A DNA stretch of 64,000 bases, taken from positions 1,736,001-1,800,000 of the forward strand of contig RCSZ01000007.1 of assembly GCA_014898425.1 (NCBI GenBank), written 5' to 3'. This document shows positions 1 to 64,000 of the stretch, in pieces (position 1 is the stretch's first letter; each line of letters opens with the position of its first letter). Source of the stretch: Botryotinia globosa (lineage: Eukaryota > Ascomycota > Leotiomycetes > Helotiales > Sclerotiniaceae). Both the position numbers and the translations under genes were made by a program. The notes under the pieces are model-generated. The model ran no database searches, was not told the DNA's origin, and was given only the letters and a program-made list of their open reading frames with translations.

Positions 1-923
1 TTATGAGAGGGATGTGATGAATTGTTGTTGTTGTCTGTTAGGCTGAGGTTTGTGTGCCCCTCAGGTGGATGAACGTCATGCTAGTTTGGCTCGGAAGTGC
101 AATTAGCGGAAGAATATAGACAGCCTTGTCTGTTGATGCCTAAGGCCATAACATCTAGACTTTGCTCTGGCTCGGCTCCTGAATCTTCTTATAATCATAT
201 ATACCTGGGCATTCAGATGTAATTTTATTCTAGAAAGAACTTCATGTCAACTCTTTCATCTCACATACCGGACGAATTGTCTAATTCTGATGAATTCTAT
301 GTTGGTACTCCTCTTCAACTTTAATCTCATCCACACGTCCAGTATTCTTGACAGCTAGAAGGCTCCGGAGACATTGGTAGCCTTGCAGAATGGCACAACA
401 GGGGTACTAGGATAGAGTACATCTGTTTCGGAATCACGCGGCTAAGTCTGCTTTAAGAAGTCTTCTCTGAGAGCTATTTTGAGACGAAAGGAGACTCGGG
501 CATCTCAGTCAAGTGTGATTATTCAATCAAGCTCAAAGCTAACCTTGATGTCTTTTCACAGTGCGCCGCAGTCCATTATTACAAAACGGGGAGGCTGCTA
601 AACGATACAATTATATATGTCTCCAACGGGATGTATCTGAATTGAGTACCGGAGTGGCCAGAACGATTATCTCACTCAATTTTTGACCTTCAGAGACTCG
701 ACAGATTGCTACAAATGCTTAAAATTCGATCTTTTGCCCAAGTTACGGTATGCTGGGCTTGATTCTCATGGGACTTCTCGACAACACTGTATAGAGTTGA
801 TATCTAATCTAAGAACCCTCTTCCACAGACTTGTGATCTCGAGCAACAGCATATCGACAATCACACTTTGATGCAAGTGATGGTTGAAAGTCTCAAAGAC
901 TTTCGACCAAAGTCGACATTGCA
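1..923. other. intergenic, no gene seen
   Basis: I see no convincing coding region, RNA gene or repeat here. A 62-residue open frame near 683-871 has no recognisable motif and no supporting splice signals. The stretch lies downstream of the minus-strand gene that ends at 924. Confidence 0.5.
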
Positions 924-2457
924 TCAAACAATTTTAGCACATCTGCCTATATCCACCCCTGCACCATTGTAGAGTTGCCTCAATTTTGTTCTAGGCTTTT
1001 CTCCTTCAATTGATGAGTCGAAACTTGGCGTTCTAGATATCTTTGACGCATGTCTCTTTAGCATTATGCTTGATGGCAAATTTTCAACGGCTGGTAAAGA
1101 TAGTAATATATTATCTGCCGAATTTTGTTTAGGGGCTGTGGCTTCACTAGATTCATCCTTCATTGCCTGAAGTGATATATCTACCCGTGCTCCATCTAGG
1201 TACGTACTATGAGTCCATGCAGACTCCAATCCCGGAAGGAATTGCTCCAGCTCGCGCATTTCGACCCAAGTTATTGTATCTTCGGTCATAGCAATATATA
1301 AGTCTTCAATATTACCAAACCCATCAAGGACAGCGCAATATTTCTTCAGGAAGTTGACATCATAATTACTGAGGGCCTGTTCGGTTGAAGTTAGTATCAT
1401 CAACACAAGCAAAAGAAAAGCTCCGGGGCATACTCACTAACTGTGCGTCTATTTGTCGAAGCATAGGAAGGCCTCTTAGATTTTTGACATCACAGATCTT
1501 GGCCACAAGTGGTTGCCAAGGTCTTCCTCGCAGGACTGGCGCAAAAGCAGAACTCACGGCCTCCTTGAATGAATCACTATTTGTGTCGGACACAACTATC
1601 TTTTGATGCAAGCCTCGAGATAGGCATCTTTTGTAAGCTGCTGTGTCCTTTTCAAAAGGGAAAGGCTGGGATGATGTGGGCATAAGGGAGATGTGTACAG
1701 TCCATGAACAAGTCCCACATCCATCACCCGAAAGATCTCCTTCCAGGAATTTCTGACCTGATGCAAAACCATTTATAGGCGTTTTAAAATCCCTTATAGC
1801 ACCAACTTCTCCAGGACTTATCGTGTTCTCAATTGCGATCTGCAAATTCGCAGTAGGAGGCGTCGATGCTTTTCTTCTTCGAGTCCTCTTTGAAGGCGCG
1901 AGAGTTCGCGCCGAGACATTTTCAAGAGCGTCTACTCTATCTTCTACTTTCATTGACGCATCGTCCAACTCGATCATCCTAGCATGAATTCTGTGTACGT
2001 CATCCACTAATCCTTCGATCCGATCATCGTAATATGGTGTTCGCTTGTTCAAGAGTCCAACGTTCTGCCAAAGACCGCCGATGCCACGATGAATACTTCG
2101 CATCTCAACTTCGCGTTCCAAGTTCTCTTTTTCAACAAGTTCTTCTAATTTTATAAGCCGATCAAACAAGCCACCTTTCCCTATACGCCGTTCTCGATCT
2201 AGCTCCTCCTCGAGAGTACCAATCCTCAACTTCAACGCATCTAATTCTTCTTTACTAGAAGATTCTGGGTCTGAATTGTGATATACTGCCTGGTGTCCGC
2301 AATGGCACAAACTGCCTGGAATGGACCTATTGCATGCAAATCCGACGCACGCGCATCGCAGCTGCTTTGATTCGGGATACAGTAGAATGAATCTGCAACC
2401 ACCCTTGGGAAGATGTGAATCATTTGTATGAGTTTTGTCACAATAGGGCTCGGACAT
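924..2457 (-). CDS. hypothetical protein: Cys/His-rich N-terminus plus coiled coil, 490 aa
   Basis: Two exons, 2457-1438 and 1376-924, with a 61-nt intron (GTGAGT donor, ACTAAC branch site, CAG acceptor). The join is phase 0 and gives 490 residues. Residues about 20-60 hold closely spaced cysteines and histidines (CACVGF, LCHCGHQAVYH), a pattern seen in uncharacterised fungal proteins and possibly a small zinc-binding fold. Residues about 68-190 are charged and heptad-like, so probably coiled coil, and are followed by a basic patch (KRTRRRK). The C-terminal half, through WVEMRELEQFLPG, has no domain I recognise. I see no signal peptide or membrane segment. The function is unknown; a scaffold or regulatory role would be a guess. 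The next gene on this strand is far away. Confidence 0.75.
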
Positions 2458-2600
2458 GCTCGTAGCATCTGATGCTATAAAAAGTAGAACACTCCAGGAG
2501 GCAACTCGACATCAGGGTCTAAGAAGGTTTATTGCAATGATAATTTGACTCAGAGTGGCTTATATCAGATCCTTTAACATTCGTCCGTTGAATTTCAGTC

Positions 2601-2860
2601 TTAATCGCTCGTTACACGTTCCAAAATGTTATTGGGGCGCATTGAACTCCATGAGCTGATCAACTTTATGTAGTACTCAAAGAGTCCGAAATTCGTGAAA
2701 GGTGCTTCATGATATGCGGAACATTCTGGTTCATATTTGATGTTGATTGGCATGGGATTATCAGTGAACAAGCCTACAAAAGTAAAGGGTGTCCAGGGTC
2801 TAAAGATAAGAACTCCTAGCCATTTGACATGTACGACCAACGCGGGTGAAACGAAATCAC
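2601..2860 (-). CDS. possible orphan 3' exon, unknown product
   Basis: Reading from an AATAG acceptor just above 2860, an open frame encodes about 86 residues beginning DFVSPALVVHVKW and ending at a stop at 2601. It is rich in aromatic residues and prolines (FRPWTPFTFVGLF) and looks more like folded protein than random translation. I could not join it to an upstream exon. It may be the tail of a decayed or unrecognised gene that includes the open frames at 2964-3149 or 3480-3836, or it may be chance. Confidence 0.22.
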
Positions 2861-3175
2861 CTATTGGGATTAATTAAAAGACTCATGCGGGATACTACCG
2901 TACCTCCCTCATTTCAATCAACGTTCCCGGTAGAAAGGAAATGGAGTCCAAAAAAGAATACAATCATATCGTAAGACAGATATAGTTATGCAGAAAGGTG
3001 GACACTTGTGGGATTGATCTAGATTCTGGAGAAATCCCCACGCTTGTACTAATTTTTGCAAGCATATAGATGAATTTCCTCTGATCCCGGGTATATTGTA
3101 CTAAAGCAAAACGGTTAAGCGGGACGAACCGCAATACTCTTTTCTTCATTGAGCTTGAAACGATTCAAGACTTTT

Positions 3176-3223
3176 GACAGCCTCTAGACAGTCTCTAGAC
3201 AGTCTCTAGACAGTCTCTAGACA
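3176..3223. repeat. short tandem repeat, 12-bp unit
   Basis: About four direct copies of a CAGTCTCTAGAC-like unit in tandem. No function is evident. Confidence 0.8.
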
Positions 3224-4612
3224 TTGCTCTCTCCTGAGTCTCCTCTCACCCATTCAACAAAGAAGACCTTGGTGATTAAGTTACAGGTAGACCACGTATA
3301 TTATCATCAAGACCCTCTTATCAAACTACGCGACAGCTCGACAAACCTGCCGTGTTGCACCCAACCACATCTATACCAACCGAAAATCATCAAGCTTAAT
3401 ACACTCCGAAATCCCGGAATTTAATCATATTCTGACCGATCTGAAGGGCTACAATATAAATATGCATGTGAATACGACATTAAAGAACCCCCGCCAAGCT
3501 CCCCTTATACCATGAACCTATCATCAGATCCTTCAAGATATTGCAAATCAAATCACGAATTGTGCAACGCAGTATGAGAAACGTGGGGTCTGCGGCTCGT
3601 AGCCAGTCCCCCGTCTCTCCGATATCGAATGTTGTTTTGAGTGGCACCGAGAATTCCCGCAAGGAGATAGCAAGTCCACCCCATCCTCGCACACCGTATC
3701 GATCAAGAATTCTGAAAGCATTGGATGAGTTTTGATTGGAGTGTAACTTGACAAAAGTATGTGATGAGATAGTTTCTTGGTACACTGCTTGGAATCGGCA
3801 GGCATGTTTGTCGCAATATATAGGTGCGACAGACATATTTATCCTGATAAGGTACCCCCCACGTTGTCAGGGGTTTCTTTGGACGGCTTAGTCCAGTACA
3901 ATCCGAGATAGTTTTTGGTCTTCATCTCATCTGCTAACTGCACGTGATCCGGCATTCATCTTTTCCCTTTTTTTGTTTGATTCAGATGGCAGGAAATTGC
4001 AGTGTTTAATCTCCTCTTGACCAAATTACTCGTCGTTGTAATCTTCCATTCCAAATGATTTTATATTGTGTTAAGCTCTCGCATTGGTTGCCACACGTGG
4101 TAAAACTGCCTCCTTCTCTATACTTGTACTTTCACAATATCAAACTCCAAGGATCCAAGTGGGTTTCGGCATTCAACTTTTCGATGGATAATATATTTAC
4201 TGTAACCTTGGAGAGCACCTACCCAATGGATGTCCCCTAAACAAGTTTCTTCCTTCCAAACTTTCAAAGTGGCTAAAACGACAAGGACTTTTGCGCAATC
4301 TAGATGATGATGGCTCGAACTATGTATACACGAACAGCTTCTCCATACACAAGGTCATGTATATTTATATATATATATATATATAAACTTTACCAAGCTT
4401 CCATTACAATCCTCCTATTGGCCGTTGTCGACAAGTGGGGTAAAAATCATGGGCGGCAAGAACATGACTGTCCCCCAATCAATCAGTACCTGAAAGACCT
4501 AGTATAATTGATACTTCTCTCTCCCTCTTACTAATGTGTCTCTGATTTTTGAATTTGAATTGTATATATCCAAATTTTTACCTATTCAACACAAGTTGTG
4601 TCTTACTTTACA

Positions 4613-5813
4613 ATGGGTGAACTAGACGAATTGGTAACTACTTTACTCGGTACTTTTACCAGTGGTATAAGACTTCTCAGAGCTCGTCGCAAGAGACAGA
4701 AAATCAGCAGTGGAAAGATCGATCATGACAATTGCGAAGAAACTCTTCTCATAAGGTCATTCAAACAATCCAGATCAGATATCCGAGAGGCATACACAAG
4801 GGAATCCATCAAATCTGGTCCCAAATTTTCCGAAGGTGATGGTATGAATCACAACCCTCATATTTGCAAGCTCCACATTCTCATCCCAAGCCAGCGAAAG
4901 CGCGCTCTTCAATATCCACCATATTATCTCGACTGAACACTGCTTTCACCTCCGCAGTCGTGTTGTTCTCTCGCGGCAAAGTCAAGCCTGCCGATCAAGA
5001 ACTCTTCATAAAACTCTCCAACAAATCACGCGCGGAAACAATAAACGCCCTCGACAATCTCTCCAAGCGCATATCAAAATCCTCCTCCTCATCCCTCGTA
5101 TCCCGTGATACCGCAACCCGAAGTAAACCCCATCATCGAAAACGACATCAAACTCACCATCCCCCTCCCCCTATACCTACCCAACCCACCGCTCTAGGAC
5201 CAGCCACAAAAACGGCTGGATCCGACCCAAACTCACCAAAAAAGATACCCCGAAATCCAAGACGACCCAAACGCGAAAATCAAAGCTCACGAAATCAGCA
5301 CATAAAAAGAAGCCCGCGTCTTCGCAATCCATCACGCGACAAGAAGACCAAGAAACATCTGCACTCCCCAAACCCGCAGCGGAAAATCGAAAATCAGGCT
5401 TCTCGTTCGCCTCGGATAGCACGAAACTGTAAGTACCATTCCATTCCATTCTATCTTCTCTCTTTTTCAATTTCCTCTTTTCTTTTCTTTTTAAAAAGAA
5501 ATAAAAATCCCCCATCACATCCCCACTCCCTCAAAAAACAACACCACTCACCACCGTCCCCCCATCCAGCGGCGAAATCCCCCCATCCAGAATCGCGAGA
5601 CTGTTACCTGATGCGGATACTTCATCTCACGATCACGATCCTCGATACTATCCCATCGCGATCGCGTTTCCGTTGGCGCCGTATCAGCCCGCGCCTCGGA
5701 AACGACGGTTTGGCGTGCGGAGACTTTGGAAAAGGAGATTGGGTGGGGAGGGGGGCGGGGGTGGTGATGGGAGTGGAGGTCGGAGTTGGAGTAGGGGTGA
5801 GGGTGAGTGGTAG
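4613..5813 (+). CDS. basic hypothetical protein, 3 exons, frame broken once
   Basis: The start at 4613 follows a short open leader (MGELDELVTTLLGTFTSGIRLL). Exon 1 is 4613-4841, intron 1 is 4842-4894 (53 nt, GTATGA to CCAG), exon 2 is 4895-5428, intron 2 is 5429-5569 (GTAAGT to CCAG), and exon 3 is 5570-5813. Exon 1 gives an amphipathic helix followed by a basic stretch (RARRKRQK). Exon 2 gives helical segments (SSISTILSRLNTAFTSAVVLF, LSNKSRAETINALDNL), then a Lys/Ser/Thr/Pro-rich tail. Exon 3 gives GEIPPSRIARLLPDAD and a basic end (RKRRFGVRRLWKRR). This resembles uncharacterised ascomycete proteins. Both splice joins keep sensible protein, but the frame entering exon 2 and the frame leaving it differ by one base. 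The change must fall in the C-rich part near 5090-5215. It may be an indel, a sequence error or an intron I could not find, so the gene may be broken. Confidence 0.5.
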
Positions 5814-5864
5814 TGTGGTGTATTTATTAGGTATTAATAATCTCTTGTGTTTTATATCGAGGTT

Positions 5865-5984
5865 TATGATATTTATAATATATGATATTTATAATATATG
5901 ATATTTATAATATATGATATTTATAATATATGATATTTATAATATATGATATTTATAATATATGATATTTATAATATATGATAT
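5865..5984. repeat. 16-bp AT-only tandem repeat
   Basis: About 7.5 near-perfect copies of TATGATATTTATAATA, immediately 3' of the gene ending at 5813. Confidence 0.95.
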
Positions 5985-6098
5985 TGATAGTATTTATAAT
6001 ATTATCTCGATAATAGATTCTGAATATCTTTACTTGAGACTCTTCCTCACTAGAAGAAGGCTTTTGGAGTTACGAAAAAGAAGGTTTGTAATCTTACA

Positions 6099-6288
6099 TT
6101 TTTGATTTTTGATTTTGATTTTTGATTTTTGATTTTTGATTTTTGATTTTTGATTTTTGATTTTTGATTTTTGATTTTTGATTTTTGATTTTTGATTTTT
6201 GATTTTTGATTTTTGATTTTTGATTTTTGATTTTTGATTTTTGATTTTTGATTTTTGATTTTTGATTTTTGATTTTTGATTTTTGATT
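6099..6288. repeat. 7-bp minisatellite (ATTTTTG)n
   Basis: About 27 nearly uninterrupted copies of a 7-bp unit, with one shortened copy near the left end. Because 7 is not a multiple of 3, the minus strand reads as a long open frame of repeated KSKIKNQ, which is a composition artefact. Confidence 0.97.
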
Positions 6289-7141
6289 TCCATAGCCTCC
6301 ACTATATATCAAATGATGAATCATTATCATAAGTTTTCAAAAAGTCGGCGAGGTGGAATTATCCCGCGTATTGCATATCCCCAATTCAAATCAAATCCAT
6401 CATAGCCCAAGTAATAATCAGCACTCTCACTTATGTATTTACATCACTCTATCACTCCATCACTCCATCACACCCCTCCCCTTCATCCTCCGCAATTTTT
6501 CCCCCAAGCTCCCTGCCGCTCCCGACCCTCAATCTTTCCATCCCTAGCCCACCCAAAACTTTGCTCCCCTCCCCAGCATCCTTCCCATCCCGCGCACATA
6601 AATTTCCCACCCCCATAACCAGGGCTCTCATGCCCTGTCCCCTCTTGACAAAAAGCTGCACGAGCTCATCATCTGCCGGTCGATCGAGTTGCATCGTGCT
6701 GGGATAGGGATGATAGAATTTTTCTTCCTCCTCATCATCTTCATCCCTTTCCCTTTCCCTCCCCTTTGGTTTCCCCTCATCTCCGTGCTCAGATGCAGAA
6801 CGGTGGGATGTTCCATACCGCTTGCAGCTCCAATGACACTCTTCGCATGCCAGTGTAATATATCCAAACAATCGCATGCAGAATTGCGCCAATTTGTGTA
6901 TATTTGGAGACCCGGTAACCAGATGGGATGATTCGGGTGGTATGTGGGAAGGGGTGATGGGATCGCTAGATATGTACATGAGGAACAGCTGAGAAGTTGC
7001 TGCCATTCAATTGCGCTTCCACTTCCCATAAAACTTCCAGGCACGGTAAAAATACCGAACTTTCGTCTAGCGATACGCTAGGGCGAATCTGAAAGTGCAA
7101 GTACCACATGCTATCTAGGAGCTAGGGAGCGTGAGAATGTA
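6289..7141. other. intergenic next to the truncated transcription factor
   Basis: C-rich stretch (6440-6600) without recognisable genes. Overlapping open frames on both strands are low complexity and show no domain. This is where the missing C-terminal half of the transcription factor at 7142-9179 would be expected on the minus strand, but I see no continuation of that family. Confidence 0.45.
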
Positions 7142-9179
7142 TCATATGAATATGGAAATAGAAACACATTCCCAAATACAGTAACCTGTCCTTTGAATAC
7201 TTTCAGCATCATACCATTCTTTCCATTCTCTGTTAGCCTGTTCCGTATCATTTGGACTTGTCTGTGACACTGCAGTTCTCGGTATTTGATTCAAAGTTTT
7301 CCACCCATTACAACAAAAATCGTTAAGATCTCTATGATATGATTTCGCTACCAGTGACTCATCGCTGCCGCTATACATCATACCTACGCAATTTAGAAGT
7401 TTAATTTGTATCATCATGATCTTCGTACATCTCGTATCCCCATCATTGCTGACTGACATGATTGCACGTCGAAGAAATTCGTGGATGGGTTTTGCGTGGT
7501 TTCCATTCCCATGGTAATGACTTCCTACAGCCGCCATGGCTAAAGAAAGAGCCATTGAGAAGCCGAAATATTGAAAGATGGCAGGTGAATAAATGGTAAT
7601 TTTCGATGGAAAGAGTCAGTATAGTGAGCTATAAAGCGGCTTAGTGTGTACAGAGATGGGAATCGGGTAAATTGGAATGGCGTGAAATATGGCGAGTTCT
7701 CGATGCATGTTTTCTCGAATACATTCTGAATGATACTGTAGATTTCGTGTGGTAACTTTCTATAATCTGAGGAATGATCATTGGTATCATCAACGGGAAA
7801 AGCAAATCTCCCGTTCAAATCATCAATTGAGGGATGTGATATTGATGGACATGAGTTAGCAGTCTCGGGTGGAGCTTTTCGAATACGGGGTAATCTCGAA
7901 CCATGCCCATCAACATAGTATCTACCAGTGCCTTGCGTAGTCAGAGAATTAGGACTTGTTGAGCACCTTCACTAGATATTGTTGGATTAGGAGAATTATT
8001 TGTATGCAGTTGCGCTTGAGTTTGCGGAGACGGTGTAAAAATGGTTGTATTGGTTGAATACGTAGGCCCTCGGATAGATTGCCCTGGAACGGTAATAGGC
8101 GATGAGCCATTCAGATCTGCCCTATCATCAATCATTCTCACTGAGTCATCATCTAGTTGATAGTCTGGAGCCCAATCATAAGGTAGCCAGTTGATGGAGG
8201 ATACATTATATTGAGCCCAAGAACCAGCACTTTCTGGCAAACCTTCGGAAAGACCCGTATCCTGGATATGTAGCTGATGTGAAGCCTGACTCGTTCCAAT
8301 CAATAATGAGTTGGAAGCTCCATCAAGATCCATAATTGAATGAAGGGGCAACATTGAAGGTGAAGTTGATTGGTTGTTAGGAGACGTGGTCGAGTTTACG
8401 CGAGCATCTTCGGACATTTGATTTACTGTTGCATGGCTTGACGGAGAGAATTGGCTGAATGGTTGATGAATGCCAGAACTCATGATTTGGATATTCATCT
8501 GTTGAACAGTAGCATCCAGATTCTCCAACCCAAACTCTGAACGGTAATGGCTGATCGAAGATCTAGGGTTTATTTGCGGATTGAGCGGTGAATCAACATG
8601 TGACCACGAAATTGGAGGTTGCGGACTCGTGATTCCTTCCCGAGTTCGACCATTTTCAACCCGAACCCTTTCATTCGAGACTTTCTCGTATATCCCATTG
8701 GATTCTCGACATTTTTCGTTGGCCATAGCACGGGACGACGATGGAAAGGTACACTCAATTGATCTTTTCGCGCATGCTTCGCACTTCGCATGGATTTCCA
8801 CCACTGCATCTTCGTCTCGTCATTGCACAAGCGAAACAAGCTCTAGCTCCCCTTCCCAGCAAGCTTCGTTTTGCTTTCTTGTGAACCAATTCATGTCGAC
8901 GTAAAGCATCACTTTGCACATGAGCAACTATCTCTGGTCATCCATTGACGCACGATCTGTGGACAGAACGTTCCAAACTCACGTCCGATAAAAACTCTTC
9001 CTACACCCCTTAGCTTCACATCTCAGCCATCCCTCTTTTGTATGGCTCTTCTCATGTCTCGTCAAGTGTTCCACTCTCCCAAATGTTTGTTCGCAACTCG
9101 AGCAACTGAACCTTGCGATCCTCGCAAATTCTCCACGCTGCGTATCTTCACTGCCATCTATTGTACCATTAGTCCAATT
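7142..9179 (-). pseudogene. decayed C2H2 + Zn2Cys6 fungal transcription factor
   Basis: In reading order on the minus strand: C2H2 finger 1 near 9112-9043 (FSCSSCEQTFGRVEHLTRH); start of finger 2 (CEAKGCRKSF); a good 71-bp intron at 8912-8982; the rest of finger 2 (DALRRHELVH); then a Zn2Cys6 cluster starting ACFACAMTRRRCSGGNPC. The cluster is cut by a direct 7-bp duplication at 8777-8790, which shifts the frame before CEACAKRSIECTF. A second one-base shift lies near 7938-7968 (before GTGRYYVDGHGSRLPR) and a third near 7541-7552 (before LAMAAVGSHYHGNG). The middle-homology region typical of PF04082 follows (FHRKLPFIHLPSF) but stops after RTGYCIW near 7177, hundreds of residues short of the usual length. 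No start codon is found upstream of the acceptor at 9180. Three frame breaks plus a lost 3' end make a functional product unlikely. Confidence 0.85.
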
Positions 9180-10174
9180 CTACACATTGGCGTACGTACA
9201 ATATATGTAAATACAGAGTGTTTAATGAGTCACACACTGAACTCGACCTCCAAGGATCCGATGCCATTGCGATTTCCTTGAGAATCGCCTGTAGCCTGGC
9301 CATCTCCCCCTCAATTGAGAATCCATAGCATTTCAATGTTTTCTGGTGTCGATATTTATCCTCCTTCTCCTAGGTACCTCATTTTAGCTCAACCAAAAAA
9401 ACGTGACCAAATCAACATAAATACCCAATAAGAAGAAACATCGAACATCTCGAACCAAATATCCAACCTTCACCAGCTCACACCATCCACGTGTGCTAGC
9501 CCGTACAATCCAACAAGCGCTATTTCCTCGCATCTCCGCATATCAGACTTCATACGATGCAAATGCAAATGCAAGGCTTTCAATTTCAACCTTGTCATAT
9601 CGCTGATTGGTCGCGCATATAACGGTGACAAAATTCGGCCAGGAAAAAGACCGAGGTGAAGCTAAGATCTATGGGTACGAGATCGGTTCACGTGATATTG
9701 AATTCTCCGTTTGTCTCTTTTGAGTTGCCACTTATTAACAATGCAATCTGTTATATTTCCTTCCGTCGTTCATTCATTTATTCGTTCATATAACTTGTGT
9801 GAATTTATAAGCATCTCATTGAAGTTTGATGTATACTCAAGTATCACCACGCTACTAATCTAGCTTTATCTATTATCCTCCTCAATCATTTCTCAAGTCC
9901 ATTTCCATCCATCTTGTGATACATGCATGCAAGACCAGCTTTGCAATATTTGCCATTTCTTTCATCCTTCCACATGTCCTTCTTTTATAGATGTCCATAT
10001 CTTATGCATATGCCCAGGCCATTTCCCAAAACTCCCCGCTAAACTGCAAAATGTAGCACCGCCCAAAATGCCAAGATCTCATCCGGTCGTCCCCATCATC
10101 ATATATATACATACAACTTAATACTCATACACATTATCTCCCATACATCAACTTCCATCTCTTTCTCGTACCCT
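9180..10174. other. intergenic
   Basis: Should hold the original 5' exon and promoter of the decayed transcription factor and the 3' flank of the gene ending at 10175. I could not identify the 5' exon. No repeats or RNA genes stand out. Confidence 0.4.
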
Positions 10175-12223
10175 TCATTTGTCGCGGATTGTTTCGCCCA
10201 AATAGCCCATGTCCTCCAAGAAATCCGCTAACACACTCCCTCCTATTTTTGCGCTGCTTTCTTGAATTCCGTTCGCGAAACCCGAATCGCGAGGATAAGA
10301 ATCATTGCTGTTTGTTTTTGATATCGGATTTGAAGCCTTGCGGATGGTCTGTTCGGAAGCGATATCTTCATCTGGTAAGCTATATCCTATAAATTTTCTT
10401 TTTTCCACCTCTGAGATCATTGGGTTATATGTAAAAGTGTCGCCCGTTTCTTCATTCGAATCGCTTTCATCATATGAATCGAACATTGATGATGTATCGC
10501 TGAAGCCGAAATGGGAATCCGTTGGTGAAGTAAGAGCTGTTGATGCGGTGGAGACGGAGAAGTGCGACATTGGTAGATTCAGAGTAAGGTTTGGAGGAAG
10601 AGGTAATGAAATAGGAGATGTAGACGCATCATCTGGAAGTCGTGGCAGTGGCTTGTAAGCACTAGAAGCTGGTGATGGTTGCCGACGAAATGGCGCTGGA
10701 GATAATCTGGTGATGCTGTCGTTATCTTCAAAGACAACTTCTTTAAACTGTGTGGCAAAGTTGTCATCATCTTCGCAGTCTTCGGAGACTTCCTCGGGTA
10801 TACCAAGAGACATGAGGCTTTTGTGCAAAGAATCATGCGCTCTGGTAAAAGAAGGTTTTCTAGTAATTGGTTCGAATCGAATCGGGCTAGTTTGATGAAT
10901 AGTATTTGAGTTCGATGAAGAACTACGTCGTGTAGTAGCTTGACTGATATCGGGCTCAGATGATCGCCTTGAAGAGAGTGGTGGAGTAGGCGATGAAGGT
11001 TGTGATCGACGGCCCGAAAAAAGTTTTGATGCCCAACCAAGCTTTCTTTCTTTTACCCAAGGACATGGCTTTTCCGTGACCTCCGCGCCTGAAGACGATA
11101 ATGAAGCAGATCGTGCAACATTTGGCTTCGATGGAGGAGCACGAGGAGTCATAAACTTATCCGCAGGGTTCATTGTTTTGGCTTCTATAATATTTATAGA
11201 GTCCATGGAACCACTTCGAAGTCGTGGTGGAGAGACTTCAACTGGGACCCAGAGGATATTAACTGGTTGACCTGGCATATAAGGACAGGTAGTAGTGGAG
11301 GGGATAGCCGTGTCGTGAACTTCGATGCCGTCATCAAGCTCATACTAAATTTGTAAGTATTTCCCTATTAGTGTTTGGGTTATTCACATACATAGTAATA
11401 GTATGTTGCTGCCATTTTCAAACCACCAGTCCGTTTCGAAGAACCGTTTCCATCGCCATCACAGGTAATGTCATCAAATGTGTGACAACCTCGCCATTGC
11501 TCACGAGAGCGTCTTGAATCTCGCTCCATTGGATATCGTTTGGTGAAATTATCCCAAGATCCGATGAGCTGGACTGATTGTGTTCTAGCTGTTGCTTGAC
11601 TGAATAGAGCGTCCAATTAGTTATTATGACTTGGGTATTAATGAGAAGATAACATGTTCAGTCCTTGGGGGCAGGATGGTCTCTTATGTTCATATTCAGA
11701 CACGGTCTAATAAAGATTTCCGATAGACTTTGCAAAAGTCCATCTCATATCTTGGCAGAGCAAGAGCAACAAACTTTGACTAGAGCAGCATCTCGATGCC
11801 GAAGTTTCGAAGACAACCTATGTCACTAGCAATGCCAAAGCATCTGCCCAACAAACGTCATACCAAGCTTGTGACGAGAGTTCATCTAGTGATAGAAGGT
11901 TCTACAATAGAAAGTTCTTCAATGCGCGCAACAGAAAGATGACCACCATGCCTTAAGTCGAAACAGGCGATCTTCTCCGAGGGCTCCGTTGGGCATGAAG
12001 CCCAGACCTGGCCGGTAAACTTCACCAAATATATTCCACGCAATGCATGGACCCAAGGCAATGAACGGCTTTCAACAAACAAACTTTTCTTCACTCCCAT
12101 GATGTATCAAGGGATGATCAATGCGCACACAAAACACGTGATGTAATAATACTGAATTTGAGTTCAAGGAGGAAACAAAAACGACGACACTTACAACATG
12201 AAAGTAATCAGAGTAGTGTCCAT
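10175..12223 (-). CDS. CBM48/AMPK-glycogen-binding-like domain protein, 468 aa
   Basis: Three exons: 12223-12195, 11599-11392 and 11344-10175. Intron 1 is 595 nt and intron 2 is 47 nt (GTATGT, CACTAATAG, TTTAG). The phases fit exactly: the first exon ends TT, the second begins T, giving MDTTLITFMF then QATARTQSVQ. Residues about 19-110 form a CBM48/AMPK1_CBM-like beta domain: LIGSWDNFTKRYPMERD, QWRGCHTF, GGLKM, TYYYYYELDDG, then CPYMPGQPVNILWVPVE. Such domains bind glycogen-type glucans or act as protein interfaces; which applies here is not shown. The rest is Ser/Pro-rich and probably disordered, with many possible phosphosites (SSSNSNTIHQTSPIRFEP) and an acidic stretch (EEVSEDCEDDDN). There is no signal peptide, so it is probably cytosolic. 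The unusually long intron 1 is flagged separately. Confidence 0.72.
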
Positions 12224-13291
12224 GATTCCGGAAGGGTTGGAGAAGAAACAACGCGAGTTAGATAAATTAGAGTTTTGTAGGAACTTCAACGGCTTATTGA
12301 GCGGTGCATCGTTTGGAATCTTTGAATGCGCGGGGGGATCGTAAAGAAGGCTGGATTTGAAAGTTTCGCTGATACTACAATACGTCCGAAGAGTTCTATT
12401 TGGACCTGAAATCCAGGCGTTCGCCCAATCCGAATCCTTTGATGTTTATTATGTCGTTTTGAGAGCCAAACTTTCTCCTTCAACGAATTTAGAGGCGAGC
12501 TTTTGAAACTGTGGAGCCGCGGTGACAGGAATTGGCGAGGTCAAGAGGTATGTCCGTGGTTAATGATGAGAAGAGTTGCGCCGATGAGAACCAAGATTTA
12601 ATTGGTTTGATGGGAAGAATTGATTCGGAAAAGATTGAAATGTTGTATAATACTAGAAGGAAGTTGGTTGAAAGAGAAGTTGTGTATAGGTAGGATAAAA
12701 AGTCAAAAAAGTCAAAAAAGTCAATGGGAAAGACCAGGTGATGGATGGAACGTCCAATTCGGAAATTGCCTCTAGGAAACTAGGACTTTAATAAGATGGA
12801 TGGATCATGGATGGCGGAGAGGATTCGAGATGATAAAATCGAATCGATACTCTGTTCTGTACATGACATGAAAAAGGATACTCATAGACCACCTGGGCAC
12901 AAGGGCAGACCTCAATATGTTATATGGAGCTTCAATTGTGTACTTTGTAATTTTGAGCTCCTGTTCGATTCTACGAATTACTTTTACTAGTTGACGAGTG
13001 GATGCGCCGAGCTGGGTTTATGGGTCATCTGGTATTTCAGGTAAATTGTGCATCTTTCTTATTTAGACCATTTAGGAATAGTTTGATATTACTAATAAAT
13101 GATATAAAAAAATCTTCAGCTGAAGAAGGAGAGGAAGGGAGGGCATTGATATGATTTGAGAGATTTGAGAGATATACAGGTATGGATGTCGAGGTAGTCA
13201 GTCCTTGTACCTACATGGATATGATAGATATCCATAGACTCATAGAGGGTGTGCCAGCCATGCATGGTGGCGTAGATATACTCTTTCTAGA
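12224..13291. other. intergenic, promoter side of the CBM48-like gene
   Basis: Upstream of the minus-strand start at 12223. A 65-residue minus-strand frame at 12286-12483 is probably leader sequence, since it ends before the chosen start and joins no exon. No other feature is evident. Confidence 0.4.
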
Positions 13292-13336
13292 ATTGAGGCG
13301 TACTGAGGCGTACTGAGGCGTACTGAGGCGTACTGA
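13292..13336. repeat. 10-bp tandem repeat
   Basis: Four copies of GAGGCGTACT in tandem. Confidence 0.9.
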
Positions 13337-13579
13337 GGCTTGAAAGTTGGATACCTAGGTAGCTGGAGGGAGCTGATGATCAATTTCCACGGACGGAGAA
13401 CGAGATATGAGATATGAGATGCGACATACAAGATACAAAATACTGACAATACTCACCTTGGGCAGGCAAGGTAAGGTTTGTCTTGAAACCGGTAGTGGAG
13501 TCTTATTACGCAGTATTACCTCGATATTATATAATATTATTTGAAGTTTAATGCATAAATTGAACCTTGATGAAAGCTG

Positions 13580-13803
13580 AATGAAGGCTACGCACTCATC
13601 AGGTACGCACTCATCAGGTACGCACTCATCACTCACCACTCATCAGGTACGCACTCACCACTCATCACCCATCAGGTACGCACTCACCACTCATCACCCA
13701 CCACTCACCACTCATCACCCATCAGGTACGCACTCACCACTCATCACCCACCACTCATCACTCATCACCCACCACCCACCACAACTCACCACTCACCACC
13801 TCA
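13580..13803. repeat. minisatellite built on ACTCATCA / ACTCACC
   Basis: Irregular tandem array mixing ACTCATCA, ACTCACC and AGGTACGC blocks on a higher-order pattern. The open frame through it is only a histidine/threonine-rich artefact. Confidence 0.92.
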
Positions 13804-14476
13804 AGGCTTGATGCCAGAGTAGAAGGTGGGCCATTTCCGGTGAAGTGGGGTTTATCCTTCCTTTGTCTTTTTGGGGGGAGGTCCGAGGACAGTACAATAT
13901 TTGGTCCTCGAGAGTTCATTTGTACGTACCACTGCAGGGGAATAGAATCACTTGGTGAATGTGATTATGTGATTATGTGAATCATGTGACTGGCCACACG
14001 TGCGAGAATGATTGGCGGAGATGATAGTATCATAGGAGATTCCTACCCCTAGAAGTGACAGCTCCCCTTTTGGCAAGACTCTGCAGCAAGATTCAAGACG
14101 TCCATGTCAAAGTTTGGTAAATCCTTTTCTATGCCTTCCTCAACCTCTCTCGGCGGCGTCAACACGTGCCTTTACCCCTCATATCCCACGACCAGATTCA
14201 GAATCTTGCAGAATCTATCAACGGTAAGAAACCATTGACCATAGCTTTGTTGGTCGTTGCGTGCACAGCTGACAAATGCATATGGATATTGGCATGTACT
14301 GTAACAACAAAGTCAGAATGCATATTACGAGATGGAGATGGAATTGGAAATGAAATTGAGGTTGCAATTGAAGTTGACCATATTATCATTATTGCTGGCC
14401 GTGCGAGATGTGGTTACTAGGTAGGTATCTGGGTATAGATTGGTTCATGAACCTTTGGGAATTACAAAGTATAAGA

Positions 14477-14860
14477 TTTACAGATTTATTATACGTCTAT
14501 TATACGATTTACTACACGTCTATTATAAGATTTACCACACGTCTATTATACGATTTATTATACGTCTATTATAAGATTTACCACACATTTATTATAAGAT
14601 TTACCACACGTTTATTATAAGATTTACCACACGTCTATTATAAGATTTACCACCCGTTTATTATAAGATTTACTACACATTTATTATAAAATTTACTACA
14701 CATTTATTATAAAATTTACTACACATTTATTATAAAATTTACTATACATTTATTATAAGATTTACCACACGTCTATTATAAGATTTACCACACGTCTATT
14801 ATAAGATTTACCACACGTCTATTATAAGATTTATCACACGTTCATTATAAGATTAGATTG
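14477..14860. repeat. 23-bp minisatellite, about 17 copies
   Basis: Tandem copies of a 23-bp unit of the form TATTATAAGATTTACCACAC plus GTC. Substitutions are mostly C/T and G/A (CCACACGTC versus CTACACATT). The central copies, about 14660-14760, are the most AT-rich. Confidence 0.95.
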
Positions 14861-17090
14861 CAGATATACCATGTAAGCGAATCAAAAGGTCCGAAACAAA
14901 TGACATATACCTTACCTTGGAAGGTGTCCTCGGTGTCGTACAAAGTCTACAAAGTATGTACTTCGTACAGTATGTAGTATGTACAGAGTAAGTGGAGCTA
15001 ATTTGCCAAAGTGACGGGAATTCCACAGCTGCAGCCTTACATACCTCCTCTCAGGAATACCCAAATCACGCTAGCTCATTCCTACTTTGTTTGATACCTA
15101 TTGTAGTACCTACATACCTGTATCCACAAAAATGTACGAAACACACTCATCAACGAGATATATGCTCATCGACGATTACTACAATATGTATATTCGATCG
15201 ATCAAGAGACCGCCTACAGTCATATATCAATCCACATAGACTGGACAGCATATACGGAATGAGTAAGACGATCCTGATGGCTGAAACTTTCATGCTGTCC
15301 AACCACCATGATACCGTATGCTCAGCCATATTCTTCACGAAAACGATTGATTGCGCATCGTAAGCTTAAGTTACAATGTCGCTGGCGAACCTACCAACTT
15401 TCATCAAATGATAAACATCGTGCATCGTACTACCAATCACCAAATGTCCCAAGACTCGGTATTCGTCAAGCCTGCAGACCATCGTCCTCTGGATATCCTT
15501 CTAGGGTGAAGCATGATGTACCCCAGAAACACGGCAAGTGCATCACAGATCATCACTGGAGCGTACGAGAGGAAGCAAAATCTCAAAGTTTACTTGGATC
15601 TCGAAGCCGGAGCTATGGATTTTTGTCTTCTCTCCCGGGAACCATTTTATACTTTGTCCATTCACATTTTGAAACGTGCATCAACCTTAATGGTTCTATC
15701 ATCACGTTGTCTGTGCCTGACGAGCATGTATGTACGAGCATGATGAAATGACAGCGCTTAATGTCACCATATCCTTCTACCATCCATATCATTGAGAGTT
15801 TTCTTCATTTATTCGTGTTCTACGAACAAAATTATTTACGAAAATTGTTACGGCAAAGTGCCCTGACCATCTTCCTTCCTCGTGTCTCTGTTTCCATTTC
15901 ATTTCCATCATTACGAACTACGCTTTTCCTTTCCAGCCACTCCCTTTCTTACCCGTCCTTCTGGTTTCAAATCGATCTGATGTATAGTATGATGACGTTG
16001 GAAATCAAGACCGTGTTAATCAGATGGCAAATAGTTTCATGTTGGGTACTTTTAAATGTCCGAGACTGTCGTGCTCCCGCGCCAGGTTTCTGGTTGAACT
16101 TAAAATGTACTTTTCAATTCCTGAGGTCCTGAAAGAGGGCTATAACACGCGGTTCTTTTTTTGTACTTTCCACATGCCAAGTTCTTAAAAGCGGGCTATG
16201 ATGCGTGATCCTTTTTTAGAGATAAAGTCTGTTTCAATCGGCTTATATCCTCAAACAATCTGATTCTAGCCCTAAATCATTTGTTTTGACCTTCAGTCGG
16301 TCTGGGCCGTTATACAGCTATGGCGGTCGGCTTATTAGACTTCAACCCATTTGCTCGAATGCTTGGGATTTTATATTCTCTAACGGGGACCGAACGAAAT
16401 GGGCATAGACTCGTTCTCTAGACTAATAATACTCCCCGGACAATACTCCCCGGGCAATATGACTTCAGCTATCGAGTATGACTGTGATCTTATCTAATCG
16501 CCGATTAACATACCAGCCTCCATCAATCCGTGAGACAATGAAGGTTCGGGGCTCTCTACTGTATTTCTAGTGTGCAAGCAAGGTTACGCGAACGAAAACA
16601 TACTGAAGTTTGGTATGAATTTTCGATTGAGAAGCTGGAGTTGACGTAACATTTCAGGCCTTGTTGGCATCAATTCAGCGCAGCTGAAGAACTATTAATT
16701 TTCCCTTTATGATATTCCTGTCAGATGTCTTTGAAAGATTCCCGTATTTCGTCAATCGCAAACATCTAGCTCCCGCTACTCAATCTGTTACTCTGTTCCG
16801 TTCATCATATGTCACATCTCGTATCTTACTTCACATCAACTGTTTCTAATAATGCCCTTTCTCCCCTGAGCGTACTAAATATATCTTCGTTTAATGCTTT
16901 CCATTTCAAGTGACAAACCGGTGAGTTGGTGGTGACATCACAAGAAAGGAGGGACTGTGTGGGGCTTGCCATGCGCTTTACACTACAATACAACTGACAA
17001 GAATTCATATTAATATTATTCTCGTCTCAAATCGAGGAGACAACATATAAAAGCACCATATCAACCCACCAATCAAATCATCTATAAACG
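14861..17090. other. intergenic, no gene supported
   Basis: Several 60-150-residue open frames on both strands (14992-15363, 15308-15751, 15761-16132) overlap each other and show no domain, splice pattern or composition that would support a gene. Near 16135-16205 there is a loose duplication around GGGCTATRAYRCG. Confidence 0.4.
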
Positions 17091-17220
17091 AAAGTTTTGT
17101 TTTGTTGCATATCTGAAGAAAAATTTGCTTGTTGACCATGGTTGATAACTAAAAAAATGTATGTTTGGAAAAGAAAATTGAGCTTGTCAACCATGCATGG
17201 CTGGATTACAGATATGCAAC
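17091..17220. repeat. inverted pair of the dispersed ATRTGCAAC motif
   Basis: TTGTTGCATATCTGAAG at about 17102-17118 is mirrored by ACAGATATGCAAC at 17208-17220. Between them GCTTGTTGACC and GCTTGTCAACC are also related, so the block could fold as an imperfect hairpin of about 120 bp. The terminal motif is the one that forms arrays at 32.7-34.7 and 46.5-48.9 kb. Confidence 0.7.
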
Positions 17221-17657
17221 TATAGATTTTGGGTTGGCTTTCTATGTGAGAATCACCTGATTTTTTAAGTCAAGATGTTCAAATTTTAGAGCTAGTAGTA
17301 AATTCTTGAATCGATTCAGTCTATCTATAGCTACCTAATGCTACGCCGACTATGTATTCCAACTCTACAAGACCAATTTCTAGATCATATCGTAATTCAG
17401 TCTTCAATGGGATGGACACAATTTCTCAAATTGAACTTTTCAGCATAATCCAGGTTCTCTATAGTTTCACTTGTAGGTATCTTGACCATGAAAAGCCTCT
17501 CAGTTTCTACATCACATCTGAGCATTCACGTCATCTAGAGGCTCGAATTGATTTACTATGTTGAACTGTGCTCAGAGACTCGGAGATTGAATACTTGTCT
17601 GGCTCTAAACAAACGATGATCGTGTTTCGCTAGCTGTTTAGTATGTAATCGAAAGAT

Positions 17658-17722
17658 GTTTTCATCTTTTCATCTCTTCATCTCTTCATCTTTTCATCTC
17701 TTCATCTCTTCATCTTTTCATC
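17658..17722. repeat. 9-bp repeat (TCTTCATCT)n
   Basis: About seven pyrimidine-rich copies in tandem, with TTTT variants of one position. Confidence 0.9.
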
Positions 17723-20639
17723 TCTGGAGTCTCCCAACTAGACGAATTGTACGGTGATAGAGAAGTTGATCACGGTATGCAAATTGATTCAGGTGGGTTT
17801 CGTAGGATGTTGGGAATGATGTCTATAGATTCCCTCACAATGTCTTGTATGAAGAGAGCGAGGTACTATCTCTCCAGCTCTTTCTTCTTCGTCGGAAGAG
17901 GGATCGATAAATCGATAAATCGATAAATCGTGATACATCTCCGCGGGGAAACTTGTCAATAGTAAATGAAAACTCTTCAGCTCGTGTTGTATTGTGTTGT
18001 GTTTATTTGAGCCCATGGTCACTCCTTCAAAACTTCCCATCCGTCTCAGATACGCGCAGTCCGATCTATACCTTGCGAGGGGAAAGATAAAAGAATATCT
18101 TGTTTGTAAATCTTTCTATTGAATAAAACCAAGATGTTGTTTCTACTTTTCAGATGGGTTTCTGGGTAGCTGGTTGTTTGATCGGATGGCTTTGCTTTGC
18201 TTTGCTTTGCCTGATGTAGGGGTTTTCGAAGGAAGGAGTTTTGGTGCTTGATTTTTTCTTTGGTATGTGTGTATGTATGCTGATTTTACTGCTTAGTCTG
18301 TTCTGTTCTGGGTTTCCTTCTCTGTGAACGTTGGGTTTGGGTTTGTGTTGGGTTTGTTTGAATTGTAATGGCAATCATAATCATACTCATAATCATACTC
18401 ATAATCATAAGTCGTCGGCGAGAACTGAATCGAATCGATTAGTTTATCCTTCAGTTACCCAGGTAATGACAACAATAATATCTACATACGATGAAAGAAT
18501 TACCGTCTGATTTAGTTCTCAGTTCTGGTTTGAAGTTCGATATCTCGAAATTCTAGCCTTCCAATGACAAAGACGGGTCGGATTTCGGAAGAACACAACA
18601 TCGAAAATCATCTTGATATCTGATTTTTCTGGATGTCTAGATTGGTTGGAGAGTGGGAAGTTTAAGTACCTAAGAGTTAAAAGAAACACAGGGTACTAGA
18701 GTGCGTGCTATAGAGTGAATACCTATGCTGGAAGTGTTAACGAGGGGTGAGAAATAAGGGGTACGGAGTTAGTTAACTGCCTCGATAGTTATGATTCTCC
18801 CTATTTTTCCAATATCATCTACATGTATTGGGTGAATTAGATTCTCTTACTTGACTGAAAGTGAACGTAAAAGTGAGGGGCTCAAAAGTGGGAAGTCGAA
18901 TGTGTGTCAGTAGAGTCGACTATATAAACACCACTCCAAACGGTTTGAGTTCTATCATCCGCGAAATATCCATCGGAGAAATTATGGTAGATGGGGAGTT
19001 CCAAGCAGTGGAAGATGTAGAATGTGGATATAGGAGAAAATTGGAAAGGAAGCCGATCTTCTGGAATTGAGACTCGAGAAAGATGTTGAGATAATCAGGA
19101 AGATGATAATGTAAATATGTATCGAGTGACAATAGTAATGATTCATTCTAAATGATAACATCAAGATCTTTATCTGTCGTCTGATCTTGACATCGATAGT
19201 ACTTGTATACACTCTCATCATCAAATCTATCCCAATCATCACCTAAACCCAACATCTCTATCCAATAGTTGTCTAAAGATAACGAGGAAAAATTATCTCC
19301 AAAACATTCTCCCGACTCCACTTTAGTAGAATAACATGTTCTTTCGGGGACTTGCAAATGGACCGAGAGTGAGCATTGAGTGTTCATATAGTACGTACGG
19401 ATGGATTTGAGTGGATATGGAGTGAATAGATGGAGTAGATAGAGTATCTGAGTGCGGGTGAGCGAATTCTACCGTCTCAATCTCGATCTCAACACTAGGT
19501 ACCTTGGTATGTAGTTATAACTTATAAGCACTCACACGCCGAGAATTATATACATAATCTAGTGAATAAAGACCCAACATGGTTACAATTCTAGATTTCG
19601 GGAACTAATATATATATCTCTATATTTTTCAGTTGATCCAACTTCTTCAGTATTTGGAGCTCAAAATCTCATACATTCCTACGCGATGGAGGGTAGGGTA
19701 GTGTTTATTGGGAAGTATGAAAGCTAAGCTGGATTGGGTTGGATTGGATTATGAGCTGGGTGTGAAAGTAGGAAAGAGGAGAGAGGGTTGGGAGAGAGGG
19801 TTGGAGAGAGAAGGATATGGGTGGGGGAATATAACAAATGTATGTTGTTGGGTATGAGATTAGGAATGATAGTGATAAAGTCTGATTGTCGTTTGATCGA
19901 TAATGGCTTGCTATATATGTTCTTGCAATCCCACAGTTTGGGTTTCGGCTTAGATGTGCTCACAGTTTCAGTGCAGTTCCTGAAATCGGAATTCTGATGA
20001 TGTTTATCAGAATATCTCTTGCAGCGAAATTCGCAATGCTAATTTCGATCGGTTTGGATTTTGCAATGGTCTCAGGAAGGATAGGAGCGAGGTTTATACA
20101 GGTAAAGATATACTGAACCATCAGTTCACACCCTTCCGTGTAAAGAAGTCCTTCCCAGAGAAGCGAGAATCGGGCACTAGACAGTAGATTTGTGCAAGCA
20201 AGGGTTTCGTTCTCTCCCCTAATGAATAGACGAGCACATCGAGATCTTCAGTTCGAACGTTTCCCTCAAGCCGATTACATTTTTATTCTCTGACCCTTTG
20301 GTTTTTCAAAATCATCCGGCTTGCTCTCGAGAGCGGTATACCCATCGCGTTTCTTTGGAACTCTGAACGAGGCCCTTTATGGATGACTAGATATGTAGTT
20401 TCTATCCTTCCATGGGTGGTTCAGCTAAAGAGATGGAGTAATCGCTATGTAGATAATATCATTATTATCATCCCAATTACCTCTATCACTATCAAGTTAG
20501 TTTACTGTTATCAGATATTCCCATCACTATCGAGTATCTCTGTCACTGTCAAGTATCTCTCTCATCACCAGTTATCTCTACCACTACCACTACCAACCAT
20601 GCCACCACATGAACAACAAATCCCAAGCATCATCACTCA
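17723..20639. other. intergenic, no gene supported
   Basis: Short open frames at 18861-19387 and 19724-19997 overlap on opposite strands and carry no motif. A short repeat of TAAATCGA occurs near 17907-17928. I see no RNA gene. Confidence 0.4.
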
Positions 20640-21007
20640 CCATTCATCTAACTAATCCCCTCCCTTCCCCCTCCCTATTCACTCCCCCAAGAATACCCCG
20701 CACCCTTTACCCCTCTTTCCCCATCCCCATCCCCATCCCCATCCACATCCCCATCCACATCCCCATCCCCATTTATTACCCCCCTCTCCCCGCACTATAT
20801 AACCCCCCCATCCCTCCCTCCCTCCACCTCCCTCCCAAAAACAAACAAACTCGAAATACTGCCACTATGCTTCAAATTTCCCTCAGACACCTTAACAAAT
20901 CCAACAATCCAACAATCCACACTGCGATCCCAGTATCCTCACATCCAAACCAGACTTCCAAAACAGACTTGAAAGAAAGAAAGAAAGACAAAGAAAATAA
21001 AAAATGA
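20640..21007 (+). promoter_or_regulatory. CT-rich promoter-like block with TATA box and 46-codon ORF
   Basis: A long C/T-rich tract (20650-20845) contains TATATAA at 20796-20802 and is followed by an A-rich leader (AAAAACAAACAAACTCG) and an ATG at 20867. This is the usual layout of a strongly expressed fungal promoter. The ORF from that ATG runs 46 codons to 21007, starts MLQISLRHLNKS and ends in a Lys/Glu-rich tail, with no recognised motif. It could be a small gene, a first exon or a non-coding transcript. Confidence 0.35.
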
Positions 21008-21583
21008 GAGAAAAGAAGACAATCACACCAGAAACGATAACGAGTATTCATATGAATACAAGTCAGTCAAAATAATCATCACCGAAAATCTCCATTGCAA
21101 TTATATTAAATATATATAGATATATACATCAATTTTACATATATAAATCAATATCTTATATATTATATACTATATATATATAACTAATTCTATATCCTGA
21201 GTGATTATTTATAGATATATACACACACATATATATACGTAAATAGATATAAAACACAACCCCTCATCCCCTCCTCCACACCTCCACACCTCTCCAATCT
21301 CCTCCCCAATCTCCTCCCCAATCTCCTCTCCAATCTCTCAACCTCAACCTTAACCTCAATCTCAACCTCAAATCCAGACTCAAACCCAAACTCAAAATCC
21401 ACAACATACGCAGATATCCACCTAGATATCCACCCAGTATTTCTCAATCTTTACTTAATATTTCTTAATACCTATTTATTAAAATCCCACATATCCATCC
21501 TCTTTTTGTTTTCAATAAATTCATTTAATCATTTTCTACTTATAAATTAATCAATGAATTAAATTATAAATTCTCATATTTAT

Positions 21584-21588
<5 letters not shown>

Positions 21589-21649
<61 letters not shown>
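21589..21649. repeat. (CA)n(TA)n microsatellite
   Basis: A CA run followed directly by a TA run. Confidence 0.97.
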
Positions 21650-21652
<3 letters not shown>

Positions 21653-22008
21653 CTTTAACTACCTAATCAGCCACCCCCTCATAATCATCTCCCAGCTTAT
21701 GTCCCATCTTCTTCATTCCTCTTCTTCCTCCGTTTCCTTCATTCTACAATCAAACCTACAATCACATCCTCCCCCAATCCAATCCCTATCCCCAACTCTC
21801 ATCCATAAATCCCATTACTTAAATATCTAACCCACTACGTAAATATCTATCCCATTATTTAGATACTCATCACTTATCTCCTCAAATATCTCATTCTCAG
21901 TCTCATTCCATCCCTATACTTACTTCAATCTATATTTACCTCACCCCCCCCCGTTTCCCCTCCTTCCCTCCCCTCCAGACCCCGTACAAACGGTAAACGC
22001 TAAATCCC

Positions 22009-22112
22009 AATAATCCGAATCCGAATCCGAATCCGCATCCGTATCCGAGTCCATACCTCCCTATTTTATATCTACATCTACATCTACATCTACATCTACA
22101 TCTACATCTATA
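22009..22112. repeat. hexanucleotide repeats (AATCCG)n and (CATCTA)n
   Basis: Two neighbouring hexamer arrays, at about 22015-22040 and 22068-22112, within a low-complexity stretch. Confidence 0.92.
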
Positions 22113-22206
22113 TCCATACGCAAAATCTAAAACCCGAAATCCAGATATAGGCATATATATATACAAACATACAAACATGAATGCATGCACACATACACAC
22201 AAATCC

Positions 22207-22276
22207 GAGTCCGAATACGACGAATACGACGAATACGATGAATACGCGGAATACGAGGAATACGAGGAATACGAGG
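22207..22276. repeat. 9-bp repeat (GAATACGAN)n
   Basis: About seven copies of GAATACGAC/GAATACGAG in tandem, ending near 22276. Confidence 0.9.
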
Positions 22277-22946
22277 AACCATCAATGCCAGAAAAAGGGG
22301 AAGGAAGTGAAATTATAACATCTCATTTAATGATCATAAAAGTGACATAACAAGAATAGAGTACATAGAATAGAATAGAAGTGTTATATAATATTACTAT
22401 TAATCGTATCATACGTATCCTTTCATCTCAATCTCCATCCGCATCCCATCCCATTCCGATCCCAAACATACGCCATCTGCATCCTGCCGATTTTCTATCC
22501 ATTCCTTCTTCATTTCTTCTCTTTGGAAGTAAGTGAGCTTGGGTTGAAGTTGTGTCCGTGCCTTTCCTCCTCATCGTCCATACACACCTGATACTCTTCT
22601 CTGCTCTCTTTGAATAGAATAGACACTTCCACTTGAACTGAGTGTAATCCTTATCTTCGTCTTCATTCTCTTGACTCTGTCAAGCCACTCCATCAGCCTA
22701 TTCTCAAGATCTCATAATATACACCTCTCCCTTCTCCCTTCTCTCATCAATCTTCAACATGAAAAACGCCAGCTCCTTTCCCTATAAAAATTGGTTCCCC
22801 AAAAGTATGATTCCCAAATTTCCAATCAATACATGAAAAAGTTGTTGCTGTTGAAAAAGAAGCAGAATCCCAAGTGCCCATCGCAGGTCTGTGTGGTGGT
22901 CGTAATGTACATTCTTTCATTTGTGCATCTAACCATGCCCCGAAAA

Positions 22947-24145
22947 TCACAACTCCTTCTCCCCAACCTTAACCTTATCCGCCTCGACCAATACCTCTGC
23001 CGCTTTTCTACCTCTTTCATATCTTCCTGTGGTATCACCAACCCAGACTGTTCCTAATAATCTATCCCAGAATGTGAAGAAGGGTTGACTGAAATTGGTT
23101 TTGATTCCCCAACTTTGATGATGAATATCATGGTATCCTGCGTTATTACTTGTAATATGTTGAAGGGGATCCCATGGGAGTGCATATCCACAATGATCAT
23201 CCACAGTTTTAATGGTTGAAGCAACGAAAAATGCCATTCCTTGACGAGATGTCATGCCGGCAAGTTTGTAGCCCATTGATGCGCCAAGGGTATCGAGAAG
23301 AAAACCTTCAACGGGATGATTGTATAAGGCACCATAGGCATATGGAACATAAAGACGATGATGGCGTGAGTGGAAAGTTGCTGTAAAAATCATACGTTAG
23401 ATCATCGTTGCACATGCAAGGCCCAAGAAAAGCTAAACTCACTATACAACCACTTATTCATATGCATAGCTCTGTGCAAAAAGTATTGCCAGGTATCCAC
23501 GATGGCAATTGCCAATCCAAATTGCAATGCAGGTACAATATACCAATACATCATCTTCGCAGCGAACATTTCCCATTCCGCAAAGGCAGGAATTTGTTGA
23601 CCACTAACCACATCCAAACCATCCATCAAACTTGGATATTTACCACCAGCCAATACTCCCGCCACCATGGGCCAATTCCCGGCTACGTTTTTCGATAACG
23701 CGGATGCATTCAGTCCAATCAAACTTAAGATGGACGGTAAAGCTCTTTGTGCTATGCGTATCCTTTGCGCCCAATTCGCAATATCGAATTCCGTCTTCCC
23801 GGCCATCTCTTCGGGTTCGGTGAGGCCTAGCAGAGCCCCAACGATGGTTTGAATGATTTGTTGAATGATCACATCGCGAGCAACTTCGTAACGTGAGACG
23901 CGATTCCTCTTGAGGATTTCTGCGGGAGTATGCAAACGATATTGCGGCCAAAGATCTAGAGTATCGATTGCATGGAAGACAAGGGAAGTGATCCAGTATG
24001 CGGCGATTGGAACAATGAGCGAGAGGTAGAAATCGGATACGTATGGAATGAGCGGTTGGAGGGGGGTAAGAGTATATGGAGGAAGTGGCGGAAGGTCGGA
24101 CATTGTTGTCGTTGAGTTAATTGAGAAGTTGGTTAGATTCGCCAT
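22947..24145 (-). CDS. SUR2: sphinganine C4-monooxygenase (SUR2 type), 378 aa
   Basis: Exon 1 is 24145-23443 and exon 2 is 23380-22947, with a 62-nt intron (GTGAGT to TTACAG). The phase-1 join gives KWLY then TTFHSRHHR and 378 residues. The enzyme hydroxylates C4 of sphinganine in the endoplasmic reticulum to make phytosphingosine for ceramides. It belongs to the membrane fatty-acid hydroxylase superfamily with a di-iron centre. The histidine boxes are visible: HRAMH (about residue 223), HSRHH just after the splice, and HDIHHQ near the C-terminus. Hydrophobic segments include FYLSLIVPIAAYWITSLVF and the stretch around ALQFGLAIAIVDTW. An in-frame second ATG (MSDLPPLPP) 14 codons downstream could be the real start. 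The length fits fungal SUR2 proteins. The 5' flank is on the 24.2-kb side. Confidence 0.95.
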
Positions 24146-26118
24146 TATGTAGAGTATTGTAGAGTATTGAAGTCAAGTGTAGTGATTGTGTTGTGTTGTT
24201 GTATTGTATTTATTAAAGAGTTAATGGAAATTGAGCAGCTGAATTGATCGCTGCAGCAGTTATCGTGTTGCTCACGAAGGAATGTGATGATGTAGGTAGG
24301 TTTTGATTGTTGAAGTGGTATGATGGTATAAAGGTAAGAAAGGAAGAATAAAGAAAGTGAAGTTTGAGAGAGACGAGAAGAGAAGAGAAGAGAAGAGATG
24401 AGATGATTGAAATAGGAAAAGAGTAGAAATATAGTTTTGATAATGACTCTATTTTTCGACCGTTTGACTATATATATCATACAATTCAATAAGCCATTAT
24501 AAATCTTCCACTTTTTCTCTTTCTCTTACTCTTCTTGAGGTGTCTTGTCTTCAGATTCAGATGCAAATGAAAAGGGACACCACGGGTATTAGTACTACAG
24601 AGTTCGGAGGTATCGCATTTATTTTCTACTCCTTTCACTCAACAAGCGGAAACATTTGTTACTTGATGGGAACCTTGGAAAGCTCTTAATAGTAAATGAC
24701 GGACATAGGATCCACGCCACTGGGAAAGTCAGATGAGGTTTGTTTTGAGTGAACGAATTAAAATTTAATGCCGGTACTTCCGGAGGGAGAGTGATGTAAT
24801 TATGTAATCAGCTGCGTGCATGTAATTTTACATTATTTAAGCCATAAAAGTAGGGACCTAGGATGAATATGGATGAAAATGGCGGAAATCGGGAATGGAG
24901 AATGGAGAATGGAGAATGGCGAATGGAGAATGGCGATGATGTTTATGTGAAGTGAAGTGAAGGGGAAGGGGAAGGGAAGGGCTAATACTTGGTAATAATA
25001 AAGGTCACTCACTACCTCCCTAGTTGATACGTTAGAACTTATTAGATAGATACCTAGTGCCTACCTAGAACAATATTTATATGGGATCTGCCTGTATGCA
25101 TGTGACCACTACCTACCTACCTAGATACCTACCCAAGTCACACTTTATGCCTTAATTCGATTGCTTCAGGCGAATGTGAAACGATGGGCATCAACAATCA
25201 ATATACGTGAAGTGAACTAATAAGGCTGACGGGCGGTTAGATAATAATAAAATGCAATGCAGAGAGTATTTCCAAGTATGTATGTGTACTCATGTATTCG
25301 TAGTATATACCTATATAGTACATAGTCTGCCTCCACGGCAGTGGTCCCCGAAGGGCCAGCGGAGCGTCATTTGAATTCATCATATATTCATTCATTCATT
25401 CATTCATTCATTATTACTTATTAATGGGGGCAAGCCCTCAAACCCCCATTGTCTCGCCGTGCTCGAAAGTTTACTTTTATATCAATGATATCCATCGTAG
25501 AATCATAGAAATCACTTCTGGATTCTGTATCAATGCACTCGGCATACGGAATATTTGCTTCCGTAGCTCGAGCGTCGGGTAGGTAAGATCTTACAAAGCA
25601 ATCAGCCCATGAGTCCATCTCGCCAATGCACATTGTATGGTACTGGTTCGTACGTCTCGGTGCTTATATAAGTGAAAGCAGAATGTTGGATAGAATGAAA
25701 ATGTAGGTACTCCAGCTCTGTATGGAAGAAAATGTATGGAAGAAAGAAATCATACTCTACGGTATCTAGCAACTTTTAACTAGGTATAACCTACCTACCT
25801 ACCTATCGTAGAGAGGTAACCCAACACGGCCGTCTGAATCAAAGCCACAGCTCGGTTCTCTTTAACTGTGGCTTTAATTCCATGGCTGGCATCCATTCTA
25901 TAAAGTATATTTTTTCTATCCAATTTTGCCTACAGTGGTCCAAATCAGTAAGGTCTCCAAAAACCCCTAACACACTAAGCCAAATCCCGTTAAACTTCCC
26001 CTCCAAAGAATTTTCCCACTATCTTCCTTCATCAGAAACCACATCCCACAAATTTATCCTACCTATAACACAAACATCTCAACACCTCTTTCATTTCAAC
26101 TCCAACCAAACCGTCAAT
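24146..26118. other. divergent intergenic region between SUR2 and TCTP
   Basis: Contains the promoters of SUR2 (minus) and the TCTP gene (plus). GAGAATG-type repeats lie at 24893-24935 and CCTA/ACCT runs near 25050-25130 and 25790-25805. A compact GC-rich block with short hairpins lies at about 25325-25460 and is interrupted by an ATTC microsatellite at 25382-25412. The 70-residue minus-strand frame at 25421-25633 has no motif. Confidence 0.5.
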
Positions 26119-26995
26119 ATGATTATCTATAAAGTGAGTTCTAACCTGTCTTTCCACATTTGCTGCTTTGGCAGATGATTCTGAAGACTCGAGATCCGAG
26201 ATTTTCCTGGGGGTGGGGATTTACAAGAAAGGAATTAAAAGGGGAATCCTGAATGAATGAAAACTAATTTTGGAATTTTTATAGGATGTTATCACTGGTG
26301 ATGAGATCATCTCCGACTCTTACGACTTGAAGGAGGTCGATGGTATTGTCTATGAGGTCGACTGCAGCATGATCACTATTGGCGCTGTCAGCGTCGGTAC
26401 GTTCAAAAATTACCCCGCCCGAATCGATCGAGTCTACGAAGACCGGTATGACCTTGTGAGGATCACAATCTAACACATCCGAATTATAGATACTGGTGCC
26501 AACGCCTCTGCTGAAGAAGCTGAGGAGGGTACTGAAGATGGAGACCAAAAGGTCAACGATATCGTTAACTCTTTCCGTCTCAATTCTACCTCTTTCGACA
26601 AGAAATCTTACCTTTCCCATCTCAAAGGTATGCCTCTCTCCTTGAAATATATATATGTACACAGAAGGATTTATAATAACGCTTATGGTTAGGTTACATG
26701 AAGTCTGTCAAGGAGCACTTGAAGAAATCAGGTGCCTCTGAAGAGGAAGTTACCAAATTCGAGAAGGGTGCCGCTGCATACGCAAAGAAGATTGTTGGAG
26801 GTTTCAAGGATTATGACTTTTATGTTGGTGAATCTATGGACCCCGATGGAATGTAAGCTTCACTCTCTATTACCCCAGTTTGTCAACACACACACTTACA
26901 TAATTTATAGGGTCGTACTCATGAACTACCGTGAGGACGGTGTTACTCCATACATCACTGTCTGGAAGCACGGTCTCACTGAGATGAAGGTTTAA
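26119..26995 (+). CDS. translationally controlled tumour protein homolog, 169 aa
   Basis: Five exons: 26119-26133, 26285-26396, 26490-26627, 26693-26852 and 26911-26995. All joins are in phase and give 169 residues, the family's usual size. TCTP (Tma19 in yeast) is an abundant cytosolic protein associated with ribosomes and stress responses. The family signature is clear: [20 protein letters not shown] at the start, VYEVDCSMI, the flexible acidic loop ([20 protein letters not shown]), the helical hairpin ([18 protein letters not shown] to [13 protein letters not shown]), [12 protein letters not shown], and [19 protein letters not shown] at the end. A tiny five-codon first exon followed by a 151-nt intron is typical of highly expressed fungal genes. 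No anomaly is seen. Confidence 0.96.
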
Positions 26996-27598
26996 GGGAA
27001 CAAACAGTTGTTGAGGATGTTGGTTATGGGATAGGAGTTTTACTCTCTGGTGTAATCCACCATATGGACTCGCATCGTCCGACTCGATTTTCGAGATCTG
27101 AATGCTATCTACGATATTAAAATACAATGCAACTAAATGAATGAATGAGATGAGCTCTTTTTGTACTCGGCTGTTGTGATACTTTGTTCCTCGGGTATTC
27201 GAACACTCGACTTTTCCACAATTTCAATCTTTCCCTTCGTACTTCTTACTAGAGCGGTCGACGTGGAACAAAACCTAGATTGGATAACCATATTCCTTCC
27301 ATTACCCTCTGATTCTCTCCTTTCCCCCTACAACCGAATAACCCGCCGTTCTAATAGTCAATACCTTTCATTCACCCCACCCACTCCCATGTACTCCTCA
27401 AATGCCCCTCTAGACCATGAGCTACTCGGGTATGACATTAGAACCAGCTAGCAATCACATCCCGCATTTATGACCTAACCGCTTATTGGTTCCGCTGTAC
27501 GATTTATCTCATTCAGGTATCGGTGAGTGTGCTTCTCATTGTGATTTTTCTATGATCAAAACTGATTGGTTGTTTATATTTGGATCGCGGGATGGTGT

Positions 27599-27599
<1 letters not shown>

Positions 27600-27696
<97 letters not shown>

Positions 27697-27763
27697 TGTA
27701 TGCGTGTGTATGTGTGTGTATGTGTGTGTATGTGTGTATGTGTGTGTATATATATATATATAT
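27600..27763. repeat. (GT)n microsatellite ending in (AT)n
   Basis: More than 40 uninterrupted GT dinucleotides, then GTGTATGT variants, then a TA run. All cysteine/valine open frames through it are artefacts. Confidence 0.98.
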
Positions 27764-28845
27764 ATTAATAGATCGACTATGCTGATATATTATAGATATG
27801 ATGATTGTACCTATGAAAATACCTACTAAGCTATCTACATGTATACCTACCTACCTACCTACCCGTGTATACTGTGTATATGTGCAAGGCAGTATATAAA
27901 TAGAAGATGAATATTTCAATTGCGTCAGAATTCTCAAGTGAAGATTGATTCTTCAGATACTTTTCTTTAGTTCGTTTGGTTGGGAAGAGCAAATCGGAGT
28001 TGCTTTTTTCGTTTTCTGTCTGCACTGGGTGTTTTTGTTGTGAGTTGATTTGATTTGAGTTGATTTGATTTGATCGAAGCTGCTTCTTATATGTTTTCCG
28101 AGATCGATCGAGATTCGAAAGATGGAGGGAGGATTGGGGATTGGGGATTTCATGTACAATGGGGGAAGGTATTGTTAATGTGGAATTGGAGTTGGAATCT
28201 GAGACATCAGCTGATGGCCGGCTGTCCTTCTTTCAGGATGAGGAAATCGCTGCAAAGCTTGATGCTTGAGGAGAAGAGATGCTTAGGTGGTCGCCATGTT
28301 CTAGTGTTTTGATGGTTGAGTTGGGAATGGAAAAGTTTGGATGTTTTTGATTAGGCTGAGATTAATATTAATACTAATACTGATCCATTGGGAGAAAGAT
28401 GCAATATCTGGTTGGGTATATAGATAGTACTCTTGTCGCATTGGAGAAAGCTCGGGCAGGAAATCCCTCTCTTGTGATTGACGACACAAACAATTTATTG
28501 ATGACAGGAAAGTCGGTGAGAGGAAAAGTAGTCAAAGGGCTAGCTAGGTATATTGCTGGCTCTCTAGGAATAACAATCGCAAGAGTTCTATCCAGACTCT
28601 AGTTTTTAAAGTCACTTGTTGCTTGATTCTTTTAACCCCTCACCAAGTCCTCAATAGACACTGTCTTCAGGAATTCCTCAAATGGTCGACTTCAACTGCC
28701 TAGGTACCCAAAACGGTCATCGGAAAAGTCTACAAAGAGAAACCTTGGAAGAGCAACACCATGTGAAGTTTGATGAGATCTTGTTTTCCATCACCTCATG
28801 TCATACAAGCACGCAAATCAAAAAGTCCCAGAAGTAAAAATAATC
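27764..28845. other. intergenic, no gene supported
   Basis: Holds a short CCTA repeat near 27846-27862 and TTGATTTGA repeats near 28040-28075. A 67-residue plus-strand frame at 28399-28602 has a plausible composition (YIAGSLGITIARVLSRL) but no start context or homology I know. The stretch ends at the Pol III terminator of the tRNA gene. Confidence 0.4.
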
Positions 28846-28852
28846 AAAAAAA
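28846..28852 (-). terminator. Pol III oligo-T terminator
   Basis: Seven T residues on the minus strand, six bases beyond the 3' end of the tRNA, the normal Pol III stop signal. Confidence 0.85.
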
Positions 28853-28858
28853 GTGTAT

Positions 28859-28940
28859 CGACCCAGGGAAGATTCGAACTCCCAATCTCCAGAGATTCTC
28901 ATACCGAAATCTGGCGCCTTAACCATTAGGCCACTAGGCC
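28859..28940 (-). tRNA. tRNA-Arg (anticodon UCG) with 9-nt intron
   Basis: A full cloverleaf reads on the minus strand. The acceptor stem GGCCTAG pairs with CTGGGTC, with discriminator G. The D stem GCC pairs with GGC, the anticodon stem CCAGA with TCTGG, and the T stem GGGAG with CTTCC around TTCGAAT. Between the anticodon-stem strands there are 16 nt instead of 7. Taking TCG as the anticodon and placing a 9-nt intron after position 37, the canonical site, gives a 73-nt mature tRNA from an 82-nt gene. It decodes CGA codons. The internal B box (GTTCGAATC) is intact. The intron boundary is inferred from the rule, not seen. Confidence 0.93.
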
Positions 28941-29449
28941 GGACTTGTGCTAGTTATTTGATGACACTGGGTGTTTGAATTGATTATATATCCTCATATT
29001 TTGGTGAATGATATGTGAGGGAAGGAGAATGTTGTGCAGCCACAATCTCCTGCACCACCTGCAGGTGGGCATAGGTAGGAGGTAGGTAGGTAGGTAAGCG
29101 ACCGTTGAACTGTGGCGTGCCCCCTACCTAGTAGGTTTACAATACAGTAATATCCATTCTACTTGAATACTCATTAAATGTTGGTAGAGATTTGAGTGTT
29201 CAATTTTGGCATCAATAGTACCTATCCAGATAGTTTCAATATAGGAGTATCAAGATACAATCATCGGAGAATTTTCTTTCGTCTCAGCTTGTATCGGGCG
29301 GAACGGGTATTACCTACGCATGCATAATGACTATGACAATTTAGAACTAGCAAAACAAGCTATTACATAGTGAAAGCGAGCATGGGGATTAAATAACCCC
29401 CCGCAAAATCACCCCTAGATTATCATTGTATATTCTTCTATACATCAAC
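28941..29449. other. intergenic: tRNA upstream flank and promoter of the AIM3-like gene
   Basis: Contains a GTAGGTAGGTAG run (about 29070-29095) and ordinary promoter sequence. No gene is seen. Confidence 0.45.
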
Positions 29450-32279
29450 ATGTCGGGTTTTAAGGATACTTTGAAAGGTGGATGGCACCCAAAAGGTAAA
29501 GATGGGAAATCCAAGGAAAGTTGGAAAGGTGATTTCAAGGGGCTTAATCAAGTAGCGGGATGGTATGTTTTATCTCCTCTTCTGAACAAGATGAAGGAGC
29601 TTTTGATTTCAGATATTGTATTTACCTAGGTATTGAGCTGACAATCTATTCAATAGGATGGGAAAAGGTAAAGATCCAAGAGAAGAAGCTTTAGAACATA
29701 ACTCCACACCTCTATCTTCATTGAGAGATCCTGCATCATTCGGCCCGCCGCCAAAAAGTGTGAAATATCATGGAGCAGCCGCTTTACCACCTCCGACCAG
29801 TCTATCGAGTTCAGCAAGATCGGACACAGGAGGATTGGGTGCTCCAATACCACAAAGCGAAATAAGAGCACAACAAGAGGCAGAGGAAGAGGAAAGAAGA
29901 AGACAAGAAGAAGAAGCCGCGAAACCTAAACCACCGCCAATGCCATACCGTGCGAATACTACAGGATTATCTGTGTCACATTTACCACCACCCCCTGGAA
30001 GAAAGGATGGCGCAGATGGAAGAACACCGCCTTTGCCTCCTACAGCTGGCAAACCTAAGCCTCCTGGCTTACCACCAAGATTGCCACCGCGACAAAATTC
30101 TAATCCGGGATCATCGGCTCCTTCACCTCCTCCTACATATGGCGCGGCTACATCTGAAGCGGATCCGCATAAAGGTATATTGAATCAAGGGGCGTTGAGT
30201 AGATTGGGAGCAGCGGGAGTATCAGTGCCTGGATTTGGAATTGGGTCTACAAAAGCAAAACCGGCACTCCCCCCACCCCCTCCATCTCGAACATCTACAA
30301 ATAATTCATCACCTCCACCTCCGCCTTCGAGGACATCTTCACCACAATTGCCTGCACGAACATCCTCACCCCAAATACCATCCAGATCCTCTTCACCACA
30401 GGTGAATGAACTTCAATCTCGTTTCTCTCGGCTTACATCCTCGCCATCATTATCTTCGTCATCCCCCAAACCCCCACCCCCATCCGAAGGAACAACCTTT
30501 GCCCAAAAGCAAGCAGCTCTGAAAACCGCATCCGCATTTCATAAAGATCCTTCATCTATCTCTCTATCTGACGCCCGAACCGCCGCAGGCACCGCAAACA
30601 ATTTCAGAGAAAGACATGGAGAACAAGTGAAATCCGGATGGGCATCTGCGAACAAATTAAACACAAAGTATGGAATTGCAGATAAAGTTGGATCATATGG
30701 AGGATTGTCACGAGGAAGAGATGCTTCGACTAATGGACACGATGGGAATATTGAGAATCCATCTAGTCCGGTTGGAAATGGATTAAATGGGCAATCGGTT
30801 TTAGGGAAAAAGAAACCGGCTCCTCCGCCTCCCCCTAAGAAGAGATCGGAATTAGGTGCTCCTGGGAATGGGGCACCGCCGCCTATACCAATGGCGACTA
30901 AGCCTAAGCCTACGGTAAGTGGTCAATATTCATAGTTTTACAATCAATACTTTTACACTTGGTCTCGAGAGTACTGGAGTTTCCATGATCCTTTTGAACT
31001 TTGTAGTTTCTCTTTACAATTTTTGGATATTTTCATACAGTGGCCCGATGCTTTCTGAAATGGATATTTGATACTGCAAAGCATGATGTTACTTCCGTTA
31101 CTTGAATATACCTTTTTTAGGCCGTGATAGCATGCATATATTCTACAGAAATGATCCCCCCTAAATCTTTCCCTCCCTTCAAAACATGTTTCAAAGTCTC
31201 ATCATGATCACCCTTGCCATCCCATAAACGCAAAGCTAACTCCCTATTCAGACCTCTCGTCCTCACTCCGTCCCGTCTCCCTCACCACCACAATCACAAT
31301 ATACCCCCACCGACCTCCCTCTTTCGCTTCAAACCCTCTGGTTCGCCCAATCTCCCCCTGCCTTTCCACCTCCTTCCATCACTTCTCTGCCAGGCACTCG
31401 CTCTCACGCCTCGTGCAGCAGTTGGACTTCAAACGGACCTCGCAAAACTCATACTTTTATCGGTGTTATACGTGATAACACTAATCTTTCTACCACTAAA
31501 ATTAAATTGGTTTGGGATGCTAGTGATCCCGGAAGAACAGTGAGAGCGGAGCAAAGACATATTGCACCGCCAGGAAAGCTAGGGCAAAGGGAGTTGGATC
31601 TCCATGGAGATAGGTATGGAGAGAGTGTGGCGGGATGGTGTGAAGCACAGATGGGAACACAAGTAGGAAATGGTGAGTGTTGGACTTTGGCTAATGAGGG
31701 GCTGAAAGCTGTTGCGCGGGATTGTAAAAAGAGGGGTGAGGAGGGGTGTATGAGTAGTCAGGGATATGTGCATGGGTATGAGATTTTCGAGTTTAAAAAT
31801 GGGAGGGTGGAGGTTGGAGGGGGAGTTGAGGAAGCGGGCGTTAGGAGAGGTGATGTCGTGCAGTTCTTGGAAGCGCATTTTATGGATAATAGAGGAGGTC
31901 AGAAGTGGGCGGGGGCGCCGGATCATACTAGTGTTATTGTTGGGGGTGAGTTTCTTTTTCTTTGCTTTCTTCTTCTTACTTTGCGCTGTCGTTCCTCCCA
32001 TTTACTTTCGGTTTTTCTTTTCATTCACTCTTTTCTGCCCATTCTTTGTCCTTATATTTATGCATAAATTCCCATGAGTATCCCGTGAATTACCCCCCGC
32101 TAACGAAAAAATTAATAGTCAAACCAAACGGAGTCCTAGAGGTCGTAGAACAAAATGTGGGTGGGGTGAAGAAGGTTATGAGGGGTGAATATAATATGGC
32201 GGAGTTGGTCAAGGGGGAAGTGAGGATTTATAGAGCAGTGGGGGAGAGTTGGGTGGGGCCGTTGGATGTGGATTGGTGA
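29450..32279 (+). CDS. AIM3/BBC1-like proline-rich actin-patch protein, 741 aa
   Basis: Four exons: 29450-29562, 29657-30914, 31252-31945 and 32119-32279. Phases fit throughout and give 741 residues. The N-terminus is MSGFKDTLKGGWHPKGKDG. The long middle is proline-rich with a short charged helix (EIRAQQEAEEEERRRQEEEA) and many polyproline motifs (ALPPPPPSRTS, KKPAPPPPPKKR), likely SH3 ligands. The C-terminal exons encode the cysteine-proteinase-like fold found at the end of AIM3/BBC1 relatives: GECWTLANEGL carries the conserved Cys and DHTSVIV the His, with GCMSSQGYVHGYEIF and RRGDVVQFLEAHF between. In yeast, these proteins bind Rvs167 or the myosin-I/Las17 machinery at cortical actin patches; that role here is inferred. 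Intron 2 (337 nt) is longer than its neighbours, so its acceptor is the least certain join. Confidence 0.85.
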
Positions 32280-35200
32280 TTGGTGAGTGGGAGGGGTAAT
32301 GGGAGGGGCGAGAATGGGGAATGCGGGTAGGGAGGAAGGGAGAAGAGGAGAGAGATTGGGCTATATGGATGGATGGATGGATGGATGGATTGGGGGTTGT
32401 AGGTATATATTGGATTGGAGATTGTTGTAGTAATAAACTGTATAAAATGTATATCACGATTGGAGTTGTTAGACAAGACAATAGACATCATCCAATGATC
32501 TTGGATGTGTTCTCAGACTCGAGCTACTTCTAGAGAATCGTATAGCTTAGTAATGATAATTGGGACTGGCTGTGGTAACTAGTAACTCATACCCAGTGGT
32601 CAAGTTGTGTATCAAATACATGTTGTGTGGAAAGATGTGGACGGCAGAAACTTTGTTGGTATCTAGTGGATTCGGTAACTACCTAGGTAGAAAGTTTTGT
32701 TACATATCTACCTAGGTATCTATTCACAAATCAGATTTGGATATTGAAAAAAATGCAAGTGCTTCCAGGTTTGAATGGAGATTACACGAGCTGTCGAGAT
32801 GGGATGGGCAAGAAGTAGCTTGGGAGTTTCGCCCGGTAATGCTGGAGCTGAAAGAGTTATCTAGCGAATAAGGGTGCGTGGGTATAGGGGGGAAAGTATC
32901 AAATATCTTTCTATCTTACGGTCTAGGTCCGCAGCTCGATTTATGTTCCCGGATGTGTAATGGGAATTCTTGCTCCGGAGGCCAGATCCTTGAAGCCGAT
33001 TGTTTTAAAAGTCCACAATAGCGCTTGCGAGGAATGGTTGTTTCGTATGGATAGGTTGATGTTTGGTTACTGCATCTGAATGAGTCCGACGGTCTTGCTC
33101 GCAGTCTCTAGGCAGTCTGTGATGCATAGTAGCGATATACGATTGGTTGGGAGAGATCATTGATGGTGAGCCGGAGCTATTTATATTCACCCGAAAGATT
33201 TGAGAGTTGTGTTGCATATCTACAGAAGATCTCATCTTTGAAGAGTAGTTTACAACAACTTCTTCAGTTCACCCTTTAAACAGACTCGAGTCAGAAAATA
33301 CTTTTTGAGAGCGCCACTGCAGCTGGAAGATATATCGATAATTAACTGGATAGTATCTTACATCGTGTGCAGTATCATGCAGGCTTGACCTTGGCCTGTA
33401 GTCTTGTTCCACAGTTCAAAGTACATGCGATCGCCAGATGTGCAAGAAAACCTCTTCGGCGCGCCCGGAGGAGCAGGGGAGGTGGATTTCTATAACTTAC
33501 ATCCTGCGAGTCATGTTGGTATTAGCTAATATAGTGTCAAAGGGAAGACATGAGAAAAGTAGGCTTCAAAGGTATCTAACCAGGGTAATAAACAACTCCA
33601 GCAAATTCAGCAGCCTCGTTGATAACAGGCTATACCCACTGTCAAACTTCCGCTGATAGCACTCTTGAAATATCAGTGAATGTTCAGCCAGAACCTTACA
33701 ACCATCATCTGAGAAGTTTTGTTGTATATCTACAGCAAAAGTCATCTTGAAAATAGGCTCAAAGACGAAATCCTTTGTAGACATGCAAGACGTGGATTTC
33801 TTTTCACTCCTTCTCGGGGACATTTTGTTGCACATCTGGAATATCATAATCTTGACTACGGATCAGATAGTATTATCCTCGTATATACATTTCTATTCAT
33901 TCAATTAGACACTGATACAAGCGCATCGCATGGTCTTAGCATAGCTATATAGATCGAATCGATTATGAATTTACTACTACTATCTATCATACATTTCTAT
34001 TCGGTCCATATGTACATCTTAGCTATGATATGGTCTCAAAAGGCACTTTTTGGTCTCTGCTAGTTTGAGACGCAGAGTGCCAAGGAAACAAGATATTAGT
34101 CGGAAGTGGTATTCGGATTGGTTTCTTCATGGGAACTCATGAATTAGTGACTCCGGAATCTAAGTATAAATTGTGTCTGATGTGTGAGCCTCAGAAGGTC
34201 TGAGTGAATATCAGCAGATGTTTGATTATCTGTTAGGTGGCGACGTGCGTCTCTGGACAATGGTCTGACAAGACGTTGACTCCAACAATCTAGAGAATTC
34301 GTTACGCATGGATTAGTAAACCTACATAACATATAGTAAACATTACATGTTCTATTTGAAGTGATTAGTATGCAATATTATCGGATAACCACTGGTATAA
34401 AACCTAAAAATCAATGGTGAATACCAAACTCATGACAATCCGCCATGTAGAAAGTTCTGTTGCATATCTACAAAAAGAACTCATCTTTGAAAGTAATTTC
34501 AAAAGGCACAGATAAAGCTACTCAAGTTACAGACGCGCAATAGAGCAAATCTGGTTTCTTTCTACTTGTATAATAATGATAAATAGTCGAGCCAACAAAT
34601 CACATCCAGTCAAAAAATACTTTTTAGTATTTTCTTTCCTACCAGCCAAATTTATCTCTTGCAGTTACATAGATTTTAAATGTGCAACAAAACAAACGAA
34701 GAGTCACATGCATAATTTTCTAATTGATTCAAATGTAGCTAACAGGTGATCTGTAAATATTCATCATATTTTCGATATATAGGAAATCGAAGCAAATCTT
34801 GGCCATAGATATAGCCATATACAGGCCATCATACCGTCCAGAAAGAAGGGGTTTTAAGGTTGGCAAGCAAGCTTAGATCTTCGTTATATGTAGTACAGCG
34901 GAATGACTACCGAGGCTTGTTAAAGAAAAAAGATACTCCTGAGACTTGCAGCAGGATTTCTTCAAGAGCATGTCCTATTGATATCGAGAAGTATGGACTG
35001 TAGCAAGCTACTAAGTTCTTTGTCACCAAATCCGGCAGAACCAAAAACAAATACAAAGTCCCTCCGTTTTCTGAAATCATGTCGGAGTTAATCAAGCAAG
35101 GCCACTTATGTATATCCCCAAGTCAGTGACTACAAGAAGACCCCCTTTTATAGCTATATTGAACGCATGTACAAAAGCACTCTTACAGATATATAACAAA

Positions 35201-35281
35201 AATCTAACAGGCTCACCTAACTTGGCTTTGTAAATATTCAAATGCTACAGCTGATGGGCTAGCTATTTACTAAAAGAAGTA
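32280..35281. other. gene-free stretch with dispersed motif copies (left cluster)
   Basis: A GGAT microsatellite lies at about 32367-32391, next to the AIM3-like gene. No gene is supported. Short copies of the motif AGATGTGCAACAAAACTTT occur on the minus strand near 32691-32709, 33204-33221, 33714-33731, 33821-33837 and 34451-34469, and on the plus strand near 34679-34693. AAAATACTTTTT elements lie near 33296 and 34614. The region approaches the AT-rich transposon zone. Confidence 0.55.
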
Positions 35282-35652
35282 TAGTAGAACTTGGCCATAT
35301 CGGACTGGGAAATTCGATCAATCAAATCCGATATAAAGAAGATTCCGATATAAAAAATAGTAGTTTAAGCTTTCCAATCAAAATTTATATTCGATTTTAA
35401 TTCCAAATCCTAATATTTTCGAAAAAAATTATAAGATTAAAACGAATCAAGCTTATTAATTCAAAAAAAAAAGGTTTATTTAGTTAAATTTATTATCAAA
35501 ATTTATGTTGAATTTATAAAAAAAAAGTATCTAGTATTCTAGATTTTATTAAAATTCCGATATTCTCATATAAATTTCGAAAAAAAAAGAAAAAAAGTTT
35601 AGTATATTCCTAATTCTGATATATCCTAGTCCGATATAGCTAAGTTCTACGA
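35282..35652. mobile_element. 371-bp non-autonomous TIR element (pogo/Fot1-like MITE)
   Basis: The left end, TAGTAGAACTTGGCCATATC followed by GGACTGGGA, is mirrored at the right end, whose reverse complement reads TCGTAGAACTTAGCTATATC then GGACTAGGA. The element is flanked on both sides by the dinucleotide TA (35280-35281 and 35653-35654), the usual target duplication of Tc1/mariner and pogo elements. The TIR sequence resembles pogo/Tigger-type ends. The interior is AT-saturated with no transposase, which fits a MITE or a RIP-decayed remnant. Confidence 0.75.
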
Positions 35653-36479
35653 TAACTCTTATATACTTTGAGACTAGTCCTCTCGCTTAGTATTTCATAG
35701 TATGTATATAGTCTAGTAACTTAAGATTATTTACCTATAGGTACGATTATATAATAAAGAGATATAAATATATCTTATTCTTCGATTCAAATGTCATTTA
35801 TCTTATACTCATCTAATACTTTCCCATTAATATTATTATTTCAATTATCCTTTAGCTCTACAATCACAACAAAAAGTATAATATAGTTTACAAAATCAAT
35901 CCTCCGGATCTATTCGACTCGCTTTAGTAGATTCCCCGACCTGCAAATTTAGATTTCTCTATTTGGATACTGATCTGCTATTTGTTTAAATTTGTTATCA
36001 AAAGGAGAATATCAGCCCGATCAGTGAAGTATATGGCAATATTGAATGTAGTATTGGGTTCGGGATTGGTACTCAATTCAGTAATTGCTTTTTTACAATC
36101 ATTTATTTAGGTTGGATAGATGGATTCAAATGGTGGTGGACGGAGATCTCCAAGTTGGAATGTCACTGGAATGCTTCCAGGTTGCCCTTGAAAGACGGTC
36201 ACTGGGGACAGCATTTCGGCCAAAATAGTCCGTAGTAGAAGTACTATGCACGTACCACATTATTGAAATAGATTGGCGAGGAATTTCGGAGATATTGTAT
36301 GAAGATTTGAAGATTTGAAGATACGAGCGAGTACTGCACGTGGGACAGAAGACCGGCGGTTTTTCCTTTTGGTAGGTGTATATCCGGGAAGGAAGGAAGT
36401 ACATACATACGAAACAAAAGATGTATTTCTATCGTGGTTTGTGATCCACCGTTCATGAACCACACAATTAGTGGAATCC
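35653..36479. other. AT-rich spacer between the TIR element and the retrotransposon
   Basis: No gene supported. AT-rich to about 35900, then mixed composition. Overlapping minus-strand frames at 36126-36465 have no motif. The last five bases (AATCC, 36475-36479) are the left copy of the retrotransposon target duplication. Confidence 0.5.
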
Positions 36480-36649
36480 TATTGGTATCAACTTGGTTGA
36501 TATAAATATAAGTACTTAGTTCTATATGATTGTATTCGTTCTTGATTATTATTAACTATGGAAAACTAAGTACTAAATATATAAAAAAGTGTTAATACAA
36601 TACTAATTAATATAATATCCTCTTTGATTATATAATCAATATCCTGATA
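36480..36649. repeat. 5' LTR, 170 bp
   Basis: Starts TATTGGTATCAACTTGG and ends near ATCCTGATA, matching the solo LTR start TGTTGGTATCAACTTGG and end GTCCCGACA after transitions. It is AT-enriched along its whole length. Confidence 0.92.
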
Positions 36650-39600
36650 TTAATAATTCTCTAAAAATGAATGCGATTATATATTTTAGTTTATAATCTA
36701 TTTTAGATATAGTATTCTTTTAATTTTATTTAGTTTTTATATTACTATCCTTTTTCTATTCAATATATAACTTTAATAACTATCTTATTAATATCAATTA
36801 AATCTTTTAATATTTAATATACATCGTTTTTGATTATAGCATTTATAAAGTTCGATTTTCTATTAATCCATTTAATCTTTATGATTTCTCTATTCTTATA
36901 GTATTATTTTAAAATCATAATATCGATTAGAAACCGTTTTTCTATATTTATATCAAATTTAATTAATAAATTATATAATAACTTTGAATCTATATAAAAT
37001 ATAAATAGTATTAGCTTTTTAGGTTTGAAAATAGTATTAATAATATTTTTAATAGCAGCTCTAATATCGAAGTCTAGAATCAATATATATAACTCAGAAG
37101 CTAATATATTTTTAATAATTCTTTTATATTTAATTAATATCTAATATATAATATTAATATTATTATATTTATTCATTAAACAGATTATATAATCAATTTA
37201 TAATAATAAATCAATATTATTAGTAAATGATATATCAATGAAAATAACTAATTTAATAAAATTTATATTTAAAAATATAAATATAAATCCTTTTTTCAGA
37301 TTATTTATTTGCTATTTGATAATTTTATTAAGCTTGTTTATATTTTCTTTTTTCAGATCTATTATTTAGATAATAATAGAAAAATAATAAAATATCTTTA
37401 ATTAATATATAATTATAATATATATTTTTTTTATATATTGAATAATATATTGATTTTTTGAAATAATATTTTTCTAAACTTTTTCTTTTGTTTTGTGTAT
37501 ATTGATATTTCTGGTTATAATTATTTTAATATTATTATATTATTTCTTTTAATTAAAATAAATCTTATTACTTTTGAGAATAATTAAATAATTGTTAAAT
37601 TTAAATAAATAGTTTTTTATAAATTGTTTTTTATCTTTAATTATAAAATTAATCTTATTCAATTATTTTTGTTTTAAATATACAAATCCCTTGTTTATAA
37701 TTATAAAAATATTATTGATTTGAAGTTTTATAATACTAATACTGTTAGTTGAATAGAATAAATAAGGGTTATATATAAATTGCATTATATTCAGTTTATC
37801 CTTGTAATAATTATAATAAATTCCAAATCAATAATTTCTTATTTCAGGAATATTATATAAAGGTTTTATAATGTATAGAATATATCTATTTTCAAGTCCA
37901 ATCTTTTTTGATATTTCTATATAAATAGATCTATTTAAAGTTGTAGTCGATTAAATATATATTTATATAATATCCTATAAATAGATTTAAATATATTTAT
38001 TTAATATTTATAGAATAATAGTAAATATAAGAATAATATACTAATTAATATATTAAATAATAAATAACTATATTAAAACAATAGTTTTATTTTTGTTTTA
38101 ATATATTTAAATTATTAGTTATGACTTTGTATATATCTTATTAATATCTTTTTCTTTTATTTTATTAATAAAATATAATTTGAAAAATCTTATTCCAAAT
38201 GGAATACTGTTTTTTGAGATAATTTTAAAGACTTTATTCTCTATTAGTTTATTAATTTCCTTATATTATAATTCTATATATTTTATAAGTATATTATTTT
38301 GTAAGAATATAATCAATTATAATAATTTCGCAATATATTCTTTATTAATATTTATTATATTAATTATTCTTATTAAATTGCTTTTTATATAATAATATAG
38401 TTGTATATCTAATTATATTACTGATAATGATATTTGGGGTTATAATATCTCTATATATAATATATCAATAATTATAATATTATTGTTATTATTATTCGTA
38501 TAATTATCTTTCAATTCTATTTCTTTAGATTTTATATAAAAGAATTATATAAACATAAATTGGAATTTAATTAATCTACTGGAAAATTCCATTTTATATA
38601 TCTTCCTATCTATTTCAATTAGAATATACAATCTAATTCACTTGTTTAATATATTATTATCTTTTCCCTTTCTTTATATTAAAATTTCTAAATTCAATAG
38701 TAATATAAAAACAAATATTGTAAACAATTTATTTCTTAGTTTCAATACCTTTATAATTTATTTCTTAGTTCAAATATAATATATTTTTGTTATAGTTTTT
38801 TTTATAGCTTTTATATATTGAATAATTATTGTAATTAATAGATTAATATTATTTAATTTAAAATATATCTTATAAATTAATAATATAGAAATAAATTCAT
38901 TTGGTTTTGTTATATTATTTACAGTTTTTATTGCTATTTGAAAAATTATTATTTTAATTAAATTGTTATTTTCAAGTTTTTTTATTAAAATTTTATATAT
39001 ATAATATAATGGGTAATAATATCTTTTGATAATATTTATAAAGTTGTATATTTTGATAGATATATTTTTAATAATAATTGATATAGATTTTATATTTTAA
39101 ATAAACTTTTTATTTATAAAATTCTTTTTAGTATTATAAATGATATAATCTGGTGGTTTAATGTATATATTAATTTAGTATTCTTTGAGATTATTGAATA
39201 TATATTTAATAAAAATATTTTCAAAAAATCAAATTGTTTAATAATATATTGTTTTATTAATAATATATAAAACTAGATTGTTTATAATGTATATAATATT
39301 AATATAAATAATATAATTGAATTCAATATCTTTTGGTAAAATGAATTTAAAATATTCTAATGATTTATTATATATTTGATAATGCTTGTAATATTTAATA
39401 AAATATTTAATAATATTATTACTCTTATTATAATCTGTTTATTGTAATATATTATAAAAATATTATATTAATAAATAATCGAATTATTAATGTAAATATT
39501 ATAACTCTATAATTATCAAATAGTAATTATTTTAATAAATCAATTTTTGAATAAATTAATTTATATTTACTTTTTATGTTAAAAATGTATGTTTATATCT

Positions 39601-42035
39601 TCTAATAATAAAATATTCATTTTTGGGGTAATAAATTGGTTAATAATATTATTATAAAACATTTTAAAATAATTTATATCTTTAAGATTTAATAAAAATA
39701 AAATATCAATATTTATAATATAAAAATCAATATCTTCGAATAGTATAATAATTCAAAATGATTTTATTAATATTGTAATTCCCTTTTTGAAATGTATATT
39801 TATAGTCCCTATTATCAATAGATTATATTCAATTAAACAGATTCATTTTTATATATAATATTATTCAATTCCAATTATAAATTTCCCTATATATATTATA
39901 TTAATATATATATCAAAGAATTCTTTATTTATATAATTTGTATAAAAAATATTTATTACATTTTTTATAAATAAAATAATTTCAATAAAATTTCTAGTTA
40001 TTATATACAATATTATATTAAATAATAGTTGATTAAATACTTCCTAGTTATTGATAGGCTTGAAATTCATAAAAAATATCTTATCCATATTATCTTTAAT
40101 ATTGAGGTTTATAAAAAACAGATTTATTTCGATCTCTAAATCAAACTCTATATCAATAACCTCTCCCTTATATTCAATTATTTATTAAATATATTATTAT
40201 TATTATTTTTAATCTTCTCTTTATATTCACATCTATTCTTATCTTATTTTTCTTTAAAATGTTTTATTAATTAATACCTTTTTTTTTTATATATTTAGTA
40301 ATAATTATATTAATTAAATAAACCTAAATATTATTATTTGTTATATAAATTATTTCTAAAATTATTATTATTTCTGGAATTTTTGAAATTGTTTTGACTA
40401 TTGTTATAATTGTTATTACTATAGAATTTCCTATTAATAAATAATATTATATCCCCTCCATCCTTATATAATCTTTTTCATATATTAATAGATTATTACA
40501 ATTAATTGATTAAATTAAATATCTTTTTCTTAAAATCAAAATAAACTAGATTATATATCTTTATATTTTCACAAATAAATATAAATTTATTATAAAAATA
40601 AAATATCTATTATATAACAAAATTGAATTGGTGTTATAATATATATAATTATTTGATTATAATTATAAAATATTTATTAAATAATTTGTTTTTATACTTT
40701 TTTCTAATTGATTTCAAAATGATATTGTTTTATTTCGATAATATATTTTATTAATATTTATTTTCTTTGAAATTATTTTATATATAGATACAAAGCTTTT
40801 TAAATATCAATAATAGTGAGTTGTAATTAATATAAAAGAATTGAAGTGTATTTTTTTTAAATATAATTGAAAATATTTTATAATATATATTTATAGGTAT
40901 CTTTATATATCATAAAATTTTATAAAATATTAAAAGTTTGAAATCGAAATTGTTATTATTTTTATTATATTTCTTATTATTAATATAAAATTTCAATAAA
41001 CTAATAAGAGATTGTATATTGAAATATAATATCAATGTTTTATTCTTTTAGGATTTACAACCTTTATTATCTTTATTATTGTTGCTATCTTTGTTATTAA
41101 GGTCTCCTATATCTTTATTTTTATTATATTTACTTTCATCGTCTTTGTCTATATATTTGAAATTGTTTTTAATAAATTTACAAATAATTCCGAATTTGAA
41201 TTTGAATTCTTTAATATTAATATCTTTTAGAGTTTTTTAAACTTATACTTTTATTTATTTATTAATAATAGTTTTATAAAATTATTCGAATAAAGTTACA
41301 AATATTTCAATATCTATTTTTGATAGATATACTCCTTGAATATATAATATTATATATAACTTTTATATATAAATCTAATAGATTTTTATAAATTGTATAA
41401 TTGTAAATATTCTAAAGTTATAATAAAAGATTTCTATTAGATTATTATTATTGATATTTTTATAATTATATTGTTTATATTTGAATTTGATATATTTAAT
41501 AAGCTTTTTACTATCAATAATAATAGCTTTTTTATTATTTGATATTATTTTTAATAAATTAAATTATTCTTTATATTCTTCCTTTTTCTTTTCTATATAT
41601 ATATTTTTATTAATAATATTCTTAATTAAAATAATATTATTTTTTGATATGATTATATATATATAAATAAGAATATTTCGAAAGTTATTATAAATATATA
41701 TATATTTGTATATATAAAAGAGTTTTTTACAAATATAAAGAATAATAAAAATCTTTGTTTTACCTAATATGATGTATAATATAAAGATGAATACATAATA
41801 AATACAAAATCGATTTGTTATATTTAATAAGATCGAATTTTTTGAATATATCTTCCTAATATAATTATTCAAAATATATTCTTTAATACTATAAAAAGAG
41901 ATAGTATATTATATCTAATACAATAATATCTTTTCTATAGTTTTTTTAGAATTTCTATTAATTCTGAATATTATATAAAAATATCTAATACTTTTAATAA
42001 AGTTTAAAACCCTAATTTGTGATATTATTAATTAG

Positions 42036-42205
42036 TATTGATATCAATTTGATTAATATAAATATAAGTACTTAATTTTATATAATTGTATTTGTTTTTG
42101 ATTATTATTAACTATAGGAAATTAGGTACTAAATATATAGGGAAACATTAGCGCGACGCTAGTTAATACAATGCCCTCTTTGATCACATGATCGATGTCC
42201 CGACA
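42036..42205. repeat. 3' LTR, 170 bp, right end largely unmutated
   Basis: Starts TATTGATATCAATTTG and ends GATGTCCCGACA. The left 100 bases are AT-shifted, while the right 70 keep CpGs (AGCGCGACGCTAG) and nearly match the solo LTR. Confidence 0.94.
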
Positions 42206-43098
42206 AATCCGAATTGCAAGGCTCGCTGTCCAGGAAGAGGTGCTCCGAAATTACTAGACCTAGATACATTAGGTGCCATCGTAATAGATACAAAGTTTTG
42301 CAGTATATGGGGGTGTATCTCTGCCTGTGTTACAAGGGGCTCATTGCCGTGATGATTGCGGGGTGCATTAGACAGATAACTTACTTTGGCTTGTTGCGCA
42401 CAAATCGCAAATATAATAATATGCTATTTTGGAATCATGTCAGAAGACTGATGCCGAATATTCAGACCGAGTGGTGGGTTAACTCATCAATTCACGGGCG
42501 ACTTCTCGGAATTTGAACATCGAAGCATCTCGGAGGAACTAAATGTATGTTTACAGCTACCTGACGGTTGTTTCTCGCGAAATTGTGGAGGTTGCATTGG
42601 TGGAGCCCTCCTTAATCTCGAAAGCGATCGATCCATACCAAAGTACAGTATTTGCGGTGGTAATAAGGTAGGAGGGGGAGTCTAACGGCGTTTAGACGTT
42701 TGATATATAGTACAGATAAGGAATGTAAATAGAGGCTCATCTGAACTTTTGGGTCTAAAAAAGAGATTAAGCTTAAGTGGGAGTGGCTGCTTTGTCTGGA
42801 GTATATTAACTGTTTAAACTAGTTACCCGATTTAGGGGTGAGGTGGACGTGCCGCCTCCCTCATTTTCTTGTTTTGGCTGATATGTATTTATTAATTTGC
42901 CGAAGTGCACGTGCCAATCGTGGTCTTGTTCTGGCCGATGTTTGCTAGGTACTCTAAAAGAACCACGGGGTGTTGACCCTTGTTGACTGAATGTAAATTG
43001 AAAAGTACAAAGTCGGCGGCGGTTGACGTTGGATGGTACAACTTGTTCGAAACAATCAAACTACTCACTCTCTTTCTTTCTTCTCTTCAACAAACACG
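42206..43098. other. intergenic, promoter side of the pectin lyase gene
   Basis: Normal base composition resumes right after the target duplication. A 100-residue frame at 42214-42516 begins at the element edge and has no motif. The pectin lyase promoter should lie at about 42600-43098. It includes GCACGTGCCAATC near 42907, an E-box beside a CCAAT box, and CT-rich sequence just before the start. No function of these sites is shown. Confidence 0.45.
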
Positions 43099-44382
43099 AT
43101 GACGAACTTGAAATTTATTTCGACGGTGATGCTGGCGGCCTTTAGTACTTTGATAGTGGCCGCCCCAGTCGAAGGCACTGAGAAGCGGGCTATCTCTTCC
43201 ATAGTCAAAGGCACACCAATGGGCATGGCTTCTGCCGTCACGGGTGGCGGTAATGCGGCAGTTGTGTATCCGACCACCATCGCGCAGTTAAAGGCCTACC
43301 TCACCTCAGACGAGCCTCAAAATATCGTCATATCCGGAACTTTCGATTTTATCGGATCAGAGGGCACAACCTCATTGACAGCTTGTAATTCCTATTCATG
43401 CACGCCCTCGAATGGAGGACAAGCGCTACTTAACACGCTCGGTGGATGCGGTTCGACCCCAACATACAGCGTGTCTCTTGATACTGCTAGTTATCAAGGT
43501 ATCAATGTCAAGTCATCAAAGACACTTGTCGGTAAGAATGGAGCGACGCTCAACGGCAAAGGCTTGCGCTTTGTTGGCGTCTCGAACATCATCATCCAAA
43601 ACATCGCCATCACCAATCTTAACCCCAAGTACGTCTGGGGTGGTGATGCGATAACTTTGAGTGATACTAACAATATATGGATTGATCATGTCACTGTGAG
43701 TTTTCTATGACATGCTGACAGTGAAGGAAAACCCAACTAATTTTTGTTTGACGTAGACATCCAGTCTCGGCCGTCAGCACTACAGCTTCGGCACCGGTGC
43801 CAACAACGCAGTTACAATCTCTAACAGCTTTATCAATGGCAAGACGGCGTACTCTGCTACGTGCGACGGACACACATACTGGGGTATGGAATTGGTAGGA
43901 TCAGGGGATCAAATTACATTCTACAGTGTGCCTCTCTTGAATTTACCCCCATGAAAATATAGCTGACCACTACACTTATAGAAAATTACGTCTATAACAC
44001 TTCTGGCCGCTCGCCCGCACTTTCTGGAAACACACTTTTCCACGCCGTGAACAATGTCTGGTCCTCAAACTCCGGTCACTTGCTCGAAGGAGACAAGGAT
44101 GGCATGGGTCTGTACGAAGGTAACTACTTCACGAACGACCCAACAGTGGTGCAACCAGGCTCTTCGATTCGTCTATTCAGCTCGAACGCTGCCGATGTGT
44201 CCAAATGCGCGGCGTACCTCGGCCGTAACTGTGTCTCAAATGGTCTGTCTAGCTCGGGTGCCTTCAGCTACTCAGACACGAGCTTCCTTTACCTCTTCAA
44301 AGGAAAGGCCAACATTGCCTCAGCAGCTGCAGTTTCATCGATTCAGAACACTGTCCCTACCACGGCAGGAAACACATTGTGA
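43099..44382 (+). CDS. secreted pectin lyase (polysaccharide lyase family 1), 388 aa
   Basis: Exons are 43099-43695, 43757-43925 and 43982-44382, all in phase, giving 388 residues. An upstream in-frame TTG is ignored in favour of the ATG at 43099 (MTNLKFIS), which starts a good signal peptide (VMLAAFSTLIVAAP) followed by a Kex2-type KR. The enzyme cleaves methyl-esterified pectin by beta-elimination outside the cell. Parallel beta-helix and family hallmarks are present: KGTPMGMASAVTGGG, FDFIGSEGTT, NIIIQNIAITNLNPKYVWGG, GDAITLSDTNNIWIDHVT, LGRQHYSFGTGANNAVTISN, YSATCDGHTYWGMELVG, and TLFHAVNNVWSSNSGHLLEG. The WIDH motif and the Arg of GRQHY fit fungal pectin lyases more than pectate lyases. 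Cysteines suitable for disulfides are present. The gene is intact although it sits between two copies of the same LTR family. Confidence 0.93.
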
Positions 44383-44949
44383 TCGGCCCAGGGGGCATAT
44401 TTTGATGGTGCATCGAGCTTTGACAACTCGTTCACATATGGAAGTGGGCATCAGGAGACCCGGTCTTTTTCTTTGAACGTCGGGGGTTTTTTAGATCACA
44501 GTCAACTAGCTTCGGGTTTCCAGAATTACATACTTTAATCTTTGTATATAGTTAATATACATTCTTGTGGTCAATTGCTCTGCAATACATCATTGAAACC
44601 TAATATACACATCTGTGCTCTAGAGTCATTATCTTCTTATCACAAGGCCGATCATCTCTGGCAGGAGTTGCCACTGCTATGTTCCTAGCAAAATAATATA
44701 GAAATGCTGGTACCTCAAACTAACCAGATGAATATTCTTCTCTTCACTTTATATCCCAATCACTGGTCCCAGCTTCTCTTATAGCATCAGCAATATCCTG
44801 GGTTTCTAAAAGAATCTGCCAGCCTTCTTTCTTGTACGATAAATGATTGCGTTGATGGCGCTTAGGTAAGAGGTAGGCAGATGTTGTCGAAGCCATTGCA
44901 ATCTCATAAAGTTATCGTCAAACCAGTCTCTAACGCGATGCTTTCTTTA
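44383..44949. other. 3' flank of the pectin lyase gene
   Basis: Presumed 3' UTR followed by intergenic sequence. No other gene or repeat is seen before the target duplication CTTTA at 44945-44949. Confidence 0.45.
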
Positions 44950-45119
44950 TGTTGGTATCAACTTGGTTGATATAAGTGTAAGTACTTAGTCCTATATGGT
45001 TGTATTCGTTCTTGATCATTATTAACTATGGGAAGCTAGGTACTAAATATATAGGGAAGCGCTAGCGCGACGCTAGTTAATACAGTGCCCTCTTTGATCA
45101 CATGATCGATGTCCCGACA
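44950..45119. mobile_element. solo LTR, 170 bp, same family as the 36.5-kb element
   Basis: Begins TGTTGGTATCAACTTGG, ends GATGTCCCGACA, and is flanked by a perfect 5-bp duplication CTTTA (44945-44949 and 45120-45124). The ends form a short inverted repeat (TGTTGG against CCCGACA). It carries few RIP-type changes and preserves the CpG-rich AGCGCGACGCTAG core. A solo LTR usually results from recombination between the two LTRs of an inserted element. Confidence 0.95.
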
Positions 45120-45389
45120 CTTTAGAACATAGCAATCCAAATAATCACCCTCTCTACGTACAACGCAGTTCAACAAGATCCCACGGCCTCGCCGTCATCA
45201 CAGAATCCTACTGTCTGGCATGAACTATCTCGGAGCATCCTATTTCGCGATACCCAGAATATGGAACTCTGTATTCAATGGATCTTATACGCAAAGCGAC
45301 CATTAAAGCAAGAGGAATAACACTTTGCATTCCTATCAGGATTGAAACCCCACGAACCTTTCCAAATATGAGATGCAAAGGTCGTAGAC

Positions 45390-46295
45390 GTGAACGATAT
45401 GACTATTCATTCTCAGTTCTTCGAAAGGCTTAGGAGAGATCACAAAGTGAAAAGTAAAACTCACACTGCACAGTTCATCCACGAATTAGCGAGAGACTTC
45501 TCGTTGAAAGAAAATGAACTTAGTCAGATATTGGCGGATATTGAAACGAACGCTGCTGGTTCAAGTCACAACCGACTGAAAGAGTGCTACACATATCACA
45601 TAAGAAAGATTAGGAACATGTTACCATACAAGCTCAACCTGCCCAACCTTCCTTCAGCGAATATCCCAAAAGCTGCAGAACTGCGTTTGGATGTATCCCG
45701 TCGATTTCCGTTTCTAGAATATGCGACTCGCAACGATCTATTACACGCAGACAGTTCACAGGCTGAAGTGTTGATCAACGGCAATTTATCGTCGAGTTCA
45801 GAACAAGCGATTGGGCGAATCCCAGTAAGCTACGGGACAGGACTATAGTCAACCGTCTTGACGAAGTAGCCGACTTTTTGTATATCCTTGCCAAACGAGA
45901 TTGTCCTAACCTCATCGATTTTTGTCGAGATGGAACATGGCAAAAGAAAACCAGTTACAGTTACAGTGGAAGATATCAGAATCCCATATTTGCTGCTATT
46001 GTCAAAAACAGCCGTCATGGATGCACTTGTTAGGAATAATATTTCTATTGATCCTCATGATATGGGACTTTCATATACGGGAAAGGAAGTCTCTTCTTTC
46101 TTAACTAAGAAGGAGTCGGCCCCGCTCATCCCTCGATTTTTGCAGATTTATAATTTTGATGTAGTTTCATGGGGACAGGTGATGCACTATGCACTAGAAA
46201 ATAAGAGGGGGATGTTAGTAGAGCTACCTCTTCAGCAAGCAATGAGGGACAATATAGCTGTGGAGGGGTATGGTTTTCCTTTGACAGAGCCGTAA
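45390..46295 (+). pseudogene. fragment of a NACHT/ankyrin-type (NLR-like) gene
   Basis: An open frame at 45390-45848 contains RFPFLEYATRNDLLHAD, the helical segment that in fungal NACHT-ankyrin proteins lies between the NACHT module and the ankyrin repeats. Downstream the matching sequence continues in other frames: NRLDEVADFLYILAKRDCPN, then SGRYQNPIFAAIV, then SKTAVMDALVRNNISIDPHD, with stops and at least two frame changes. The later frame (45888-46295) shows no clean ankyrin repeat. No NACHT P-loop is found upstream. Such genes act in fungal non-self recognition; this copy cannot be functional. Family assignment rests on the remembered pattern of this linker and is moderately certain. Confidence 0.6.
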
Positions 46296-46508
46296 ATCAC
46301 AAGGAATTCCATCTAGCCAGAAGGAGACAATAAAATACTTCTATGGGCATCAGTCTCAGGAACCCACCGTCCAGTCAAACATTTTTTTGACGAGTTTGAA
46401 ATGAATATAGGTATCAGAGCCGAATAATATGGCAGTCTAATGTTCAAGGCATTGGTACACAGATACCGAGAATTATATTTATTGGACGCATAATAGAAGT
46501 CGCTTTTG

Positions 46509-47907
46509 CAGATATGCAATAAAACCCTGACAGACTTATCCAAATTCGGTCTCAGAAATTCAAAGGCTGTACCTAGGTAGGTGCTAAAGGCTCGTAATTA
46601 CATACCAAGTAGCAGCAGCGCGGGCTTAGTCCCTTTTCTCGGCTTCTTAAAAAGTACTTTTTAGGACCAAATCTTTTTGTAGATGTGCAACAAAACTTTC
46701 GCTTCTATACACCCAGGTGGGCATATATGGCTAACGCCGAAGAGACAATTTCGGATACGAAAGATATGGCAAGCTCGCGTTAAACAGGAAGACAGGTAGT
46801 CTATATCTGTAGTCAGTCGAAATAGAGATCAAAAACGAGATTTTGTCCATTTTGTCCATTTTCCAGGCGTCTTGAAAAGTACTTTCTGAACTTCAGATGT
46901 GCAACAAAACATTTTGGTATAATATTTGTTTTGTCAACTCCAAATTTGCTGGCTAGATCAAAATTGACTGGTTCTATTCCGCTAGAAAGACAGTATCCCG
47001 TCTTTGCAATGGATTTTCAGTACAAAACTTTTGGTCGATTTCCTCAATGTTATGAAAAAGTACTTTTCAACACCAAAGATCTTCTGACCAGACGTCCAAC
47101 AAAACTTTCTGATTTTCGTTTCTATTGTGGAACTTTGGATTGAATGCTTCAGAGTAAGGAGAATATGCAAATTTGACAGGAGGCTGTTGCCGTATCTTAT
47201 CCCGGAGTGAGAGAACTGCTCAAATCTCAAGATAGCCAGAAATTACTTTACAAGTCCAGGCATTTTTGGGACCAGACGTGCAACAAAGCTTTGAGTAGCT
47301 AGTTAGTTGTTTGAGGTTGTGCTCAACTCCACAGATTAGTCAAGCCGAGCCAATATTCAACAAGGAATCATGGCATTCATCTCTATAGCCAGAGAGCTAC
47401 AACGGTGACCTTGAGATATACCTTGGGCATAAATCGAGAACAGATGGAAGGCATCCATTGTTGCAACTTTGTCAGATGTGCAACAGAACTCTGAAGCTAC
47501 CCAGCCAGAATAGAGCAATTATAACTCCCACGGAACACGCATGTCAGAAGCTTGGATTCGATCAGGAAGCATAGACACGTTCTATGTGGCTACCTACTGG
47601 TGACATACCTTGAACCCCATAAAGACGTTTTGGAGCAAAAACTAACCTCCTAAAAAGTACTTTTTGACCAAACACAGATGTGCAACAAAACTTGACTGAC
47701 CGACTGAGTATAGCATGGCGCTCAATCAACATTGAAATTGGAATAACTCTTCATGTGAGAGAGAGACTCAAGAGGCTCAAAATTAGCCAGGTAGTAGTAA
47801 ACCTGCCTCTGCAATGTACCATCTACTTGGCACAAAAACAATTTTGAGCAAAAAACCAACCTCTCAAAAAGTACTTTTTGGCAAATTCAGATATGCAACA
47901 AAACTTT
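46509..47907 (+). repeat. array of motif AGATGTGCAACAAAACTTT, period about 200 bp
   Basis: Eight same-strand copies start at 46509 (weak), 46681, 46895, 47090, 47274, 47474, 47676 and 47889. Successive spacings are 172, 214, 195, 184, 200, 202 and 213. Five copies are preceded within about 25 bases by a near-palindrome, AAAAAGTACTTTTT or a close variant, at 46649, 46874, 47055, 47652 and 47866. The sequence between copies is mostly unrelated. I do not recognise this repeat. No long open frame runs through it. Confidence 0.85.
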
Positions 47908-50313
47908 TTTATTTTCGAATTTTCCCCGGATGATAGTCAGATCAATTGAAGAGGATGATAGTCTACATTGACATAAATGTGCAATTCTTGAAAGGATAGT
48001 CAACTATTATGATATATTCTATAGATTAGATAGGTTGTTCTCGATCGTGATATCAACTATGAGGGTGAATACATTTGATAAAAGTGCTTAATAGTACAAG
48101 TACAGCTAATTATGATGTTTGGTCGGAGTGAGCTCCCATTGGCCACTCCCCATTCGAGAAACTTCTCTCCGGAACGCGACTGACCGTTGGGTTGTGAAAG
48201 GTCAATGCCGGATTGTAGGTCTGTTGGGAGCATAGAGAGATATTTCTACTGACAGCCTATATTTCAAAGCTGTGTAGGCCTGGAAGCAATTCTCATAGGA
48301 TTCTCTTCAAGTACAATAGTAGCATTCCGGGTTGACCCATGATACTGACACAACCATAGGCATGAATTGTGTCGACTACTTCTCACTTGAGAGCGACAAA
48401 CACTTGAGGGGTGAGATAAGTGCATCTATTTCATAATTGCGTAATCTCCACTGACATACAAGGGAAGTATGTTGTTCGCCGATATGATAAAGTAATGTTT
48501 TGGCTAATTTGGGGTTCGGTATGTAAATGTAACGCTGAACGGCACGTACTGCCAAGAGGGTGGTATCGAGCGGAATATTGAAGGTAAGATCACGAATAAA
48601 TCAGTTCTTTTGCTCAGCCAAATATATCATCATCATATACTTATATTCCGATGGTAATTCGGATACCGCGGACAAGTTGAGAAACATCGAGTGAGATATC
48701 CTTGATTTCGCGGAAGAGTCCAGGCTTCGGTATCACGAATAATTCGGCGACAGCAAAAGAAAGACAGATAACAATTTCCCTGACCACTCTCTTGCATCAA
48801 AAAGGTACAAATAGTTAGGTGGCAAATATTGACAGGCTCGCTTTGAGATTCTGTGGCGGTTGCTTGTACAAGTGCTGGTTATTCTGTCTTTTGTTGCACA
48901 TCTGAAAGTTGGCCGGAATTATTGCAACGGAGATGAGTTGCTGAGTTAAGCTTGGTACAGTGTCTAAAGTATGACATTCGTGCGAAATTGGGGGTTGAGG
49001 ACGGTTAGTGTGATTCTAGATCGCTGGTGTGCTGGCTGCCGGAGAATGCTGAACGTTGTGGTTGTTCCGCCAGTCATGTTGGTTACAACATGAGATCAAG
49101 TCGCACGGCAATACACAATACAGTACATTATTGACATATCATGTTCACGATGAGAAGTCGTGACCTGAATTAAAGGCTGGTAAAAGCTGCAGATGCTGCA
49201 CTTTGAGATGTTCGCTGAAAGTTAAAACTTATGCCTGGGTACATCTTTAGATACTTGAGGGGAAATGACCAGAAAACTGACACCAATCCATTAGAGGAGC
49301 TCTTTTGTACACAATATTGTGCTTTAGTAAATGCCAAGTATTTTTTGTGGCAAGGCCCTGAATGAACTGTTACATTTGAATTGAGTTCTTTGGTGATCGA
49401 TGCATCAATTCTCTGACTTGTCGACACTTGCGTTGACCAGCTTTTGATAGCTACACAAATGCATATTGAACGCGTGTTAATTTATGTACGGAGGTCTTTA
49501 ACGCACCTAGACCTGTAGGTAGCCCAGTGCATTATCGTACCGGTATTTCGAGATTCGCATCGCAACACGCGCTCTGTACCATGCATCTGTACTTCGGCAT
49601 AATATGTACTTTACTTGTGCATCATTGCCATTCATGTACTCATATCCTCTTCAAGTTTCTCCCCGCTATTGACAAGATCCTCATGACTGGCCATTCAAGT
49701 GTTCAGCAAATTCGGATCGAGGAGCTTTGAATATCATTATCAAGACGTCCATCAGACCTAGCTGGAGGTCACTTCTCGCCCACAAATGGTCTCTGCTGGA
49801 CCCCTTCAACCCATAAACCTCTAGACAGGTACTTTTTTGTATGTCAAGACTTCTTGAGAACGTAAGGGCCTATTGATTGCTAATGCATTAAAACAAAATG
49901 TAATGACTAAACCGCCAACGAATTTGAGATAGGCAAATTTCCATAGCAATTGATTTATCAATATTTATTGTTGTTCAGAAGCAAATCCTTTGTGTGATAA
50001 TGATGCTTTGTTTTGTGGTGAGACCTTCCATTATCTTCGCTCCTTGGGAAGAAATCCCGATATGTAAACAGGTGAAGCGAAAGCGGAGTCAGAGCGCCAA
50101 AAATAAATAATTTGGGGTCTCCCGCGAAGACAACTCGAAAGACTCAATCCACCAATTCCGCGGCGTTTATGTATTCTATGAATCTGCGAGCGGCTTATTA
50201 TTGATCATTCGGATCCGAAATCATTTCGCCCCCGGTAGTGTCTATATTGAAGTCTTATATCAACCTCGATTCGAGGTTTCATCAGACCAAACAGTGACTC
50301 GAGGACCAGAACA
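47908..50313. other. gene-free stretch right of the motif array
   Basis: One inverted copy of the motif (TTTTGTTGCACATCT) lies at about 48889-48903, and a GTACTTTTTTG element near 49831. Short open frames (49170-49427, 49527-49730) have no motif. The last few hundred bases are the promoter of the sideroflexin gene. Confidence 0.45.
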
Positions 50314-51548
50314 ATGTCTGCCTCTCTCCCAGGCAATCGAGAATTGCCCGCTTCTCAGTATGATCTCAGTACATACTGGGGACGGGTGATGCATTCTGCA
50401 GCCATTTCAGACCCTAGGTGAGGAGGAATATGTTGTGTGCTTTCACCAAAAAGGTGCTCACACTTTCTTTCAGACGCTCCATCATGGCCGTTGTGAAGTA
50501 TACAATATCATATGCTGACGACTGAATAGAACATTGTTGGTCAACAGCGCCGGCTTGGAGAATGCGAAAAGTCTCATTTCGAATTACAAACAGGGGAAGA
50601 TCCATGAAATGACTCCGGAGTTATGGAATGCGAAAAAGATAGTTGATTCAACATTACATCCAGGTTTGTGAGATTCTGCGAAAGTACTGGATGGAAGGCT
50701 CACATTACTAGATACTGGCACTCCAGTTTTCCTTCCGTTTCGAATGTCATGCTTCGTTTTATCAAACTTGGTAGTCACAGCAGGAATGCTCACACCAGGA
50801 TTGGGAGTAAGCTTTCTCGGAAGTTCTATAGAAATATCCCATTGCTGACAGCTGGCAGACGACAGGAACATTGTTATGGCAAATTACAAACCAATCTCTT
50901 AATGTGGCTATCAACAATGCCAATGCCAACAAATCCACCCCTCTCTCAACCTCAAAAATTGCACAATCTTACTTTCTCGCAGTTGGAGCTTCTTGCTCTG
51001 TTGCACTTGGTCTCAATGCTCTTGTTCCAAGATTAAAGAAAGTTAGTCCAGGCACCAAGATGATACTTGGAAGATTGGTACCATTCGCTGCCGTTGCAAG
51101 TGCTGGAGCATTGAACGTTTTCTTGATGCGAGGAGAAGAAATTAGAAAAGGCATTGATGTTTATCCAGTTCTCTCAGAATCGGATAAGGTAAAGCTTGCA
51201 GCAGAGGGCAAATCCGAGTCTGAGGTTGCTTCATTGGGCAAGAGCAAGAAAGCAGCCACTATTGCCGTCTCGGAGACAGCTATCAGTCGAGTTTTGAACA
51301 GTTCTCCAATTATGGTTATTCCAGCTTTAATTTTGGTGAGATTACAGAAGAAGCAGTTTCTCATCAGAAACCCTAGACTCACATTACCAATCAATCTGGG
51401 TCTCATTCTTGGTACTAGTCTGTTCGCCTTACCTCTAGCTCTAGCGGCCTTCCCTCAACGCCAAAGCGTAGATGCATCAACGTTAGAGGAGGAATTCTGG
51501 GGCAAGGGCGGAGAGGGTGGAAAAGTCGTTTTCAACAGAGGAATATGA
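50314..51548 (+). CDS. FSF1: sideroflexin, mitochondrial carrier (Fsf1 type), 340 aa
   Basis: Four exons: 50314-50417, 50530-50663, 50712-50806 and 50859-51548. The phases agree and give 340 residues, close to fungal Fsf1. Sideroflexins are inner-membrane mitochondrial transporters; animal members carry serine for one-carbon metabolism. Family features in order: LPASQYDLSTYWGRVMHSA, DPRTLLVNSAGLENAK, YKQGKIHEMTPELWNAKKIV, DSTLHPDTG, FLPFRMSCFVLSNLVVTAGM, LTPGLGTTGTLLWQITNQS, NVAINNANANKST, LVPFAAVASAGALNVFLMRG, AVSETAISRVLNSSPIMVIP, and the end FNRGI. Four or five hydrophobic segments are visible. The third intron is short (52 nt), and a second AG seven bases downstream (GACAG) would break the frame; I chose the upstream GGCAG because it restores PGLGTTGTLLW. 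Confidence 0.93.
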
Positions 51549-52696
51549 AGACATCATTGAATGACTCGAATTTTTATATTTCCAAGACACAATTCGGCCT
51601 TGTACAACCACTATTTTCAAAGGTCCATCATGCGGCTCGAGTTCTATTTTAACCCCACCGAGAGATCTACTGGCGGGATATTGATTAAAGAAGGCATAGA
51701 GCACGGCGTTCATGGCTACACTGCACAGAATTCTGATACCAATAGAAGAAGATACCATCAACACATAGATAAAAAATCAGCTGAGGCTGTATAAAATTTC
51801 GCTTCTCATCCCTTCTTGAAATAAGTGTCTCTTGGCACGTGATTACCGACTCAAAGACCAACGGGATCCCCTTGTTCGTCGATCACACATCCCGCACGAC
51901 CTTTAAATTGGTTCATGAGCACGGATTTTTATATCTATATCGCAGCAGTTCTTTTCTGGAATTGTTTAGGACATTTGTTCGAAACTCAAACTCATGTGAG
52001 TCCAGTAAGTAATCTTTTCTGTTCGCGTCTGTAACGAGAAACAAGTTGCAATGATGATCCCTCCATACCTCGCCTATGACAATTGCCACTTGAGATAAAG
52101 AAAGATGGAGGAGGTTTTTTCTATCAAGCGGATGATTTTCGAAGTAGAACAATGGATGGAAATTTCAGTGGCAACTAACTGTATCCAAAAGTAAAAAGAT
52201 TGAACCAGTGTGGAATTAGGATGGATTAAGAAATACTACTGCAAAAATAACTTCTGTTACTACTATGGGCTTACGGATTTTCCCAATCTTATATATATAT
52301 ATATATATATGTATATAAAATGTATATAATCCTAAAAATGATACAGTGCTGGCTTTTCTTGGGCTGAATTTTTCTGGGCAGTGGGTTTGTGAGGTTAGGT
52401 TGTTGTTTCCTTTCTTTGTGAAGCATGATGACAGCCAGGACTTGGACTTGGATTTGGATTGGATCATGCATTCATCAAGTCAATCAATGTAAGAATAACG
52501 GGGGGTTGGTTATACTGATAAAGGATTGGCTCAAATGAATGAATGAATGAATGGGAAGGCTTTTGGATGAATTCAAGCTTGAGGAGGGCCACTGGCTTTT
52601 CTTAGAAGTGTTTTAGGTGATGTGATGTGATGTGATTGATTAGATGTGGTTTGTGAATGGAAGGGAGGACTTTTTTTTAAAGAAAATGGCCTTGGG

Positions 52697-53100
52697 GTTA
52701 GGGGGTTAGGGGGTTAGATGGTTAGATGAGTAGATGAGTAGATGGGTAGATGGGTAGATGAGTAGATGGGTAGATGGGTAGATGAGTAGATGGGTAGATG
52801 GGTAGATGAGTAGATGGGTAAATGGGTAAATGGGGAGATGATAGATGGTTAAATAAAGAAATGGGGAGATGATAGATGGTTAGATGAGTAGATGGGTAGA
52901 TGAGTAGATGGGTAGATGGGTAGATGAGTAGATGGGTAGATGGGTAGATGGGTAGATGAATAGATGGGTAGATGGGTAGATGATAGATGGTTAAATAAAG
53001 AAATGGGGAGATGGGTAGATAGATAGATGAATAGATAGGTAGATGATTAAATGATTAAATGGTTAGATGATTAGATGGTTAGATAGTTAGATAAGTAAGA
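52697..53100. repeat. 8-bp minisatellite (TAGATGGG/TAGATGAG)n
   Basis: About 45 degenerate tandem copies. The array begins with three TTAGGGGG units, passes through TAGATGAG/TAGATGGG alternation, and decays into TTAAATGA-like copies. A 20-bp block (AGATGATAGATGGTTAAATA) recurs within it. Confidence 0.95.
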
Positions 53101-53403
53101 TCACTCGTGGTATGCAGAAGGGCATGTAAGTTGCAGTCCATATACCTAACTACCTAGTATCTCTCTAGGTATATTTGAGAATGGAGGGAGGTCGCTGGCT
53201 ATCCTATATACTAACAGAATGTATCATACAGGGGAACTGGAGAATGACGAATAAAACATCTTTGTATTGATATGAGAGTATGAGAGTCGGTTGGCATGGA
53301 AGAATAACTCTCTCTTGGGACAAGGGACACGAGCTTTTTGACTTTGGAGAATGATAGTGAGGGGAATGAATGAATGAATGAATGATAACCTAGGTAGTAC
53401 TTT

Positions 53404-53463
53404 GTAATAGTTATTATAGTTATTATAGTTATTATAGTTATTATAGTTATTATTATTATTATG
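53404..53463. repeat. 9-bp repeat (AGTTATTAT)n
   Basis: About five copies followed by TTA repeats. Confidence 0.93.
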
Positions 53464-53949
53464 AGAGGGAGAGATCAATAGATATCAACAATTCAATGAC
53501 ATGATATGAAAAATAAATCAATTCCAATCCAGAGACAATATTTATATATATATATACCTAGGTATATCATGCCTAGGTATTATTCTATTCCTAAATTGAG
53601 ATCTCCTCAATCATGGGTGAATGAGAGATACTTCCCTAGTCCGGAGCAGGTAAAATCTATTCATCATTTGATATAGACTGACATAGACTGGCCATAAACA
53701 GACACTTTTCTTTGATCATTCATTGGGTAATTCATTAGGTCGATAACTCCATATATTACCATTTTTTATGATCAAAAAAACGAAGAGGTGGAAAGGAATG
53801 AGAGGAAGAAATACATGGCTACTTATTATGACTCCCTACCTACCTACCTACCTACCTACCTACCCAGGCACTTGGGTAGATTGAAGAAAAAAAGAGAAAG
53901 AAATTGAACCCATCATGGATGGTCAAACGGGCTCAAATGATATCTCATG

Positions 53950-53998
53950 AGTGAATCCAGTAAATCCAGTAAATCCAGTGAATCCAGTAAATCGAGTT
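53950..53998. repeat. 9-bp repeat (AATCCAGTR)n
   Basis: About five copies of AATCCAGTA/AATCCAGTG. Confidence 0.9.
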
Positions 53999-54116
53999 GA
54001 CCAGTCCAGTTGAACACCTGGAGTCCAGTTATTATAGTTTCCGAGTACAGACAGACAGTAGTCCGTCCCAGTCTTATTAGCGGAACAAACCAAAGAGAAT
54101 CTTATTAATTCATCAC

Positions 54117-54176
54117 CCAATTCAATTCAATTCAATTCAATTCAATTCAATTCAATTCAATTCAATTCAATTCAAT
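54117..54176. repeat. pentanucleotide repeat (AATTC)n
   Basis: About eleven perfect copies. Confidence 0.98.
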
Positions 54177-54756
54177 TACCTACCACTGGTGTACTTTTCC
54201 ATCCATTTACTTGAAAATCATAAATCATACATACTTGCACTGCACCCACCACTTGCTAGTCATAAGCGATCTTGATCCAACCCGCAAGAAACCCCAGTTC
54301 CATCAACTTCAGAAAACTGCAACAAGTTCCTTATTTCTATTTCTCTCAGAGCAGCCACCCTTATTGAAGATATCTAACAATCTTTTCTCGCACTTGGAAA
54401 ATTAACACATCGAAAATTACCTCTCACGTCAATATCATCAACTCTCTTTCGAGAAATGTCGCGTATTTGACATTTCGATCCCAGCGCGATACGGTCGGAA
54501 AGATAGAAAGAATTACCTTTGACCATCCATCCATCACATCATCCACTTCCAACGTCAACCGTCAACTCCTTCATACATCATCGCGCATTTATTCTACATT
54601 ACAACAATCAACTCATACCCTACCATACAGGACTCGATGGTCTGATTCTTTTGATCTCGAGAATTCATCTTAATCATCCAAACACTTCAAAAATTTGGAC
54701 GTGATAAAGTCTGAGCCCACCCCAGGGTCGAAACGATTACTTCTTGCCATTGTGCC

Positions 54757-57034
54757 ATGTCGACTCCATCGACTTTACCTCCCCATCATCCCAGCTACGG
54801 ATACTCACATCATCAGAATTATCAATCAAACCACCAATATCGAGCGAGCAACGGCCTGTTGAACGGAAATAGCCGTCTGGGCACCTCTTACACCCTTCCG
54901 ACCAACTCGTCGAGCAACAGCACATCGTCGAGTGTAGCTCCTCTTCCAAAGTCGACTCAAATCCCCTCACACCCTGCGAAAGTCGAGTCTAAAAAGTCTC
55001 CAAAAAAGCCCGCAGCCATGGTCTCTACCTCGTCGCAAGCGCCTCCCCCGCACAAGAGACAAAGATCCAAGGAGAGACAACCAGACTGGGACAAATTCTA
55101 CGAGAATGGTTTACCCAAAGAGGTAATTGTCATCGATAGTTCTGAATCCCCCGAACCATCGTTGGACGTTTCCTCACACATCCAATCCAATAATTCTGCC
55201 GTGGCAGCGAATAATGGCCATGCGGCGAAGAAGAGAAAACGCAATGATGCATATGATCCCGTATACCAACTCGGCCCCTCGATCGATCCGAGTCCACACT
55301 ACAAATCAGAATCGGGCTCTGGTTCCACGATATCCACCGATCGCACAACATCAGCAATTCATACAACAGCCGCTACATCCCTTGGTTCACATTCATCCAA
55401 TGGGCAAAATGGGTACGAGGCTGCGGAAGTTATAGGGCAGAAGAGGAAAAGGACCAATACTCGGTTGCAAATTGCGAATGAAGCGAAGAGGAAAGAACTA
55501 GAGATCAATGGGGATGCTTTCACCAACTACATACCACCTCCCAAGCCACCCATAAAATCTCGCGATGTCCCAGTACGACCGATTGCGGATGTAAGTCTTG
55601 ATGCTTTCCATGGTACGATTGAAAGCTAACATGTGTGAAGAATTCTTATACTAAGAATACCAAAATCGATGATGACGACGGACATTATATCGTGGTTCCA
55701 GAAACGAACCTAACAACACAATGTAAGTTTCTACGGCTCCATTCAATCCCTCCTGCTAATAAGGAATTAGACCAGGTTCAGAAATTACTTGGCCAAGGAA
55801 CCTTTGGAAAGGTTGTACAAGCTAAAGATCTTCAAAATGATAAATGTGTTGCTATCAAGATCATTCGCTCTGTACAAAAATATCGGGATGCTTCGAAAAT
55901 TGAGTTACGAGTCCTCTCAACACTCAAAGCAAATGATCGTGAGAACCGAAACAGATGTATACATCTTCGGGATTGTTTCGATTACAGAGGGCATATATGT
56001 ATAGTCATGGACCTTTTGGGACAAAGCGTCTTCGATTTCTTGAAGGGCAATTCCTTCGTGCCCTTTCCCAACTCCCAGATCCAACATTTTGCGCGTCAGT
56101 TATTTACGAGTGTTGCTTGTAAGTCTCTTGCCATTAATAAGAAGCCACGAGCTAACAGTGGGCCAGTTCTCCACGACTTGAACTTGATTCACACAGATCT
56201 CAAGCCAGAGAATATCTTATTATGCAACAGTGCATATCAAGCTTTTACATACAGCCGCAAAATTCCTTCTTCTTCAAGCACAGTTACGCGACAGGCGGCA
56301 CAGCGTAAAGTTCTTCTGGATACAGAAATTCGACTCATTGATTTTGGCTCCGCAACCTTTCAGGATGAATATCACTCATCTGTCGTATCTACACGTCATT
56401 ACCGAGCTCCTGAAATTATTCTTGGTCTTGGTTGGTCGTTCCCTTGCGACATCTGGAGTATTGGATGCATACTTGTCGAATTCTTTACGGGTGACGCCCT
56501 TTTCCAAACACATGACAACCTGGAGCATCTGGCCATGATGGAAGCGGTAGTCGATAAGAAAATAGATAGCCATCTCGTTCAACAAGTCAACACGATGGCA
56601 AAGCGAAACGGAGGAAATCCAGCTCAAAAGTGAGTGCTCCAGAATCTTCCCGAGAGACTATATACTGATGTAATTTCTCAGATATTTCAAGCGCTTAAGA
56701 CTTGAGTACCCATCTGCTGACACCACAAGGGCTTCACGGCGATTTGTGAAGGCGATGAAACCCTTACATGTAAGTTGTTCCAAATATTCTTTAGCAAACC
56801 TTGCTAACAACATCATAGGAAATCATTAAGGATCAGTCGAAATTTAGCAAGAATTTTTTGGATCTATTGAGAAAGATATTTGTCTATGATCCAAACGAAC
56901 GCATTACAGCCAAGGAGGCGCTTCAACATCCGTGGTTTAAGGAAGCCGCAACTGCAGATGACGGAACAGAAGCGGCGAAAATCAGATTACAGAGGCAAAG
57001 CGGAACATTTGTGGCACCACAGAGGCATCATTGA
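54757..57034 (+). CDS. KNS1: LAMMER (CLK/Kns1-type) dual-specificity protein kinase, 676 aa
   Basis: Six exons: 54757-55590, 55641-55722, 55771-56118, 56167-56629, 56682-56769 and 56819-57034, in phase, giving 676 residues. The first about 300 residues are Ser/Pro/His-rich and disordered, with basic motifs (KKRKRN, GQKRKRTN) that may direct nuclear import. The kinase domain follows: YQVQKLLGQGTFGKVVQAKD (P-loop), VAIKII (Lys), LIHTDLKPENILL (catalytic loop in the LAMMER form), LIDFGSATF (DFG), STRHYRAPEIILGLGWS (activation segment), DIWSIGCILVEF, then EHLAMMEAVV, the family's naming motif in a slightly diverged form, and ITAKEALQHPWF. LAMMER kinases phosphorylate SR-type splicing factors and link nutrient signals to growth. 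The chosen ATG opens the frame. A join at CAG at 55776 instead of ATTAG at 55770 would break the protein. Confidence 0.94.
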
Positions 57035-57569
57035 GCGATTAATGAACTATGACGGCGTAAATGGCATGGGGCATGGGGATATCTTTTTACTCTGCACTAT
57101 TTGTTTAGTTTAGCAGCGGATCGCGGTGGTAATGACTTTTGTATTATTTTACATAAATATTCTGCTCCCGGAAACAATCATCTGGGCGTCTTGATTACTT
57201 TCAGAACATAGACACAGGATGGAGTTCCAGCAAGTTAACGCTCAGCTTATTATCATGTTGAGAGCATCGTTGGTTTCAAAATGAATTTTATCGCATAGGA
57301 TTTTAATAAATACCTAGTACATGACACTATTTGGAGGTTCAATTTAATAATAAAAAATTGAGTGATGATTGGAGTGCGTGCTAGAGTCTGGCTACCTAGG
57401 TACCTACTAGGTATGTTTTTGATATTGATTGCTATATGATGCTGTTTTGGCTACCGTATAATTTTATCAAATCCGTCATAATTTTTTTAAAAGTTCCTAC
57501 CTATATTTATCTGATCGTGAATTCTGTAACTGCAACAAAAATATGATGTGAGCATTTACTTTCAGCTTA
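57035..57569. other. intergenic between kinase and tRNase Z genes
   Basis: Kinase 3' UTR and tRNase Z promoter. The palindromic run CTACCTAGGTACCTACTAGG lies at about 57392-57411. No gene is seen. Confidence 0.5.
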
Positions 57570-60422
57570 ATGCAGAAATTCCCATCGATTACAAGATTGA
57601 ATCTCAAATCTAGATTTCGAGGTCTTAGAAAATCACTTCACGAAGCACTGAAAACTTTCTCAAGAAAAGAGGGATACAGTTTTCCTCCACATCCAGCAAG
57701 ATTATCTCCCTTGCCTACTCAATATATCTTAGAGAATAACGACAATCTAAACGTTTCTCCAGAATTATCTCACACGCTTCCGAATGCTTTGAATGGAAAG
57801 CGGTTTCTTATTCTCAAAGACAATCCGGGGAATGTCTATCGCAGCGCAAAATACAGGACACCATTGATCGATAGTAGAAATCGCCTTCATCGACCAGGAG
57901 ATTTAACCAAAATGCGCAATTATATCCAATTCCTCACGACTCCCACGGTGGACACGCCTGGGACTTCTTTACTTCTACATTTCGATAATAAGAGGTACTT
58001 GATTGGAAATATTGCAGAGGGAACTCAGAGAGCATGTGTGCAAGGCAAGGTCGGATTGATGAAAGTTGGGGAGGTTTTCATGACTGGAAAGGTGGATTGG
58101 GCTTCGACTGGAGGAATGTTGGGTATGATTTTGACGTTGGCAGATGCGACAAGTACTTCAAGAGAGGCACAGTTTCAGGCGGCAAACGCGAGATCGCAAA
58201 AGAATGGAGGACGCGCTGAGAAACCCGTCAAGGCCTTTTTAAATATACATGGAGGAGAAAACATGACTCATCTACTTGCGACGGCTAGGAGATTCGTTTT
58301 CAGAAATGGCATGCCATTATATACAAACGAATATCGGCCGGATACAGAACAGAGAACCAATTGGGACCCTTCATGGAGTGATAAAAATATCAAGGTATGG
58401 GCCATGGCTATCAAATCGGAGGGAGCTGCGAAGCGTCGTGGGAAGAGAAGTCACGATGAGTTTTCGGATGATTCTCTGGATGGTTCTCTGGATGGTTCTC
58501 TTGCTGAAAGGAGCAAGGAGCATGAGCTTAAGGAAGCCCAAGAACTCAGAGAGAAAGAGGATAATGAACATCAAATACGAAAGTCTGTCGTATCTTCTAT
58601 GTTTGATTCTGATTGGAAGTTAGATACTCTGTACTCCATGAAGCTCAAGGATGTCAAAATGCCTGCCGCTATCTTTGTTCGAAACTCAGATGGCAAGATA
58701 CAAAGATATCAAGGACCTAAACCCGGAGGAGATCAGGAAGTTCCCGATATTGAAGTCCTCACTCGGAAACCTTGGCCAGGAGCGCTGGTCGAATCTTTAC
58801 CTCCGACTAAACCTTCTACCAGTTCAGTCTCATATATCATCAAAAACCATACTCAGCGGGGAAAGTTCAATCCCAAGGAAGCCGAGAGATTGAATGTCCA
58901 GAAAGGTGCTGATTATCGAACTTTGGCAGCGGGAAGAAGTGTGATTGCGACCGACGGTACCACTGTCACTCCAGAACAAGTTTTGGGAGTGAGCAAAGAG
59001 GGTACCGGAGTTGCAGTTCTTGAAATACCTGATGCCTCTTATATTAAAGGCCTATTTGCACGTGAAGAATGGAAAGTAAAAGAGGTCATGGCAGGAGTTG
59101 AATCAATAATATGGATTTTGGGTCCTGGCGTTTTAGCTGACCCCAGGATACAAGAGTTCATGGAAGAGCGTAAAGAACATGCTCACATCGTCTCCTCCCA
59201 AGATAATTGCCCAAATTATCTCGCATTCAGCTCAGCCGCAGCGCAAGCTATTCGTCTGCATCTCCTCGATTCCGAACGTTTCCCAATTCCCGCATTCAGT
59301 AATGCATCCGAGCCACCATCCCAGCCTGTACCATATTCAAAGGCAAGATTAGGAAAAACATTGTTACTCGAACCAAAATTCGAGATTCAAGATGACAAGT
59401 GCATTCCTTATCTTGATACAGAGCAGGTGGTAAAGGAAGCAGATCCTGAAGTTCTTGCTTTAGCAAACGAAGCTAGAAAAGAGATTATGAGTCCAGAGTA
59501 CCAAGCAAAGCTTGATGAAGTTCAAAAAGATATACCATGCAAGGATGCAGAAGTTATTACTCTCGGAACTGGTTCGGCTTTACCTTCGAAATATCGAAAT
59601 GTTTCAGCTACTCTACTTCGAATTCCAGAATATGGTAATTACCTGTTTGACGCTGGTGAGAATACACTTGGCCAATTGAAGAGAGTATTTGGCAAAGACC
59701 TACCAGGTGTACTCTCTAATCTCAAAGCAATTTGGATCAGTCATCTTCACGCCGATCATCACCTTGGTACTACTTCGGTCATCAAAGCGTGGCATGAAGA
59801 AACATCTAAGAATGAAGCAACAAGAAATAATAAACTTGTTGTAGCATCAGATCATGGTATGATTCATTGGTTAACTGAATACTCCGAGGTCGAGAATTAT
59901 GGATTTGAGAGGCTTGAGCTCGTTGAAATGACACAGGCAGTCAATAACCTTTACGAAGAATTCACACCAGAAAAAACGGAAGCATTTGGTCTTTCGTCTA
60001 TTGAAGCTTGCCAAGTGAGCCATTGCCATGGTGCTTTAGCTGTTGCATTGAATTTTCCCAATGGATTCAAGGTTGCTTACTCAGGTGATTGTCGACCCTC
60101 ACAAGACTTTGTTAGGATTGGTAAAGGTGCAACGTTGTTGATTCACGAGGCTACATTTGATGACGAACTTCAAGGTGATGCTATCGCCAAGAAACATTCC
60201 ACCACTTCGGAAGCAATGAATATTGGCAAGGGTATGGGAGCAAGACGTATCCTACTTACCCATTTTTCTCAGAGATATCAAAAGATACCAGTCATGGACA
60301 GTGAAGTTACAGATCAAGTTGCCATTGTTGCATTTGATTATATGAGGGTTAAGATATCTGATTTTTCGAAAATAGCGGCATTTAGACCGGCGTTATTGAA
60401 GCTTTATGAAGAGAAAGAATAG
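57570..60422 (+). CDS. TRZ1: long-form tRNase Z (ELAC2/Trz1 type), 950 aa
   Basis: A single open frame of 950 residues with no intron, unlike most genes here. tRNase Z cuts the 3' trailer from precursor tRNAs in nucleus and mitochondria. The C-terminal half carries the active metallo-beta-lactamase domain: ITLGTGSALPSKYRNVSATL (about residue 663), the zinc motif SHLHADHHLG (about 727-736), SHCHGALAVAL, VAYSGDCRPS, LIHEATF, and HFSQRY. The N-terminal half is the degenerate partner domain typical of long forms (LLLHFDNKRYLIGNIAEGTQRA, KVGLMKVGEVFMTGKVDW) with an acidic/basic insert around KRRGKRSHDEFSDDSLDG that includes a repeated DGSLDGSL. The N-terminus (MQKFPSITRLNLKSRFRGLRK) is basic and lacks acidic residues, fitting a mitochondrial presequence. 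The gene faces the 60685-62325 gene tail to tail across about 260 bp. Confidence 0.95.
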   Translation: MQKFPSITRLNLKSRFRGLRKSLHEALKTFSRKEGYSFPPHPARLSPLPTQYILENNDNLNVSPELSHTLPNALNGKRFLILKDNPGNVYRSAKYRTPLIDSRNRLHRPGDLTKMRNYIQFLTTPTVDTPGTSLLLHFDNKRYLIGNIAEGTQRACVQGKVGLMKVGEVFMTGKVDWASTGGMLGMILTLADATSTSREAQFQAANARSQKNGGRAEKPVKAFLNIHGGENMTHLLATARRFVFRNGMPLYTNEYRPDTEQRTNWDPSWSDKNIKVWAMAIKSEGAAKRRGKRSHDEFSDDSLDGSLDGSLAERSKEHELKEAQELREKEDNEHQIRKSVVSSMFDSDWKLDTLYSMKLKDVKMPAAIFVRNSDGKIQRYQGPKPGGDQEVPDIEVLTRKPWPGALVESLPPTKPSTSSVSYIIKNHTQRGKFNPKEAERLNVQKGADYRTLAAGRSVIATDGTTVTPEQVLGVSKEGTGVAVLEIPDASYIKGLFAREEWKVKEVMAGVESIIWILGPGVLADPRIQEFMEERKEHAHIVSSQDNCPNYLAFSSAAAQAIRLHLLDSERFPIPAFSNASEPPSQPVPYSKARLGKTLLLEPKFEIQDDKCIPYLDTEQVVKEADPEVLALANEARKEIMSPEYQAKLDEVQKDIPCKDAEVITLGTGSALPSKYRNVSATLLRIPEYGNYLFDAGENTLGQLKRVFGKDLPGVLSNLKAIWISHLHADHHLGTTSVIKAWHEETSKNEATRNNKLVVASDHGMIHWLTEYSEVENYGFERLELVEMTQAVNNLYEEFTPEKTEAFGLSSIEACQVSHCHGALAVALNFPNGFKVAYSGDCRPSQDFVRIGKGATLLIHEATFDDELQGDAIAKKHSTTSEAMNIGKGMGARRILLTHFSQRYQKIPVMDSEVTDQVAIVAFDYMRVKISDFSKIAAFRPALLKLYEEKE

Positions 60423-60684
60423 ATTAAGGGATTGAAATGATTACAATTTCACAGTTGCAAAGGATGCCAGGAGAAGCATGGTTTAGGATCGGTTATCACT
60501 TAAATAAGGTCTTAGGCAGGGCATATAAGGAAATGTGTTTATATTGTATAGTATTGACAAAGGAAATTCTCGCGAGTGGATTTTTAACAAAAGAAATTTT
60601 TACAAAAGAAATTCTATGTTGTGAGAAGGATAACACTCCTCTCTTGTTTCATCCCCAAAATCTCTACTCTCTACACTCTTCGCT

Positions 60685-62325
60685 CTAGATCATGAAATCG
60701 CTAACTCGAGTTTCCCGATCACCGCGCTTACCCTCAGGGCGAGCAACATGTGATTTTCGTGTGAAAGGATTTTCTTGTGGGTCAGGACGTCGATGATGCG
60801 GTGCGTGCTTTTGTTTGGGTTTATTCTCGCTCTCGTGTCTCGTAGTACGAGGAGAAGGTGGCGAAGGTGATGCTCGTGGATTCTCATAATGGCTTCCGCG
60901 ATAGGCAGGTCGATTGTTTCTTGCTGGCGGATCTGCAAATGGATTTGTGAAACGAGGTTCGTCTTCTTCTTCGGATTCGGATTGAGCGGCGGCACTCTCT
61001 GGGGTTCCGACGAGTTGTCGATAGGCGCTGGCGCGCTCTTCGGCCTCGACTCCGGAGTAGGAAAGTCGAGAAGTGTTGTATACGCTGCGGGAATAGAGCG
61101 TTGGACTTCTTTCCTTGATAGGTCTGGAAGCGTTGTGAAAGAAGCCGTCGGAGAAGACTACGGTGTCGCGGAAAGCGGCATGGACTCCTTCTGCCGGATG
61201 TGATTCTTGACTTGATGTGTTTGCGAGAGATGTTCTCGACATCATGTTTGCATAGAAATCTATAATCTCGTTCTCAATATCTCCGTCTTCATCTTTATCA
61301 TCTTCAGCAAAATCGTTTCCAAGAAGTGTTTGTGCCTCGCTATCTCTGTCGAAAGGATTACGATTTCCAGCCAAGCGTTCTCGTCGAGCGTCTCTTCGAA
61401 GTGTCTGAAGATGCTTGCGACATCGAGTAATTTCTCTTCCCAGACCTTGAGATTCATGCGTTAAGCCTTCGGAATCTCCTTGCCATGATGCCCATGCGCG
61501 GACTACATCGATCCAGCCATTCATTTGCTTGTTCTTCTTTCTGCGGCCCCAGATCGAGGCAAAGAGATCGCGGATGATGGATCGATCGCCTCCGATGGTG
61601 GCGAGAATACAGGCTTCACAACCGGATGCTACGCGTTCGTAGCGCGGGTCGCAAGGCTGCACTTGATATGCTTGACGATAGAATTCCGGCTGCATCCAGA
61701 TGCTATTGAGCATTTTCATTCGAAGAACGAATTGTTGAACATTGACCGGCAATTGTTCGAGAGGGACGTCGGCAGTAAGTCGTCGGAGACGAGTGGTGCA
61801 TTCTGCGGTTAGTTCTAAAAAGATCTTGCGGATGAGATACGGGTTTAGAGGTTTGTGGACGTCGCATAGCACGGCTTTGGTTTCGCCTAGGCGGAACGAA
61901 GATAGGGATGCGGCGACGCGGGAGATGAGGCCGCTGGATTTGGGGTGCAGGAGAGGTGGGGGGAAGGTTTGCATGAGGACTGCTTGATCGCGGAGCCAGG
62001 AGTCGGTGGGCAGAGTACCGGGGAGTCGGGCCAAGAGTTGCGTGAGGAGATCGAGGGATGTGGCGGAAAACTCGCGCAGAGAATCGCTTGGCGAGGGGAT
62101 GTTGATTTTTCCCTGCATGGTGGTGCGCGGTTGCGGGAGGAGGGGGTCGAGAAACTTCTGCATGGCTGCGAGGTTTTCAGGGGTTGTTTGGGGGCTCGGT
62201 TTACGGTATTTGAATAGAGATGGTAATTGAATTGTAAACTGGGTGTGGATGGTGGGTAGTTCGGTCTGCTGAATCTCCTCTTCGATTCTGGAATTGAAAT
62301 CGTCTTTGTAGTTTGATAATAGCAT
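60685..62325 (-). CDS. conserved-looking hypothetical protein, 546 aa
   Basis: A single exon encoding 546 residues from the ATG at 62325. The first about 300 residues look globular and helical: IQLPSLFKYRKPSPQTTPENL, LDLLTQLLARLPGTL, LIRKIFLELTAECTTRLRRL, LRMKMLNSIWMQPEFYRQAY, CEACILATIGGDRSIIRDLF. The rest is charged and probably disordered: a dibasic helix (RCRKHLQTLRRDARRERL), an acidic stretch (DFAEDDKDEDGDIENE), another (SESEEEDEPRF), and a basic Pro/His-rich tail. I recognise no catalytic motif, membrane segment or signal peptide. The pattern resembles ascomycete-specific proteins of unknown function. It ends about 260 bp from the end of the tRNase Z gene, so the two 3' UTRs may overlap. 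Confidence 0.82.
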   Translation of the reverse strand: MLLSNYKDDFNSRIEEEIQQTELPTIHTQFTIQLPSLFKYRKPSPQTTPENLAAMQKFLDPLLPQPRTTMQGKINIPSPSDSLREFSATSLDLLTQLLARLPGTLPTDSWLRDQAVLMQTFPPPLLHPKSSGLISRVAASLSSFRLGETKAVLCDVHKPLNPYLIRKIFLELTAECTTRLRRLTADVPLEQLPVNVQQFVLRMKMLNSIWMQPEFYRQAYQVQPCDPRYERVASGCEACILATIGGDRSIIRDLFASIWGRRKKNKQMNGWIDVVRAWASWQGDSEGLTHESQGLGREITRCRKHLQTLRRDARRERLAGNRNPFDRDSEAQTLLGNDFAEDDKDEDGDIENEIIDFYANMMSRTSLANTSSQESHPAEGVHAAFRDTVVFSDGFFHNASRPIKERSPTLYSRSVYNTSRLSYSGVEAEERASAYRQLVGTPESAAAQSESEEEDEPRFTNPFADPPARNNRPAYRGSHYENPRASPSPPSPRTTRHESENKPKQKHAPHHRRPDPQENPFTRKSHVARPEGKRGDRETRVSDFMI

Positions 62326-62620
62326 TGTTTTGCATTTCTTCTAGAAGATTACATCTTCTTTGTCTTGCTTGTTTGGTACATGCCACCCTTTTTCCTTTGT
62401 TGGGGAAGTTGTTTGGAGAAGAGATTCTCTGGGTGTTGAGCATTGTTTTCTTCTGGTTTCTTTGTATGTTTCAAGATTCTTTGTGCTGAGAATACAAGAG
62501 AACATTGTTTAAATGTATTTCCTTGAATCTCTTGTGAAGAGATAATCCCATTGTATCTCTCCTTTCATAAAACAGATGGTAGACAATCCTTCAAAGAACC
62601 TCGATTTCCTTGTTCTCGGC

Positions 62621-62627
62621 ATATAAA
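62621..62627 (+). promoter_or_regulatory. TATA box of the small membrane-protein gene
   Basis: ATATAAA in a C/T-rich setting, about 90 bases before the ATG at 62718. It argues against translation starting further upstream, since the longer open frame begins before this box. Confidence 0.6.
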
Positions 62628-62717
62628 AACCTCCCCTCCCCATCTCCATTACCTCAAGCACAGCACAGCACAGCTTCCAACCCCAACACCCTCCCTAGAA
62701 GAAAACGAAAACGAAAA

Positions 62718-63002
62718 ATGCGCTTCCACATCCCCCCCCTCCGCACCCTCTCCCTCTCATCCAAGCGATCCAAGCGATCCCAACGCACCAAATCCCCCCC
62801 CCCCACCCGCAGCATCGGCACCCAAACCACGCTCACCCGCACGCACAGCTCGCGCTGGACACAAACGCCTCACAGATACATTTCCTTTCATGAAGAGCAT
62901 GGGCTGCAGCCGCCTAGGAAAAGCAGATTCGCGTGGCCGGCTTGGTATGCGGTTCTTGGGGGAGTGGTGCTCGGGTGGTTTGGTACGAGGGAGTGGGTGT
63001 AG
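62718..63002 (+). CDS. small single-pass membrane protein, 94 aa
   Basis: The ATG at 62718 has an A-rich context (GAAAACGAAAA) and is the first ATG after the TATA box. The 94 residues begin MRFHIPPLRTLSLSSKRSKR, carry a basic Ser/Thr/Pro-rich N-terminal half (PPTRSIGTQTTLTRTHSSRW), a middle motif TPHRYISFHEEHGLQPP, and one hydrophobic segment near the end (FAWPAWYAVLGGVVLGWFG) before REWV and the stop. This suggests a tail-anchored or mitochondrial membrane protein, but I know no function. A GTGAGT donor follows the stop at once (63005), so the transcript may be spliced in its 3' UTR, leading toward the unusual intron-module array at 63271 onward. A start further up would lack an ATG. Confidence 0.6.
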   Translation: MRFHIPPLRTLSLSSKRSKRSQRTKSPPPTRSIGTQTTLTRTHSSRWTQTPHRYISFHEEHGLQPPRKSRFAWPAWYAVLGGVVLGWFGTREWV

Positions 63003-63270
63003 TGGTGAGTAATTTTTCTCTTTTCTTTGGTTGGGTTTTGAGGGTTGAGGGTTGAGTGCTGATTTGGTTTGATTTGATTTGATTCTTTCCTTTCTCTTCC
63101 CTTTTTTCCTCTTCTAATCTCTCATATGTCGATTTCTTACACTTACAACAAACAAACAAATGGTCGTCACTCTTTAGACTTCCACACACCGCTAGGAAAT
63201 AGATGGAGAAAGGGAAGAAGAAGAAAAAAAGTTTCGTTTCTCTAAATGTAGACATATATATAATAAGTTT
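63003..63270 (+). other. possible 3' UTR intron and leader to the module array
   Basis: Begins with GTGAGT at 63005 and contains pyrimidine-rich sequence with CTTCTAATCTC and TTTAG (63174-63178), so it can be read as a larger intron ending near 63178. No coding frame is supported on either strand; the long minus-strand frame is low-complexity Lys/Gln/Thr. Confidence 0.4.
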
Positions 63271-64000
63271 GTAAGTTTTCTTCTCGTCCCTGTCTTTGCT
63301 AATGGTTTGTAGGTATGTTTTTTTTCTTTCTCTCGTTATGGTTTGGTTTTGGTTTTGATAATGGTTTTTTTGGTACACGGGTAAGTTTTTCCTCGCTCCC
63401 CTTTTTTTGCTAATCGTGTATATAGTGGATACTATTTTTGAAGTTCTTTTTATTATCATCCGCTTGTTCGGAAGGCTAGGTAGGTTAATTTCTTCCCCCG
63501 GTTTTTGCTGGTTTTATATAGGTACCTGCTTCTTCTCAAATCAGAAATAGCAACTTTAGGTAAGTCATTCTTCTCCCGTTGTTCGCTAAATGAGTATAGG
63601 TGTTTTTACTTTCATATTCTAGGATTCAAAGATCTAGGTAAGTCGCTCTCCCGGTTTTGCTAATTGTGTATATAGTCATCCCCTCTCACCGTTCGCTAAT
63701 CAAGTATAGGTATCCTCACTCTCTTCACATATTCGTAATTAATACTTGAAGATGTAGGTAAGTCACTCCCTCTCCCTTTTGCTAATAGAATGTAGGTTTC
63801 CTTTTTCTTTTTCTTTTTCTTTTTCTTTTTCTTTCCCTTTTCTCCCTATTAAGATTTCAGGTAAGTCACTTCCGCCCCCATTTCGCTAACTGTGTACCGG
63901 CAGTATAATCACTATCTCATTCTTTCAATCCTAATACAGACTAGAATACAGGTAAGTCACTCTTTTTCCCCGTCCTGCTAATTGAACGTGTAGGTATCGC
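63271..64000 (+). repeat. tandem array of intron-like modules, runs off the window
   Basis: Eight similar modules of 38-45 nt lie at 63271-63312, 63381-63425, 63480-63521, 63560-63599, 63638-63675, 63758-63795, 63861-63903 and 63952-63993. Each has GTAAGT (once GTAGGT), a C/T tract starting with CACTC in the best copies, TTTGCTAAT or a close variant, and TAG or CAG about ten bases on. A ninth at 63676-63709 lacks its first bases. The stretches between are 38-82 nt, C/T-rich at the left and ending AG, often starting GTAT or GTAC right after the preceding TAG. One spacer contains a (CTTTTT)n run at 63797-63836. Whether they are spliced is not visible. Confidence 0.85.

Follow-up and report, generated by a model that had tools for sequence, protein, structure and literature searches.

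A single-locus array of compact intron-like elements in Botryotinia globosa

The array and its surroundings

The window analysed here, a stretch of 64,000 nucleotides of contig RCSZ01000007.1 of Botryotinia globosa, ends inside a tandem array of about 14 copies of an intron-like element of some 40 bases (Table 1). The array spans approximately 1.53 kb, from window position 63271 to the equivalent of 64799, which correspond to positions 271-1799 of L002, the sequence that carries it past the window. A sequence-only reading of the window had described eight modules in the last 730 nucleotides or so and an array cut by the window edge. Both points hold: the eight modules lie at 63271-63993, with the truncated copy as an addition, and further elements run on to L002:1799.

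The aligned set comprises 13 elements, all on the + strand and 36-47 nt long, with the general layout GTAAGTCACTC, pyrimidine tract, GCTAAY, TAG. Counts over 13 elements disregard the truncated copy as well as two weak candidate modules between elements 12 and 13, at L002:1488-1623 and 1624-1662. The earlier statement that each module carries a full set of splice signals was too strong, as module 3 has the donor GTAGGT and the branch GCTGGT; the motifs are otherwise in order. Element 11 has CT in place of the donor GT. Start-to-start spacing is irregular (78-120 nt across the first 12 elements), and the 13th element starts 357 nt further on.

Table 1. Elements of the array and the reading frame upstream of it. 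Positions are those of the window unless marked L002; gap is the donor-branch distance.
Feature	Position	Strand	Length (nt)	Gap (nt)	Remark
94-codon frame	62718..63002	+			Upstream of the array on the same strand; possible host transcript
Array, portion in the window	63271..64000	+			Continues past the edge to L002:1799
Element 1	63271..63312	+	42	21
Element 2	63381..63425	+	45	22
Element 3	63480..63521	+	42		Donor and branch degenerate
Element 4	63560..63599	+	40		Branch GCTAAA
Element 5	63638..63675	+	38	15
Truncated copy	63676..63709	+			Without a donor of its own; adjoins element 5
Element 6	63758..63795	+	38	17
Element 7	63861..63903	+	43	18
Element 8	63952..63993	+	42	19
Five further elements	L002:1066-1109, 1167-1213, 1286-1326, 1396-1431, 1753-1799	+			Past the window; in the aligned set

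The array is real and not a product of chance. A loose module pattern matches it 9 times in 1550 nt. In 200 shuffles the mean is 0.15 matches and the maximum 2, and elsewhere (281 kb, both strands) no 1550-nt stretch has more than two. When L002 is searched with a sequence model of the 13 elements, these (which match by construction) and the truncated copy all have E values of 0.0016 or lower, and no other match is below E 0.4.

The 94-codon frame upstream is preceded by a TATA-like and CT-rich stretch and has one homologue, in Botryotinia calthae, with 61% identity; the frame and its homologue make a host transcript somewhat likelier. A GTGAGT donor-like site at window position 63005, two bases past the stop codon of this frame, hints at an intron in the 3' UTR of the gene. 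Of the final residues of the B. calthae homologue, 5 of 6 agree with the translated sequence immediately ahead of element 1, a likeness which is at chance level in L002 and was discarded. Further downstream, between the array and APP1, inspection by eye points to what may be a small + strand gene with introns (L002:2981-3592).

No open stretch of over 67 codons appears in the array after removal of the elements in silico, and the proposal that the spacers are coding micro-exons was rejected on this ground. Searches for known RNAs gave no tRNA, and the three Rfam matches within the initial 5 kb of L002 were weak (E 1.1-3.1, far below the gathering score). The alignment has no consensus base pairs, and the stability of the 4 of 13 elements that were folded one at a time does not exceed that of shuffled sequences. 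A telomerase template was also considered and rejected: three long forms are absent, and one 8-mer, CCCTAACC, lies at L002:2304, outside the array.

Likeness among elements and occurrence in the genome

Pairwise scores among elements exceed those of dinucleotide shuffles by far (z 31), whereas the 35-nt flanks barely do so (z 1.9 upstream, 2.5 downstream), which speaks against a minisatellite with the whole unit alike. The nearest 20 nt 3' of the acceptor are slightly alike (z 3.6), and 3 of 78 spacer pairs reach a likeness of 1 in 100 or better, against about 1.2 expected. Tandem Repeats Finder, run on the window part, did not call the array as such. Elements further apart in the array are slightly less similar to each other (Spearman -0.28, permutation p 0.02).

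This likeness goes beyond splice consensus, as the sequence-only reading had maintained. The score per pair is 15.9 for the seven strict elements; in 500 random sevens it reaches no more than 8.9 when they are taken from 19 short matches to the same motifs in the genome, and no more than 10.0 when they are taken from 30 normal ones. The short controls are 19 of the 21 non-array matches with gaps of 14-23 (the remaining two repeat matches of this set with a second acceptor), and the normal controls are the first 30 or so listed with gaps of 24-33, second acceptors left out; one of the latter has a second branch-like site, so that its gap reads 21. The donor-branch tract is 88% pyrimidine in the elements, 54% in the 30 normal introns and 45% in the short matches. 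A CACTC following the donor is also conserved among elements, and we know of no splicing role for it. Conservation of the acceptor AG is in part due to construction, since the first fitting YAG was picked. We infer that the copies arose by local duplication and that the element itself is under constraint; the pattern of likeness alone would still allow repeated insertion, but no copies were found elsewhere.

Indeed, by pattern search the element occurs at a single locus. Five of the eight whole-genome matches to a first element pattern and two of the three to a second lie inside the array, and the four remaining matches have ordinary donor-branch gaps of 27-30. The genome-wide module search that had been suggested as a check thus returned matches with the spacing of the elements from the array only, and pattern searches found no similar copies in other genes, contrary to the idea of introner-like spread. 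Recursive splicing through zero-length exons, also put forward earlier, fares no better. Acceptors had been said to be followed often by GTAT or GTAC, an overstatement: this is the case in 4 of 13 elements, and any GT follows in 6. A donor with G at +5 comes directly after one acceptor of the 13 (GTATGT), and ratchet points are poorly supported for this reason. A YAG directly precedes the donor in 10 of 13 elements; a consensus branch at a suitable distance was found for one of these ten, and another such site precedes a left-out weak module.

Donor-branch spacing in the elements and in the genome

Matches to the strict pattern GTAAGT-gap-GCTAAY-(4 to 16)-YAG were counted on both strands of the 45.7-Mb genome, with the pattern read backwards as control and second acceptors included in both; a mixed-motif scan of intron lengths over 282 kb was too weak for short introns, and these whole-genome strict patterns were used instead. 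Gaps of 24-33 are represented by 391 matches against 60 in the control (163 against 28 for gaps of 24-28), and gaps of 34-43 by 184 against 69. At gaps of 14-23 there are 28 matches, seven of them in the array, against 48 (for gaps of 19-23, 14 with three in the array, against 26). The motif pair GTATGT/RCTAAC gives 260 against 71 at gaps of 24-33 and 27 against 67 at 14-23. The donor-branch gap of strict introns thus has a lower limit with a sharp onset at 24 nt, exact-motif counts leaving room for a few real introns with smaller gaps. Three matches with gaps of 24-28 fall within the window's protein-kinase frame or next to it (55723-55770, 56119-56166 and 56770-56818), the second just before the best-scoring stretch of the kinase domain found in this frame. 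Tight strict pairs are rarer than the reversed control (21 outside the array against 48, and 27 against 67 for the second pair), as if they were avoided genome-wide, an effect that could also be one of base composition.

All 13 aligned elements have donor-branch gaps of 15-22, with a usual distance from branch to acceptor. Of the earlier claim that the signals come in the right order and spacing, the order of GT donor, branch and AG therefore stands and the spacing does not, given the genomic onset at 24, and removal of every module on its own would be at odds with the donor-branch spacing seen in this genome. Candidates that obey the rule do exist across elements. The donor of element 5 and the branch of the truncated copy are separated by a normal gap of 51 and delimit a 72-nt candidate intron; a GTGAGT at L002:1488 with a branch at 1607 delimits one of 136 nt; and several other donors have a later branch at gaps of 93-129. 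Even without excision of single elements, the array could therefore be spliced to some extent.

Possible roles of the array

We tentatively prefer a reading in which the elements are locally duplicated, constrained and compact clusters of splice signals, which may recruit splicing factors without each being excised. The array would be a one-locus family of a 36-47 nt element whose copies have diverged, with donor, tract, branch and acceptor packed too tightly for the machinery of this genome to remove a copy alone. It would lie in non-coding RNA of the + strand, probably in the 3' part of what is transcribed from the gene at 62718, where the elements could bind U1 and branch-site/U2 factors. 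Such factors may bind and yet not finish on the same element, because the signals are complete and ordered and leave too little room between donor and branch. Most elements would then stay unspliced, or splice inefficiently from the donor of one to the branch of a later one, and the likely outcome would be retention, decay or silencing of the host RNA, as with cryptic introns of fission-yeast lncRNAs; alternatively, donors may pair with later branch sites such that neighbouring spacers are never joined. We infer the duplication history, transcription, factor binding and outcome from sequence. The preference is due to the ordered motifs of 13 elements and their likeness relative to flanks and matched-motif controls, to the small gaps, the pyrimidine-rich tract and the distance gradient, and to the lack of a long frame, the same-strand upstream gene with its homologue and the precedents for stalled complexes and cryptic introns. 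Against it count the mutated donors in 4 of the 5 rightmost aligned elements, the conserved CACTC, the slight likeness after the acceptor, the 40-60 nt introns of Cryptococcus and the limits of exact-motif counts. It is tempting to speculate that some 13 selected tight elements act as a spliceosome trap or combinatorial exclusion switch that controls the fate of the upstream gene's transcript, by holding splicing complexes in unproductive states and forbidding the joining of neighbouring segments, although we consider this extension doubtful.

Precedents for parts of the preferred reading come from several systems. Fission yeast has cryptic introns that carry consensus sites and are barely spliced; they attract splicing factors together with Pir2 and bring about the silencing of loci (PMC7229227). 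The array resembles these Pir2/ARS2-dependent introns in having non-coding consensus sites for which efficient splicing would not be needed; the yeast introns are single and backed by RNA and genetic evidence, whereas the elements here form an array described from the DNA sequence. Placed downstream of a gene promoter, it would be a strong form of such a system. Complexes in human extracts stall ahead of activation when donor and branch lie too close together (PMC6692369); as the limit in humans is about 50 nt, it is the principle alone that carries over to the array. A survey of Botrytis cinerea lncRNAs found introns in over 40% of them, according to a review (PMC12566771).

Among the alternatives, it is somewhat unlikely that the array is a degenerate repeat, either a binding motif for proteins on DNA or RNA or no functional unit at all, whose intron likeness is accidental. 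The conserved CACTC past the donor, the mutated donors at the right end and the irregular spacing of the first 12 elements would fit this view, but donor, tract, branch and acceptor are all conserved in order while the spacers are not, and a plain minisatellite should share its spacers, in contrast to the 3 of 78 pairs observed. A further possibility, unlikely in our judgement, is that the elements are genuine ultra-short introns of an lncRNA or a 3' UTR, each removed alone, the unbroken pyrimidine tract making the spacing workable. All splice motifs are indeed present in order with the usual branch-to-acceptor distance, and Cryptococcus splices introns of 40-60 nt well (PMC11913375); against this, neither motif pair is in excess genome-wide at gaps of 14-23. 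Should the elements be spliced after all, they would form a special intron class below the normal limit of this genome.

It is quite improbable that the array encodes mutually exclusive segments, with donors pairing only with later elements because their own donor and branch are unusable together, spacers never being joined and the RNA forming a combinatorial set. Gaps of 51-129 from several donors to later branches would allow it, and its principle is that cited for the exclusive exons of alpha-tropomyosin (in PMC6692369), where donor and branch lie too close for joint use; but the spacers are unlike each other, non-coding and of uneven length, and alpha-tropomyosin has a pair of exons in animals, whereas the array is a series in a fungus. 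Repeated insertion of introner-like elements, or stepwise removal of a long intron through zero-length exons, is disfavoured as very improbable, for although similarity ends at the element ends and some AG/GT junctions occur, no copies were found elsewhere in the genome, similarity has a weak positional gradient and the ratchet donors are weak.

The nearest known case, as far as the literature consulted goes, is the Cryptococcus gene CNN00420, which gained introns through repeat expansion (PMC2395259) and in which fungal introns were likewise multiplied within one locus. That gene is coding, with exact or near-exact repeats of about 107 nt that comprise exon ends and a full-length intron, whereas the array is non-coding, diverged and alike in the 40-nt element only. 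Fungal introner-like elements (PMC4457414, PMC9860276) are similar in that many intron-like sequences of one kind occur per genome; they lie in many unrelated genes, whereas searches found the array elements at one locus, and their spacing is too tight. The stwintrons of Hypoxylaceae and Xylariaceae (PMC12403724) share compound and repeated intron arrangements in ascomycetes, but inspection of the array by eye found no clear case of an internal intron splitting an external splice signal, such as the donor. No array of this kind was recognised in a limited literature collection consisting of titles and the beginnings of abstracts. If the elements are kept while spacers drift, something favours complete but too-tight splice signals, and the array would be a natural system in which to probe how short the donor-branch distance can be and how unproductive spliceosomes act on non-coding RNA.

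The window also contains ordinary tandem repeats, at 14482-14854, 52715-53097, 5865-5993, 6098-6289 and 27595-27747, which comprise, in this order, 16 copies of a 23-bp unit, 8/24-bp units, 8 copies of a 16-bp unit, 28 copies of a 7-bp unit and a long GT run. In an AT-rich block at 36000-42000, which may reflect repeat-induced mutation, GC content falls to 0.12-0.21; most of the window is at roughly 0.39-0.48.
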